From: Aquificota bacterium
Lineage (GTDB): Bacteria; Aquificota; Aquificia; Desulfurobacteriales; DQVG01
DNA: 44,184 nt
Assembly: GCA_027002265.1 (NCBI GenBank)
Contig: JAMOTM010000020.1
Coordinates: 1-44,184 of the forward strand
Direction of reading: 5' to 3'
Positions 1 to 44,184 of this stretch are shown one piece after another. How positions within the stretch are numbered: the stretch's first letter is position 1; each line of letters opens with the position of its first letter. The notes beneath the pieces are model-generated. The model had not been told where the DNA came from, did not search any database, and saw only the letters and a list, made by a program, of their open reading frames with translations. A program made the position numbers and the translations under genes.

Positions 1-38
1 GTTGCAATCCCGCCTAGCAAAGCAGGCATTTCAAGACC
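1..38 (-). CRISPR. Candidate leader-proximal CRISPR repeat at the window edge
   Basis: Read on the minus strand this stretch ends in GGGATTGCAAC, close to the GATTGAAAC-like 3' end common in CRISPR repeats. It contains a short hairpin (GCCT, 8-base loop, AGGC), and its length of about 37-38 bases suits a repeat. It is GC-richer than the AT-rich DNA beside it. In this orientation the array would run left out of the window and the AT-rich, gene-free DNA to the right would be the leader. Only one copy is visible, there is no spacer, and no cas gene lies in the window, so this rests on motif likeness alone. Confidence 0.4.
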
Positions 39-396
39 AAGCTGGAAGCCCTTGTGTGCCATGGGTAATTTTGTAAAAAAGTTGTAAATTTGTACCTCGA
101 CATACTTATTGGTTTTTTAGTGATATTTGATAACATTTTTCTAAGTTTAAATATTATTATTTGTATAAATTTCAAGGTTTTTATTAAAATTTTTATTACT
201 TTGATATTATTTCGCACAAATTAGTAATAAAGCTTAATTATTGATAATCAAAACTAAAATCTAAAATAAAATTTTAAATTTTTAAAATAAATAGGAATAT
301 TTGCAAGTGATATTTACATCTTTTTTACATATTCAGCTTTAATAGACCTTATTTTTTTACTTATTATAACAAATTTGGTTTTATACTTATAAGAAC
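39..396. other. Gene-free AT-rich stretch, possible CRISPR leader
   Basis: I see no convincing gene here. The one open frame on the minus strand (14-217) has no ribosome binding site and low-complexity content. The DNA is very AT-rich, with the motif TTGTAA repeated near 70-90. If the first 38 bases are a CRISPR repeat, the part next to it would be the leader carrying the array promoter. Otherwise it is an ordinary spacer before the tRNA gene. Confidence 0.35.
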
Positions 397-424
397 TTGA
401 ATTTATAGAAAAAGGAATTAAAAT
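397..424 (+). promoter_or_regulatory. Possible promoter of tRNA-Leu
   Basis: A TTGAAT box (397-402) and a TAAAAT box (419-424) are separated by 16 bases, and the tRNA begins 18 bases after the -10. The spacing suits a sigma-70 type promoter, but in DNA this AT-rich such boxes also occur by chance. Confidence 0.4.
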
Positions 425-442
425 TAATTTTGAAAAAATTAA

Positions 443-530
443 GCCCGGGTGGCGGAACTGGCAGACGCGGGGGACTCAAAATCCCCTGGGCTTTACGCCC
501 GTGCGGGTTCGAATCCCGCCCCGGGCACCA
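443..530 (+). tRNA. tRNA-Leu(CAA)
   Basis: This is a complete class II tRNA. The acceptor stem pairs GCCCGGG with CCCGGGC and the CCA end is encoded. The anticodon stem GGGGA/TCCCC closes the loop CTCAAAA, giving anticodon CAA at 477-479, which reads the leucine codon UUG. A variable arm of the long leucine type follows (GGGC...GCCC), then the T arm with GGTTCGAATCC. All stems pair well, and the GC-rich gene stands out from the AT-rich flanks. Confidence 0.96.
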
Positions 531-589
531 ATATTTTTATATTTTCCTTTTTATTATTACATTTCTTTTTTAAAACATCCCTTCTTTAA

Positions 590-598
590 TGGTAAAAT
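590..598 (+). promoter_or_regulatory. Possible extended -10 box for valS
   Basis: TGGTAAAAT fits the extended -10 pattern TG-N-TAtAaT and lies 44 bases before the valS start. No good -35 box is visible at 17 bases. The valS leader is too short to hold a T-box, and none is seen. Confidence 0.3.
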
Positions 599-641
599 AA
601 TTCCCACCTAAATTATCTTAAATCCTTTTAGGAGGATATCT

Positions 642-3539
642 ATGTCCCTTGGAGAATATAGACCAAGTGAATTTGAAGAAAAGCTTGCAAATGAGTGGAT
701 AGAAAAAAAATATTTCACTCCAAATAAAGAGAAAGTTTTAAAAGGAGAAAGGAAAAAGTTTTCCCTAGTTTTACCTCCTCCGAACGTTACAGGAGCTTTA
801 CATATAGGTCATGCTTTAAATGCTACCATGCAAGATATTCTTTGTAGATATAAAAAATTAAAAGGTTATGAAATTTGTTGGATACCTGGAACGGATCATG
901 CAGGAATAGCTACTCAATTTATGGTTGAAAAAGAACTTGCAAAAGAAGGAAAAACAAGATACGACTTAGGTAGAGAAAAATTTTTAGAAAGAGTTTGGAA
1001 GTGGAAAGAAAAATATGGAAATACAATTATTAATCAATTGAAAAAACTCGGAGTAGCTTGTGATTGGACTCGTCAAAGATTTACTATGGATGAAGGATTT
1101 TACAAACTCGTTAGAAAAGTGTTTGTAAAACTTTATGAAGATGGACTTATGTATAGAGGACTTCGTCTGATAAATTGGTGTCCACGTTGTAAGACCGCTC
1201 TTTCTGATCTGGAAGTAGAATTTGATGAAAAACCAGAAAAGGGAAAACTTTATTATTTTAGATATCCTTTAAAACTTTCTGAAGAAGAAAAAAGAGAACT
1301 TCAAAAATTAGAAGAAGAATTTAATAAAAAACTTGAAAATTTATCTGAGGAAGAAAGAGAAAAACTAGAAGAAGAGCGTCCTTGGACTAAACCTTATATT
1401 GTAATTGCTACTACTCGTCCAGAAACTATGCTTGGAGACGTAGCTGTAGCTGTAAATCCAAATGATAAAAGATATAAACATTTAATAGGAAAAAAACTAA
1501 TTTTACCCTTAGTAAATAGAGAAATTCCTATTATCGCGGACGACTTTGTTGATGCATCTTTTGGAACAGGATGCGTAAAAATTACTCCAGCTCATGATTT
1601 TGAAGACTATGAGGTAGGAAAAAGACATAATTTACCTTTAATTAAGGTTTTGGACGAAGATGCTAAAATCTCTAAGGCTAAATATATGGATTATGATGGA
1701 AATATTCTTAGAGAAGAAGATCTACCTTATGAGGGTTTAGATAGATATAAAGCTAGAGAACAAATTGTTAAAGATCTAGAAAAACAAAACCTTTTAGAAA
1801 AAATAGAAGATTATAAACTTCTTGCCGGAAAATGTTATAGATGTAAAACTACTGTTGAACCTATGCTTTCTAAACAATGGTTCTTAAAGCTTTCCAAAGA
1901 AACAGATAATGGAATTGGTTTTGAAAAAATTGTAAAACCTGCTATAGATGCTGTTAAAAATGATATTACAAAGTTTATTCCAAAAGAGTGGGAAAAAACA
2001 TACTTTAATTGGCTTGAGAATATAAAAGATTGGTGTGTATCTCGTCAACTTTGGTGGGGACATAGAATTCCAGCATATTACTGTCAAGATTGTGGAGAAA
2101 CTATAGTTAGTGAAGAAGAAGTGAAAGAATGTCCAAAATGTAAATCTAAAAATATAAAGCAAGATGAAGATGTTTTAGATACTTGGTTTTCTTCTGCTCT
2201 TTGGCCTTTTGGAACTTTAATGTATCTAAAAGAAACAAAAAAACTTTCTGAAGATTTAAAGGAAGTTGTAGACAAGCTTTTAGAAAAGGAGAATTCTTAT
2301 ATAAAAGAATTTTCCAAAGAGTTTGATGTTTCAGATTACTTTGCTTTTTATCCCACAGATATTTTAGTTACAGGTTTTGATATTATTTTCTTCTGGGTAG
2401 CTCGTATGATGATGATGGGACTTTACTTTACTAAAAAAGTTCCATTTTACAATGTTCTAGTTCACATGCTTGTTAGAGATGAAAAAGGTCATAAAATGAG
2501 CAAAACCAAAGGAAACGTTATAGATCCTTTAGATGTTATAAAAAATTATGGGGCAGATTCTCTTCGCTGGACTCTAGCATCCTTAGCTTCTCCCGGTAGA
2601 GATATTAGACTTTCTTTTAAATTAATAGAAACGGCAAGCCACTTTATGAATAAAATTTGGAATATTGCAAAATATATATTTGGAGTCTATGAAAATTCAA
2701 ATAAACTAGATTTTTCAGATGGATATAAATATTTATCTTATGAAGATAAATGGATACTGAAAGAATTTAATAAACTTTTAGAAAACTTTGAAAAATATAT
2801 CAATCAATATCGTTTTGACGAAGCAAGTAAGCATTTAAATAAATTCATTTGGGACACCTTTGCAGATTGGTATGTTGAACTTTCCAAAAATAAAGCTTAT
2901 AAAGGATCAGAAGAGGAGAAAAAAGCTGCTTTATGGACCTTATTTGAAGTTTTTAAAAGATTTTTAATCTTACTTTCAACTATCGCTCCATTTATTAGTG
3001 ATTACTTATATAGAAAACTTCCAAATAAAGAGAAAGAATCTATTATTTTAGAAACTTTTCCAGAGAAATTTAAAGTAGAAGAAAGTGAAGATTTTGAAGA
3101 AATTATAAAATTCATTACAGAAATAAGAAACTTAAAGTCTACTTTAGGAATTCCACCATCTTCTAAAATAGATATCTTTGTATCTGCAAAGGGTATTTCT
3201 AAAGATATTTTTGAAAAATTAAAAGATAGTATTTCAAAACTTGCAAAAGTTAATATTAGTTTTACAGATAGAGATTTAGACTTACCTTGTTTAAAATATA
3301 AAAACTTTAAAATTTATCTAAATTTAAAAGAGAAAATTAATATAAGTGAGCAAATTAAACTACTTGAGAAGAAATTAGAAAAACTAAATAAAGATCTAAA
3401 ACGTGTAGAAGGAAAATTAAACAACAAAAACTTTCTAGAAAAAGCTCCAAAAGAAGTTATTGAAAAAGCTCAAAAAGAAAAAGAAGAAATTTTACTTGAA
3501 ATAGAGAAAATAAATCAAGCTTTAAATCTTATTAGATAA
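642..3539 (+). CDS. valS: Valine--tRNA ligase
   Basis: Class I synthetase that charges tRNA-Val in the cytoplasm. The 965-residue length is somewhat over the usual ~880-950. The catalytic signature HIGH is at residues 54-57 after PPPNVTGAL, and KMSKT is at 618-622. Between them lies the CP1 editing domain with TTRPETMLGD and the downstream GTGCVKITPAHD. Cysteine pairs CPRC, CYRC, CQDC and CPKC are probable zinc knuckles, common in thermophile ValRS. The C-terminal 60-70 residues are a Lys/Glu-rich coiled coil, the tRNA-binding arm that separates ValRS from IleRS. AGGAGG at 630-635 fixes the start. The following gene starts 14 bases after the stop and is probably co-transcribed. Confidence 0.97.
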   Translation: MSLGEYRPSEFEEKLANEWIEKKYFTPNKEKVLKGERKKFSLVLPPPNVTGALHIGHALNATMQDILCRYKKLKGYEICWIPGTDHAGIATQFMVEKELAKEGKTRYDLGREKFLERVWKWKEKYGNTIINQLKKLGVACDWTRQRFTMDEGFYKLVRKVFVKLYEDGLMYRGLRLINWCPRCKTALSDLEVEFDEKPEKGKLYYFRYPLKLSEEEKRELQKLEEEFNKKLENLSEEEREKLEEERPWTKPYIVIATTRPETMLGDVAVAVNPNDKRYKHLIGKKLILPLVNREIPIIADDFVDASFGTGCVKITPAHDFEDYEVGKRHNLPLIKVLDEDAKISKAKYMDYDGNILREEDLPYEGLDRYKAREQIVKDLEKQNLLEKIEDYKLLAGKCYRCKTTVEPMLSKQWFLKLSKETDNGIGFEKIVKPAIDAVKNDITKFIPKEWEKTYFNWLENIKDWCVSRQLWWGHRIPAYYCQDCGETIVSEEEVKECPKCKSKNIKQDEDVLDTWFSSALWPFGTLMYLKETKKLSEDLKEVVDKLLEKENSYIKEFSKEFDVSDYFAFYPTDILVTGFDIIFFWVARMMMMGLYFTKKVPFYNVLVHMLVRDEKGHKMSKTKGNVIDPLDVIKNYGADSLRWTLASLASPGRDIRLSFKLIETASHFMNKIWNIAKYIFGVYENSNKLDFSDGYKYLSYEDKWILKEFNKLLENFEKYINQYRFDEASKHLNKFIWDTFADWYVELSKNKAYKGSEEEKKAALWTLFEVFKRFLILLSTIAPFISDYLYRKLPNKEKESIILETFPEKFKVEESEDFEEIIKFITEIRNLKSTLGIPPSSKIDIFVSAKGISKDIFEKLKDSISKLAKVNISFTDRDLDLPCLKYKNFKIYLNLKEKINISEQIKLLEKKLEKLNKDLKRVEGKLNNKNFLEKAPKEVIEKAQKEKEEILLEIEKINQALNLIR

Positions 3540-3553
3540 GGAGGAATTTAAGT

Positions 3554-3916
3554 ATGGCTAATAACAATAATCCATTTAACTTTGGAGGACCAAATTTTAA
3601 TTTTCCAAATATGCCCCAAGCTCCTATGGGAGGAGGCCCTCAAGGGCCAATGGGTCCTATGCCACCTATGGGTGGTATGGGAGGACCGTTTGGAGGATTA
3701 AGACCTTCTTTTGAACCAAAGTTTTTAGTAATAGCTGTTGTATTTTTGGTTTTAGGTGGATATCTTTCTTTTTCTTTTGACAGATGGTTAGGGCTTCTAG
3801 GAGCTTTTCTTACTTTCATAGGTGGAATATTTTTTGTTATATCTATTATTATAGGAACCTTAAAAGCTATAATGGGATCCTTAGGATTTGGTATTCCCAT
3901 GGGGCCACAAAAATAA
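3554..3916 (+). CDS. Small Gly/Pro/Met-rich membrane protein, unknown function
   Basis: I do not recognise the family. The 120 residues split in two. Residues 1-48 are an Asn-rich start followed by a Gly-Pro-Met low-complexity stretch with repeated PMGG and GPMG units. Residues about 56-110 are two hydrophobic helices separated by a short polar turn (SFDRW). This suggests a disordered tail tethered to the membrane by a helical hairpin, but orientation and role are unknown. GGAGG sits about 8 bases before the ATG. It follows valS by 14 bases and precedes another membrane-anchored unknown. Confidence 0.75.
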   Translation: MANNNNPFNFGGPNFNFPNMPQAPMGGGPQGPMGPMPPMGGMGGPFGGLRPSFEPKFLVIAVVFLVLGGYLSFSFDRWLGLLGAFLTFIGGIFFVISIIIGTLKAIMGSLGFGIPMGPQK

Positions 3917-3950
3917 ATAGAATGAAAACTTATTTATTAGGAAATAAGAT

Positions 3951-4571
3951 ATGTCTGGATTAACCTTTATCCTTTTAACCTTTTTAACATTTTATTTAAT
4001 ATGGTCCTTTTACTATGGTTACAGAAAAAATGTTAAATTAGCAAGAGAAATTTCTAAAATTTTTGAAAATTTTTTTGATCCCATAGATAAAACTTATACT
4101 TGGTTAGGTGGAGCCATAGGATTTAGGGCTATTTATAGGGTTAAAGATAAGTTTATTAAACAAATTCTTTTAAATTTAAGATTACAACCTCGCCAATCTG
4201 TTTTGTATTTTATTTTGAAACTAATCATTTTAAGAGGAATAAAAGATAATATTCAACTTTTGTTTTATTTAAACAAAAAAATAAATTATGAGTTTCATGC
4301 TATTAAAGAAAAATATAATCCAAAAATATTTAGCACAAATTTAAAAGAAGAAAAAAATGAAAAATACAGATTTTTATATTCTTCAAATTATCCAAAGATC
4401 TTAAAGGAATTATCAATAGATATTCTAGAAGCTACGCCTATTAAACATATTGCAATAACACCAGATAGAAAAGTTGTATATTTTGATTTAGATTTTAAAA
4501 AGATAGAAGATATTAAAAATACTCTGGAAAAAATAAAAGTATTTTTAGAAAAATTAAAAATAAAAGTATAA
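3951..4571 (+). CDS. Hypothetical protein with N-terminal membrane anchor
   Basis: The 206-residue protein has one hydrophobic helix at about residues 3-22, followed by a basic, soluble, mixed alpha/beta region. A more hydrophobic part near residues 85-105 could be a buried helix. No catalytic motif or known family is evident. The last third (ILEATPIKHIAITPDR and the helix after it) looks like a small folded domain. The upstream ribosome site is weak (AGGAAATAAG). It lies 34 bases after the Gly/Pro/Met-rich gene and 10 bases before aroD, so it is probably in the same transcript. Confidence 0.7.
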   Translation: MSGLTFILLTFLTFYLIWSFYYGYRKNVKLAREISKIFENFFDPIDKTYTWLGGAIGFRAIYRVKDKFIKQILLNLRLQPRQSVLYFILKLIILRGIKDNIQLLFYLNKKINYEFHAIKEKYNPKIFSTNLKEEKNEKYRFLYSSNYPKILKELSIDILEATPIKHIAITPDRKVVYFDLDFKKIEDIKNTLEKIKVFLEKLKIKV

Positions 4572-4581
4572 GAGGTAAGAA

Positions 4582-5301
4582 ATGGAAGACACTTTAAAAA
4601 TTGGACAGTTAACTATAGGTAGTAAACCTGAAATAGTAGTAGTTTTATCAAAAGAACTTAATGATATAGAAAAATTAAAAGAAAATTTATCTTTCATAAA
4701 ATCTCTAAAAATAAACTTTGTAGAAGTAAGAGTAGACTTTTTAGAAAATATTTCAAGACTTTCAGAAATTTTAGATATTATTGGAGATTATAATCTTTAT
4801 ATGATAGGAACTATAAGACCTCAATTTGAAGGTGGTAAATTTCCCTTTGATGAAAATCGTCTTATTTTGTTTGAAGAACTTTTGGAACATCCAAATGTTT
4901 ACCTTATAGATATAGAGCTAAGAAGTAAAGTTGTTAAAGAAGTTATTGAACTTGCTAAAAAGAAAAAAAAGCATGTGATAGTATCTTATCACGATTTTGA
5001 AAAAACCCCAGAGGTAGAGGAGATAAAAAATATATATAATCAAATAAAAGCTTTATCTCCCACTTTTCCAAAAATTTCTTTTAAAGCTAATTCTTACTTA
5101 GACGTAAGAAAACTTCACTTTGCTATGGCAGAATATAGTGACTTAAAAATTTATATGTCTATGGGAGAATATGGAAAAGTATCTAGAGTAGATTCCTTTA
5201 TTTTTGGCTCTGTGTTTACTTATACTTTCGTAGGAGAAGCTGCAGCTCCAGGACAGATAGATTTATTTACCTTAAGAACTTTATTAAAGATTTTGTATTA
5301 A
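4582..5301 (+). CDS. aroD: Type I 3-dehydroquinate dehydratase
   Basis: Converts 3-dehydroquinate to 3-dehydroshikimate, third step of the shikimate pathway. The 239 residues match the type I (Schiff base) class by these marks: EVRVDF at 48-53, TIRP with Arg79, the DIEL segment at 110-113, SYHD with the catalytic His137, FPKIS with the probable Schiff-base Lys164, and the C-terminal MGEYGKVSR...FGS...APGQI block with Arg202. It is not the dodecameric type II enzyme, which is unrelated in sequence. A GAGG ribosome site precedes the ATG. No other shikimate gene adjoins it; pheA, a downstream user of chorismate, lies about 13 kb away. Confidence 0.95.
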   Translation: MEDTLKIGQLTIGSKPEIVVVLSKELNDIEKLKENLSFIKSLKINFVEVRVDFLENISRLSEILDIIGDYNLYMIGTIRPQFEGGKFPFDENRLILFEELLEHPNVYLIDIELRSKVVKEVIELAKKKKKHVIVSYHDFEKTPEVEEIKNIYNQIKALSPTFPKISFKANSYLDVRKLHFAMAEYSDLKIYMSMGEYGKVSRVDSFIFGSVFTYTFVGEAAAPGQIDLFTLRTLLKILY

Positions 5302-5323
5302 ATTTTCTATTTAGTATTATAAT
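5293..5323 (+). promoter_or_regulatory. Possible hypA-engB promoter
   Basis: TTGTAT (5293-5298) overlaps the end of aroD and a perfect TATAAT lies at 5318-5323. The 19-base spacing is long. The 88-base gap before hypA, unlike the tight spacing upstream, makes a separate promoter plausible. Confidence 0.3.
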
Positions 5324-5389
5324 TTATATATATGGATTTAAGAATATGTAAATAAAACTTATAAAAAAATAAAAAGAAAGGATAAAATC

Positions 5390-5755
5390 ATGCACGAATT
5401 TTCCTTAGCTTTAGGCTTAGTAGACAGATTAAAAGAACTTGCAAAAGAAAACAATGCGAAAAAAATTAACAAAGTTTATATACGTTGGGGGAAGCTTTCT
5501 GGGGTAATTATAGATTCCTTTGTGTTTTCGTTTAATATGATAAAGGAAGAAGAAGAGCTTTTAAAGAACTGTGAAATTATTGTAAACGAGGAACCTATAG
5601 TTTATAAATGTTTAGATTGTTCCCTTGAATTTGAGAAAGAAGATTTTAAATTTCCTAAGTGTCCCAATTGCTCTTCTCTAAATGTTAAACAAATAAAAGG
5701 AGATGCTTTCATAATTGAAAAAGTAGAACTTGAAACTGAAGAGGAAGAAAAATGA
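5390..5755 (+). CDS. hypA: Hydrogenase nickel-insertion accessory protein HypA
   Basis: HypA delivers nickel to [NiFe]-hydrogenase (and sometimes urease) together with HypB. The protein has the family length, 121 residues. It begins MHEFSLA, whose His2 is the nickel ligand, and carries the zinc site with two CxxC pairs at Cys74/Cys77 (CLDC) and Cys91/Cys94 (CPNC). AAAGGAT precedes the ATG. No hydrogenase structural gene or other hyp gene is in the window; the partners must be elsewhere. Its last four bases overlap the start of engB, implying translational coupling with a ribosome-assembly GTPase, which is an unusual pairing. Confidence 0.95.
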   Translation: MHEFSLALGLVDRLKELAKENNAKKINKVYIRWGKLSGVIIDSFVFSFNMIKEEEELLKNCEIIVNEEPIVYKCLDCSLEFEKEDFKFPKCPNCSSLNVKQIKGDAFIIEKVELETEEEEK

Positions 5756-6333
5756 AGATAAAAAACGTAAAGTTTTTAAAGGCGGCTTACAAAGAAGAAG
5801 AAATACCAAATCATTCTTATAAAGAAATTGCTTTTGTAGGTCGATCTAATGTAGGAAAATCCTCTTTATTAAATATGATTTCTAACAATTTTAAATTAGC
5901 TCATGTCTCTCAAAAACCTGGAAAAACAAAAAGTATAAACTTTTTTTTAGTGGATAATAAATTTGTTTTAGTAGATCTCCCAGGTTATGGCTTTGCGAAA
6001 GTATCAAAAGGAGAAAAAAAACGCTGGCAAAAGTTAATAGATAATTATCTTCAAAAAAGAAAAAATTTAAAAGGTGTTTTTGTTCTTGTAGATAGCCGTC
6101 ATCCTCCTACGGCTTTAGATAAATTAATGGTAGAATATCTTCAAAGTTTAAATATCCCATTTAAAGTGGTTCTTACAAAAGCTGATAAACTTTCAAAGAA
6201 CGAAAAACAAAAAGCTATAAATTTAACAAAAAAAGAGCTAAATGTAGAAGAAAAAGATATTATTTTATCTTCATCTAAAACCCGGGAAGGTAGAGATAAA
6301 ATAATTTCTGAAATTTTTAATTTTTTAAAATAA
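5752..6333 (+). CDS. engB: Ribosome biogenesis GTPase EngB (YihA/YsxC)
   Basis: Essential GTPase that assists late assembly of the large ribosomal subunit. The 193 residues are typical of the family. The GTP-binding motifs run in order: G1 GRSNVGKSS at 30-38, G2 around KPGKTKS at 55-61, G3 DLPG at 75-78 followed by YGFAK, G4 TKAD at 142-145, and G5 SSSK near 173. The PGYG after G3 is an EngB/TrmE-type signature. ATG is shared with the hypA stop (ATGA). The gene ends 4 bases before the convergent panD stop, with no hairpin terminator visible between them. Confidence 0.96.
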   Translation: MKIKNVKFLKAAYKEEEIPNHSYKEIAFVGRSNVGKSSLLNMISNNFKLAHVSQKPGKTKSINFFLVDNKFVLVDLPGYGFAKVSKGEKKRWQKLIDNYLQKRKNLKGVFVLVDSRHPPTALDKLMVEYLQSLNIPFKVVLTKADKLSKNEKQKAINLTKKELNVEEKDIILSSSKTREGRDKIISEIFNFLK

Positions 6334-6337
6334 TTAC

Positions 6338-6709
6338 TTACTTTAAGAGAGTATCGTATATATAAACCTTTTTTATTTTATTATTGCTATCAAGCATAAA
6401 ACATTTTGGATTATGATTCTTTATTTCATCTTTTTCAAGTTCTACATAGGAAACAATTATTATTTTATCTCCCACTTGAACCTTTCTTGCAGCAGCTCCA
6501 TTTAAAGCTATTTCCCCTTCTTTTCCAGGGATAATATATGTAGAAAATCTTTCCCCATTATTTATATTGTATATATCCACTTTCTCAAAGGGATAAAGAC
6601 CCGTTTCTTTTAAAAGATTTTTATCTATAGATATTGATCCTTCATAATTTAAATTGGCTTCGGTTACAGTAGCTCCGTGAAGTTTTATATTTAAAAAAAC
6701 ATGTTTCAT
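6338..6709 (-). CDS. panD: Aspartate 1-decarboxylase (pyruvoyl enzyme)
   Basis: Makes beta-alanine from aspartate for pantothenate and CoA synthesis. The 123-residue precursor carries the self-cleavage site Gly24-Ser25 within NYEGSISID; Ser25 becomes the pyruvoyl group. Other family marks are the LHGATVTEA segment at 10-18, the YIIPG turn and the NGAAAR motif. A strong purine-rich site (AGGAGGGAGGAAG) precedes the ATG. It is a lone minus-strand gene between two plus-strand blocks, so it needs its own promoter in the 107-base gap shared with the divergent cyclase gene; no other pan gene is in the window. Confidence 0.95.
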
Positions 6710-6816
6710 CTATCTTCCTCCCTCCTATTTATAATTCATAGTAAATTATCCATGATAAAATATAGTTCTTCTAATTTTAAGTTTCAAATAATAAAAAATA
6801 AAAAAAGTTTTTAAAT

Positions 6817-8208
6817 ATGAAAACCATAAAAAATAAAAAAGATTTTGTAAAGCTTATTATATTACCTATCTTTGCAGTTATACTCTTTATAACTATTTCG
6901 TTTTTTATATTTCTAAATATTTTTGAAAACAAAAAGAGAGATATTGTAGAAAAATATAAAGTTCTTACTGAAATTAATTTAAAGTTAAATTTAGATAAAG
7001 ATTTTCAAACCTTAAATAATCTATTAAATTCATATGCCATATGGGATGATTTTTATAAGGCTTTAAAACAAAATAATTATACTTTTTTTAATAATATTTG
7101 GGAACTTGATAAAGAAGTTGCAGATTGTGACAGTTATGGAATTATAAAAGAAAATGGAAAAGTTTTTTTATCAAAAAATTTTATTTTTAATAAAACTCAA
7201 ATTGAAAGTATATTATCTTATTTAAAATCTCAGGTAAATATAGGTGATGAATATACTTTTTTTAATTTCTTTATAAAAAATGAAAAAGATAAAAAATATT
7301 ACTTTGTAGCTTTATCTCCTTTGGCAAATACAAAGGGTTATATCTTATCTTATGACTTTTTATATTTTGCTAAAAAACTTAATCCAAAAGAGATATCCCA
7401 AATAACTTTGTCAAAAGTTCAAATATCTTCCAAAAAATTAAAAAATAGCTTAATAAGTTATCCTTTAAAAGATTTTTCAAATACTACAATCGGATATATA
7501 AATATCTTTTTTCCTTTTTGGTTAAAAAGTTCTTTTGATTTAGTTATGCATTTTGCTTGTTTTCTTACCTTTGTAGCTATTGTATTTGGAATTAGTGTAA
7601 TTTACTTTACAGCTTACATAGTATTTAAAAAGAAAGAGGAAGATATAAAAAAATTTTTAAAAAAGATAAAAACAATTGCTTCCGATCAAGATAAAATAAA
7701 TGATGATTTATATAACGAAATTGTTAAACTAATTTTTTATGATCCATTAACTCAAGCTTATAATAGAAAATATTTTTTCTATATTTTAAAAAAGGAGATA
7801 GAAAAATCTCGTAGATTTAAGTATCCCCTATCTTTAATATATATAGATTTAGATGATTTTAAAAAAATTAATGATACTTATGGACATAGAGTTGGAGATG
7901 AAATCTTGAAATATTTTTCAAATTTAATTTTAAAAAATATAAGAAAAGCAGATATTTTTGCTAGACTTGGGGGAGAAGAATTTGCAATTTTATTACCCGA
8001 AATGAAAGTAGAGGAAGCAAAAAAAGTAGCTGAAAGGCTTTTAGCTTTAATAAAAGCTACACCTTATGAAGGTATTAAACTATCTGCATCTATTGGTATA
8101 ACTCAATTAAGAGATGATGATACTTTAGAAACCTTTTTAGACAGAGCTGATAAAGCCATGTATTTTGCTAAAAATTCTGGAAAAGGGAGAATAAAAGTTC
8201 TGCTATGA
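6817..8208 (+). CDS. Membrane diguanylate cyclase with CHASE4-like sensor
   Basis: Predicted to make cyclic di-GMP from GTP in response to an extracytoplasmic signal. A first membrane helix is at about residues 12-34, then an outer domain with YAIWDDFY (Trp76-Asp77-Asp78), the hallmark of CHASE4 sensors. A second helix at about 243-268 and a short charged linker lead to the GGDEF domain. The active-site motif is GGEEF at 385-389, and the inhibitory I-site RxxD is intact at Arg376-Asp379, so feedback by c-di-GMP is expected. No good ribosome site is seen before the ATG. The stop overlaps the rimO start by four bases. The signal sensed cannot be read from sequence. Confidence 0.92.
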   Translation: MKTIKNKKDFVKLIILPIFAVILFITISFFIFLNIFENKKRDIVEKYKVLTEINLKLNLDKDFQTLNNLLNSYAIWDDFYKALKQNNYTFFNNIWELDKEVADCDSYGIIKENGKVFLSKNFIFNKTQIESILSYLKSQVNIGDEYTFFNFFIKNEKDKKYYFVALSPLANTKGYILSYDFLYFAKKLNPKEISQITLSKVQISSKKLKNSLISYPLKDFSNTTIGYINIFFPFWLKSSFDLVMHFACFLTFVAIVFGISVIYFTAYIVFKKKEEDIKKFLKKIKTIASDQDKINDDLYNEIVKLIFYDPLTQAYNRKYFFYILKKEIEKSRRFKYPLSLIYIDLDDFKKINDTYGHRVGDEILKYFSNLILKNIRKADIFARLGGEEFAILLPEMKVEEAKKVAERLLALIKATPYEGIKLSASIGITQLRDDDTLETFLDRADKAMYFAKNSGKGRIKVLL

Positions 8209-9572
8209 GAGTATATACGGTTTCCTTAGGATGCCCTAAAAATCAGGTAGATAGTGAATTTTTTTTAGGTTATCTTTTGAGTAAAGGATTTAAAATAACA
8301 AAAAACTTTAAGGATGCAGACTTTTATATCATAAACACTTGCGGGTTTATTCACCCTGCAAAGAAAGAAGCTATAGAAGAGATTTTAAAAGCCATAGATT
8401 TAAAAAGAAAATATAACTTTTTTCTTGGGGTTTTAGGTTGTTTTTACAAAAGATATAAAAATATTCTTATAAAAGAATTTCCGGAAGTAGATTTTTTTAT
8501 AGATACAGCTAGTCCTTCTTTAGACTACACAGATGTAGTTTACAGATTTGGGAGATATTCTAAAAGCTTTCCAAAATTCCTAAAATTACTTACAATTTTA
8601 AAGAATTTTAAAAAAAGAAGTAGCATTAAATATAAAATATTTTTTGAACCTCATATAGCTTACATAAAAATTTCAGATGGTTGTTCTAATCGCTGTAATT
8701 ATTGTGCTATTCCTTTGATAAAAGGTGATTTTGTCTTTTATGATTTAAATTTTATAAAAACTTATCTAAAAAGAGCAGAAGAAAAAGGCATAAAGGAAAT
8801 TTATATATGCGCCCAAGATACTACGGCTCATCCAAAACTTTTAAAAATTTTAGAGCTTGTCTCTAATTTTAAATTTGAAAGGAAAAAACTTTTATATATA
8901 TATCCAAATAAACTAAAAAAAGAAATTTTGATAACCCTAAAAGAATTAAACTTTGATCCTTATCTTGAAATTCCTTTGCAGCATGTAAGTGATAAAGTTT
9001 TAAAGAATATGGGAAGAAAATATACGAAAAAAGATATACTTAAACTTTTTGAAAATATAAAAACTCATTTTCCAGAAGCACATATAAGAAGCACATTTAT
9101 TTTAGGTCATCCTGGAGAAAATGAAAAAACTTTAGAAGAATTAAAAAATTTTTTAAAAGAATTTAAGCTTACTTGGGTAGGATTTTTCCCATATTATAAA
9201 GAAGAAGGGACAAAATCTTTTTATATGACTACAAAATATAGTTTCAAAGAACGTCAAAAATTAGTAGAAGATTTTTATGAATTTCAAAGTTATATCACCT
9301 CTTCTATTTTAGAAAAATATGAAAGGCAAAAAGAAAAAGTAATTATAGATTTTGAAATACAAGACAAAGCAATAAAGTTAGATTTAGCAAATTACTTTAA
9401 AAAATTTAATATAGATGACGCTTACCTTTATCAAGCACGGCTTCCCTTTGAAAGCTATAATTTAGATGGAATTGTTTATTTATTTTCTAAAGTCCCTTTA
9501 AAACCTGGCTTTACTGTTGAAGTAACTTTGGATAAATTTTTACCACCTTATGATTTTGTGGCTTTACTTTAA
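8205..9572 (+). CDS. rimO: Ribosomal protein S12 methylthiotransferase RimO
   Basis: Radical-SAM enzyme that methylthiolates an aspartate of ribosomal protein S12. The N-terminal UPF0004 domain starts SLGCPKNQVDSE (Cys10), then NTCGFI and VLGCF supply the other ligands of the auxiliary cluster. The radical-SAM motif CxxxCxxC is Cys160, Cys164, Cys167 within DGCSNRCNYCAIP. Later blocks (IPLQHVSD, STFILGHPGE) are typical. The C-terminal ~80 residues end in a TRAM-like domain with LDGIVYL. SLGCPKN and the QDTT block favour RimO over MiaB, which has a different start signature. It lacks the tyrosine seen in many RimO N-termini, a minor point. It is translationally coupled to the preceding cyclase. 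Confidence 0.9.
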   Translation: MRVYTVSLGCPKNQVDSEFFLGYLLSKGFKITKNFKDADFYIINTCGFIHPAKKEAIEEILKAIDLKRKYNFFLGVLGCFYKRYKNILIKEFPEVDFFIDTASPSLDYTDVVYRFGRYSKSFPKFLKLLTILKNFKKRSSIKYKIFFEPHIAYIKISDGCSNRCNYCAIPLIKGDFVFYDLNFIKTYLKRAEEKGIKEIYICAQDTTAHPKLLKILELVSNFKFERKKLLYIYPNKLKKEILITLKELNFDPYLEIPLQHVSDKVLKNMGRKYTKKDILKLFENIKTHFPEAHIRSTFILGHPGENEKTLEELKNFLKEFKLTWVGFFPYYKEEGTKSFYMTTKYSFKERQKLVEDFYEFQSYITSSILEKYERQKEKVIIDFEIQDKAIKLDLANYFKKFNIDDAYLYQARLPFESYNLDGIVYLFSKVPLKPGFTVEVTLDKFLPPYDFVALL

Positions 9573-9679
9573 AGTATTGGTTAAATAAAAGTAACTTAAA
9601 CTTCAATTAGGTTAAAATATATAAAAATTTTAGTCGAAAAAAAGAATATGGATCCTAAAGATAGGGATAGCTGGGGGTA

Positions 9680-11494
9680 ATGGATATGTTTATATTTAGT
9701 TCTTGTGATAAGGAACTTAAGAAATTAAAGAAAAAAATAAAAGAACTTGAAAAGGAACTTGAGGAAAAAAGAAAACTTTTAGCTGAGCTTGAAAAAAATA
9801 ATGAAGCATATAAAGCTGAAATAAACAAATTAAGAAGGGAAATAGAAACCTTAGAAGAGGAACTTAAAAGATATAAGGAAGAAGTAAAAAAACTTCAAGA
9901 AGAAAAAAAGAAGCTTGAAGAAGAAGCCTATTCTTGGAAATGGATGTTTTCTAATTTAACTATTTGGGAAGGTTTTGTTCTGGCAGATGCTAAAACCTTA
10001 AAGTTTTGCTATATAGACAAAGCAGCTAAGGAAATTCTAAGCAAAATGGTTCCTTATGTAAAGAAAAAATATAACGTAGATCTTTTTGAGGCCCTAAAAG
10101 AAAAAGATTTATATGAGTTTCATGAAATTTTTGGAGTGCAAGATAAGGTTAAAAAAGCCCTAGAAGATTTAAAACCAGGCAAAATTTCAAATGAACTTGA
10201 ATTAGATTTAGAGGATATTTACGTAAAATGGGTATATTTTTGTGTTCCAGATAAATATAATAATAAGCTTTATTATGGTGTTGTTTTAAAAGATGAATCC
10301 TTAAAGAAAAAATTAATTTTGGAAAATTACAAGAAAAAAATATCTTTAACTTCAGTTCTAAAAAATATATCTGAAACTCTTTTAGAAGTCCTTGAAAATA
10401 AAATTATCTCTTTTTCTATAGAACAAGTTGTAGAAAAAATTGTAGAACAAATGAAAATAATTAGAAATTTAACAGCAAATATTCAGCGAAACTTGGATAA
10501 TCTTGTAAATGTTTTTAATAGATTAAAAGAAAATTATGAAAAAGTTATAAAAAATGTAGAAGATGGAAAAGAAGTTGTATCAGTTGCAACAAATAAAATT
10601 ATAAAAATAAAGGAAATTACTCAAGAACTATTTGAAGTGGTTTCTACCTTAAAAAAACAAGCTGAAAAAATTAATCAAGTGGTCCAAGTTATTACATCTA
10701 TTACCGAACAAACTAATTTACTTGCTTTAAACGCGGCAATAGAGGCGGCTCGTGCTGGAGAAATGGGAAGAGGATTTGCAGTAGTTGCAGACGAAGTTAG
10801 AAAACTTGCAGAGAGAACCAATAAAAGTGCAGAAGAAATTAGTCAAGTTGTGGAAGAAATGAAAGAAATTGTTGGAAAAATATATCAAACTACAAGTGAA
10901 GGTGTAAAGGAAGTAGAAGAAGGTTATCAAAATATTGAAAATGTTAAAAAAGTTTTTGAAAAAATATACAATTTAGCTCAGGAAGTGTTATCTATTTTAA
11001 ATAAGCTTTGGGACACCATTGAAATTCAGAAGAAAGATATTGATAATATAGTAAATGAAATTTTAATTATGGAAAACAATATAAATGATATAAATAAACT
11101 TTCAGAAAAAATTAGAGCATCTGCCAGCAGATCTGCAAGAAAAACTTTAGAAATTTGGAAAAATTCTTCTGAGTATGCTTCAGATGGTATGGAAGAAAAT
11201 GAATTAAAAATCATTAAAGCCGTAGATAAATTAATGAGAGCTATTTATGAATATTCAGAGAAATTTGATGATAGTATTTTACTTGATCTTGAAGACGAAA
11301 TTATGTCTTTACCTTCCGAGAAAATAAAAAATGCAATGGAAGACTTAAAAAATTATTTAACCTCTTTAAAAACTGGAAATAAAATAGAAGATTTTAAAGC
11401 TATTATCTCCAAACTTCAACTTATAATAGAGGAAGCCGCAAAACTTCTAGAGGAAACTATAAAAGAAAATTTAAATAACTTAAAAAAGCTTTAG
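9680..11494 (+). CDS. Cytoplasmic methyl-accepting chemotaxis-type receptor
   Basis: The 604-residue signalling protein lacks membrane helices. Residues about 10-88 form a long Lys/Glu coiled coil. Residues about 90-225 look like a PAS-type sensor ([18 protein letters not shown]), of unknown ligand. The signalling domain follows, with the highly conserved hairpin tip [19 protein letters not shown] near residue 343 and the adjoining [16 protein letters not shown] ~110-residue helical C-terminal extension ends the protein. The annotated ATG is only 2 bases from GGGGG (9673-9677); the ATG at 9686 (third codon) has better spacing and may be the true start. No che gene adjoins. thrS follows after 17 bases, so the two may share a transcript. 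Confidence 0.92.
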
Positions 11495-11511
11495 AAGGGG
11501 TGTAAAAAGAG

Positions 11512-13320
11512 ATGGGAAAACTAGAAAGAAATTATGATTTATCAACTTTAAGACACTCTGCAGCTCATATACTAGCAAAAGCTCTAAAAAACATATACGG
11601 TCATGATAAGGTAAAACTTGGGATAGGACCTGCTATAGAAGATGGTTTTTACTATGATGTGGAACTTCCAGAAAGAATTTCTCAAGAAGATTTAAAAAAG
11701 ATTGAAAAGGAAATGAGAAAAATTGTAGAAAAAGATGAACCTTTTTATAAAAAAGAGGTTAGCAAAAAAGAGGCAAGAGAAATTTTCAAAAATGATCCTT
11801 ATAAACTTGAGCTTATTGATGAAATAGAAGGGGATACAGTTTCTTTATATTATCTTGGAGATGATTTTGTGGATCTTTGTAAAGGGCCTCATGTTCCATC
11901 TTCTAAACATGTAAGACACTTTAAACTTTTAAATGTTGCTGGAGCTTACTGGCGAGGAGATTCCCGCCGTCCTCAACTTCAAAGAATCTATGGAACGGCT
12001 TTCTTTACAGAAAAAGAACTTAAAGATTATTTAAGAAAACTAGAAGAAGCTAAAAAAAGAGATCATAGGAAACTCGGAAGGGAACTTAAACTTTTTGAGA
12101 TATTTGAAGAAGAGGCTGGGCCAGGCCTTGTATTTTATCTTCCAAAAGGTGCAATTATTAGAAGCGAAATGGAAAAATATTTGGAAAAAGAACATGAAAA
12201 AAGAGGATATCAAAAAGTTTATATTCCTCACATAATGCGAGTAGATCTTTGGAAAACTTCGGGACATTATGATTTTTATAGAGAAAATATGTTTTTTGTT
12301 CCTATTGTAGAACATGAAGAAGGAGAAGTTCTTGGGAATAAAGATGTTCCTTTAACCAAGGAAGAAATAGATAAAGCAGCTTGGTATGCTGTAAAACCTA
12401 TGAATTGCCCAGGTCATATTCTTATTTATAAAAATGAAGTTAGAAGCTATAAAGATTTACCTATCAAGTTTTATGAATTTGGAACAGTTTATAGATATGA
12501 AAAAAGTGGATCCTTACATGGCCTTCTTAGAGTAAGGGGTTTTACTCAAGATGATGCTCATATTATCTGTACTCCAGAGCAAGTAGAGGAAGAAGTTAAA
12601 AAAGTAGTAAAAATGGCTTTTGACGTTTTAAAAACTTTTGGTTTTGAAGATTTTGAGGTATATATTTCTACCCGTCCAGAAAAATATGTTGGAACGGATG
12701 AAATGTGGAATCTAGCAGAAAATTCCTTGAAAAAAGCATTAGAAGATTTAGGAGTTGAGTATAAAATAGACGAAGGTGGAGGAGCTTTTTATGGTCCAAA
12801 AATTGATATAAAAGTAAAAGATTGTCTTGGAAGAAAATGGCAATGTTCTACAGTTCAATTTGATTTTAATTTACCCGAAAGATTTGATATGACCTATGTA
12901 GATAAGGATGGAGAAAAGAAAAGACCTTATATGATACATAGGGCTATTTTAGGTTCTTTTGAAAGATTTTTTGGACTTTTAATAGAGCATTATGCAGGTC
13001 TTTTCCCTCTCTGGCTTGCTCCTATTCAAGTTAGAGTAATTCCAATTTCTGAAAAATTTGTAGATTACGCAAAGGAAATTACAAAGAAATTAAAAGAGGC
13101 CGGTATAAGAGTTGATTTAGATGATAGAGATTTAAAAGTTGGTAAAAAAATTAGAGAAGCTGAGCTTGAAAAAATTCCTTATATGGTAATTGTAGGTCAA
13201 AAGGAACAAGAAGAAAAAACAATCTCTGTTAGAAGTAAAAAGAAAGGTCAACTAGGGAACTTAAAATTAGAAGAATTTATAGAAATGTTAAAAAAAGAAA
13301 TAGAAAATAAAGAAAAGTAG
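11512..13320 (+). CDS. thrS: Threonine--tRNA ligase lacking the TGS domain
   Basis: Class II synthetase that charges tRNA-Thr. At 602 residues it is ~40 shorter than the common bacterial form and starts directly at the editing domain, so the N-terminal TGS domain is absent. The editing site is intact: His15/His19 (RHSAAH) and Cys123/His127 (LCKGPH). The catalytic core has the zinc Cys299 in MNCPGH, motif 2 around FRYEKSG-like [18 protein letters not shown], and motif 3 near [11 protein letters not shown]. The anticodon-binding domain closes the protein ([25 protein letters not shown]). AGGGG precedes the ATG. A strong terminator overlaps its stop, so infC, a common neighbour, does not follow. 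Confidence 0.96.
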
Positions 13321-13345
13321 GGGGAGTTTTCCCCCTTTTCCTTTT
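13319..13345 (+). terminator. Rho-independent terminator after thrS
   Basis: A 7-base stem AGGGGGA/TCCCCCT with a 4-base loop is followed by the T-rich tract TTTCCTTTT. The stem begins inside the thrS stop codon. It ends the chemoreceptor-thrS transcript. Confidence 0.85.
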
Positions 13346-13409
13346 AAGAACTTTATCAATTTTATTTTGTATAAGCTATGAAAGTTAAAATAAAGTTAAA
13401 GTGAAATAC

Positions 13410-13988
13410 TTAATAAACTATATTTAAATCCGAAGGCGCAAAGTATCCTTGAGGATGAGAGCATGAAGGGCATACCTGAGGAGCTTCCTCAGATTCATGA
13501 ACATAACCACATTTTAAGCATACCCATTTTATTTTTTTATCTCTTTTAAAAAATTTATTTTCTTTTAGTAAATCATAAAGTTTTTCAAATCTTTCTTTGT
13601 GATGGTTTTCTGCAAAAGCAATAGCGTCTATTCTCTTTGCTATTTCTTCAAAACCTTCCTCTCTTGCAATTTGTGCAAATTTTGGATATAGATTTGTATA
13701 TTCAAATTTTTCTCCTTCTATAGCTTCTTTTAAAGCCTCCAAAGTATTTTTTGTTTTTAGAGAAAAAGATAAATTTATGTTTATATCTATTTTATCTTTA
13801 TTTAAACTTTCTGCCATTTTTAAAAACCACTTTGCATGTTCAAGTTCATTTTCAGCAGTTATTAAAAATATTTTAGAGATATACTCAAAACCCTCCTTTT
13901 TTGCTATTTTTGAAAATAAAGTATATTTATTTCTTGCCAAGGTTTCACCAACATAAGCCTTAATTAAATTATTTAAGGTTTTTAACAT
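13410..13988 (-). CDS. Rubrerythrin
   Basis: Non-heme diiron peroxidase that protects anaerobes from hydrogen peroxide, taking electrons from rubredoxin or NAD(P)H oxidoreductases. The 192 residues show the N-terminal four-helix ferritin-like domain with the metal ligands in GETLARNKY (Glu15), ENELEHAKW, EGEKFEY and FAENHHKERF. The C-terminal rubredoxin-like domain has Cys157, Cys160 (CLKC) and Cys173, Cys176 (CPSC) for one iron. GGAGG sits well before the ATG. It appears to be a single-gene unit, separated by 74 bases from the CitE-like gene upstream. Its presence supports an oxygen-sensitive lifestyle. Confidence 0.95.
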   Translation of the reverse strand: MLKTLNNLIKAYVGETLARNKYTLFSKIAKKEGFEYISKIFLITAENELEHAKWFLKMAESLNKDKIDININLSFSLKTKNTLEALKEAIEGEKFEYTNLYPKFAQIAREEGFEEIAKRIDAIAFAENHHKERFEKLYDLLKENKFFKRDKKIKWVCLKCGYVHESEEAPQVCPSCSHPQGYFAPSDLNIVY

Positions 13989-14062
13989 AATTTGCCTCCA
14001 AAATCTAACATTTTTAATCCTTTATTGCAATATAATTATAATTGAAAAATTAGATATAAACC

Positions 14063-15027
14063 TTAAAAACTTTCTAAAATATTTTTTGCCTCTTTATAAA
14101 TAGGTTCATCTATAAACATACCATCTTCGTAGTATGGACCATTTTTTTCAAATTTTTCCACTATATCTTTTGCCCACAAAAGTAAGTTTTTATCTTTTGA
14201 AAAAATTTTATTTGCAATTTTTACCTGAGCGGGACCTAAACAAAATTTTGCTTTAAAACCTAAAGCTTTCTCTTCTAAAGCTTCTTTCATAAAACCTTCT
14301 AAATCTTTATAATTTTGGTAAGCAGCTCCTATAGGATAAATATCAAAAATATTTAATTTTATTGCAAGTGTAGTTTTTAAATTTTTAAAAAAATCTTTTT
14401 CTAAAAATGGCATCTCAGCTTTTAAATCATAAATACCTATACCAGTACATTTTTAAATTTTTCTTTAACGATTTTTAAAAGTAGATTTATATTTTTTACA
14501 GATTCCTTTGTTTCTATAGATATCCCAAGTAAAAAATCATCTTTATTTAAATATTTTTCTATTAAATTTGAAAAAAGATAAATATCTTCCAAATTGGTTT
14601 TCGGAATTCTTATCCCCATTGGGTTTAAAGAAAGAATCTGATATAAATCTTCTAAAAAATTTTTATCTTTATTGATCCTAATTAAATAAGGTTTATTTAT
14701 GTCAAAATTTAAAAGAAAATATATTAAAATCAAACGTGCAAGATCTTTGTACTCTTCTTTTACACCATCTTCCAAATTAAATAATATTAAGCTAGCCTCA
14801 CTTTTCAAAACTTTTTTCATATGTTTTATATTGTGGCAAGAAACCACAAGTACCGAGGATATATTATTTAAACTAAAATGACTTCCTTTTTTTCTCATTT
14901 TTGTAAAAGTAAGTCTTTCTTTAAAAGTTAAATTTAAAAAACTTTTTAATTTTTCCTTTAAAAACTTTTCAGCCTCTTTTATTTTTTGTTCCTTTAATAA
15001 AATCTCTAAATGCTTTAAAACTTCCAT
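14063..15027 (-). pseudogene. CitE-like HpcH/HpaI-family lyase split by a frameshift
   Basis: Two open frames make one HpcH/HpaI (citrate lyase beta-like) protein of about 320 residues. The first (15027 to 14437, 196 residues) has ~50 extra N-terminal residues, then FNLEDGVKEE, YLIRIN, GIRIPKT and GISIETKES, the successive strands of this TIM barrel. It hits TAG right after KNVLV. The second (14413 to 14063) continues with MPFLEKDF and the C-terminal part. In its frame the lead-in reads GIGIYDLKAE with no gap, so one base is missing, or misread, near 14440. The junction is not a slippery heptamer. The family cleaves CoA-ester or 2-oxoacid substrates; which one here is unknown. Either a recent pseudogene or a sequence error. 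The gene lies 6 bases after queC. Confidence 0.8.
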
Positions 15028-15033
15028 TTTTAG

Positions 15034-15771
15034 TTACACCTTTATTTTCCCTTCTTTTTTCAAACGAGTAATAAGAGGATCTTCTAAGCCTAAATTTTTA
15101 AAGGCATTTATTCTTAAAATACAGGAATCACACTTTAAACAAGGAATTTCATTTCCACGATAACAGGAAATAGAATAAGAATAATCTGCTTTTAGAGAAA
15201 GTCCTAACTTTATAATATCTTCCTTTTTTAAATTAAGTAAGGGAGCATATATAGTCCACTTTTTTCCTTCCACAGCTATTTTTGTTCCAACATTTAAAGT
15301 TTTTTCAAAATTTTCTAAAAATTCTTTTCTACAATCCGGATAACCGCTAAAGTCTATTTGATTCCATCCTCCAGTAAGATTTGTTATATTTTTACTTTCT
15401 GCATAGGCTGCAGCTAAAGCTAGAAATATACCATTTCTAAAAGGTACATAAGTTACAGGAATACCTCTTTCAAAAATCTCTTTTTTACTTTTAGTTTCAG
15501 GCACCTCTATACTTTTATCTGTTAAAGCCGAGGCGCCAATTTGAGTTAAATCTACTTTTAATATTTTATGTTCCTTTACACCCACCTTTTTTGCTATTTT
15601 TTTTGCCATATCAAGTTCTATTTTATGTCTTTGACCATAATCAAAACTAATAGCATAAACATCCTTAAAATAATGTTTAGCCCAGTATAAAACTGTAGTA
15701 GAATCTAATCCTCCAGATAATATAACTACAATAGGTTCTTCCTTTTTTTCTATATTGGGATGTCCTATCAT
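15034..15771 (-). CDS. queC: 7-cyano-7-deazaguanine (preQ0) synthase QueC
   Basis: ATP-dependent enzyme that turns 7-carboxy-7-deazaguanine into preQ0 for queuosine in tRNA. The 245 residues show the PP-loop SGGLDST at 19-25, SFDYGQRH, and the long motif with YVPFRNG and [14 protein letters not shown]. The C-terminal zinc site is the usual four cysteines, Cys203, Cys211, Cys214 and Cys217 ([15 protein letters not shown]). GAGG precedes the ATG. The upstream 101-base gap is shared with a divergent gene. I looked there for a preQ1 riboswitch and saw none. The other queuosine genes (queD, queE, queF) are not in the window. Confidence 0.96.
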
Positions 15772-15872
15772 ACTTTTAGCCTCTTTATGTTTTTTTTACT
15801 TTTTGTAAATTTAATCTAAGATAATTTATAAAATTTTACAACTTTTTTATAAACGCCTTAGGAGGAAATATT

Positions 15873-17105
15873 ATGGTATTGCTTTTTGGGGGATTACCTA
15901 TATATCATCAACGTTTAATAAAAGCGGTTTTAAAATTTTATGGAATTGAAAGTGAATTTTTACCAGAACCAGATTACGATGCATTTTTAATAGGTAGAAA
16001 ATACTGTTCACGGGGTTTTTGTAATCCAGCTTATTTTACGATTGGAAATTTAATCAAATTTCTGATGGAGAAAAAGAAAAAGGGAGAAGATATTTCAAAA
16101 TACGTTTACATTACAGTTGGAGCCTGCGGCCCCTGTAGATTCGGTATGTATGTAGAAGAATATAAAAAAGCTTTAAAACTTGCTGGATTTGAAAATTTTA
16201 AAATAGCTATTCTTGATCAGGATAACGGCTATAAAATAGAAGGAATTGAAATAAAAAAGCCTTTTTCTTTTATTTGGGATTTAGGAAAAGCTATTATGAT
16301 AGGCGATATTTTAAGAAGCTTAAGATATAAGCTTATTTCTTATAAAAAAAATGAAGTTTCAAAGGATGAAATAGAAAATGTTATTGAAAAAATTATTACA
16401 TCTTATGAAAAAACTTTATCTACAAATCCACAGCTTTTAAGCATATTTAAAACAGCCATTAAAACAAGAAAATATATAAAAAAAATTCCCTTAGATTTTA
16501 ATAAAAAACTTCCAAAAGTTATGGTAATTGGAGAGTTTTGGGCAAGTACTACTGAAAGTTATGGAAATTATAAGGTTCATGAATATTTACTTGAAAATAA
16601 TGTAGATGTAAAACCAGAATACATTACAAATTGGCTCACTTATCAATTTTTTATAAAAAGGAAAGAAAAAAAGATTAGAAATGAAGCTACTTTTAAATCC
16701 ATACTTATTATGTTCCTTTTAGAACATGCCATTTATCTTATCTTTGAAACTTTAAGAAAAATATACTTTAGTATTCCAGATCCTCTTCAAAAACAAAGTG
16801 AGCTTTATAAACTCGCTCTTCCGTATTATGATCCTCTTGTGGTTGGAGGGGAAGGTCACTTAGAAGTTGCAAAACATATATGGGCCGCAAAACATGGTAT
16901 TGATCTTGTTATATCTTTAAAACCTTTTGGATGTATGCCATCTACTCAAAGTGATGCAATAAACTATAAGGTAAGTAAAGATTATAAAACTTTGTTTTTA
17001 TCTGTTGAAACTTCTGGAGATGGGGAAGTAAATGTAAAAAATAGAATAAGTATGAAACTTTTTGAAGCTAAAAAGAAATTTAAAGAAAAGCTCAAAGCAT
17101 CTTAA
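15873..17105 (+). CDS. COG3581/DUF2229-type 2-hydroxyacyl-CoA dehydratase-like Fe-S protein
   Basis: The 410-residue protein resembles the dehydratase-like half of the CoA-substrate-specific activase systems, relatives of 2-hydroxyglutaryl-CoA dehydratase and benzoyl-CoA reductase. Characteristic parts are GRKYCSRGFCNP (Cys45, Cys50) followed by a helix, VGACGPCRFG (Cys85, Cys88), the MVIGEFW start of the second half, GGEGHLE, and KPFGCMPST near residue 355. These cysteines probably hold an iron-sulfur cluster. The real substrate of COG3581 proteins is not established. Normally an ASKHA-type activase and a COG3580 partner are adjacent or fused; neither is here. A strong AGGAGG precedes the ATG, and a terminator overlaps the stop, so it is a single-gene transcript. 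Confidence 0.75.
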   Translation: MVLLFGGLPIYHQRLIKAVLKFYGIESEFLPEPDYDAFLIGRKYCSRGFCNPAYFTIGNLIKFLMEKKKKGEDISKYVYITVGACGPCRFGMYVEEYKKALKLAGFENFKIAILDQDNGYKIEGIEIKKPFSFIWDLGKAIMIGDILRSLRYKLISYKKNEVSKDEIENVIEKIITSYEKTLSTNPQLLSIFKTAIKTRKYIKKIPLDFNKKLPKVMVIGEFWASTTESYGNYKVHEYLLENNVDVKPEYITNWLTYQFFIKRKEKKIRNEATFKSILIMFLLEHAIYLIFETLRKIYFSIPDPLQKQSELYKLALPYYDPLVVGGEGHLEVAKHIWAAKHGIDLVISLKPFGCMPSTQSDAINYKVSKDYKTLFLSVETSGDGEVNVKNRISMKLFEAKKKFKEKLKAS

Positions 17106-17135
17106 TATTTTTAAGATGATAAAATAATTTTTAAT
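17098..17135 (+). terminator. Likely terminator of the COG3581 gene
   Basis: An 8-base stem CATCTTAA/TTAAGATG with a 5-base loop (17098-17118) spans the stop codon and is followed by a run with ATTTTTAATTTTTT. The stem is AT-rich and the T run begins some bases away, so efficiency is uncertain. Confidence 0.5.
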
Positions 17136-17227
17136 TTTTTACAACTTACAAGTTAAACAAATTAAATTTTCGTAAACTTACCTTTATCTTATTAGATTAA
17201 GTTAAGAGTTTTTACGGAGGTTAAATC

Positions 17228-18505
17228 TTGGTAAAAGTTGGTTTAATTGGAGCCGGAACCGTTGGAAGTGGAGTTATAGATATATATTTGAAAAATAAAG
17301 ATTTAATAAAAGAAAAATTGGGAACAGATATAAAACTTTCTATAGTTTGTGATAGAAATTTAAAAAAAATAGAATATTTAAAAAACTATAAAATAGATAT
17401 TACAGATAACTTTAAAGATGTTATAAACAAAGATGTAGATATAGTTGTAGAGTTAATTGGAGGAATTACTGTAGCTAAAGAGGTTATTATCTCCGCTTTA
17501 GAGAAAAGAAAACATGTGGTTACTGCAAATAAATATCTTTTAGCGGAATTTGGAGAAGAAATTTTTTCTTTAGCAAGAGAAAAAAATGCTTATGTCGGAT
17601 TTGAAGCAAGTGTAGGAGGAGGAATTCCTATTATAAAAACTTTAAGACAAGGTCTTATTGCAAATAATATCTTAAATATAGAAGGGATTTTAAATGGAAC
17701 AGTTAATTTTATTCTTACAAAAATGGAAGAAAATAAAACTTTTGAGGAAGCTTTAAAAATTGCTCAAGAACTTGGATATGCAGAAAAAGAACCAGATTTT
17801 GATATAAATGGAATAGATTCGGCACATAAAATAATTATTCTTACAGCCTTAGCTTATGGTAAATGGGTAAAAATGGAAGATATTTTAGTTTCTGGTATAA
17901 GAGACATACTACCTCTAGATATTCAAATTGCAGAAGAACTTGGATATAAAATTAAACTTATTGCAGAAAGTCGTATAGAAGATGGTAAACTTGGAGTTAG
18001 AGTATGCCCCACCATGATCCCAAAAAATAATATTTTATCTTCAGTTTCAGATGCTTATAATGCTATTTTAGTGGAAGGAGATTTTGTAGGACCTACTCTT
18101 TATTACGGGCTTGGAGCTGGAAAAAATCCAACCGCTTCTGCAGTTTGGAGTGATATTTGTTATATAGCTCAAAAACTTTCATCTGGAGCAGGAAAGCTAT
18201 GTGAGTTTAACAATTTTAAAAATAATATTCCTATAAAACATAAATATGATTTTGAAAGTGAGTTTTATATAAGGATACTAGCCGAAGATAAGGTTGGGGT
18301 TCTTTATAAAATATCTAAAGTCTTTGCAGAATATGATATATCTATAAAAATGGTCTTTCAAAAGGATATAAAAATGGAAGAAAATTCAGTTCCTATTTTA
18401 ATATTTACTCATAAAGCTAATTATCAAAATATTATTCAAGCAGCTCAGGAAATAAGTAATTTTGATTTTGTAAAAAGAAAAGTATTTATTTGTCCAGTTG
18501 AATAA
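17228..18505 (+). CDS. hom: Homoserine dehydrogenase
   Basis: NAD(P)H-dependent reduction of aspartate semialdehyde to homoserine, on the way to threonine and methionine. The 425 residues have the Rossmann motif GAGTVGSG at 8-15, TANKYLLAE, the substrate-site block GGGIPIIK and LNGTVNFIL, and GYAEKEPDFDINGIDSAHK. A C-terminal ACT domain begins near residue 350 (IRILAEDKVGVLYKISK), the usual place for threonine feedback. The start is TTG, backed by GGAGG seven bases upstream; no in-frame ATG fits. It heads the run hom-pheA-kdsB-gatC. Confidence 0.96.
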   Translation: MVKVGLIGAGTVGSGVIDIYLKNKDLIKEKLGTDIKLSIVCDRNLKKIEYLKNYKIDITDNFKDVINKDVDIVVELIGGITVAKEVIISALEKRKHVVTANKYLLAEFGEEIFSLAREKNAYVGFEASVGGGIPIIKTLRQGLIANNILNIEGILNGTVNFILTKMEENKTFEEALKIAQELGYAEKEPDFDINGIDSAHKIIILTALAYGKWVKMEDILVSGIRDILPLDIQIAEELGYKIKLIAESRIEDGKLGVRVCPTMIPKNNILSSVSDAYNAILVEGDFVGPTLYYGLGAGKNPTASAVWSDICYIAQKLSSGAGKLCEFNNFKNNIPIKHKYDFESEFYIRILAEDKVGVLYKISKVFAEYDISIKMVFQKDIKMEENSVPILIFTHKANYQNIIQAAQEISNFDFVKRKVFICPVE

Positions 18506-18531
18506 AAATAAAATGTAAAAGAGGGTGTTTT

Positions 18532-19641
18532 ATGGATGAAAAAGTGAAAGAGAATTTAAATAAACTGCGACAGGAAATAGATAAAATAGATAAAGAAATT
18601 ATTAATCTTTTGAAAAAACGAGCAAATATAGCAAAAAAAATTGGAGAAATAAAAAAAAGGTTTAATTTACCTACTTTCGTACCGGAAAGAGAATATCAAA
18701 TCTATAAAAAAATAGAATCTATAGATACTTCTCCATTATCACCTTTAGCTGTAAAAAGTATATTTAGAGAAATTATATCTGCTTGTCGATCAGTAGAGGA
18801 ACCCTTAAAAGTAGGTTTTTTAGGTCCTAAAGGAACATTTTCTGAACTTGCTGTAAATAAATACTTTGGATCAAGTGTAGAGAAAGTTCCTTTATCTACT
18901 ATAAAAGAAGTTTTTGAAGAAGTAGAAAAAGATCGAGTTAATTATGGGGTAGTTCCTATTGAAAATTCCATAGAAGGTATAGTTAGTTTTACAGCAGATA
19001 GTTTTTTAGAATCTAATTTAAAAATATGTGGGGAAATATATATTCCAATTGCTTTGCATCTTTTAACAAAAGAGGATAATTTAAAAAATATAAAAAAAGT
19101 TTACTCTCATCGTCACGCTTTGGCTCAATGTAAAAAGTTTCTTTTAGAAAATCTTCCGCATGCAGAAATTATAGAGGTAGATAGTACAGCAAAGGCCGCA
19201 GAGTTAGCTTCAAAAGAAAAAAACTCGGCGGCTATAGCAAGTGAAATAGCAGCTTTAGAATATGATTTAAATATCTTAGAAAAAAATATTCAGGAGGTTT
19301 CTTTAAATTACACACGGTTTTTAATTCTAAGTAAAAAGGATACAGAAACTCCAACCGGAAATGATAAAACCAGTATTATTTTTTCAGTAAAACATACTCC
19401 CGGAGCTTTATTTAAGGCTTTAAGACCTTTTGCTTTGTACGATATAAATTTAACAAAGGTGGAATCAAGACCTATAAAAAATAAACCTTTTAAATATATA
19501 TTCTTTTGCGATTTTGAAGGGCATAGAAAGGAAAAAAGAATTCAAAAACTTTTAGAAGAGCTAAAAGAAGAGGTCAGCTATTTACATATTTTGGGAAGTT
19601 ATCCAAAAGGAGATATGATTCTGGAGGAGGAAAATGCCTGA
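18532..19641 (+). CDS. pheA: Bifunctional chorismate mutase/prephenate dehydratase
   Basis: P-protein that turns chorismate into prephenate and then phenylpyruvate for phenylalanine. Residues 1-90 are an AroQ chorismate mutase (RQEIDKIDKEI, KKRANIAKKIGEIK). Residues about 95-270 are prephenate dehydratase (GFLGPKGTFSE, VPIENSIEG, and the catalytic TRF at 261-263 in NYTRFLIL). An ACT domain follows near 283-360 (TPGALFKAL, KVESRPIKNKPFKYIFF), with the ESRP motif that binds phenylalanine, so end-product inhibition is expected. It starts 26 bases after hom and overlaps kdsB by 8 bases. Confidence 0.96.
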   Translation: MDEKVKENLNKLRQEIDKIDKEIINLLKKRANIAKKIGEIKKRFNLPTFVPEREYQIYKKIESIDTSPLSPLAVKSIFREIISACRSVEEPLKVGFLGPKGTFSELAVNKYFGSSVEKVPLSTIKEVFEEVEKDRVNYGVVPIENSIEGIVSFTADSFLESNLKICGEIYIPIALHLLTKEDNLKNIKKVYSHRHALAQCKKFLLENLPHAEIIEVDSTAKAAELASKEKNSAAIASEIAALEYDLNILEKNIQEVSLNYTRFLILSKKDTETPTGNDKTSIIFSVKHTPGALFKALRPFALYDINLTKVESRPIKNKPFKYIFFCDFEGHRKEKRIQKLLEELKEEVSYLHILGSYPKGDMILEEENA

Positions 19642-20440
19642 AAACTTTGTGGTAGTTATACCAGCAAGATTAAATTCTACAAGACTACCCAATAAGCCTT
19701 TATATAAAATAAAAAATAAACCTTTGATAATTTGGACTATAGAAAGTTTACTTGAATTTTTACCAGAAAATAAAATAATTGTAGCCTGTGACTCTGAGGA
19801 AATAAAAAAAGTTATTTTAGAGTATTATCCTCAAATAAGGGTTATGCTTACCCCCGACACTATAAAAAGTGGAACTGAAAGAGTTGCTTTTGTTGCAGTA
19901 GATTTAGAAGACGAGAATATTGATTTTATAATTAATGTTCAATGTGATGAACCCTTAATAAAAGAAAAACATATCTTTGCCCTTCTTGAAGAATTAAAAA
20001 AAGGAGAAAGTTTTGTTACTCTTGGAACTAAATTTAAAAGTGCAGAGGAAATATTTAATCCTAATAATGTTAAAATTGTTTTAGATAAAAACTTTTATGC
20101 ACTTTATTTCTCAAGAAGCTTTATACCTTTTGCAAGAGATATTATTTCATATGATCTTCAAAGTATTCAGGACAAACTTTTTATAAATTACTCTTTAGAT
20201 ATAACTAAACTTGATTTGGAAAAATTTATTAAACATGTTGGTATTTATGGTTATGAAATAGAAAAGCTTATAGAATTTTCAGAATGGGAAGAAGGAAATT
20301 TAGAGAAAATAGAGAAATTGGAACAACTTAGAATTTTGGAAAATGGAGAAAAAATAAAAGTTAGAGTTTTTAACGATACTTTTATAGGTATAGATACTGA
20401 GGAAGATGTAAAAAAATTTGAAGCATATTTAAATTATTAA
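19634..20440 (+). CDS. kdsB: 3-deoxy-manno-octulosonate cytidylyltransferase
   Basis: Activates Kdo as CMP-Kdo for the inner core of lipopolysaccharide; its presence shows a Gram-negative envelope. The 268 residues carry the nucleotide-binding IPARLNSTRLPNKPL, VACDSEEI, TPDTIKSGTERVA and NVQCDEPLI, all standard for KdsB. C-terminal GIDTEEDVKKFE is also typical. A GGAGGAGG stretch inside the end of pheA serves as ribosome site, and the 8-base overlap implies coupling. No kdsA or kdsD is in the window. Confidence 0.94.
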   Translation: MPENFVVVIPARLNSTRLPNKPLYKIKNKPLIIWTIESLLEFLPENKIIVACDSEEIKKVILEYYPQIRVMLTPDTIKSGTERVAFVAVDLEDENIDFIINVQCDEPLIKEKHIFALLEELKKGESFVTLGTKFKSAEEIFNPNNVKIVLDKNFYALYFSRSFIPFARDIISYDLQSIQDKLFINYSLDITKLDLEKFIKHVGIYGYEIEKLIEFSEWEEGNLEKIEKLEQLRILENGEKIKVRVFNDTFIGIDTEEDVKKFEAYLNY

Positions 20441-20453
20441 AAAGGAGGAAGTA

Positions 20454-20738
20454 ATGGCTAAATTTAATATAGAAAAAGTAGCTTACTTATCAAGAATTGC
20501 AATTAGTGAAGAAGAAAAAAAAGAACTTGAACCTCAACTTGAAAAAATTTTAGAATTTGTAGAATCTTTAAATGAGCTAGATACTTCTAATATAGACCCA
20601 AAATTTAATGTTGTAGAAATGTTTGCACGTTTAAGAGAAGATATTCCTCATTTAAGCCTACCGAGAGAGAAAGCTTTGGAAAATGCTCCTGAAACAGATG
20701 GCAAATATTTTATTGTTCCAAAAATAGTAAAAAAATAA
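20454..20738 (+). CDS. gatC: Asp-tRNA(Asn)/Glu-tRNA(Gln) amidotransferase subunit C
   Basis: Small scaffold subunit of the GatCAB amidotransferase, which makes Gln-tRNA or Asn-tRNA from misacylated precursors. At 94 residues it has the family length and marks: VAYLSRIAISEEEK near the start, a central helix with ILEFVESLNELDT, and the tail LREDIP...NAPETDGKYFIVPK. A strong AAAGGAGG lies before the ATG. gatA and gatB do not follow, so the complex is encoded at separate loci. It ends the hom-pheA-kdsB-gatC run. Confidence 0.95.
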   Translation: MAKFNIEKVAYLSRIAISEEEKKELEPQLEKILEFVESLNELDTSNIDPKFNVVEMFARLREDIPHLSLPREKALENAPETDGKYFIVPKIVKK

Positions 20739-20740
20739 AA

Positions 20741-20763
20741 AGTCCCCCTTGTTTTGGGGGACT
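20741..20763 (-). terminator. Terminator of the zinc-ribbon/RG gene
   Basis: A perfect 8-base stem AGTCCCCC/GGGGGACT with a 7-base loop. On the minus strand it is followed by TTTTATTTTTTT, so it terminates the zinc-ribbon gene. On the plus strand no T run follows, though the hairpin also sits right after gatC and may slow readthrough. Confidence 0.85.
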
Positions 20764-20768
20764 ACAAA

Positions 20769-21101
20769 TTACCACCAACCTCTACCGAAACCTCTTCCTC
20801 TTCCAAAGCCTTGCCCGCGTCCCCATCCACGGCCACAACCTCTTCCTTGACCACGACCGAATCCGCGTCCAAAACCTCTACACCAGCCCCAAAATCTTCC
20901 AAACCAGTTTCCAAATCCTCTCATTTCTTCCACCTCCTCAGAAGCTTTTTCAGGAATATCCACAGGAGCTCCAATATCAACTCTAACTATATTTGGAGAA
21001 CCACATTTTTCACATTTTATAGACCATTTTGGAATTCCAAAAGGAACTTCAAATTCATGTCCACAATCCAAACATTTAAATTTTCTTGTAGGTACTTTCA
21101 T
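20769..21101 (-). CDS. Zinc-ribbon protein with Arg-Gly-Phe-rich tail
   Basis: The 110-residue protein has two parts. Residues 1-45 are a zinc ribbon: CLDCGHEFEVPFGIP, then CEKCGSPN, giving a CxxC...CxxC site. An acidic linker (EKASEEVEEM) leads to residues 60-110, a low-complexity tail built on GFGRG/GWGRG/GQGRG units with several Trp, Phe and two Cys. RGG-like tails often bind RNA or drive condensation, but zinc ribbons with such tails are uncharacterised as far as I know. The gene is one transcript with its own operator-promoter and terminator, pointing to a regulated, possibly metal- or redox-linked, role. The start is backed by AGGAGG. Confidence 0.82.
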   Translation of the reverse strand: MKVPTRKFKCLDCGHEFEVPFGIPKWSIKCEKCGSPNIVRVDIGAPVDIPEKASEEVEEMRGFGNWFGRFWGWCRGFGRGFGRGQGRGCGRGWGRGQGFGRGRGFGRGWW

Positions 21102-21134
21102 TGTTAGAACCTCCTAACATTTAAATCTAATTAA

Positions 21135-21163
21135 AATATAATTAGGATATCCTAACTTGTCAA
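21135..21163 (-). promoter_or_regulatory. Sigma-70 promoter with palindromic operator in the spacer
   Basis: On the minus strand a consensus TTGACA (21158-21163) and TATATT (21135-21140) are exactly 17 bases apart. Between them lies the perfect 14-base palindrome TTAGGATATCCTAA (21142-21155). A dimeric repressor bound there would block RNA polymerase. The half-site TTAGG...CCTAA resembles operators of DtxR/MntR/SirR metalloregulators; the match to that family is inference. A related imperfect copy (TTAGAACCTCCTAA, 21104-21117) overlaps the ribosome site. Confidence 0.75.
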
Positions 21164-21298
21164 GAGTAAAAGAAAAATTGTTAAAGTTTTTTTACGAAAA
21201 TTAGAAAGGAAGGATTATATTTTAAGATTAAACAGAGGTTAAATAGATTAAATGGAAGGTATAGTTCAAAATATTTTCACATAAAGATAGATATATAA

Positions 21299-21319
21299 AG
21301 GGGGCAAAATAGGCCCCCT
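21299..21319 (-). terminator. Terminator of the rplY-rplI operon
   Basis: A 7-base stem AGGGGGC/GCCCCCT with a 7-base loop lies just after rplI on the minus strand, followed by TTTATATAT. The T run is interrupted, but the position and GC-rich stem fit. Confidence 0.75.
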
Positions 21320-21323
21320 ATAT

Positions 21324-21785
21324 TTAATGCTCTTGTTTTTTCATTGGAACTACATCTAAAGCAATATCCGCTTCGATGTCTTTATAAATATGAATTTTAA
21401 CTTTATAAGAACCTACTTCTTTTATTGGTTTTTCTAATTTAATTTGTCCTTTATCAATATCTTCAAATCCAAGTTTATGTAAAGCTTTTTCTATATCTGC
21501 TTTAGTTACAGAACCATATAACTTTCCTTCTTCGGCAACTTCATGCTCAAGAGTAATTTGAACTTTACCAAGTTCTTCAGCAAGTTTTTTATATTTTTCA
21601 AGTTCTCTTTTTGCTTTTTCTTGTAAGCTTTTAAGCATATTTTTTACTTTTCTAATATTTTCTTCAGTGGCAGGTAAAGCTATTCCTTTTGGAATTAAAT
21701 AATTTCTTGCATATCCAGGTTTTACATTTACTATTTCTCCAACTTCTCCTAAATGTTCCATATTTTTAAGTAAAATTACTTTCAT
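21324..21785 (-). CDS. rplI: 50S ribosomal protein L9
   Basis: Large-subunit protein at the L1 side. The 153 residues show the N-terminal RNA-binding domain with MKVILLKNMEHLGEVGEIV and GYARNYLIPKGIA, a long charged connecting helix (about 40-75), and the C-terminal domain with EGKLYGSVTKADI. The start ATG overlaps the end of the DUF2232 gene by four bases. It is the last gene of the ribosomal/ssb operon, followed by a hairpin terminator. Confidence 0.97.
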   Translation of the reverse strand: MKVILLKNMEHLGEVGEIVNVKPGYARNYLIPKGIALPATEENIRKVKNMLKSLQEKAKRELEKYKKLAEELGKVQITLEHEVAEEGKLYGSVTKADIEKALHKLGFEDIDKGQIKLEKPIKEVGSYKVKIHIYKDIEADIALDVVPMKKQEH

Positions 21786-22606
21786 TTTCTTTCTCCTCCT
21801 CTCAATATTTTTTTGTGTAATTCAAATAAATTGTTGAAAAAACCTACAAAAAAGAATAAATAAGGGAAAACTGCTAAGATAAGAACAAAAGCAATTTTTA
21901 AGAAGAAAGATTTTGATCTCTTAACAAAAATTAAAGAAAAATTTATACCTTCTAAAATTAAAAAAGAAACGCAAATTAAAAATATATTAGTAATAAAAGC
22001 ATGAATTAGTTTATGGAATTTAAAGATATAAACTAATATAAAGATAACAATAGTTAATAAAGATAATTTTCGAGAATAAAAAAAGTTTTCAAAAATAGAA
22101 TCATCCTTTTTTATATATACCCATGCTAAATAGTAAACTATATATGTTACTAAATTAGAAACTAAAAATAAAAATCCAGGTAAATACCAACCAAAAGTTT
22201 TTACAAGGAGAGTATATGTTTTATCTGCACTAAATTTTATTTCTACTAGAGCTAATATAGTTAAGATTAAAGAAATAAATGGAATACCTATTTTTGGATG
22301 GATATCTTTTTTTACAAAATCTGCTGTAAAACTACCCAAAAATGCCATTTCAAGCAAGTTAATTGCTGCTTCAGTTGAGAAGTTAAATAAAACTATACTT
22401 GTTAAAAGTGCAATGATTAAGCTAAAGGTTAAGGAAAGGCGGATTGTTGCTATTATATAAATAAAAATAGTAATTAGGTAAATTAAAATTATTACAAAAA
22501 AATTTTTGTTGTTAAGTTTATCTAAAGATAAAGTAAGGGCCCCGCTAAGAAAGGCGGTAGCCCCAATTATAAAAATTTTATTTTCCTTTAGATTTTTACT
22601 ATTCAA
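21782..22606 (-). CDS. DUF2232 (YybS-like) polytopic membrane protein
   Basis: The 274-residue protein has about eight hydrophobic helices and few charged loops. The location between rpsR and rplI is the classic place of DUF2232/YybS proteins in many bacteria; I assign it by that and by topology, since no catalytic motif is visible. Function is unknown. The start is TTG directly after the rpsR TAA, with GAGGAG seven to twelve bases upstream inside rpsR, and the end overlaps rplI by four bases, so it is tightly coupled to both ribosomal genes. Confidence 0.75.
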   Translation of the reverse strand: MNSKNLKENKIFIIGATAFLSGALTLSLDKLNNKNFFVIILIYLITIFIYIIATIRLSLTFSLIIALLTSIVLFNFSTEAAINLLEMAFLGSFTADFVKKDIHPKIGIPFISLILTILALVEIKFSADKTYTLLVKTFGWYLPGFLFLVSNLVTYIVYYLAWVYIKKDDSIFENFFYSRKLSLLTIVIFILVYIFKFHKLIHAFITNIFLICVSFLILEGINFSLIFVKRSKSFFLKIAFVLILAVFPYLFFFVGFFNNLFELHKKILRGGERK

Positions 22607-22990
22607 TTATTTTTTCTCCTCACCAAAAAATTCTTTGGCATCTAAAATTACAAATGGTAAAAGAGCCATATGTCTTGCTCTTTTTATTGCCTGGGCAAGT
22701 CTTCTTTGATGCCAAGCACATACTCCAGAAGTTCTTTTTGGAATAATTTTTCCCCTTTCAGAAATAAATTTCTTTAAAAGTTCCACGTCTTTATAATCTA
22801 TGTAATCTATATTATTTTTGCAAAAATAACAAACCTTTTTTCTTCTAACAGGTCTTCTAATAACTCTTCTTTGTTGAGTTTGCTGAGCTTGTTGAGTTTG
22901 AGATTGTTGTTCATTTTGAACATTGCTTTGAGCTTCTTGAGTATTTTGAGTATTTTCATTATTTACATTATTATTTAAATTCTCAGACAT
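22607..22990 (-). CDS. rpsR: 30S ribosomal protein S18 with Asn/Gln-rich extension
   Basis: Small-subunit protein that pairs with S6. The core (from about residue 42) has [13 protein letters not shown], the [18 protein letters not shown] segment and [18 protein letters not shown]. It is the zinc-type form, with CYFC and GVCAWH supplying ligands (three Cys and a His or nearby residue). At 127 residues it is ~45-50 longer than usual because of an N-terminal stretch dominated by Asn and Gln (repeated QQAQQTQQ-like runs). GGGAGGTGA precedes the ATG and confirms that the extension is translated. It follows ssb in the usual rpsF-ssb-rpsR order. Confidence 0.96.
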
Positions 22991-23003
22991 AATTTCACCT
23001 CCC

Positions 23004-23432
23004 TTAAAATTCTACATTTTCGTCTAAGTCTTCAAGTTCAATATCTTCAATTTGAGATTTTTCAGATGTATCTGTTAGTCCTTCAGAAGAAGTAGAGTTT
23101 TTCTCTTTTGAAGAAATAACTTGAAGTTTTTCGCAAACAACTTCCACCTTGTAATACCCTTTTTCAGTTTTGAAACTTCTTAATCTACCTTCTACAAAAA
23201 CACTTGTTCCTTTTGTAAGTTTTTCAATTACTCTTTCCGCTTGATTTCCCCAAATAACAACATCTACAAAAGTGCTTTCTTCCTGAAAATCATTTTCATC
23301 TTTTCTTTTATAGTATCTACTTGTTACCAAAGAGAACCTCGTATAAGGAGATCCACTTTTTGTATAAGATAATTCTACGTCTCTTACAACTCTACCTATT
23401 AAAAATACTTTATTTAAGTTAATTTGAGCCAT
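23004..23432 (-). CDS. ssb: Single-stranded DNA-binding protein
   Basis: Binds and protects single-stranded DNA in replication, repair and recombination. The OB-fold spans residues 1-105 ([50 protein letters not shown]). The remaining ~35 residues are a Ser/Glu/Asp-rich acidic tail ending DENVEF, whose terminal Phe replaces the DDIPF-type partner-binding tip. Total length 142 residues. AGGAAGG precedes the ATG. It lies between rpsF and rpsR, as in most bacteria. Confidence 0.96.
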
Positions 23433-23456
23433 GATTAACCTTCCTACAACTTTAAA

Positions 23457-23813
23457 TTATGCTTTTTGTTCTTCTTTCTTTTTCATTTTTTCTTTTAATT
23501 TATCTTTTTGAAATTTATATTTTTGTTTAAATACCAAAAATCTTATTACATTTTCATTAATTCTAAAGTAATTTTCCATATTTTTTACAAAATCTCTATT
23601 ATTGGTGTAAACATACGTAAAAACATAATATCCCATATCATATTTTTTATCTATTTTATAAGCTAACTTTCTTTTTCCCCATTTATCAATATCTATAATT
23701 TTTCCACCATATCTTTCTATTCTTTCATTTATTTTTTTTATTTCCTCTTCTACTTCATTTTGGGATAAAGAAGGTTTTAAAATATATGCAACTTCATAAA
23801 AGTATTCTCTCAT
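23457..23813 (-). CDS. rpsF: 30S ribosomal protein S6
   Basis: Small-subunit protein that binds S18 in the platform. The 118 residues show YEVAYILKPSLSQNEV, the GKIIDIDKWGKRKLAYKI core and MGYYVFTYV, then RINENVIRFLVF and a Lys-rich tail. The start overlaps the 3' end of pth by 20 bases, with GGGGAGG lying inside pth, so translation is probably coupled. rpsF, ssb and rpsR are often autoregulated through an S6:S18-binding mRNA hairpin. I did not see a clear one in the short spaces here. Confidence 0.97.
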   Translation of the reverse strand: MREYFYEVAYILKPSLSQNEVEEEIKKINERIERYGGKIIDIDKWGKRKLAYKIDKKYDMGYYVFTYVYTNNRDFVKNMENYFRINENVIRFLVFKQKYKFQKDKLKEKMKKKEEQKA

Positions 23814-24336
23814 TTTTTACCTCCCCAGTTTCCATAATTTCAATAATTTTTTGAGCTACTTTTTCCACAATTTGATTTACTTTCTCTTCTTCTTTAGAAG
23901 AGAAAGGAGACAAAACAAAATTGACAACTTCCTCTTTTTTTGCTGGTCTTCCAATTCCGAGTCTAATTCTCCAATAATCATTTCCTACTTCTTTAGATAT
24001 GGAATCTAAGCCATGATGACCTGCATTTGAACCACCTTTTTTTATCCTTATATCCCCAAGCTTTAGATCCAAGTCATCATGAAGAACAATTACATTGTCA
24101 AGAGGTATATGTAAATTTTTTACAGCCTCTTTTACGCTCTCCCCAGAATTATTCATATAAGTTAAGGGTTTTAAAAAATAGAAATTTTTATATTTTGCTA
24201 AAAGTCCTTTAAACTTAGGTTCAAAATTTAAATTGAGCTTTTTAGCAAGATGATCTAAAACCATAAATCCAAAATTATGTCTTGTTTTTTCGTACTCTTT
24301 CCCAGGATTTCCAAGACCTACAATTAAAAATGCCAT
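23794..24336 (-). CDS. pth: Peptidyl-tRNA hydrolase
   Basis: Frees tRNA from peptidyl-tRNA that drops off ribosomes. The 180 residues have the family marks in order: IVGLGNPGKEYEKTRHNFGF with catalytic His20, PLTYMNNSGE with the conserved Asn, VLHDDLDLKLGDIRIKKGG with the conserved Asp, and GSNAGHHGLDSI, then RIRLGIGRP. The usual C-terminal lid is present but short. The upstream site is weak. rplY precedes it by 20 bases, a very common arrangement. Confidence 0.97.
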   Translation of the reverse strand: MAFLIVGLGNPGKEYEKTRHNFGFMVLDHLAKKLNLNFEPKFKGLLAKYKNFYFLKPLTYMNNSGESVKEAVKNLHIPLDNVIVLHDDLDLKLGDIRIKKGGSNAGHHGLDSISKEVGNDYWRIRLGIGRPAKKEEVVNFVLSPFSSKEEEKVNQIVEKVAQKIIEIMETGEVKNERILL

Positions 24337-24356
24337 ATTTTACCCAACTATTCAGT

Positions 24357-24962
24357 TTACTCTTGAGTTTCAGTAGCTTCTTCTTCGCTTGTTTCCTCTT
24401 CAGAAACTGTTTCTTCTGGTTCAGAAATAACAACTACAGTTTCATCAGGTGGATTTAAAATTTGAACTCCTTCTGGAACAGGAATATCTTTAACGTGAAG
24501 AACATCCCCTAATCCAAGATTAGAAATATCAACCACAATTTTCTCAGGAATTCTATCTGGAAGACATTTAATATCAAGCTCTCTCATAAGAATTTCAAGA
24601 GTACCACCTTCTTTTACTCCTTTTGGTTCACCTACAAATTCAAGTTCTACAACAGTTTCAATAGGTTCATCCATTTTTACTTCTTGAAAATCTACATGAA
24701 CAGGATTAGTTCCAAGATAATCATATTGAACGTCTTTTAAAATTACCATTCTTTTATCTTTGCCTTCATCAATGGAAAGTTCAATAAGACCATGGTAATG
24801 AAGTAAATCTTTTAAAATTTTTTGAGAAATAGCTATAGGAGTGGTTTCTGGTCTTCCTCCGCCATATATTATGGCTGGAAGAAGGCCCTCCCTCCTTAGC
24901 TTTTTAGCAATTTGTTTTCCGGTACCTCTACTTTTAGCTTCAAGTTTAATAATTTCTGCCAT
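24357..24962 (-). CDS. rplY: 50S ribosomal protein L25 (Ctc form)
   Basis: 5S rRNA-binding protein of the long, general-stress type (Ctc/TL5). Residues 1-90 are the L25 domain (GTGKQIAKKLRREGLLPAIIYGG, VLKDVQYDYLGTNPVHVDF) and 91-180 the C-terminal TL5 domain (EGGTLEILMRELDIKCLPDRIP). The last ~20 residues are almost all Glu, Thr and Ser. Length 201 residues. AGGAGG lies six bases before the ATG. It is the first gene of the operon running to rplI and is preceded by a good extended -10 promoter. Confidence 0.97.
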   Translation of the reverse strand: MAEIIKLEAKSRGTGKQIAKKLRREGLLPAIIYGGGRPETTPIAISQKILKDLLHYHGLIELSIDEGKDKRMVILKDVQYDYLGTNPVHVDFQEVKMDEPIETVVELEFVGEPKGVKEGGTLEILMRELDIKCLPDRIPEKIVVDISNLGLGDVLHVKDIPVPEGVQILNPPDETVVVISEPEETVSEEETSEEEATETQE

Positions 24963-25027
24963 AAGATAACCTCCTAAATTTTTATTAATTTAATTATTAA
25001 AAATGGGGGAGAGCTTTTGAGTATGGT

Positions 25028-25036
25028 ATTATATCA
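25028..25036 (-). promoter_or_regulatory. Extended -10 promoter of the rplY-rplI operon
   Basis: TGATATAAT on the minus strand matches the extended -10 consensus, with a perfect TATAAT (25028-25033). No good -35 is needed or seen. The leader would be about 60 bases and includes the pyrimidine run CTCTCCCCC before the rplY ribosome site. Confidence 0.55.
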
Positions 25037-25121
25037 AAACTTTCTAGGAGAAAAATTTTTAATAATATTTTGGAAAATTTATGGAAAAAATAAATCTTAT
25101 AGGATCATTAAAAGAAAAAAG

Positions 25122-25148
25122 TTACCTTGCCCTTGAAGGGCAAGGTAA
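25122..25148 (-). terminator. Terminator of the histone-fold gene
   Basis: A perfect 12-base stem, TTACCTTGCCCT and its complement, with a 3-base loop. On the minus strand it is followed by CTTTTTTCTTTT, four bases after the stop codon of the DUF1931 gene. Confidence 0.9.
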
Positions 25149-25152
25149 AAAC

Positions 25153-25602
25153 TTACATGGTTAAGTCCAAGATTCTTCCTGCTCTTGCAATATCTTCACT
25201 TGAAGGTTGTCTACAACCTTCGTCAGTTTCTTTTATAATTCTTGCTAATATATATAAAAGGGTTCCAACAATTTCAGGAAGTTTCTTTTCAAGTTCAGCT
25301 TCTAAAGGATATTTTAAAGGTGGTTTGGAAGCTAAAAATTCTAAAATAGGTTCTATATCTATTTCTTGTTCTAAAGCTCTAAATTTATGAATAGACTCTA
25401 AAAATCCTTTTGTGAGCGGAACATCACATTCCCAGATAACATCTCTACCGTTATAAGATGCGTTTCTTTCACCAATAAGAAGAAGATCATAAAGTTTTTT
25501 TTCTACGATGTCTGTAATTTCTTTTGCTTTATTTTTGTCTAAATCTAAGCCTGCAGCTTTTCTAAATAAACTTTCAAGTTGTCCAAAACCTACAATAGCC
25601 AT
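25153..25602 (-). CDS. DUF1931 histone-fold (pseudodimeric) protein, Aq_328-like
   Basis: The protein resembles the DUF1931 family whose Aquifex member Aq_328 has a double histone fold in one chain. Residues about 8-65 (numbering from the start chosen here) read as a first fold: ESLFRKAAGLDLDKNKAKEI, a long helix with VEKKLYDLLLIGERNA, then NGRDVIWECDVPLTKGF, where Arg-Asp matches the histone Arg-Asp clamp before the last helix. A second half (LEKKLPEIVGTLLYILARII, then PSSEDIARAGRIL) repeats the pattern. Whether it binds DNA is unproven; the protein is acidic overall. An ATG at 25617 overlaps the GGAGG (25611-25615); the ATG at 25602 is seven bases past it and is the better start, giving 149 residues. 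Confidence 0.85.
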   Translation of the reverse strand: MAIVGFGQLESLFRKAAGLDLDKNKAKEITDIVEKKLYDLLLIGERNASYNGRDVIWECDVPLTKGFLESIHKFRALEQEIDIEPILEFLASKPPLKYPLEAELEKKLPEIVGTLLYILARIIKETDEGCRQPSSEDIARAGRILDLTM

Positions 25603-25797
25603 GTAAAATACCTCCATTTTTTTATTCTATTTTTTATTTTATAATAACAAATTTAACTTAATTAACTTTTTCTGTAAGTTTAAATATAGCAAAGAGCTCA
25701 TAAATTTCAAGATAAGCTTTATCTTTAAATTTTTTTTAAAGAAATTAAAATTATGTAAATATAAGAAAATAAATTTTAATTTTACAAGGGTGCTAAT

Positions 25798-26640
25798 TTG
25801 GAAAATATTTATCTTCAAAATGCTATTTTTGATATTCTAAAACTGATTATTTTTTATTTAAAGAAAAGTATTTTTGCTATCTTTATTTTATTTTTTGTAT
25901 CTTATTACCTTTTGAAAAAATTAAAAATAAGATTTGTAAAGGAACTTCCAGAAATTACAATCAAAGCTTATCTTCAACTTATTTTTATAAGTTTAGTTCT
26001 TCTTTTTTTATTAAAAATAGAATTTAAGTATGCTTTTTTACTAGTTGCAGCTCTTATAACTTATAATGCTGCAAAGATAAATTTAAGTAGATTTCCAATT
26101 GAAGATAAAAAAGAAAAAAGGAAGTTTTTAAAATTTATTTGGATTTCATATTTTTTAATAAGTTTGTTTGGAATTTTAGTTTTATTTACCACAGACTTAT
26201 TTAGTTTTTCCCCAGAAGTTATAATACCTTTAATAGGTATTAGTGTTGCAGGAGCAATGCGAGGAGTAAATTTACTTATTTCAAGTTTATTTAATAAAGT
26301 AAAAGAAAATAAAGATATTTTAGAAAGTGTTTTTGCCTTAGGTGGTTCCCAAAAAGATGCTTTAGAACTTTTAAAAGAGGAGGTTTTGTACTACTCTACC
26401 TTAAATACCAGAGATATGCTCAAAGCTGCTGGCATTGTTCATATTCCAGGTGTTATGGTAGGACTTTTACTTGCAGGAACTCCTCCTATAAAAGCTGCAA
26501 CTATTCAATTTTTAGTTTTAAATTTGATATTATTTAATGTTGTAGTAAGCAGTTTTTTTGCTTTTAAATACTTTTCAAATTATTTCCCTTATCCTAAATT
26601 TTTTTTAGATAAAGAAAATAAAGAAAAAAAAGGAGGATAA
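25798..26640 (+). CDS. FetB/UPF0014-family ABC transporter permease
   Basis: The 280-residue inner-membrane protein has about seven hydrophobic helices. It matches UPF0014/FetB (iron export, formerly YbbM) through YLQLIFISLVLLFLL, PEVIIPLIGISVAGAMRGVN, ESVFALGGSQKDALELL, and the conserved AGIVHIPGVMVGLLLAGTPP followed by an alanine-rich helix. FetB normally pairs with the ATPase FetA; no ATPase gene adjoins, so the partner is elsewhere or the protein works differently. Start is TTG with AAGGG nine bases before it. The stop is followed after 1 base by the TPR gene. Confidence 0.82.
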   Translation: MENIYLQNAIFDILKLIIFYLKKSIFAIFILFFVSYYLLKKLKIRFVKELPEITIKAYLQLIFISLVLLFLLKIEFKYAFLLVAALITYNAAKINLSRFPIEDKKEKRKFLKFIWISYFLISLFGILVLFTTDLFSFSPEVIIPLIGISVAGAMRGVNLLISSLFNKVKENKDILESVFALGGSQKDALELLKEEVLYYSTLNTRDMLKAAGIVHIPGVMVGLLLAGTPPIKAATIQFLVLNLILFNVVVSSFFAFKYFSNYFPYPKFFLDKENKEKKGG

Positions 26641-26641
26641 C

Positions 26642-27778
26642 TTGGAATTAAATTTTGATAAGTATTCGGCACGAGAAATTCTGGATATATATATAAAAGA
26701 AGGAGATCGTCTACCTTTACCTCAAGCCGAGTACCTTTTAAAACGGGCTATTGAAAAAGATCCCTTTTATGAAGAGCCTTACATTCATTTATCTAAGGTT
26801 TATCGCAAACTTAAAAAATTTGATAAGGCGAAAGAAATTTTAAATATTTTAAAAATGTTAAATCCCTATAGATCTTATTCTTATATTCATTTAGCTAAGT
26901 TATATGCCGAAGAAGGAGACATTGAAAAAGCTATAGATATTCTTAAGGAAGGTATTAAAAAATTTGAAGAAGTTAACTTATCCCAAGATATTATTTTAGA
27001 TCTTTATATTTTAGCTATTAAATATTCCATATATAACTGGATGGATGAGGATGCTAGCAAGCTTATAGAGGAACTTTACATAAAGTATAAAGATAGTATA
27101 GAAGCTTTATTAAGGGTTCTCCCATATATGGAAGAACTTGGATTATATGAACTTATATATGAATGGGTAAATTATCTTGAACAAAAATACTCTTTAAGAG
27201 AAATTCCATTAAATATTTTAGAATCTTATGCAAATGCTTGCTTTGAAACAGAAAATGACAAAAAAGCTCTTGAGGTTTATGAATATTTAAAAGATTATTT
27301 AGAATATCCTTTAAAAAAATTTGAAACGGAAACGACCTTAAAATTAAGATTTGACTATGCCACTCTATTTTTAGATTTAAAGGAATATAAAAAAGTAGAA
27401 AAATTAATGAAGGCCGTTTTAGACTTAAATGGTTTTGGTGATCATGCCCTTGCAGCTTTAGAGCTTTTAAAGGAGATTTATGTTAATAATGGAAAAATTT
27501 TAAAGTTTTTAAAAATTTTAGAAGATAAGGTTTTTGGAAAGTACAATTTAAATTCTTACTATATTGAAATGATTTTAGATATTTTAAAAAAGGCATATAA
27601 AGAAGGATTTATAAAGGAAGCTTTAAAGGGTTTTGGAGGACTTTTAGCAAGTGTATATTCTTATGAAAATAAAAAACTTATTGAGGCACAAATAGATACT
27701 CTTTTTTCAAAAGAAGAAAAATATCTAATAGAACTTTATAAGCTTCATTTTGAAGGAAATATTATTGTAGAGGATTAA
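26642..27778 (+). CDS. Tetratricopeptide-repeat protein
   Basis: The 378 residues are almost wholly alpha-helical. Clear TPR units lie near residues 35-110 (YEEPYIHLSKVYRKLKKFDKA, SYIHLAKLYAEEGDIEKAI); later units are degenerate and extend to about 330. There is no signal peptide or membrane segment, so it is probably a cytoplasmic scaffold. Its partner is unknown; position between a FetB-like permease and a small membrane protein suggests, but does not show, a link with a membrane process. The start is TTG, one base after the permease stop, with AAAGGAGG inside the end of that gene. Confidence 0.82.
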   Translation: MELNFDKYSAREILDIYIKEGDRLPLPQAEYLLKRAIEKDPFYEEPYIHLSKVYRKLKKFDKAKEILNILKMLNPYRSYSYIHLAKLYAEEGDIEKAIDILKEGIKKFEEVNLSQDIILDLYILAIKYSIYNWMDEDASKLIEELYIKYKDSIEALLRVLPYMEELGLYELIYEWVNYLEQKYSLREIPLNILESYANACFETENDKKALEVYEYLKDYLEYPLKKFETETTLKLRFDYATLFLDLKEYKKVEKLMKAVLDLNGFGDHALAALELLKEIYVNNGKILKFLKILEDKVFGKYNLNSYYIEMILDILKKAYKEGFIKEALKGFGGLLASVYSYENKKLIEAQIDTLFSKEEKYLIELYKLHFEGNIIVED

Positions 27779-27791
27779 TGCGGGAGGTTTT

Positions 27792-28232
27792 ATGTTTATT
27801 CCTTTTTTTATATTTATAGCATCTATTGCAATAATTATTTTTAATATAAATAGAGCCATAAAAAATAGAGCTTATTTAGATAGTATATTAAATTTTTCTT
27901 TGTTACTTCTTGGTTATGCAAGTTTTGTCTTACTAAGTAATCTTGCTTTTAAATATAAAATAAAATTTATTTTACCCTATACCCCAGGTATAGCCTTTTT
28001 ATTTTCATCTATTTTATTATTTCTTATTCTTCTTCCATTTTTAAAAAATATAAAGCTCTATTTTCGTTTTAAATTTAAATTATTTTTTACAATTTCAGTA
28101 ATATCCATTTTTTTTGGTTTTTTAATAAAATTTTATATACTTATCAATTTTGGAACAATTTTACTTTCTTATGTTCTTTTCTGGTTTTTATTAAAAACAT
28201 TTAAAAATTTTCAAAAAAATGCTGGAATTTGA
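27792..28232 (+). CDS. Small four-helix membrane protein, unknown function
   Basis: The 146 residues contain four hydrophobic helices (about 2-20, 34-52, 64-86, 98-135 as a longer pair region) with short Lys/Arg-rich loops. No family is recognised and no catalytic residues stand out. GGGAGG precedes the ATG. It lies 13 bases after the TPR gene and overlaps rnhB by 14 bases, so it is in the same transcript. Confidence 0.7.
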   Translation: MFIPFFIFIASIAIIIFNINRAIKNRAYLDSILNFSLLLLGYASFVLLSNLAFKYKIKFILPYTPGIAFLFSSILLFLILLPFLKNIKLYFRFKFKLFFTISVISIFFGFLIKFYILINFGTILLSYVLFWFLLKTFKNFQKNAGI

Positions 28233-28890
28233 GAAAAAATTTTTTCCAAAAATAATATGTGGAATTGATGAGGTTGGTAGAGGACCTTTGGCAGGTCCCG
28301 TAGTTATAGCTGGAGTTATTTTAAAAGAACCTCTAAAACTTTTTATAGAAAAGGATTCAAAAAAACTTTCTACAAAAAAGCGTCTTTTTTTCTTTAAAGA
28401 AATAAAAAAACGTTCATTTAAATTTTTAATAAAAATTTTAGACAATGAAGATATAGATAAATTAAATATCTATCAAGCAACTTTAAAAGGGGCAAATTAT
28501 ATACATGAAACTTTAAAGCCAGATATTTCTTTAACAGATGCTTTAAAGTTAAAACAAAAAAATCATATTTCTATAGTTAAAGGTGATGAAAAAAGCCAAT
28601 CTATTGCGGCTGCTAGTATCTTAGCTAAAGTTACAAGAGATTTTATTATGGATCTAATAGATAAATTTTTTCCAGAATATTTTTTCAAAAAGCACAAAGG
28701 CTATCCTACAAAACTTCATAAAGAAGCTATAAAATTAAACGGGATAACACCTTTTCATCGAAAAAGTTTTTCTAATATATCTTCTTTTTCCCTAAATACA
28801 AAAAATATCCATACATTTTTCTTTTTAAAAAAAGAAAATAGAGAAAAACTCTATAGATATGCTTTAGGTATTCTTTTAAAGAATTTTTAA
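28219..28890 (+). CDS. rnhB: Ribonuclease HII
   Basis: Cleaves the RNA strand of RNA-DNA hybrids and single ribonucleotides in DNA. The 223 residues show the metal-binding GIDEVGRGPLAGPVV (Asp17, Glu18), a later LTDALKL with a third acidic residue, and the KGDEKSQSIAAASILAKVTRD block, then HKGYPTKLHKEA, all type 2 signatures. The C-terminal ~30 residues are Lys/Phe-rich. The start ATG lies inside the preceding gene. It is the last gene of the plus-strand block and converges with pseI over 16 bases; no terminator hairpin is visible. Confidence 0.96.
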   Translation: MLEFEKKFFPKIICGIDEVGRGPLAGPVVIAGVILKEPLKLFIEKDSKKLSTKKRLFFFKEIKKRSFKFLIKILDNEDIDKLNIYQATLKGANYIHETLKPDISLTDALKLKQKNHISIVKGDEKSQSIAAASILAKVTRDFIMDLIDKFFPEYFFKKHKGYPTKLHKEAIKLNGITPFHRKSFSNISSFSLNTKNIHTFFFLKKENREKLYRYALGILLKNF

Positions 28891-28906
28891 ATCAAATTAA
28901 AATAAG

Positions 28907-29965
28907 TTAAAAGTCTATCAAATCAAAACTTAATGGAGTTCCTTTTTTTATATCTTTTTTTGCCTTTTTACCTAAAATTAAAGGTAAATATTTTGGAGGA
29001 AGACCATAATTTGGACGAATAGATTTTACGTTTTCTAAAGTAAAAGTTTCCCCTTTTTTCATATCCTTTACCACAAAAAGAGAACGAGCAAATTTTCTTG
29101 CCTGTTTTTGTCTTTCTGTAAGTTCATAAGTTACTTTTCCTAAAGCTTTTTCCACATTTCTAACAGCTTTTACCATTTCTTTAAATTCATCTGGAGTTAA
29201 AGAAAATTCTTTATCTGGAGAGTCAATATCTTTAGATAGTATAAAGTGTTTTTCAATAAGCTTTGCTCCTAAAGTGACAGCTGCCACTGGAACTTCAATT
29301 CCTTTAGAATGATCCGAAAGACCTACTATACAATCAAAAGTCTCTTTCATATTTTTTAAAGTCAAAAGATTTATATCTTCATAGTTGGTAGGATAATCTG
29401 AAACGCATTTTAATAAAATAATATCATGATTTTCTTTCCTTTTACAAGCTTCTAAAGCCTCTTCAATATCTTTTAAAGTAGCAATACCTGTAGAAATAAT
29501 TACTGGTTTTTTCTTTTCAGCTGCATATTCTATTAAAGGAATATCCGTTATTTCGAAAGATGCTATTTTATAAGCCGGACAATTTAATTTTTCTAAAAAA
29601 TCTATGGCAGAAAAATCAAAGGGAGAAGAAAACCAAATTAAATTAAGTTTTTTTGCAAGTTCCTTTAGCTCATAATGCCATTCCCACGGCATATAAGCTT
29701 TTTTATAAAGTTCGTAAAAAGTTTGTCCATCCCATAATTTACTTCCTTTTATTAAAAAATATTCATTTTTACAATTTAAAGTTATAGTATCTGGAGTATA
29801 AGTTTGAAATTTAACTGCATCAGCTCCAGATTCCTTTATAGCATATAAAGTTTCTTTGGCTAAAGATAAATCTTGATTATGATTTGCAGAAAGCTCCGCT
29901 ACTATAAAACAAGGATGATTTTCACCAACATATTTATTTTCTATTTTTATTTCTTTTTTAAACAT
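28907..29965 (-). CDS. pseI: Pseudaminic acid synthase PseI (NeuB family)
   Basis: Condenses phosphoenolpyruvate with 2,4-diacetamido-2,4,6-trideoxy-altrose to pseudaminic acid, a sialic-acid-like sugar of flagella and surface glycans. The 352 residues match NeuB-type enzymes: AELSANHNQDLSLAK, VKFQTYTPDTITL, and the PseI-leaning LWDGQTFYELYKKAY, then FSSPFD, YKIASFEI, ISTGIATL, GLSDHSKG, IEKHFIL. An antifreeze-like SAF domain closes it (RSLFVVKDMKKGETFT, SIRPNYGLPPKY). LWDGQ and the SIRPN block favour PseI over sialic acid synthase. pseB lies about 10 kb away. It starts 12 bases after mscS and ends the minus-strand block. Confidence 0.9.
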   Translation of the reverse strand: MFKKEIKIENKYVGENHPCFIVAELSANHNQDLSLAKETLYAIKESGADAVKFQTYTPDTITLNCKNEYFLIKGSKLWDGQTFYELYKKAYMPWEWHYELKELAKKLNLIWFSSPFDFSAIDFLEKLNCPAYKIASFEITDIPLIEYAAEKKKPVIISTGIATLKDIEEALEACKRKENHDIILLKCVSDYPTNYEDINLLTLKNMKETFDCIVGLSDHSKGIEVPVAAVTLGAKLIEKHFILSKDIDSPDKEFSLTPDEFKEMVKAVRNVEKALGKVTYELTERQKQARKFARSLFVVKDMKKGETFTLENVKSIRPNYGLPPKYLPLILGKKAKKDIKKGTPLSFDLIDF

Positions 29966-29977
29966 TTTTAACCTCTT

Positions 29978-31732
29978 TTAGTTTGATTTTTTATTTTCAT
30001 TATCGTTAATTTTATAATTTTTGAAATTTTCTATTTCCACTTTTAGATTGTTTCTAAACCAAACATCTTGTTGAGGAAATGGTATTTCAATTCCAGCTTC
30101 TTTTAGTTTATACCATGCTTTAAAATAAAAATTACTTACTACATTTCTAACACGTAAATTTTTTCTTATATCTATCCAGAAAATTGCTTTAAAAATTAAA
30201 GCACTATCTCCAATTTCCTCAAAACGTACACAAATAGGAAAATCTTTTTCTACAAAAGGTAAATTTAGAATTACATCTTCTAAAACTTGTTTAACTTTCA
30301 TCGGATCGGAAGAATAGGAAACACTTACGGGAATTTTCAATCTAACATAGGGATCTTTATAAGAAAAGTTCACTATAGGAGAATTTATAAAAGATGAATT
30401 TGGAATTGAAATTTCTACTCCATCATTTGTTCTTATGATTGTGGAAAGAATACCTATATCTTCTACTTTTCCAAAAACACTGTTAACTTTAGTTCCAAGA
30501 GTACTAACGGAAACGGACGGAAGCTCCACAATATCACCAACTTTTAATTTTTTGCTAAAAAGTAAAATAAAACCACTAACATAATTATTCATAATTGTTT
30601 GTAGACCAAATCCTAACCCAACTCCTAAAGTTCCGGCAATTGGTAAAATAGCTTTCCAAGTGATTCCCAAACTTGATAATATAATCATTATGTTAAAAAG
30701 TACACCTAGATTAAATATAAGAGCCTCTGCGGATCCTCCTTCAACTTCTCTTCTTTCTTTAGGAAATAAAAGTTTTATTAGTTTCTTTGATATATTTAAA
30801 ATATTAAAAAGAATAATACTTAAAAAAGTGGTTTTTATAAGACTGCTTACAGAAATTTCTATAAGATCACTTTTAAAAATATAAAGATTATCCAAACCTA
30901 ATTTAGTTAAAATCAAGGAAAAATTAAAAAGTTTAAATGAGATAGTTAAAGTTAGCAATATATAGAGGGTAGATATAAAAATTTTAAGATGATACTCTAT
31001 TGTTTCAATATCTTCTTTTGAAAGTTCATTTTTTAAATGTTCTTTTATTAATTTTATAACTTTTGAGTAAAGATATATGTAAAGAGTAGTTAGAAATATT
31101 ATTAAAGAAATTCCAAGTAAAGTTTTGTAATTTAAATTTATGTGCTCAGTTTCCCATAAGATTAATATTAAAGGAGAAAATAAAATAATAAAAGTTTCAT
31201 AAATTTTTCTTATTATATTTTGTTTAATGCTATCTTTTAAATTCCAAAGTAAGAATAATACCCCTAAAACTACAAAAAACTTTTTGATTTTTATTAAAGT
31301 AAAAAAAATATTTTTATTTTTTAGAAGTAAACCTAATATAGACAGCAAATAGGAAAAGGTAAAAAATATATACGGCAAGTAAACTTTCTTGTCTTTTCTT
31401 TTTTCAAATTCACTATAATGTTTTATATATTTAGTTGATTTTATTAAAAATATACCTGATAAAAATACAGATGTATCTACTAAAAATATTTTTAAAGTTT
31501 TATTAAAGCAAAACTTCGAGCTAAAAATTCCCAATAAAATAAATAAAATAGATATAAAGATAGAAAACAAAGTATCAAGAAAAATTTTATTTTCTACGTA
31601 AAACTTGGAAAATAGTACTTTTTTTATTTTATTTTTTAATAGAAGTATATTAAAAGTTATAAAAAAATAAGCTCCAAGTATTAAAAATTCCTTTGAAGAA
31701 AAAAAAGAGTTAAGCTTCAAGATTAACTTCAA
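29978..31732 (-). CDS. MscS-family mechanosensitive channel
   Basis: The 584-residue membrane protein probably opens on membrane tension to release solutes after osmotic downshift. The first ~340 residues hold many hydrophobic helices (about nine). The pore helix is the Gly/Ala-rich AGTLGVGLGFGLQTIMNN near residue 365, followed by the beta domain (FSKKLKVGDIVELP, GKVEDIGILSTIIRTNDG, IPNSSFINSPIVNFS) and the C-terminal alpha/beta part ending IEIPFPQQDVWF. The large N-terminal region exceeds E. coli MscS (286 residues) and resembles the mid-sized MscS-like class. Upstream is the nitrilase-like gene, 12 bases away. Confidence 0.92.
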   Translation of the reverse strand: MKLILKLNSFFSSKEFLILGAYFFITFNILLLKNKIKKVLFSKFYVENKIFLDTLFSIFISILFILLGIFSSKFCFNKTLKIFLVDTSVFLSGIFLIKSTKYIKHYSEFEKRKDKKVYLPYIFFTFSYLLSILGLLLKNKNIFFTLIKIKKFFVVLGVLFLLWNLKDSIKQNIIRKIYETFIILFSPLILILWETEHINLNYKTLLGISLIIFLTTLYIYLYSKVIKLIKEHLKNELSKEDIETIEYHLKIFISTLYILLTLTISFKLFNFSLILTKLGLDNLYIFKSDLIEISVSSLIKTTFLSIILFNILNISKKLIKLLFPKERREVEGGSAEALIFNLGVLFNIMIILSSLGITWKAILPIAGTLGVGLGFGLQTIMNNYVSGFILLFSKKLKVGDIVELPSVSVSTLGTKVNSVFGKVEDIGILSTIIRTNDGVEISIPNSSFINSPIVNFSYKDPYVRLKIPVSVSYSSDPMKVKQVLEDVILNLPFVEKDFPICVRFEEIGDSALIFKAIFWIDIRKNLRVRNVVSNFYFKAWYKLKEAGIEIPFPQQDVWFRNNLKVEIENFKNYKINDNENKKSN

Positions 31733-31744
31733 TCCTCCAACCTT

Positions 31745-32542
31745 TTATTTTGTCGGAAAAAGATTAAAGTATCTGTCCCACTCCTTTATAAGAGGAAGAG
31801 AAATACGTGCCTCTTTAATTTCTTCTTTATTAAGATTAATATAGGATATTTCTTCTTTTTCTGATAAAATTAAAAGAAGTTCACCTTTTGGAGAATACGC
31901 AAAGGAATTTCCCCAAAAATATATACCATCTTCAAAACCTACTCTATTTACGAAAATAAAGTAAGATCCAAGTAAAGTGGAAATTACTTTTCCTAAATTT
32001 AAATAAAAATTTTCAATGTCCTTTCTATAAGGTAAATCTGCTTGAACAATAATTATATCTGAATAAAGTAAATTTAAATAGCTTACTATATGCTTAGCTT
32101 CCTCAGAAAAAATGGGACCCAAATTAAAAGATAAAAATTCTGCTTTCTCTAAGGTATTTCCTTCTTTTAGAAAAATTTTTTCATTAAAAATATTAGATGG
32201 TAAAAAAACTTTTCTATGTTTAAAAAAAATCTTTTTATTAAATAAAAGTAAAGAAGATGAGAAATATTCAAAATTTTTTGACTCTTCTACAAATCCAAAT
32301 AAAATTCCTATATCTTGGGAAAGTTCATATAAATCCAAAAGAAAGGAACTATCCTCTTTTAAAGCAACTTCATAAGTTAAATCTTTCAAATAACTACCTG
32401 TTAAAGATTTTTCTGGGAAAATAATTAAATCTGCTTCATTTGTTTTTGCGTCTAAAATAAATTCCTTATGTTTTTCTAAATTATAATTTAGATCCCCAAG
32501 CTTAGGATTAATCTGAGCCAAAGCTATTTTTATTTCACTCAT
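31745..32542 (-). CDS. Nitrilase-superfamily protein lacking the catalytic cysteine
   Basis: The 265 residues have the carbon-nitrogen hydrolase fold: IALAQINPKLGDLNYN at the start, then IIFPEKSLTGSY with the catalytic-type Glu44, and FFKHRKVFLPS with the catalytic-type Lys111. In the family the nucleophile is Cys in a GxxICxD/E-like turn. Here the matching turn reads LGPIFSEEAKH with Ser146, and the whole protein contains no cysteine. It may be inactive, a structural relative, or use Ser; C-to-S normally kills nitrilases. The N-terminus resembles the amidase domain of NAD synthetase. It lies 15 bases after alr and 12 before mscS. Substrate unknown. Confidence 0.8.
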   Translation of the reverse strand: MSEIKIALAQINPKLGDLNYNLEKHKEFILDAKTNEADLIIFPEKSLTGSYLKDLTYEVALKEDSSFLLDLYELSQDIGILFGFVEESKNFEYFSSSLLLFNKKIFFKHRKVFLPSNIFNEKIFLKEGNTLEKAEFLSFNLGPIFSEEAKHIVSYLNLLYSDIIIVQADLPYRKDIENFYLNLGKVISTLLGSYFIFVNRVGFEDGIYFWGNSFAYSPKGELLLILSEKEEISYINLNKEEIKEARISLPLIKEWDRYFNLFPTK

Positions 32543-32557
32543 AATAAAAACTCCTTT

Positions 32558-33604
32558 TTAATTTTCTATAAAAATCTCTTTTCCTCTTAAACTTGTTAAA
32601 ATTTCATAGGGAATAGTTTCAAATATTTTACTCCAATAAAAAAGGTTGTGCCTTTCACTTAGTATTTCTACCTTTTCCCCAGATTTTATTTTATTATTTG
32701 GCAAAGATACAATTATTAGATTCATACAAACATTACCTCGAATATAAGCTTTTTTTCCACGAATAAGAAAATAAGCTTTGTTGGAGGCTTTTCTAAAAAT
32801 ACCTTCGTTATATCCTCCAAAAACTATTCCAAGATACTCTGTATTTTTTACTTTATAAGTTCCACAATAGGATACTTTTTGAAAAAATTGAGCCTCCTTG
32901 GTTTGTAAAAGATAAGAGTAAACTTCCATAGCTTGTCTTTTAAAAAAATATAAAAAAAGTCCAATACGGGCTGCATCTAAATGCTTTAATTTGTAAAGAG
33001 TCCCGTAGCTATTTTCAAGATGTAAAATTAAGTCTTTTTTCTTTTTTTTTAAGGGTAAGGTTAACTTTAAAAAAAGTTTATGTTGCTTTTTTGTAAATTC
33101 AAAGTTTGTATCTGCACAGGGCAAATGACTCAAAATGCCATCTAGAAGATCTATATTTCTTTCTAAAAAATTTTTTATTTTTAGAAACTCACGCGGATAA
33201 AATCCCAAGCGCGTCATTCCAGTATCTATTTTTATATGAAAAGGGATTTTATACTTTAATGCAAGTTTCAAATTTTCCAAATCGTAAATAGTTGGATATA
33301 CATTTTTAGTAATTTTTATATCTTTTAAAAAGTTTTTTAAAGGTTCTATTAAAATTAAAATTTTTCTTTTTGTTAATCTTAAAATTTGCTTTGCTTCATC
33401 AAAATCCTTAACTGCATATCCTAAAAGTTTTTTATCTAAAACTTTATCTTGTTTTGCAATTTTTTCTAAAAAACTTACAACTTTTTCTAAATTATGACCA
33501 TAAGCGTTACTTTTTACAACAGCAAAAAATTTTTTATTTTCAAGATAAGGATATAAAGTTTTTATATTTTCATATATTCTGTTTAAAAAAATAATTTTTT
33601 GCAT
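32558..33604 (-). CDS. alr: Alanine racemase
   Basis: PLP enzyme that makes D-alanine for peptidoglycan. At 348 residues it is slightly compact. Lys31 in AVVKSNAYGHN binds PLP. Arg132 lies in KIDTGMTRLGF, Arg213 in AARIGLF, and Tyr265 in GGYNEGIF is the second catalytic base. The C-terminal domain has IRGNVCMNLIIV and ends TSLRGKEIFIEN. All key residues are present. The gene is 9 bases downstream of the GGDEF gene. MurF, which uses D-Ala-D-Ala, is in the next minus-strand block. Confidence 0.95.
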   Translation of the reverse strand: MQKIIFLNRIYENIKTLYPYLENKKFFAVVKSNAYGHNLEKVVSFLEKIAKQDKVLDKKLLGYAVKDFDEAKQILRLTKRKILILIEPLKNFLKDIKITKNVYPTIYDLENLKLALKYKIPFHIKIDTGMTRLGFYPREFLKIKNFLERNIDLLDGILSHLPCADTNFEFTKKQHKLFLKLTLPLKKKKKDLILHLENSYGTLYKLKHLDAARIGLFLYFFKRQAMEVYSYLLQTKEAQFFQKVSYCGTYKVKNTEYLGIVFGGYNEGIFRKASNKAYFLIRGKKAYIRGNVCMNLIIVSLPNNKIKSGEKVEILSERHNLFYWSKIFETIPYEILTSLRGKEIFIEN

Positions 33605-33613
33605 CTTAAATTT

Positions 33614-35728
33614 TTATTTCTCGTCCTCCTCTTTATCAATTTCCTTTAAAAGATCTTTTGAAAATCTTACTACTTTATTCTTTCCTGTATTTTTTGCTTT
33701 ATAAAGAGCAATATCCGCATACTTTACGCACTTCCAAAAATCTTCACTATCAGTTGGGAAGTGAGCTGCTCCAATAGAAACAGTTTTCTTTAAAACTCCT
33801 ATTGGAGTAACAATATTTAATTTTTCTACATTTTTTCTGATTCTTTCAGCTACATCTACAAGTTTATCTGGTTCACAATTGTAAAGTAAAACTAAAAATT
33901 CCTCTCCCCCATATCTTATTACATAATCGTTTTTAGTTACGCTCTTCCTTATAGTTTCAGCAATAGATTTTAAAACAATATCCCCAATATCGTGTCCATA
34001 AGTATCATTTACTTTTTTAAAGTCATCAATATCTATAAGAAGAATACCAAGAGGTATATTATATTTCTTTAGAATTGGAATTTGACGTTCTACAAACTCA
34101 TGCAAGAAAATTCTATTATAACAACCAGTTAAAGTATCTTTTACCATACGGTCATGAATTTTTTTCATTAAAAGTTTTGCTTCGATAATAGGTAAAGCTG
34201 CTCTTAAATAACTAACAAGTAAATTGATCTTTTTATCTAAGTGTCTTACATCCTCAGTTTTATCTGCTACAAGTTGAATTAAAGCAAAAAGTTTTCCAGA
34301 TAAGAAAAGAGGAATACAAATATGATGGTACTTATCATAGCAACAAAAATATTTGCATAAATTTGGGAATTCTTTATAAGATATTATAATATTGCTTGTT
34401 TTTACAGCTCTACATTTTTCTGGCTCGTTATTTATAAGCTCATTACAAAATGGAACATCGTAACCTTTTAAAAATTTTAAAGTAAATTTTTTTGTATCCT
34501 CATCTACCATATAGAAAGCATACTTATCAAATCTAAATTTCTTTTCTATTAAATTTCGAATTCTATTTAGAACATCTTCTAAAGTTTCGTCATTTTCTAT
34601 AGCCTTTCTAAATCTATCAAGCTCTCTTAAATTATTTAATAAAGTAATTAAAGAGTCTACAATAATAGTAAGCTTTAAAATTTCATCCTTTACTTTTTCA
34701 TGAGATTTAGTATCAAGATACTTAGAGTACTCTTTCTTTACAATCTCAAATTTTTCAATAATATTACTAATAGGTTTAGTAACGATATAATAAAGTCCAA
34801 CATTAGATATTAAAACTGCAAAGAAAAATAAAAGAATAATAGTAAGGTTTATATAACTAATTGTTTTATCTAAATCGTATAAAAGATTTGATATATCTTT
34901 TATAATTACGATTCTTCCTATTTCTTCACCATTAAAACTATAGAGAGGATATATATAAATAAATTTACTTTTATATATCTGAGATATTTTATTTAAATCT
35001 ATGTTTGAAAGAAGTGTTAAATAAGCATTTGAATTAAAACCTATAATAACGTAATTGCCTACAATAGGATAGCTTTTTAAAATTTCCTCAGTTGGTACAT
35101 ATTCCCTTTTTATTAAAAATATAACATTTGCGTCTTTTATTATATTTTTTATATTTCCAAGACCTATACTAACTCCGACACTTCCAATTAATTTGCTATT
35201 ATATACAAGTGGATATACAGCTGCTGCAGCTAAACCATTAGAGGTTACAATAAAACTTTTTATAAAACGATTATTCTTCTCTACATTTAGTATTAAATTT
35301 TTCATTTTTTGAAGATAACTTTCTGTAACCATATCTGGAGGAAGAACATTGAAAAATGGTTTAACTCCTTTCAAATAAAAGAAAATTTCGAAATCTTTAA
35401 AATTGGTATTTGTTTGAATTTCAGCTTCAAGCTCAGAATATTTCTTCTTAATATACTTTATATCTCTTTTTAAAAATGCATCTTTTAAATCCTTGTCTGT
35501 TGCAATGCTGGCAGCTAAACTAAAGCTAGTATCTAAAAGGGACTTTTCGTATCCAGATAAAAAACTATAATACTCAGTGTTTAAAATAGAAAGTTCTTTT
35601 TCCAATAAAATATTCCTTACTTTTGAAGTTATTCCAAAAGCAAATAAGAAAAATAATAAAAAGAAAATAAAAATTGTAAAAAATATCTTTCCTTTTAAGG
35701 TTCTAATTTTGAAAAAGGTATTTATCAC
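33614..35728 (-). CDS. Membrane diguanylate cyclase with outer sensor and GAF domain
   Basis: The 704-residue protein has a first membrane helix at about 15-35, a Cache-like outer sensor (about 36-288, with NGLAAAAVYPLVYNSKLIGS), a second helix at about 291-314, a HAMP-like linker, and a GAF domain (about 372-510). The GAF region is rich in cysteine (CNEL, EKCRAVK, LCKYFCCYDKYHHICIPL). The GGDEF domain has GGEEF at 607-611, so it is probably an active c-di-GMP synthase. The I-site place reads Thr598-Lys-Asn-Asp601, with Thr for Arg, so feedback inhibition may be lost. The start is GTG with GGGAGGA about 10 bases upstream. It follows mrp by 55 bases. Confidence 0.92.
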   Translation of the reverse strand: MINTFFKIRTLKGKIFFTIFIFFLLFFLFAFGITSKVRNILLEKELSILNTEYYSFLSGYEKSLLDTSFSLAASIATDKDLKDAFLKRDIKYIKKKYSELEAEIQTNTNFKDFEIFFYLKGVKPFFNVLPPDMVTESYLQKMKNLILNVEKNNRFIKSFIVTSNGLAAAAVYPLVYNSKLIGSVGVSIGLGNIKNIIKDANVIFLIKREYVPTEEILKSYPIVGNYVIIGFNSNAYLTLLSNIDLNKISQIYKSKFIYIYPLYSFNGEEIGRIVIIKDISNLLYDLDKTISYINLTIILLFFFAVLISNVGLYYIVTKPISNIIEKFEIVKKEYSKYLDTKSHEKVKDEILKLTIIVDSLITLLNNLRELDRFRKAIENDETLEDVLNRIRNLIEKKFRFDKYAFYMVDEDTKKFTLKFLKGYDVPFCNELINNEPEKCRAVKTSNIIISYKEFPNLCKYFCCYDKYHHICIPLFLSGKLFALIQLVADKTEDVRHLDKKINLLVSYLRAALPIIEAKLLMKKIHDRMVKDTLTGCYNRIFLHEFVERQIPILKKYNIPLGILLIDIDDFKKVNDTYGHDIGDIVLKSIAETIRKSVTKNDYVIRYGGEEFLVLLYNCEPDKLVDVAERIRKNVEKLNIVTPIGVLKKTVSIGAAHFPTDSEDFWKCVKYADIALYKAKNTGKNKVVRFSKDLLKEIDKEEDEK

Positions 35729-35783
35729 TTTCTAAGTTCCTCCCGATTTTCGGGTAGTTTTAGTTTTGTATAAATTATTTAAC

Positions 35784-36614
35784 TTATAATTCCAAGTTTT
35801 TTAAAAGTTTATCTACAATTTCGTTAAAAACTTTTGTAAATTCACTTTCGGGTGCGAAAACTATAGGAGGTTGTCCTTTATCCTCAAGTTCTACTACTTG
35901 GGGATCTATAGGAAGTTTTCCCAAAAGAGGAATTCCATATGTTTGAGAAAGTTTTTCTCCGCCACCACTTTTGAAAATATGATAAACACTTTTACATTTT
36001 GGACAAATAAAGTAGCTCATATTTTCTACAATACCTAAAACTGGAACATTTATCATTTGAGCAAATTTAACAGCCTTCTTTCCGTCTGCCAAAGCTACTT
36101 CTTGAGGAGTAATAACTACTACAAACCCATCCAAAGGCTTTAATAAATGAGATATAGATAAAACTTCATCTCCAGTTCCCGGAGGTAAATCTATAATTAG
36201 AAAATCTAAGTCTCCCCACTCTACATCTTTTATAAATTGTTCTAAAGCTTTATGTTTTAAAGGCCCTCTCCAAACTACCGGCGCATCCTCAGAGGGTAAC
36301 ATAGCTGCAATTGAAATAACTTTTAAATTTTCTAAATAAGGTGGAGTATAAGGGTATATTTTTTGTTTTTCAGGATCCGCAAGTAAAAGTACTTTTTCTT
36401 CTGGAGCAAGCATCTTTAAAACATTTGGGCCATGTAAATCTGCATCTAATAAGCCAACTTTATAACCTTTCTTAGCTAAAGCACAAGCTAAGTTTACAGC
36501 TACAGTAGATTTTCCTACTCCACCTTTTCCACTTAAAATAGCAATTTTTCTTCTAATATTGGAAGTATTATTTTCCTTTACTTTTAGCTCAGGTTTATAT
36601 TCAAGATTTATCAA
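35784..36614 (-). CDS. mrp: Mrp/NBP35-family iron-sulfur carrier ATPase
   Basis: P-loop ATPase thought to carry and transfer [4Fe-4S] clusters to apo-proteins. The 276 residues have the deviant Walker [10 protein letters not shown] at 29-37, [10 protein letters not shown], the Mrp-type [24 protein letters not shown], and the C-terminal cluster ligands CPKC near residue 203. The N-terminal DUF59 domain seen in many Mrp proteins is absent; only ~20 residues precede the P-loop. The start is TTG with AAGGAGG eight bases upstream. A good promoter lies just before it, so it heads the mrp-to-pseI run. Confidence 0.94.
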
Positions 36615-36653
36615 GGTAAGCCTCCTTAATTTAACTTTCGATATAATACTATA

Positions 36654-36681
36654 ATTATATTCCTTATTACCTAAATATCAA
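36654..36681 (-). promoter_or_regulatory. Promoter of the mrp operon
   Basis: On the minus strand TTGATA (36676-36681) and a perfect TATAAT (36654-36659) are 16 bases apart, about 40 bases before the mrp start. The -35 overlaps the stop codon of the DUF77 gene. No operator palindrome is evident. Confidence 0.55.
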
Positions 36682-36992
36682 ATGCTTTGAACATTTTTAA
36701 TATATTTTCTTACACTCTCAATTTTTTGTTTAAAACGATTTGATTTTCCTTTTCTAATATCAAATTTACATACTGCATATATTCTATTTGAATAAGGCTC
36801 TAAAGCCTTGTAACATTTATTAAGAAGATTTGTAGCTTCCTCAAAATTGTTAAATTCTATAATTGTTCCCATCGGAGTTAAAACATAAGGATAACCGCTA
36901 TCTTTGATTACTTTTATAACTTCCGAAACATATTTAGATACACTTTCTCCTTTATCTGTAGGAAACATAGTAAGTTCTAATAAAACTGACAT
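36678..36992 (-). CDS. DUF77/MTH1187-family thiamine-binding-like protein
   Basis: The protein belongs to the small MTH1187/YkoF-type ferredoxin-fold family that binds thiamine or related pyrimidines in several members. It runs VLLELTMFPTDKGESVSKYV, then SGYPYVLTPMGTIIEF and ICKFDIRKG-like VCKFDIRKGKS at the end, the standard order. About 104 residues, typical length. A GTG at 36995 is nearly touching the AGGAGAGG site; the ATG at 36992 is better spaced, so I take it as start. It ends the gpmI-to-DUF77 run and adjoins proC by 9 bases. No thiamine gene is nearby, so the ligand is inferred from family only. Confidence 0.88.
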   Translation of the reverse strand: MSVLLELTMFPTDKGESVSKYVSEVIKVIKDSGYPYVLTPMGTIIEFNNFEEATNLLNKCYKALEPYSNRIYAVCKFDIRKGKSNRFKQKIESVRKYIKNVQSI

Positions 36993-37004
36993 CACCCTCT
37001 CCTT

Positions 37005-37802
37005 TTAATTTAAATTTTTAGCTTTTTTAAAAGTAGCTTCAATTATTTTATAAATAATTGAGCGCAATTTTTCTTCTTCTAATACCCTTAATCCTTCTAT
37101 GGTTGTTCCACCCGGAGATGTAACCTTATCCTTAAACTCCTCAGGGTGAATATTTTTTTCTTTCAGCATACTTGCTGTGGAAAAAACAGTATCTATTGCA
37201 AGACTTAAAGCTAAATTTCTTGGAATTCCTATATACACTCCACTATCTGCCAAAGCTTGAATAAAAACACTTACAAATGCTGGACCTGATCCGGAAATAG
37301 CTGTGATTGGATCTATTAACTTTTCATCTACTTCATATATATTCCCTACCTTTTCAAAATAATGTTTATATTCAAATTTTGCCTCAGGTGAAATATCAAA
37401 GTCATAAGCTGTTACAAGTATTCCCTTATTTATAGCTACCATTAAATTTGGCATAACTCTAATAATATTTGTAAAATCTGGTTTATTTAAAGCATTTTTT
37501 ATTTCTCTTATAGGTACCCCTGCAGCTATAGAAATTAAAACTTGATTTTTCTTTAGCTCTTTTGAAATATTTTTTACAACATCTTTTATCTGATTTGGCT
37601 TTACAGCTAAAAGGATTATTTTTTGAGTTTTAGAAATTATTTTTGGATCATCGCAAACTTTTACCTTATATTTTTCCTGTAGGTACTTTCTTCTATTTTC
37701 ATCAATATCGCATACAAAAATATCTTCTGGGGAAAGACCAGCTTTCAAAAAACCTTCTATAAAAGCTTCTCCCATATTCCCACCGCCGATAATACCTATC
37801 AT
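37005..37802 (-). CDS. proC: Pyrroline-5-carboxylate reductase
   Basis: Last step of proline synthesis, NAD(P)H-dependent. The 265 residues show the Rossmann start IGIIGGGNMGEAFI, ILLAVKPNQI, ISIAAGVPI, RVMPNLMVAI, ISGSGPAFVSVFIQALADSGV and VTSPGGTTIEGLRVLEE, all standard. The ATG follows the unknown anchor gene by 4 bases. proA and proB are not in the window. Confidence 0.95.
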   Translation of the reverse strand: MIGIIGGGNMGEAFIEGFLKAGLSPEDIFVCDIDENRRKYLQEKYKVKVCDDPKIISKTQKIILLAVKPNQIKDVVKNISKELKKNQVLISIAAGVPIREIKNALNKPDFTNIIRVMPNLMVAINKGILVTAYDFDISPEAKFEYKHYFEKVGNIYEVDEKLIDPITAISGSGPAFVSVFIQALADSGVYIGIPRNLALSLAIDTVFSTASMLKEKNIHPEEFKDKVTSPGGTTIEGLRVLEEEKLRSIIYKIIEATFKKAKNLN

Positions 37803-37806
37803 TTTT

Positions 37807-38490
37807 TTACTCCTTCGTTTGATTTTGTGAAAATACTTTAAAAAATTTATACTTCATATTTTCATATACATTCTCGGATCTCACTAAAATTGGTTCAAAG
37901 CTTGTACAATTTAAAACTTTTAAAGTATTATTAACTATTTCCAAGCAAACTGTTCTATTTCCGCTTGAAACAAAATAATAAGTACCTTTTTTTACTAAAA
38001 TAAAATTTTTTGTTTTTTCAAAATTTTGATAATTTAAAAAATAAGCATTATCAAAAATGAAATAGTATATTAAAAATTTTATTTTCGTTTTATCTTCATC
38101 TAAGTTAAAAGAAAACAGAATTTTATTTTTTGTTTCGTTTGTTAGAAAGACTCCAGTAAAAACTTTACTATTTAATATACCATAGATAGTAATATTATTT
38201 TGCTTATATATAAATGCTTTATAATTGCTATTTGAGTATACATCTTCTAATCTTTTAAAATCATCTATAATATTTTGAATATAACCCTTAAAATAATAAA
38301 AATTTTTAGTAACATTTAAAACAAAATTTTGATAAATTTGAGTTAAATTTTCTAAAATCTTTTCTCTTTTTTTTCTTTCTGATATTAAATATTTTGAAAT
38401 AAATAAATTTTGAAATTTATATCTAAGTACAAATAAAGAAAAACAAACTAGTACTATAGGAAATAAAATATATAAATTTTTTCTGGTCAT
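37807..38490 (-). CDS. Hypothetical protein with N-terminal membrane anchor
   Basis: The 227 residues begin with one hydrophobic helix (about 5-22), followed by a Tyr/Asn/Lys-rich soluble region of mixed helix and strand that would face the periplasm. Two cysteines (CLEIV and LNCTS, about 13 residues apart) lie near the C-terminus and could form a disulfide. No family is recognised. It sits between murF (14 bases) and proC (4 bases), so it is co-transcribed with cell-wall and metabolic genes. Its low-complexity, AT-driven composition is like other unknowns here. Confidence 0.7.
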   Translation of the reverse strand: MTRKNLYILFPIVLVCFSLFVLRYKFQNLFISKYLISERKKREKILENLTQIYQNFVLNVTKNFYYFKGYIQNIIDDFKRLEDVYSNSNYKAFIYKQNNITIYGILNSKVFTGVFLTNETKNKILFSFNLDEDKTKIKFLIYYFIFDNAYFLNYQNFEKTKNFILVKKGTYYFVSSGNRTVCLEIVNNTLKVLNCTSFEPILVRSENVYENMKYKFFKVFSQNQTKE

Positions 38491-38504
38491 TTTACTATTT
38501 ATGT

Positions 38505-39833
38505 TTACCCTACATTTTTAATTTTTTCTACTATTTTTTCAAGTTGATTTATTCTTGAACCTTTAAAAGCAATTATTAAGTTTTCCTTTGAAGAATTTTT
38601 TATAAATTTTAAAATATCTAAAAAAAGTGCTTCGTGAGAAGAGTAAAAAGTATCTTTCAAAAAATCTATATTAAATAAAAATACTTTTGAAAAACTTTTA
38701 AGTTTATTATAAATATATTCATGCTCTTTTTTCTCATCGTTTCCAAGTTCTGCCATTTTTCCAAATATACAAAGAACTTCAGCATCATAAATATTTTTTA
38801 ATTTTTTTAAAATACCTATGAGATTTTCAAAAGAGGTAGGATTAGCATTATAACTATCATCTATTATAAGTACGTTTTTATTATAGATATTTAAAGAAAA
38901 TATATTGAGCCTATGGGAAGGTAATTGAAAATCTCTTATATCTTCTAAAATTTTTAAGTCTAAATTAAGTAGGTATAAAAGATAAGCTCCTATTATTAAA
39001 CTTGTTAAAAAACCATCTCCTAAAATTTTATGTCTAACCTTTATAATTTTATTAAATACCTTTATAGTAGTTTCTCTTTCAAAAGAAGAATTTAAGTATC
39101 TATCTTCCAAAACGCTTTCTTTTTCATCAAAAAAATAAATATTATTTTTCTTTATTAAATTATTCTTAAGATAGTTTTTTAAAAATTTTGGCAATATGGC
39201 AAAATCAAAATTATTATCTTTTATTATTTCTAGTTTTGCTTGAATTACTCCCTCTAAATTTTTAAAATTTTCCAAGTGAGCTTTTCCTATTTTTGTAATT
39301 ATTCTTATTTGAGGTTTTAAAAATTTTACTAGGCTTTCTATTTCTCCAAAATGATTAGTACCAAGTTCCTGAACATAATATTTAGAAGATAAATTTAAAT
39401 TAGAAAGGGTATATAAAAGCCCTAAAAAATTATTGTAACTTTTTATATTTTTATAAGTTTTTTCAAATTTTGAAAGAAGATAAAATAGAAATTCCTTTGT
39501 TGTTGTTTTTCCTACACTTCCAGTTAAAGCAATTTTTTTTCCTTTATATAACTTTTTTTTATAATTTGCAAAATTTTTGAAAAATCTAAAATTATCTTTT
39601 GTATAAATAATTTTTGTAAAAGTTTCTAAGTGTGAAAAACCATACAAATTTTTTTTTCTCTTTTCAAGAATAAAAACCTTTGCTCCTTTCTTTAATGCAT
39701 TATCAATAAATTTATGTCCATCTCTTTTTCCTTTTAAAGCTATAAAAGCGCTTCCTTTTTTTACTTCTTTACTATTAAATTCTAAAGTATGCTTTTTTAA
39801 ATAATTTTTTAAAAAATTAAATTCTCTTTTCAA
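38505..39833 (-). CDS. murF: UDP-N-acetylmuramoyl-tripeptide--D-Ala-D-Ala ligase MurF
   Basis: Adds D-Ala-D-Ala to the peptidoglycan precursor. The 442 residues carry the ATP loop GSVGKTTTK at 105-113, KSYNNFLG, YYVQELGTNHFGEI, ITKIGKAHLENF, the central VLIIDDSYNANPTSF and LCIFGKMAELG, all typical of MurF. TNHFGEIESL and the NANP motif separate it from MurC, MurD and MurE. The start is TTG with GGAGA seven bases upstream; no ATG is as well placed. The rest of the mur cluster is elsewhere, so the gene stands alone among sugar genes. It follows pseB by 16 bases. Confidence 0.93.
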   Translation of the reverse strand: MKREFNFLKNYLKKHTLEFNSKEVKKGSAFIALKGKRDGHKFIDNALKKGAKVFILEKRKKNLYGFSHLETFTKIIYTKDNFRFFKNFANYKKKLYKGKKIALTGSVGKTTTKEFLFYLLSKFEKTYKNIKSYNNFLGLLYTLSNLNLSSKYYVQELGTNHFGEIESLVKFLKPQIRIITKIGKAHLENFKNLEGVIQAKLEIIKDNNFDFAILPKFLKNYLKNNLIKKNNIYFFDEKESVLEDRYLNSSFERETTIKVFNKIIKVRHKILGDGFLTSLIIGAYLLYLLNLDLKILEDIRDFQLPSHRLNIFSLNIYNKNVLIIDDSYNANPTSFENLIGILKKLKNIYDAEVLCIFGKMAELGNDEKKEHEYIYNKLKSFSKVFLFNIDFLKDTFYSSHEALFLDILKFIKNSSKENLIIAFKGSRINQLEKIVEKIKNVG

Positions 39834-39849
39834 ATTCTTTCTCCAAAAT

Positions 39850-40887
39850 TTAAAAGGAATTTATAAATTCTATTTCTGGTAAAAGCTTTTTAACCCTTTC
39901 TTGTATCTCAGGAATAGTTAAATAAGGTTTATTTAGATCACTTCTATATATGAAACCCTCTTTAACTTTTTGTAAATTTTCATATTTTTTAAATCTTTCC
40001 TTATTTATATACTCATTATAAGGTAGAATTATATATTTATCTTTATTTTCTAAAGTATATCTACTTTCTTCCTCATTTATTAAAGTTTCATGCAATTTTT
40101 CCCCAGGTCTTATTCCTACTTCCTTTAAAGTTACATCCTTTTTTTCAAACATTTCTATGAGAGCTTTAGCTAAATCTACTATACGGCAGGAAGGTATTTT
40201 TGGTATAAAAATTTCTCCACCCTCAGCTTCCTTTATTGCATGTAAAACTAACTTTATTCCTTCTTCCAAAGATATCCAAAATCTAGTCATTCTTTTATCT
40301 GTTATTGGGAGTTCTTTTACTCCTTGCTTAAGCAAAGATATGAAAAATGGAATTACACTTCCTCTGCTTCCTATAACATTTCCATATCTTACTACACTAA
40401 ATTTTGTCTCCTTTTCCCCTACATATACATTTCCAGATATAAATATTTTTTCCATAACAAGTTTTGTTGCTCCATATAAGTTTATAGGGGAAACTGCCTT
40501 ATCCGTAGATAAAGCTACTACCTTTTTAACTCCCTTATCTATAGCAGCTTCCACTATATTTTGAGCTCCTATTATATTTGTCTTTACAGCTTCAAAAGGA
40601 TTATATTCACAAATTGGAACATGTTTCAAAGCTGCAGCGTGAACTACTATATCTACTCCTTCAAAAGCTCTATATAATCTATCTTTATCTCTTATATCCC
40701 CTAAAAAATAACGGATAGGATATTTGCCTTGTGGAAAAATTTTACTCATTTGGTAATGTTTATATTCATCCCTTGAAAATATTATTATCTTTTTTACCTT
40801 GTAATTTTTAAAAATATATTCACAAAATTTTTTTCCAAAACTTCCAGTTCCACCGGTTATTAATATTGTTTTTCCATTTAAATCCAT
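39850..40887 (-). CDS. pseB: UDP-N-acetylglucosamine 4,6-dehydratase (inverting) PseB
   Basis: First enzyme of the pseudaminic acid pathway; 4,6-dehydration with C5 epimerisation of UDP-GlcNAc. It has the SDR fold: ITGGTGSFGKKFC at the N-terminus, IIFSRDEYKHYQM, FLGDIRDKDRL, HAAALKHVPICEYNPFEAV, STDKAVSPINLYGATKLVMEK and RYGNVIGSRGSVIPFF, then KRMTRFWIS. ALKHVP and the DK-replaced catalytic triad are typical of PseB/FlaA1. A TTG at 40899 overlaps the GGAGG site; the ATG at 40887 is six bases past it, so the protein is 345 residues. pseI lies in the next minus-strand block; pseC, pseH, pseG and pseF are not in the window. Confidence 0.93.
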   Translation of the reverse strand: MDLNGKTILITGGTGSFGKKFCEYIFKNYKVKKIIIFSRDEYKHYQMSKIFPQGKYPIRYFLGDIRDKDRLYRAFEGVDIVVHAAALKHVPICEYNPFEAVKTNIIGAQNIVEAAIDKGVKKVVALSTDKAVSPINLYGATKLVMEKIFISGNVYVGEKETKFSVVRYGNVIGSRGSVIPFFISLLKQGVKELPITDKRMTRFWISLEEGIKLVLHAIKEAEGGEIFIPKIPSCRIVDLAKALIEMFEKKDVTLKEVGIRPGEKLHETLINEEESRYTLENKDKYIILPYNEYINKERFKKYENLQKVKEGFIYRSDLNKPYLTIPEIQERVKKLLPEIEFINSF

Positions 40888-40901
40888 ATTTTCCTCCAAA
40901 T

Positions 40902-41777
40902 TTATAGATATTTTTTTATTTTTTCAAAGAAGCTTTTGTTAAATAAAGCTAAAAAAGGAGGATTTTTAATATTTTTTTTATTATAAGTAAGAACTTTTCC
41001 ATCTAAAGTTAAAACTTCTCCTCCCGCTCCTTCCAAAACTGCTTGAGCTGCAGCCGTATCCCACTCCATTGTAGGAGAAAATCTTGGATAAAGATGAGCT
41101 TTTCCTTCAGCTACTAAGCAAAACTTTAAAGAGCTTCCAATTTTTTCTAGTTGAATTTCAAAATCCTTTTTTAATTTTTTTATAAAATTTAATGTATTTT
41201 CATCTAAATGAGATCTACTTGTACAAACTTTTAAAAGATAAGAATGCTGAGTAGGAAAGGTTTTTATATTTTTTATAACCTTTCCTTCTTTAGCTTCATA
41301 AAATATTTGCCTAAAGTTTTTAAAAGAATTTAATTTTTGAAAAGGGAAAATATCGTAAACGTTTTCTATTTTATAAGCTCCTATATTTTTTCCTCCAAAA
41401 TACAAAACATTTAGTGCAGGGGCCAAAACGACCCCAAAATTTAAGTTTTTATCTTTAAAAAATGCTATATTTACTGTAAATTCATCACTCTTTTTTATAA
41501 ACTCTTTTGTTCCATCAAGAGGATCTATAATAAAAAAAGCGTTAAAACTTAATCTTTTTTCATTTAAATCATCATTAAAATCCTCTTCACTTACAAAAGG
41601 AATTTTAAAAATTTTTAAAATATCTTTTATTATTTTATTTGCAAGTTTATCTGCTAAAGTTACAGGAGTTTTATCTTCCTTATAATCTATATTTAAATTA
41701 TTACTTTTGTATATTTTTAAAATTCCCTTACCGGCTTTCAAACTTGCATATATCATATATAAATAAATATCTTTCAT
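40902..41777 (-). CDS. cysQ: 3'(2'),5'-bisphosphate nucleotidase CysQ-like
   Basis: Inositol-monophosphatase-fold enzyme that removes phosphate from PAP, a by-product of sulfate activation or of other PAPS/CoA reactions. The 291 residues show DKTPVTLADKLAN, PFVSEEDF, the metal motif IDPLDGTKEF, VNIAFF, SRSHLD and the second metal motif MEWDTAAAQAVLEGAGG. The CysQ subgroup is favoured by KTPVTLAD and the IDPLDGTKEF form; a plain inositol phosphatase is the alternative. TAGGAGA precedes the ATG. It follows gpmI by 9 bases and precedes pseB. Confidence 0.9.
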   Translation of the reverse strand: MKDIYLYMIYASLKAGKGILKIYKSNNLNIDYKEDKTPVTLADKLANKIIKDILKIFKIPFVSEEDFNDDLNEKRLSFNAFFIIDPLDGTKEFIKKSDEFTVNIAFFKDKNLNFGVVLAPALNVLYFGGKNIGAYKIENVYDIFPFQKLNSFKNFRQIFYEAKEGKVIKNIKTFPTQHSYLLKVCTSRSHLDENTLNFIKKLKKDFEIQLEKIGSSLKFCLVAEGKAHLYPRFSPTMEWDTAAAQAVLEGAGGEVLTLDGKVLTYNKKNIKNPPFLALFNKSFFEKIKKYL

Positions 41778-41786
41778 ATGAATCTC

Positions 41787-43340
41787 CTATATAAGAGGTT
41801 CTAACATATCTTTAGGAACCTCCAGATTTAAAAGTTTTAATATGGTAGGTGCTATATTTCCAAGAACTCCCAAAATTTTTTCTCCTTCAAAACTTTCTGG
41901 TAAATCTAAATCTTTTATTTTTCTTGGAATAAGATTCTTTACTTTTTGAGAAATTAAAATAAATGGAACTGGATTTGTAGTATGAGCAGTATGAGGTTGT
42001 TTAGTTTTATCATCAAGCATTTTCTCTGCATTTCCATGATCAGCTGTAATAATAATATCAAAACCTTTATCTTGAGCTTTTTCTACAACTTCTTTTAAAA
42101 TTTTATCTAAAACTTTTATAGCTTTTATAGTTGCCTCCAAGTTCCCAGTATGCCCCACCATATCTGGATTAGCAAAATTAGTAACAATTAAAGTGTAATC
42201 TTTATCGAGAGCCTCTAATAAACTATCTTTTACCTTATCTGCGCTCATTTCCGGACACTTGTCATAGGTTGCCACTTTTGGAGAAGGAATAAGCTTTCTT
42301 TCTTCATTTTCAAAAGGTTCTTCTCTTCCACAATTTAAAAAGTAAGTAACATGAGCATATTTTTCGGTTTCAGCTAATCTAAATTGTTTTTTTCTACTTT
42401 TTGAAACAATTTCCCCTAAAATATTTTTAATTTCTTTTGGAGGTACTAAAACATCGAACGGAAAAGTTTCATCATAAGTAGTCATAGTTAAAATATAAGC
42501 TGGCTTCACTTTTTTTTCTCTTTCAAAAGAAGAAAAATCTTTTAAACCAAAAGCAGAAACAAGTTGTCTCATTCTATCTGCTCTAAAGTTATAAAAAATT
42601 AAAACGTCTCCATCTTCTATCAAACCCTCTTTATTTATAATTGTAGGTTTTACAAATTCATCTGTTTCCTCACGATTATAAGCTTCTTTTAAACCTTCTA
42701 AAGCACTATTTGCTTTATATCCTTTTCCAAGAACCATAGCATCATAAGCAAGTTTGGTTCTATCCCATCTTTTATCTCTATCCATAGCATAATATCTTCC
42801 AGATATAGTTGCTATTTTTCCAAGATTTAATTTCTTTATTGTATCTTCTATATCTTTAAGATATTTTTCTGCGCTTTTTGGAGGAGTATCTCTTCCATCC
42901 AAAATTGCATGAATGTAAACTTTTTTTAGACCAAAATCCTTTGCAGCTTTTAGTAAAAATTTCAAATGTTCTATATGAGAGTGGACACCTCCATCCGATA
43001 AAAGACCAATTAAATGAAGTTTATGATTTTTTGCAAGTTCAAAGGCTTTTTTTAGTAAGGGATGTTTTTGAAGTTCACCTTTTTCAAACGCCTTTGTTAT
43101 TCTAACAATATCTTGATATACAATTCTTCCAGCACCTATATTCATGTGGCCAACTTCGCTATTTCCCATTTGTCCCTTTGGAAGACCTACCGCTTCTCCA
43201 TGAGCTAAAAGAAGACCATGGGGATAATTTTTCCATAAATTAAAAAAATTTTCCGGATTTGCAAGCAAAATTGCATTTCCTTCTTTTTTTGTAGAAAAAC
43301 CCCAACCATCTAAAATAATTAAAAGAACTTTATTTTGCAT
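41787..43340 (-). CDS. gpmI: 2,3-bisphosphoglycerate-independent phosphoglycerate mutase
   Basis: Interconverts 3- and 2-phosphoglycerate in glycolysis and gluconeogenesis, with two Mn ions. The 517 residues match the iPGM family: ILDGWGFS with Asp11, then MGNSEVGHMNIGAGR with the phosphorylated Ser61, LSDGGVHSH, ILDGRDTPP, SGRYYAMDRDKRWDR, and the metal motifs NFANPDMVGHTG and TADHGNAE. GGGGG lies before the ATG. It is the first gene of the run gpmI-cysQ-pseB-murF-unknown-proC-DUF77. No other glycolytic gene is in the window. Confidence 0.96.
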   Translation of the reverse strand: MQNKVLLIILDGWGFSTKKEGNAILLANPENFFNLWKNYPHGLLLAHGEAVGLPKGQMGNSEVGHMNIGAGRIVYQDIVRITKAFEKGELQKHPLLKKAFELAKNHKLHLIGLLSDGGVHSHIEHLKFLLKAAKDFGLKKVYIHAILDGRDTPPKSAEKYLKDIEDTIKKLNLGKIATISGRYYAMDRDKRWDRTKLAYDAMVLGKGYKANSALEGLKEAYNREETDEFVKPTIINKEGLIEDGDVLIFYNFRADRMRQLVSAFGLKDFSSFEREKKVKPAYILTMTTYDETFPFDVLVPPKEIKNILGEIVSKSRKKQFRLAETEKYAHVTYFLNCGREEPFENEERKLIPSPKVATYDKCPEMSADKVKDSLLEALDKDYTLIVTNFANPDMVGHTGNLEATIKAIKVLDKILKEVVEKAQDKGFDIIITADHGNAEKMLDDKTKQPHTAHTTNPVPFILISQKVKNLIPRKIKDLDLPESFEGEKILGVLGNIAPTILKLLNLEVPKDMLEPLI

Positions 43341-43382
43341 CTATTTTGCCCCCTTCAGAGCTTTTAAATTTAGGAAGATAAA

Positions 43383-43391
43383 ATTATAGCA
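43383..43391 (-). promoter_or_regulatory. Extended -10 promoter upstream of gpmI
   Basis: TGCTATAAT on the minus strand is an extended -10 with perfect TATAAT (43383-43388), about 43 bases before the gpmI start. No -35 match is seen at 16-18 bases. It would drive the run from gpmI to the DUF77 gene. Confidence 0.5.
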
Positions 43392-43489
43392 GCTTATGTT
43401 TTTAATTTATTTTAATTAATACAATTTTAGATCTAGTAACTTTGCTAAAATAAAATTGCTTTTAGAACCTTTTTAGGGGGAACAAGAAA

Positions 43490-44184
43490 ATGTTTGGAAA
43501 GCTAATAAAAAAAGGTGGGCAAAGTGAGGAATTTAATATAGAAAAGTACTTTAACGAAGCTGCTTTAAAGGATAAAAAAGTTCCTATTATATTTTTTTAT
43601 GAAGAAATTCCCATTTCAGAAAAAATAAAAATAAAAGAATTTAACAAAGATGCAAAAACAATACTTTTGGAGCCTGAAAAAAAATTAGTTAAAGCTTTAA
43701 TGGAAATTACAGATGTGTACTTTAAATTACGTCATAACGATAAAAACATTTTTTTAAAGTCTAAAATTATTTATGGAAGTGAAAAAGGAGTTGAAATAAC
43801 ATTACCTGAACCCGTTGAAGACGACAGAATTTTTAGATTTTATTTAAGAGTTAAAACTTCTGATAGGAAGCCTGTTTTTGTTGAAATTATGGAAAGAGAT
43901 GATGAAAATAAAAAGGAAGAAAAGAAAAAATTAAAAATAAAAGGAAAAGCTAAAGATATTTCAGAAACAGGTATAGGTGTAATTTTAAAAAAAGAGGATT
44001 ACCAAAAAGATAAAAATCTAGAAAACTTTGTTGAAAACATAAAAGAAGATGATATTTATAATTTAAAAATTCATCTTCCACATACTACAGTTGAAACAAA
44101 GGGTCTTATTGTTAAAACCATAGATGAAGAAAAATATAAAAAACTTGGAATTACTTTCGTAGATATAGACTTAGATAGTCGAGA
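43490..44184 (+). CDS. PilZ-domain c-di-GMP receptor, YcgR-like (cut by window end)
   Basis: The reading frame is open to the right edge, with at least 231 residues. The N-terminal ~110 residues look like a YcgR-type beta domain (ALMEITDVYFKLRHN). The PilZ c-di-GMP motifs follow: RxxxR as Arg116-Arg120 in RFYLR, and DxSxxG as Asp156-Ser158-Gly161 in KDISETGIG. A charged Lys/Glu insert lies between them. Such proteins bind c-di-GMP and adjust flagella, pili or polysaccharide output. AGGGGG sits eleven bases before the ATG. With two GGDEF genes in the window it completes a producer-receptor set. The C-terminus is outside the window. Confidence 0.82.
   Translation, partial: MFGKLIKKGGQSEEFNIEKYFNEAALKDKKVPIIFFYEEIPISEKIKIKEFNKDAKTILLEPEKKLVKALMEITDVYFKLRHNDKNIFLKSKIIYGSEKGVEITLPEPVEDDRIFRFYLRVKTSDRKPVFVEIMERDDENKKEEKKKLKIKGKAKDISETGIGVILKKEDYQKDKNLENFVENIKEDDIYNLKIHLPHTTVETKGLIVKTIDEEKYKKLGITFVDIDLDSR

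Follow-up and report, generated by a model that had tools for sequence, protein, structure and literature searches.

The results of this analysis indicate that relatives of a DUF1931 protein, encoded by a window (the whole stretch of DNA analysed, 44,184 nucleotides) from an Aquificota bacterium, lie among heat-shock and stress-tolerance genes in at least six phyla, and that proteins of this family probably aid stress survival. Since these relatives occur in stress-tolerance and chaperone clusters, a role other than that of a histone is indicated. We therefore lean towards the view that the DUF1931 protein acts in the cytoplasm by binding proteins, as part of the bacterial stress-tolerance repertoire (protein quality control and envelope and redox stress), and not as a DNA packager. 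The window gene adds an ordinary new member to a known family; what is new in the analysis is the tie of the family to stress-tolerance gene sets. The role of DUF1931 is given as unknown in the accessible passages of published work, and no mention of a link to stress was found in the consulted passages of the open-access papers naming DUF1931.

The gene lies on the minus strand (25153-25602) and encodes 149 amino acids between an ATG at 25602 and a stop codon at 25153-25155, while the plus-strand reading of the same interval contains many stops. ATG 25602 was taken as the start because inspection identified a Shine-Dalgarno sequence, GGAGGT, 7 bases ahead of it (25610-25615, minus strand) and because the resulting N-terminus, mostly M-A-[IV]-V-G, is common to close relatives of the protein. 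A weak candidate for a sigma-70-like promoter lies at 25683-25710 (minus strand; TTGAAA-16-TATATT, the second hexamer being preceded by TG); 8 such sites were found in the region against 5.1 expected. Behind the gene, a strong intrinsic terminator (25122-25148, minus strand) was predicted with a 12-pair stem, a 3-base loop and a T-rich tail, followed by CTTTTTTCTT; the scan gave 2 terminator-like sites in the 1-kb region compared with 0.2 expected in shuffles. A repeat-family origin of the stem was rejected, since a repeat search of the window found no second copy. The upstream neighbour, a member of the UPF0014 permease family (25798-26640, plus strand; PF03649, 1.6e-39), is divergent; the sister genome L093 shows the same arrangement. 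The downstream neighbour, encoding ribosomal protein L25/TL5 (24357-24962, minus strand), is co-directional and heads a run of translation and single-strand-binding genes. Because the terminator lies ahead of L25, which runs in the same direction, and the upstream gene points away, a one-gene DUF1931 transcript is plausible; the gene is likely to form a single-gene transcript, in line with the initial annotation, which had described a single-gene unit ended by a 12-base-stem terminator.

No known RNA element was found near the DUF1931 gene, the sole Rfam match in the window being a tRNA gene at 443-527 (plus strand). Elsewhere, the window encodes a chemoreceptor-like signalling protein of 604 aa (9680-11494, plus strand) that has a long coiled coil in its N-terminal part; on inspection it has no obvious membrane segment and may be cytoplasmic. 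Also encoded are two membrane proteins (6817-8208, plus strand; 33614-35728, minus strand) whose C-terminal GGEEF signatures make them, on inspection, likely diguanylate cyclases. A small zinc-ribbon protein with a long G/F/W/R-rich tail (20772-21101, minus strand) matched Zn_ribbon_8 at 5.9e-7, under the curated cut-off.

The protein matched DUF1931 (PF09123) over its full length (E 1.6e-54, model positions 1-138 of 138), with a score of 184.3 bits against a curated cut-off of 21.8 bits, and its closest solved structures by phmmer were TTHA1479 (1WWI; 3.8e-38) and Aq_328 (1R4V; 2e-15). A structure predicted from 64 natural sequences (pLDDT 91.7, pTM 0.88) contains helices at residues 6-17, 23-50, 65-78, 84-90, 102-126 and 135-148, that is, a short-long-short arrangement occurring twice. 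In a Foldseek search with this model, 1WWI (TM 0.85) and 1R4V (TM 0.84) were the top matches, followed by single-chain H2A-H2B fusions (TM about 0.6) and the Methanopyrus double histone; the histone domain of Son of Sevenless (SOS) was a weak match. The window protein is thus modelled as two histone folds in one chain, an acidic pseudodimer. The initial annotation had recognised the Aq_328/DUF1931 pattern with two histone folds per chain and had suggested a structure prediction against Aq_328 and archaeal histones; the family match, the two solved structures and the paired histone folds of the model bear this out.

TTHA1479 (TT_C1115) of Thermus thermophilus (PDB 1WWI, 1WWS) resembles the window protein in family, length and fold, shares 43% identity with it and keeps the R53/D60 pair. 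Its relatives in Thermus, however, sit in a DnaK-ClpB-Hsp20-Trx-exchanger cluster, whereas the window gene stands alone. PMC13140390 discusses TT_C1115 together with other DUFs whose transposon hit rate in Tn-seq was low. Aquifex aeolicus Aq_328 (PDB 1R4V) is likewise of the same family and fold but is only 30% identical to the window protein; together with its paralogue it lies on a long branch, and the window protein is nearer to Thermus and Campylobacterota members. In the tree, the window protein was placed among Aquificota and Campylobacterota proteins, and the Thermus proteins and the plasmid copies described below fell into another clade; the Azospirillum plasmid copy was left out because of its in-frame stops. 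No viral relatives of the protein were found.

The host genome is 1.39 Mb in size and 95%-complete, and its relatives are Aquificota; the window is one entire contig of it. Among named relatives, a Desulfurobacteriaceae metagenome bin of the same genus (L093, 93% identity) is the nearest. The host genome has a single HU gene and a single DUF1931 gene, a search for a second DUF1931 copy having found none. The DUF1931 gene stands alone among UPF0014, TPR, L25 and translation/single-strand-binding genes. Elsewhere, DUF1931 relatives lie with YfdX, HdeD, Hsp20, Clp disaggregase, Trx, a KefB-type exchanger, PsiE, and M48 and DegP-type proteases, as in the stress-tolerance islands termed tLST; DUF1931 is absent from the tLST gene list given in PMC8290217. 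The window locus does not qualify as an island of this type: no tLST-like context (chaperone, YfdX/HdeD, Trx or KefB-type genes) was found there. A degenerate tLST was also rejected, because the neighbours are housekeeping genes and their order is the same in L093. Hsp20 and UPF0114 are present in the host genome away from the DUF1931 locus, and YfdX (PF10938) and HdeD/DUF308 (PF03729) had no match in the 95%-complete genome. Since the gene stands alone and the genome carries neither YfdX nor HdeD, we infer the stress role from the relatives, by homology, together with the protein partner and the transfer of this role to the window copy.

A scan of 84,980 species genomes yielded 68 DUF1931 loci, from Aquificota, vent Campylobacterota, Thermaceae and Chloroflexota, and all locus neighbours were clustered and then named with Pfam. 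In Campylobacterota, the order on one strand was Crp-like regulator, YfdX, DUF1931, HdeD-like DUF308, DUF505 and AhpC-type peroxiredoxin. The gap between YfdX and DUF1931 was 3-99 bp (17 loci, 3 of them of the Persephonella type), and that between DUF1931 and HdeD 9-22 bp (12 loci). This Campylobacterota stress operon has a DUF505 protein (about 620 aa, Pfam 3e-236) as a constant member, encoded downstream of DUF1931 and HdeD (L059-L079). In Persephonella and its kin, YfdX lies 1-3 genes ahead of DUF1931 and UPF0114 follows it directly (10 loci, gap 21-101 bp); in some other Hydrogenothermaceae an M48 protease gene lies directly upstream of DUF1931. In Thermus, DnaK-GrpE-DnaJ-ClpB come first, then a gene run with two Hsp20, ferritin, AhpC and thioredoxin, and then DUF1931, the close order being AhpC-thioredoxin-Hsp20-DUF1931-PsiE-TrkA_C-Na/H exchanger-SDH-type protease-rhomboid. 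In Chloroflexota, an HtrA-like protease gene is directly upstream. Stress-gene neighbours were seen in both clades of the DUF1931 tree; gene neighbours indicate association and not mechanism. Stress genes were absent at the locus of the same-genus relative and at Desulfurobacteriaceae loci, where DUF1858-type and CorA-like genes adjoin DUF1931, and no stress neighbour was found at loci L057, L069, L071 and L092.

The distribution of DUF1931 in Aquificota is patchy, the gene being missing from near-complete genomes (G002, G007, G008, G012) and from most of family f4 while close relatives carry it. DUF1931 is therefore dispensable there.

The presence of DUF1931 was also compared with that of YfdX. 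Among 150 Campylobacterales genomes, DUF1931 was found in 37 and YfdX in 63; YfdX was present in 37/37 genomes with DUF1931 versus 26/113 without it (Fisher p 1.9e-18, in a test that ignores phylogeny). The two genes were within 5 kb of each other on the same strand in 20 of the 37 genomes. The corresponding figures for 61 Aquificota genomes, with YfdX counted when over the cut-off, were 9/24 with DUF1931 versus 1/37 without (Fisher p 5.6e-4, likewise ignoring phylogeny).

In a translated search covering 72,556 plasmids, 21 carried DUF1931, and the number was 24 when an actinobacterial query was used. DnaK, ClpB, GroEL or Hsp20 was encoded within 12 kb in all 12 of the 12 plasmid regions examined. 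On Rhodococcus and Nocardia plasmids, DUF1931 is the last gene of a same-strand series consisting of general stress protein, DnaK, GrpE, DnaJ, CbpM, ClpB, TrxA, Zn finger, FAD oxidoreductase and DUF1931. On Trichormus and Nostoc plasmids, its neighbours are GroEL, Hsp20, thioredoxin and DnaK, and the Trichormus locus also has GroES and two YfdX genes; an Aquicella plasmid has the order Hsp20-Hsp20-DUF1931. The Aquicella gene is split by a Tn3 transposon (L106:4869-10324), the surrounding chaperone genes being kept; the Azospirillum copy (L107:10001-10462) is degraded by in-frame stops inside a kept HdeD-GrpE-DnaK-ClpB-Hsp20 cluster. The chance that five plasmid lineages would each carry the gene near a chaperone island was roughly estimated at 3e-5, the presence of the island on the plasmid being granted. 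Taken with the chromosomal loci, it appears on balance that DUF1931 proteins are a general, unrecognised component of stress-tolerance islands, including mobile plasmid chaperone islands, in which the histone fold would serve as a stress adaptor or chaperone and not as a packager.

These contexts bear on two other readings. The first is a narrower version of the stress-tolerance role, in which the double histone fold binds lipids or membrane proteins, as in the SOS histone domain, and works with small membrane stress proteins as their partner in the cytoplasm. The next gene indeed belongs to a small membrane-protein family in three lineages (DUF308/HdeD and UPF0114 at the short gaps given above, and PsiE in Thermus), and the SOS histone domain, the weak Foldseek match, binds lipids according to a section of PMC11390915. 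However, soluble chaperones and redox proteins adjoin DUF1931 on the actinobacterial, cyanobacterial and Aquicella plasmids, and the window copy has no membrane-protein neighbour of this kind, so we regard this narrower role as rather doubtful. The second reading is that the gene has an unrelated function and owes its place in stress islands to chance or to shared horizontal transfer. The gene stands alone in the window and in several relatives, and since the Thermus and plasmid proteins form one clade, some of the contexts share ancestry. On the other hand, stress genes are present in all the contexts, in Campylobacterota, Persephonella, Thermus, Actinomycetota, Cyanobacteriota, Aquicella and Chloroflexota, even though gene order and partners differ among them; the approximate chance estimate for the five plasmid lineages and the complete co-occurrence with YfdX in Campylobacterales also argue against a passenger, which is accordingly improbable.

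Whether the histone-like shape implies DNA packaging was judged from the residues that contact DNA in histones. PMC10627809 describes two conserved histone features, the RKTV motif in loop L2 and the RD clamp. In the alignment of 64 sequences, loop L2 of the first histone fold (residues 53-60, R-D-V-I-W-E-C-D; 25423-25446, minus strand) contains R53 and D60, which are invariant in 64/64 sequences and spaced like the histone RD clamp. The residue after R53, a position held by lysine in canonical histones, is D or E in 60/64. In the second fold, loop L2 (residues 131-136, R-Q-P-S-S-E; 25195-25212, minus strand) has R or K at position 131 in 64/64 sequences, then a variable residue and then mostly P or V, with E136 in 60/64. 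At the RKTV site, the window protein therefore reads RDVI in the first half and RQPS in the second; the NGRDVI and PSSEDIARAG stretches singled out by the initial annotation are both present. The acidity that it had pointed out extends to the whole alignment, with a pI of 4.67-5.59 across all 64 sequences, the window protein included, compared with 9.86 for the host's one HU.

No canonical histone Pfam model matched, DUF1931 being the sole match at E up to 1. Membership of the canonical histones was rejected on the lack of a PF00125 or PF00808 match, the absence of an RKTV-type L2 motif and the low pI. The window protein thus shares the histone fold with canonical archaeal and eukaryotic histones and with the bacterial HBb and HLp, and has a pair resembling their RD clamp in its first half, but unlike them it lacks RKTV, is acidic, is unmatched by PF00125/PF00808 and forms a pseudodimer in a single chain. 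The DUF1931 family is also reported to be without DNA-binding residues in excerpts of PMC11390915, PMC12701072 and PMC13140390. The DNA-associating histone role implied by the initial annotation is therefore not upheld, since the DNA-contact motif is absent, canonical histone models are unmatched and the family papers report the binding residues as missing; the term "bacterial histone" holds for the shape of the DUF1931 protein only. A nucleoid-associated histone that organises or protects DNA through a non-canonical face of the pseudodimer, possibly under stress only, would agree with the modelled fold, with PMC10627809 (Fig. 6a; correction PMC11521991), which reports that the genes of Aquifex and Thermus are highly expressed, and with the place that a DNA-protecting protein could have in stress islands, but it is quite unlikely given the acidity of all the aligned sequences, the loss of RKTV in both halves, the unmatched histone models, the residues reported missing and the genome's own basic HU.

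A cytoplasmic stress role exercised through protein contacts is preferred because the protein is acidic, has lost the DNA motif and, on inspection only, shows no signal-peptide-like sequence at its start. The pseudodimer would act as an adaptor or a small chaperone-like partner, retaining the first-half RD-clamp pair but not the usual DNA-contact residues. It may dock on the stress proteins that are encoded beside DUF1931 elsewhere, either the membrane proteins HdeD, UPF0114 and PsiE or the DnaK/ClpB/Hsp20 machinery. In the window organism, it would be supplied from a stand-alone gene with its own promoter candidate and terminator.

The structure of Aq_328 was released in 2004, and DUF1931 proteins are still counted among bacterial histones. 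With a consistent link to DnaK, ClpB, Hsp20, YfdX and HdeD gene sets across several phyla, the label "function unknown" gives way to a concrete and testable claim, namely stress survival with a protein partner. If this is true, a histone fold would be at work outside chromatin in bacteria, and a candidate part would be added to mobile stress-tolerance islands.
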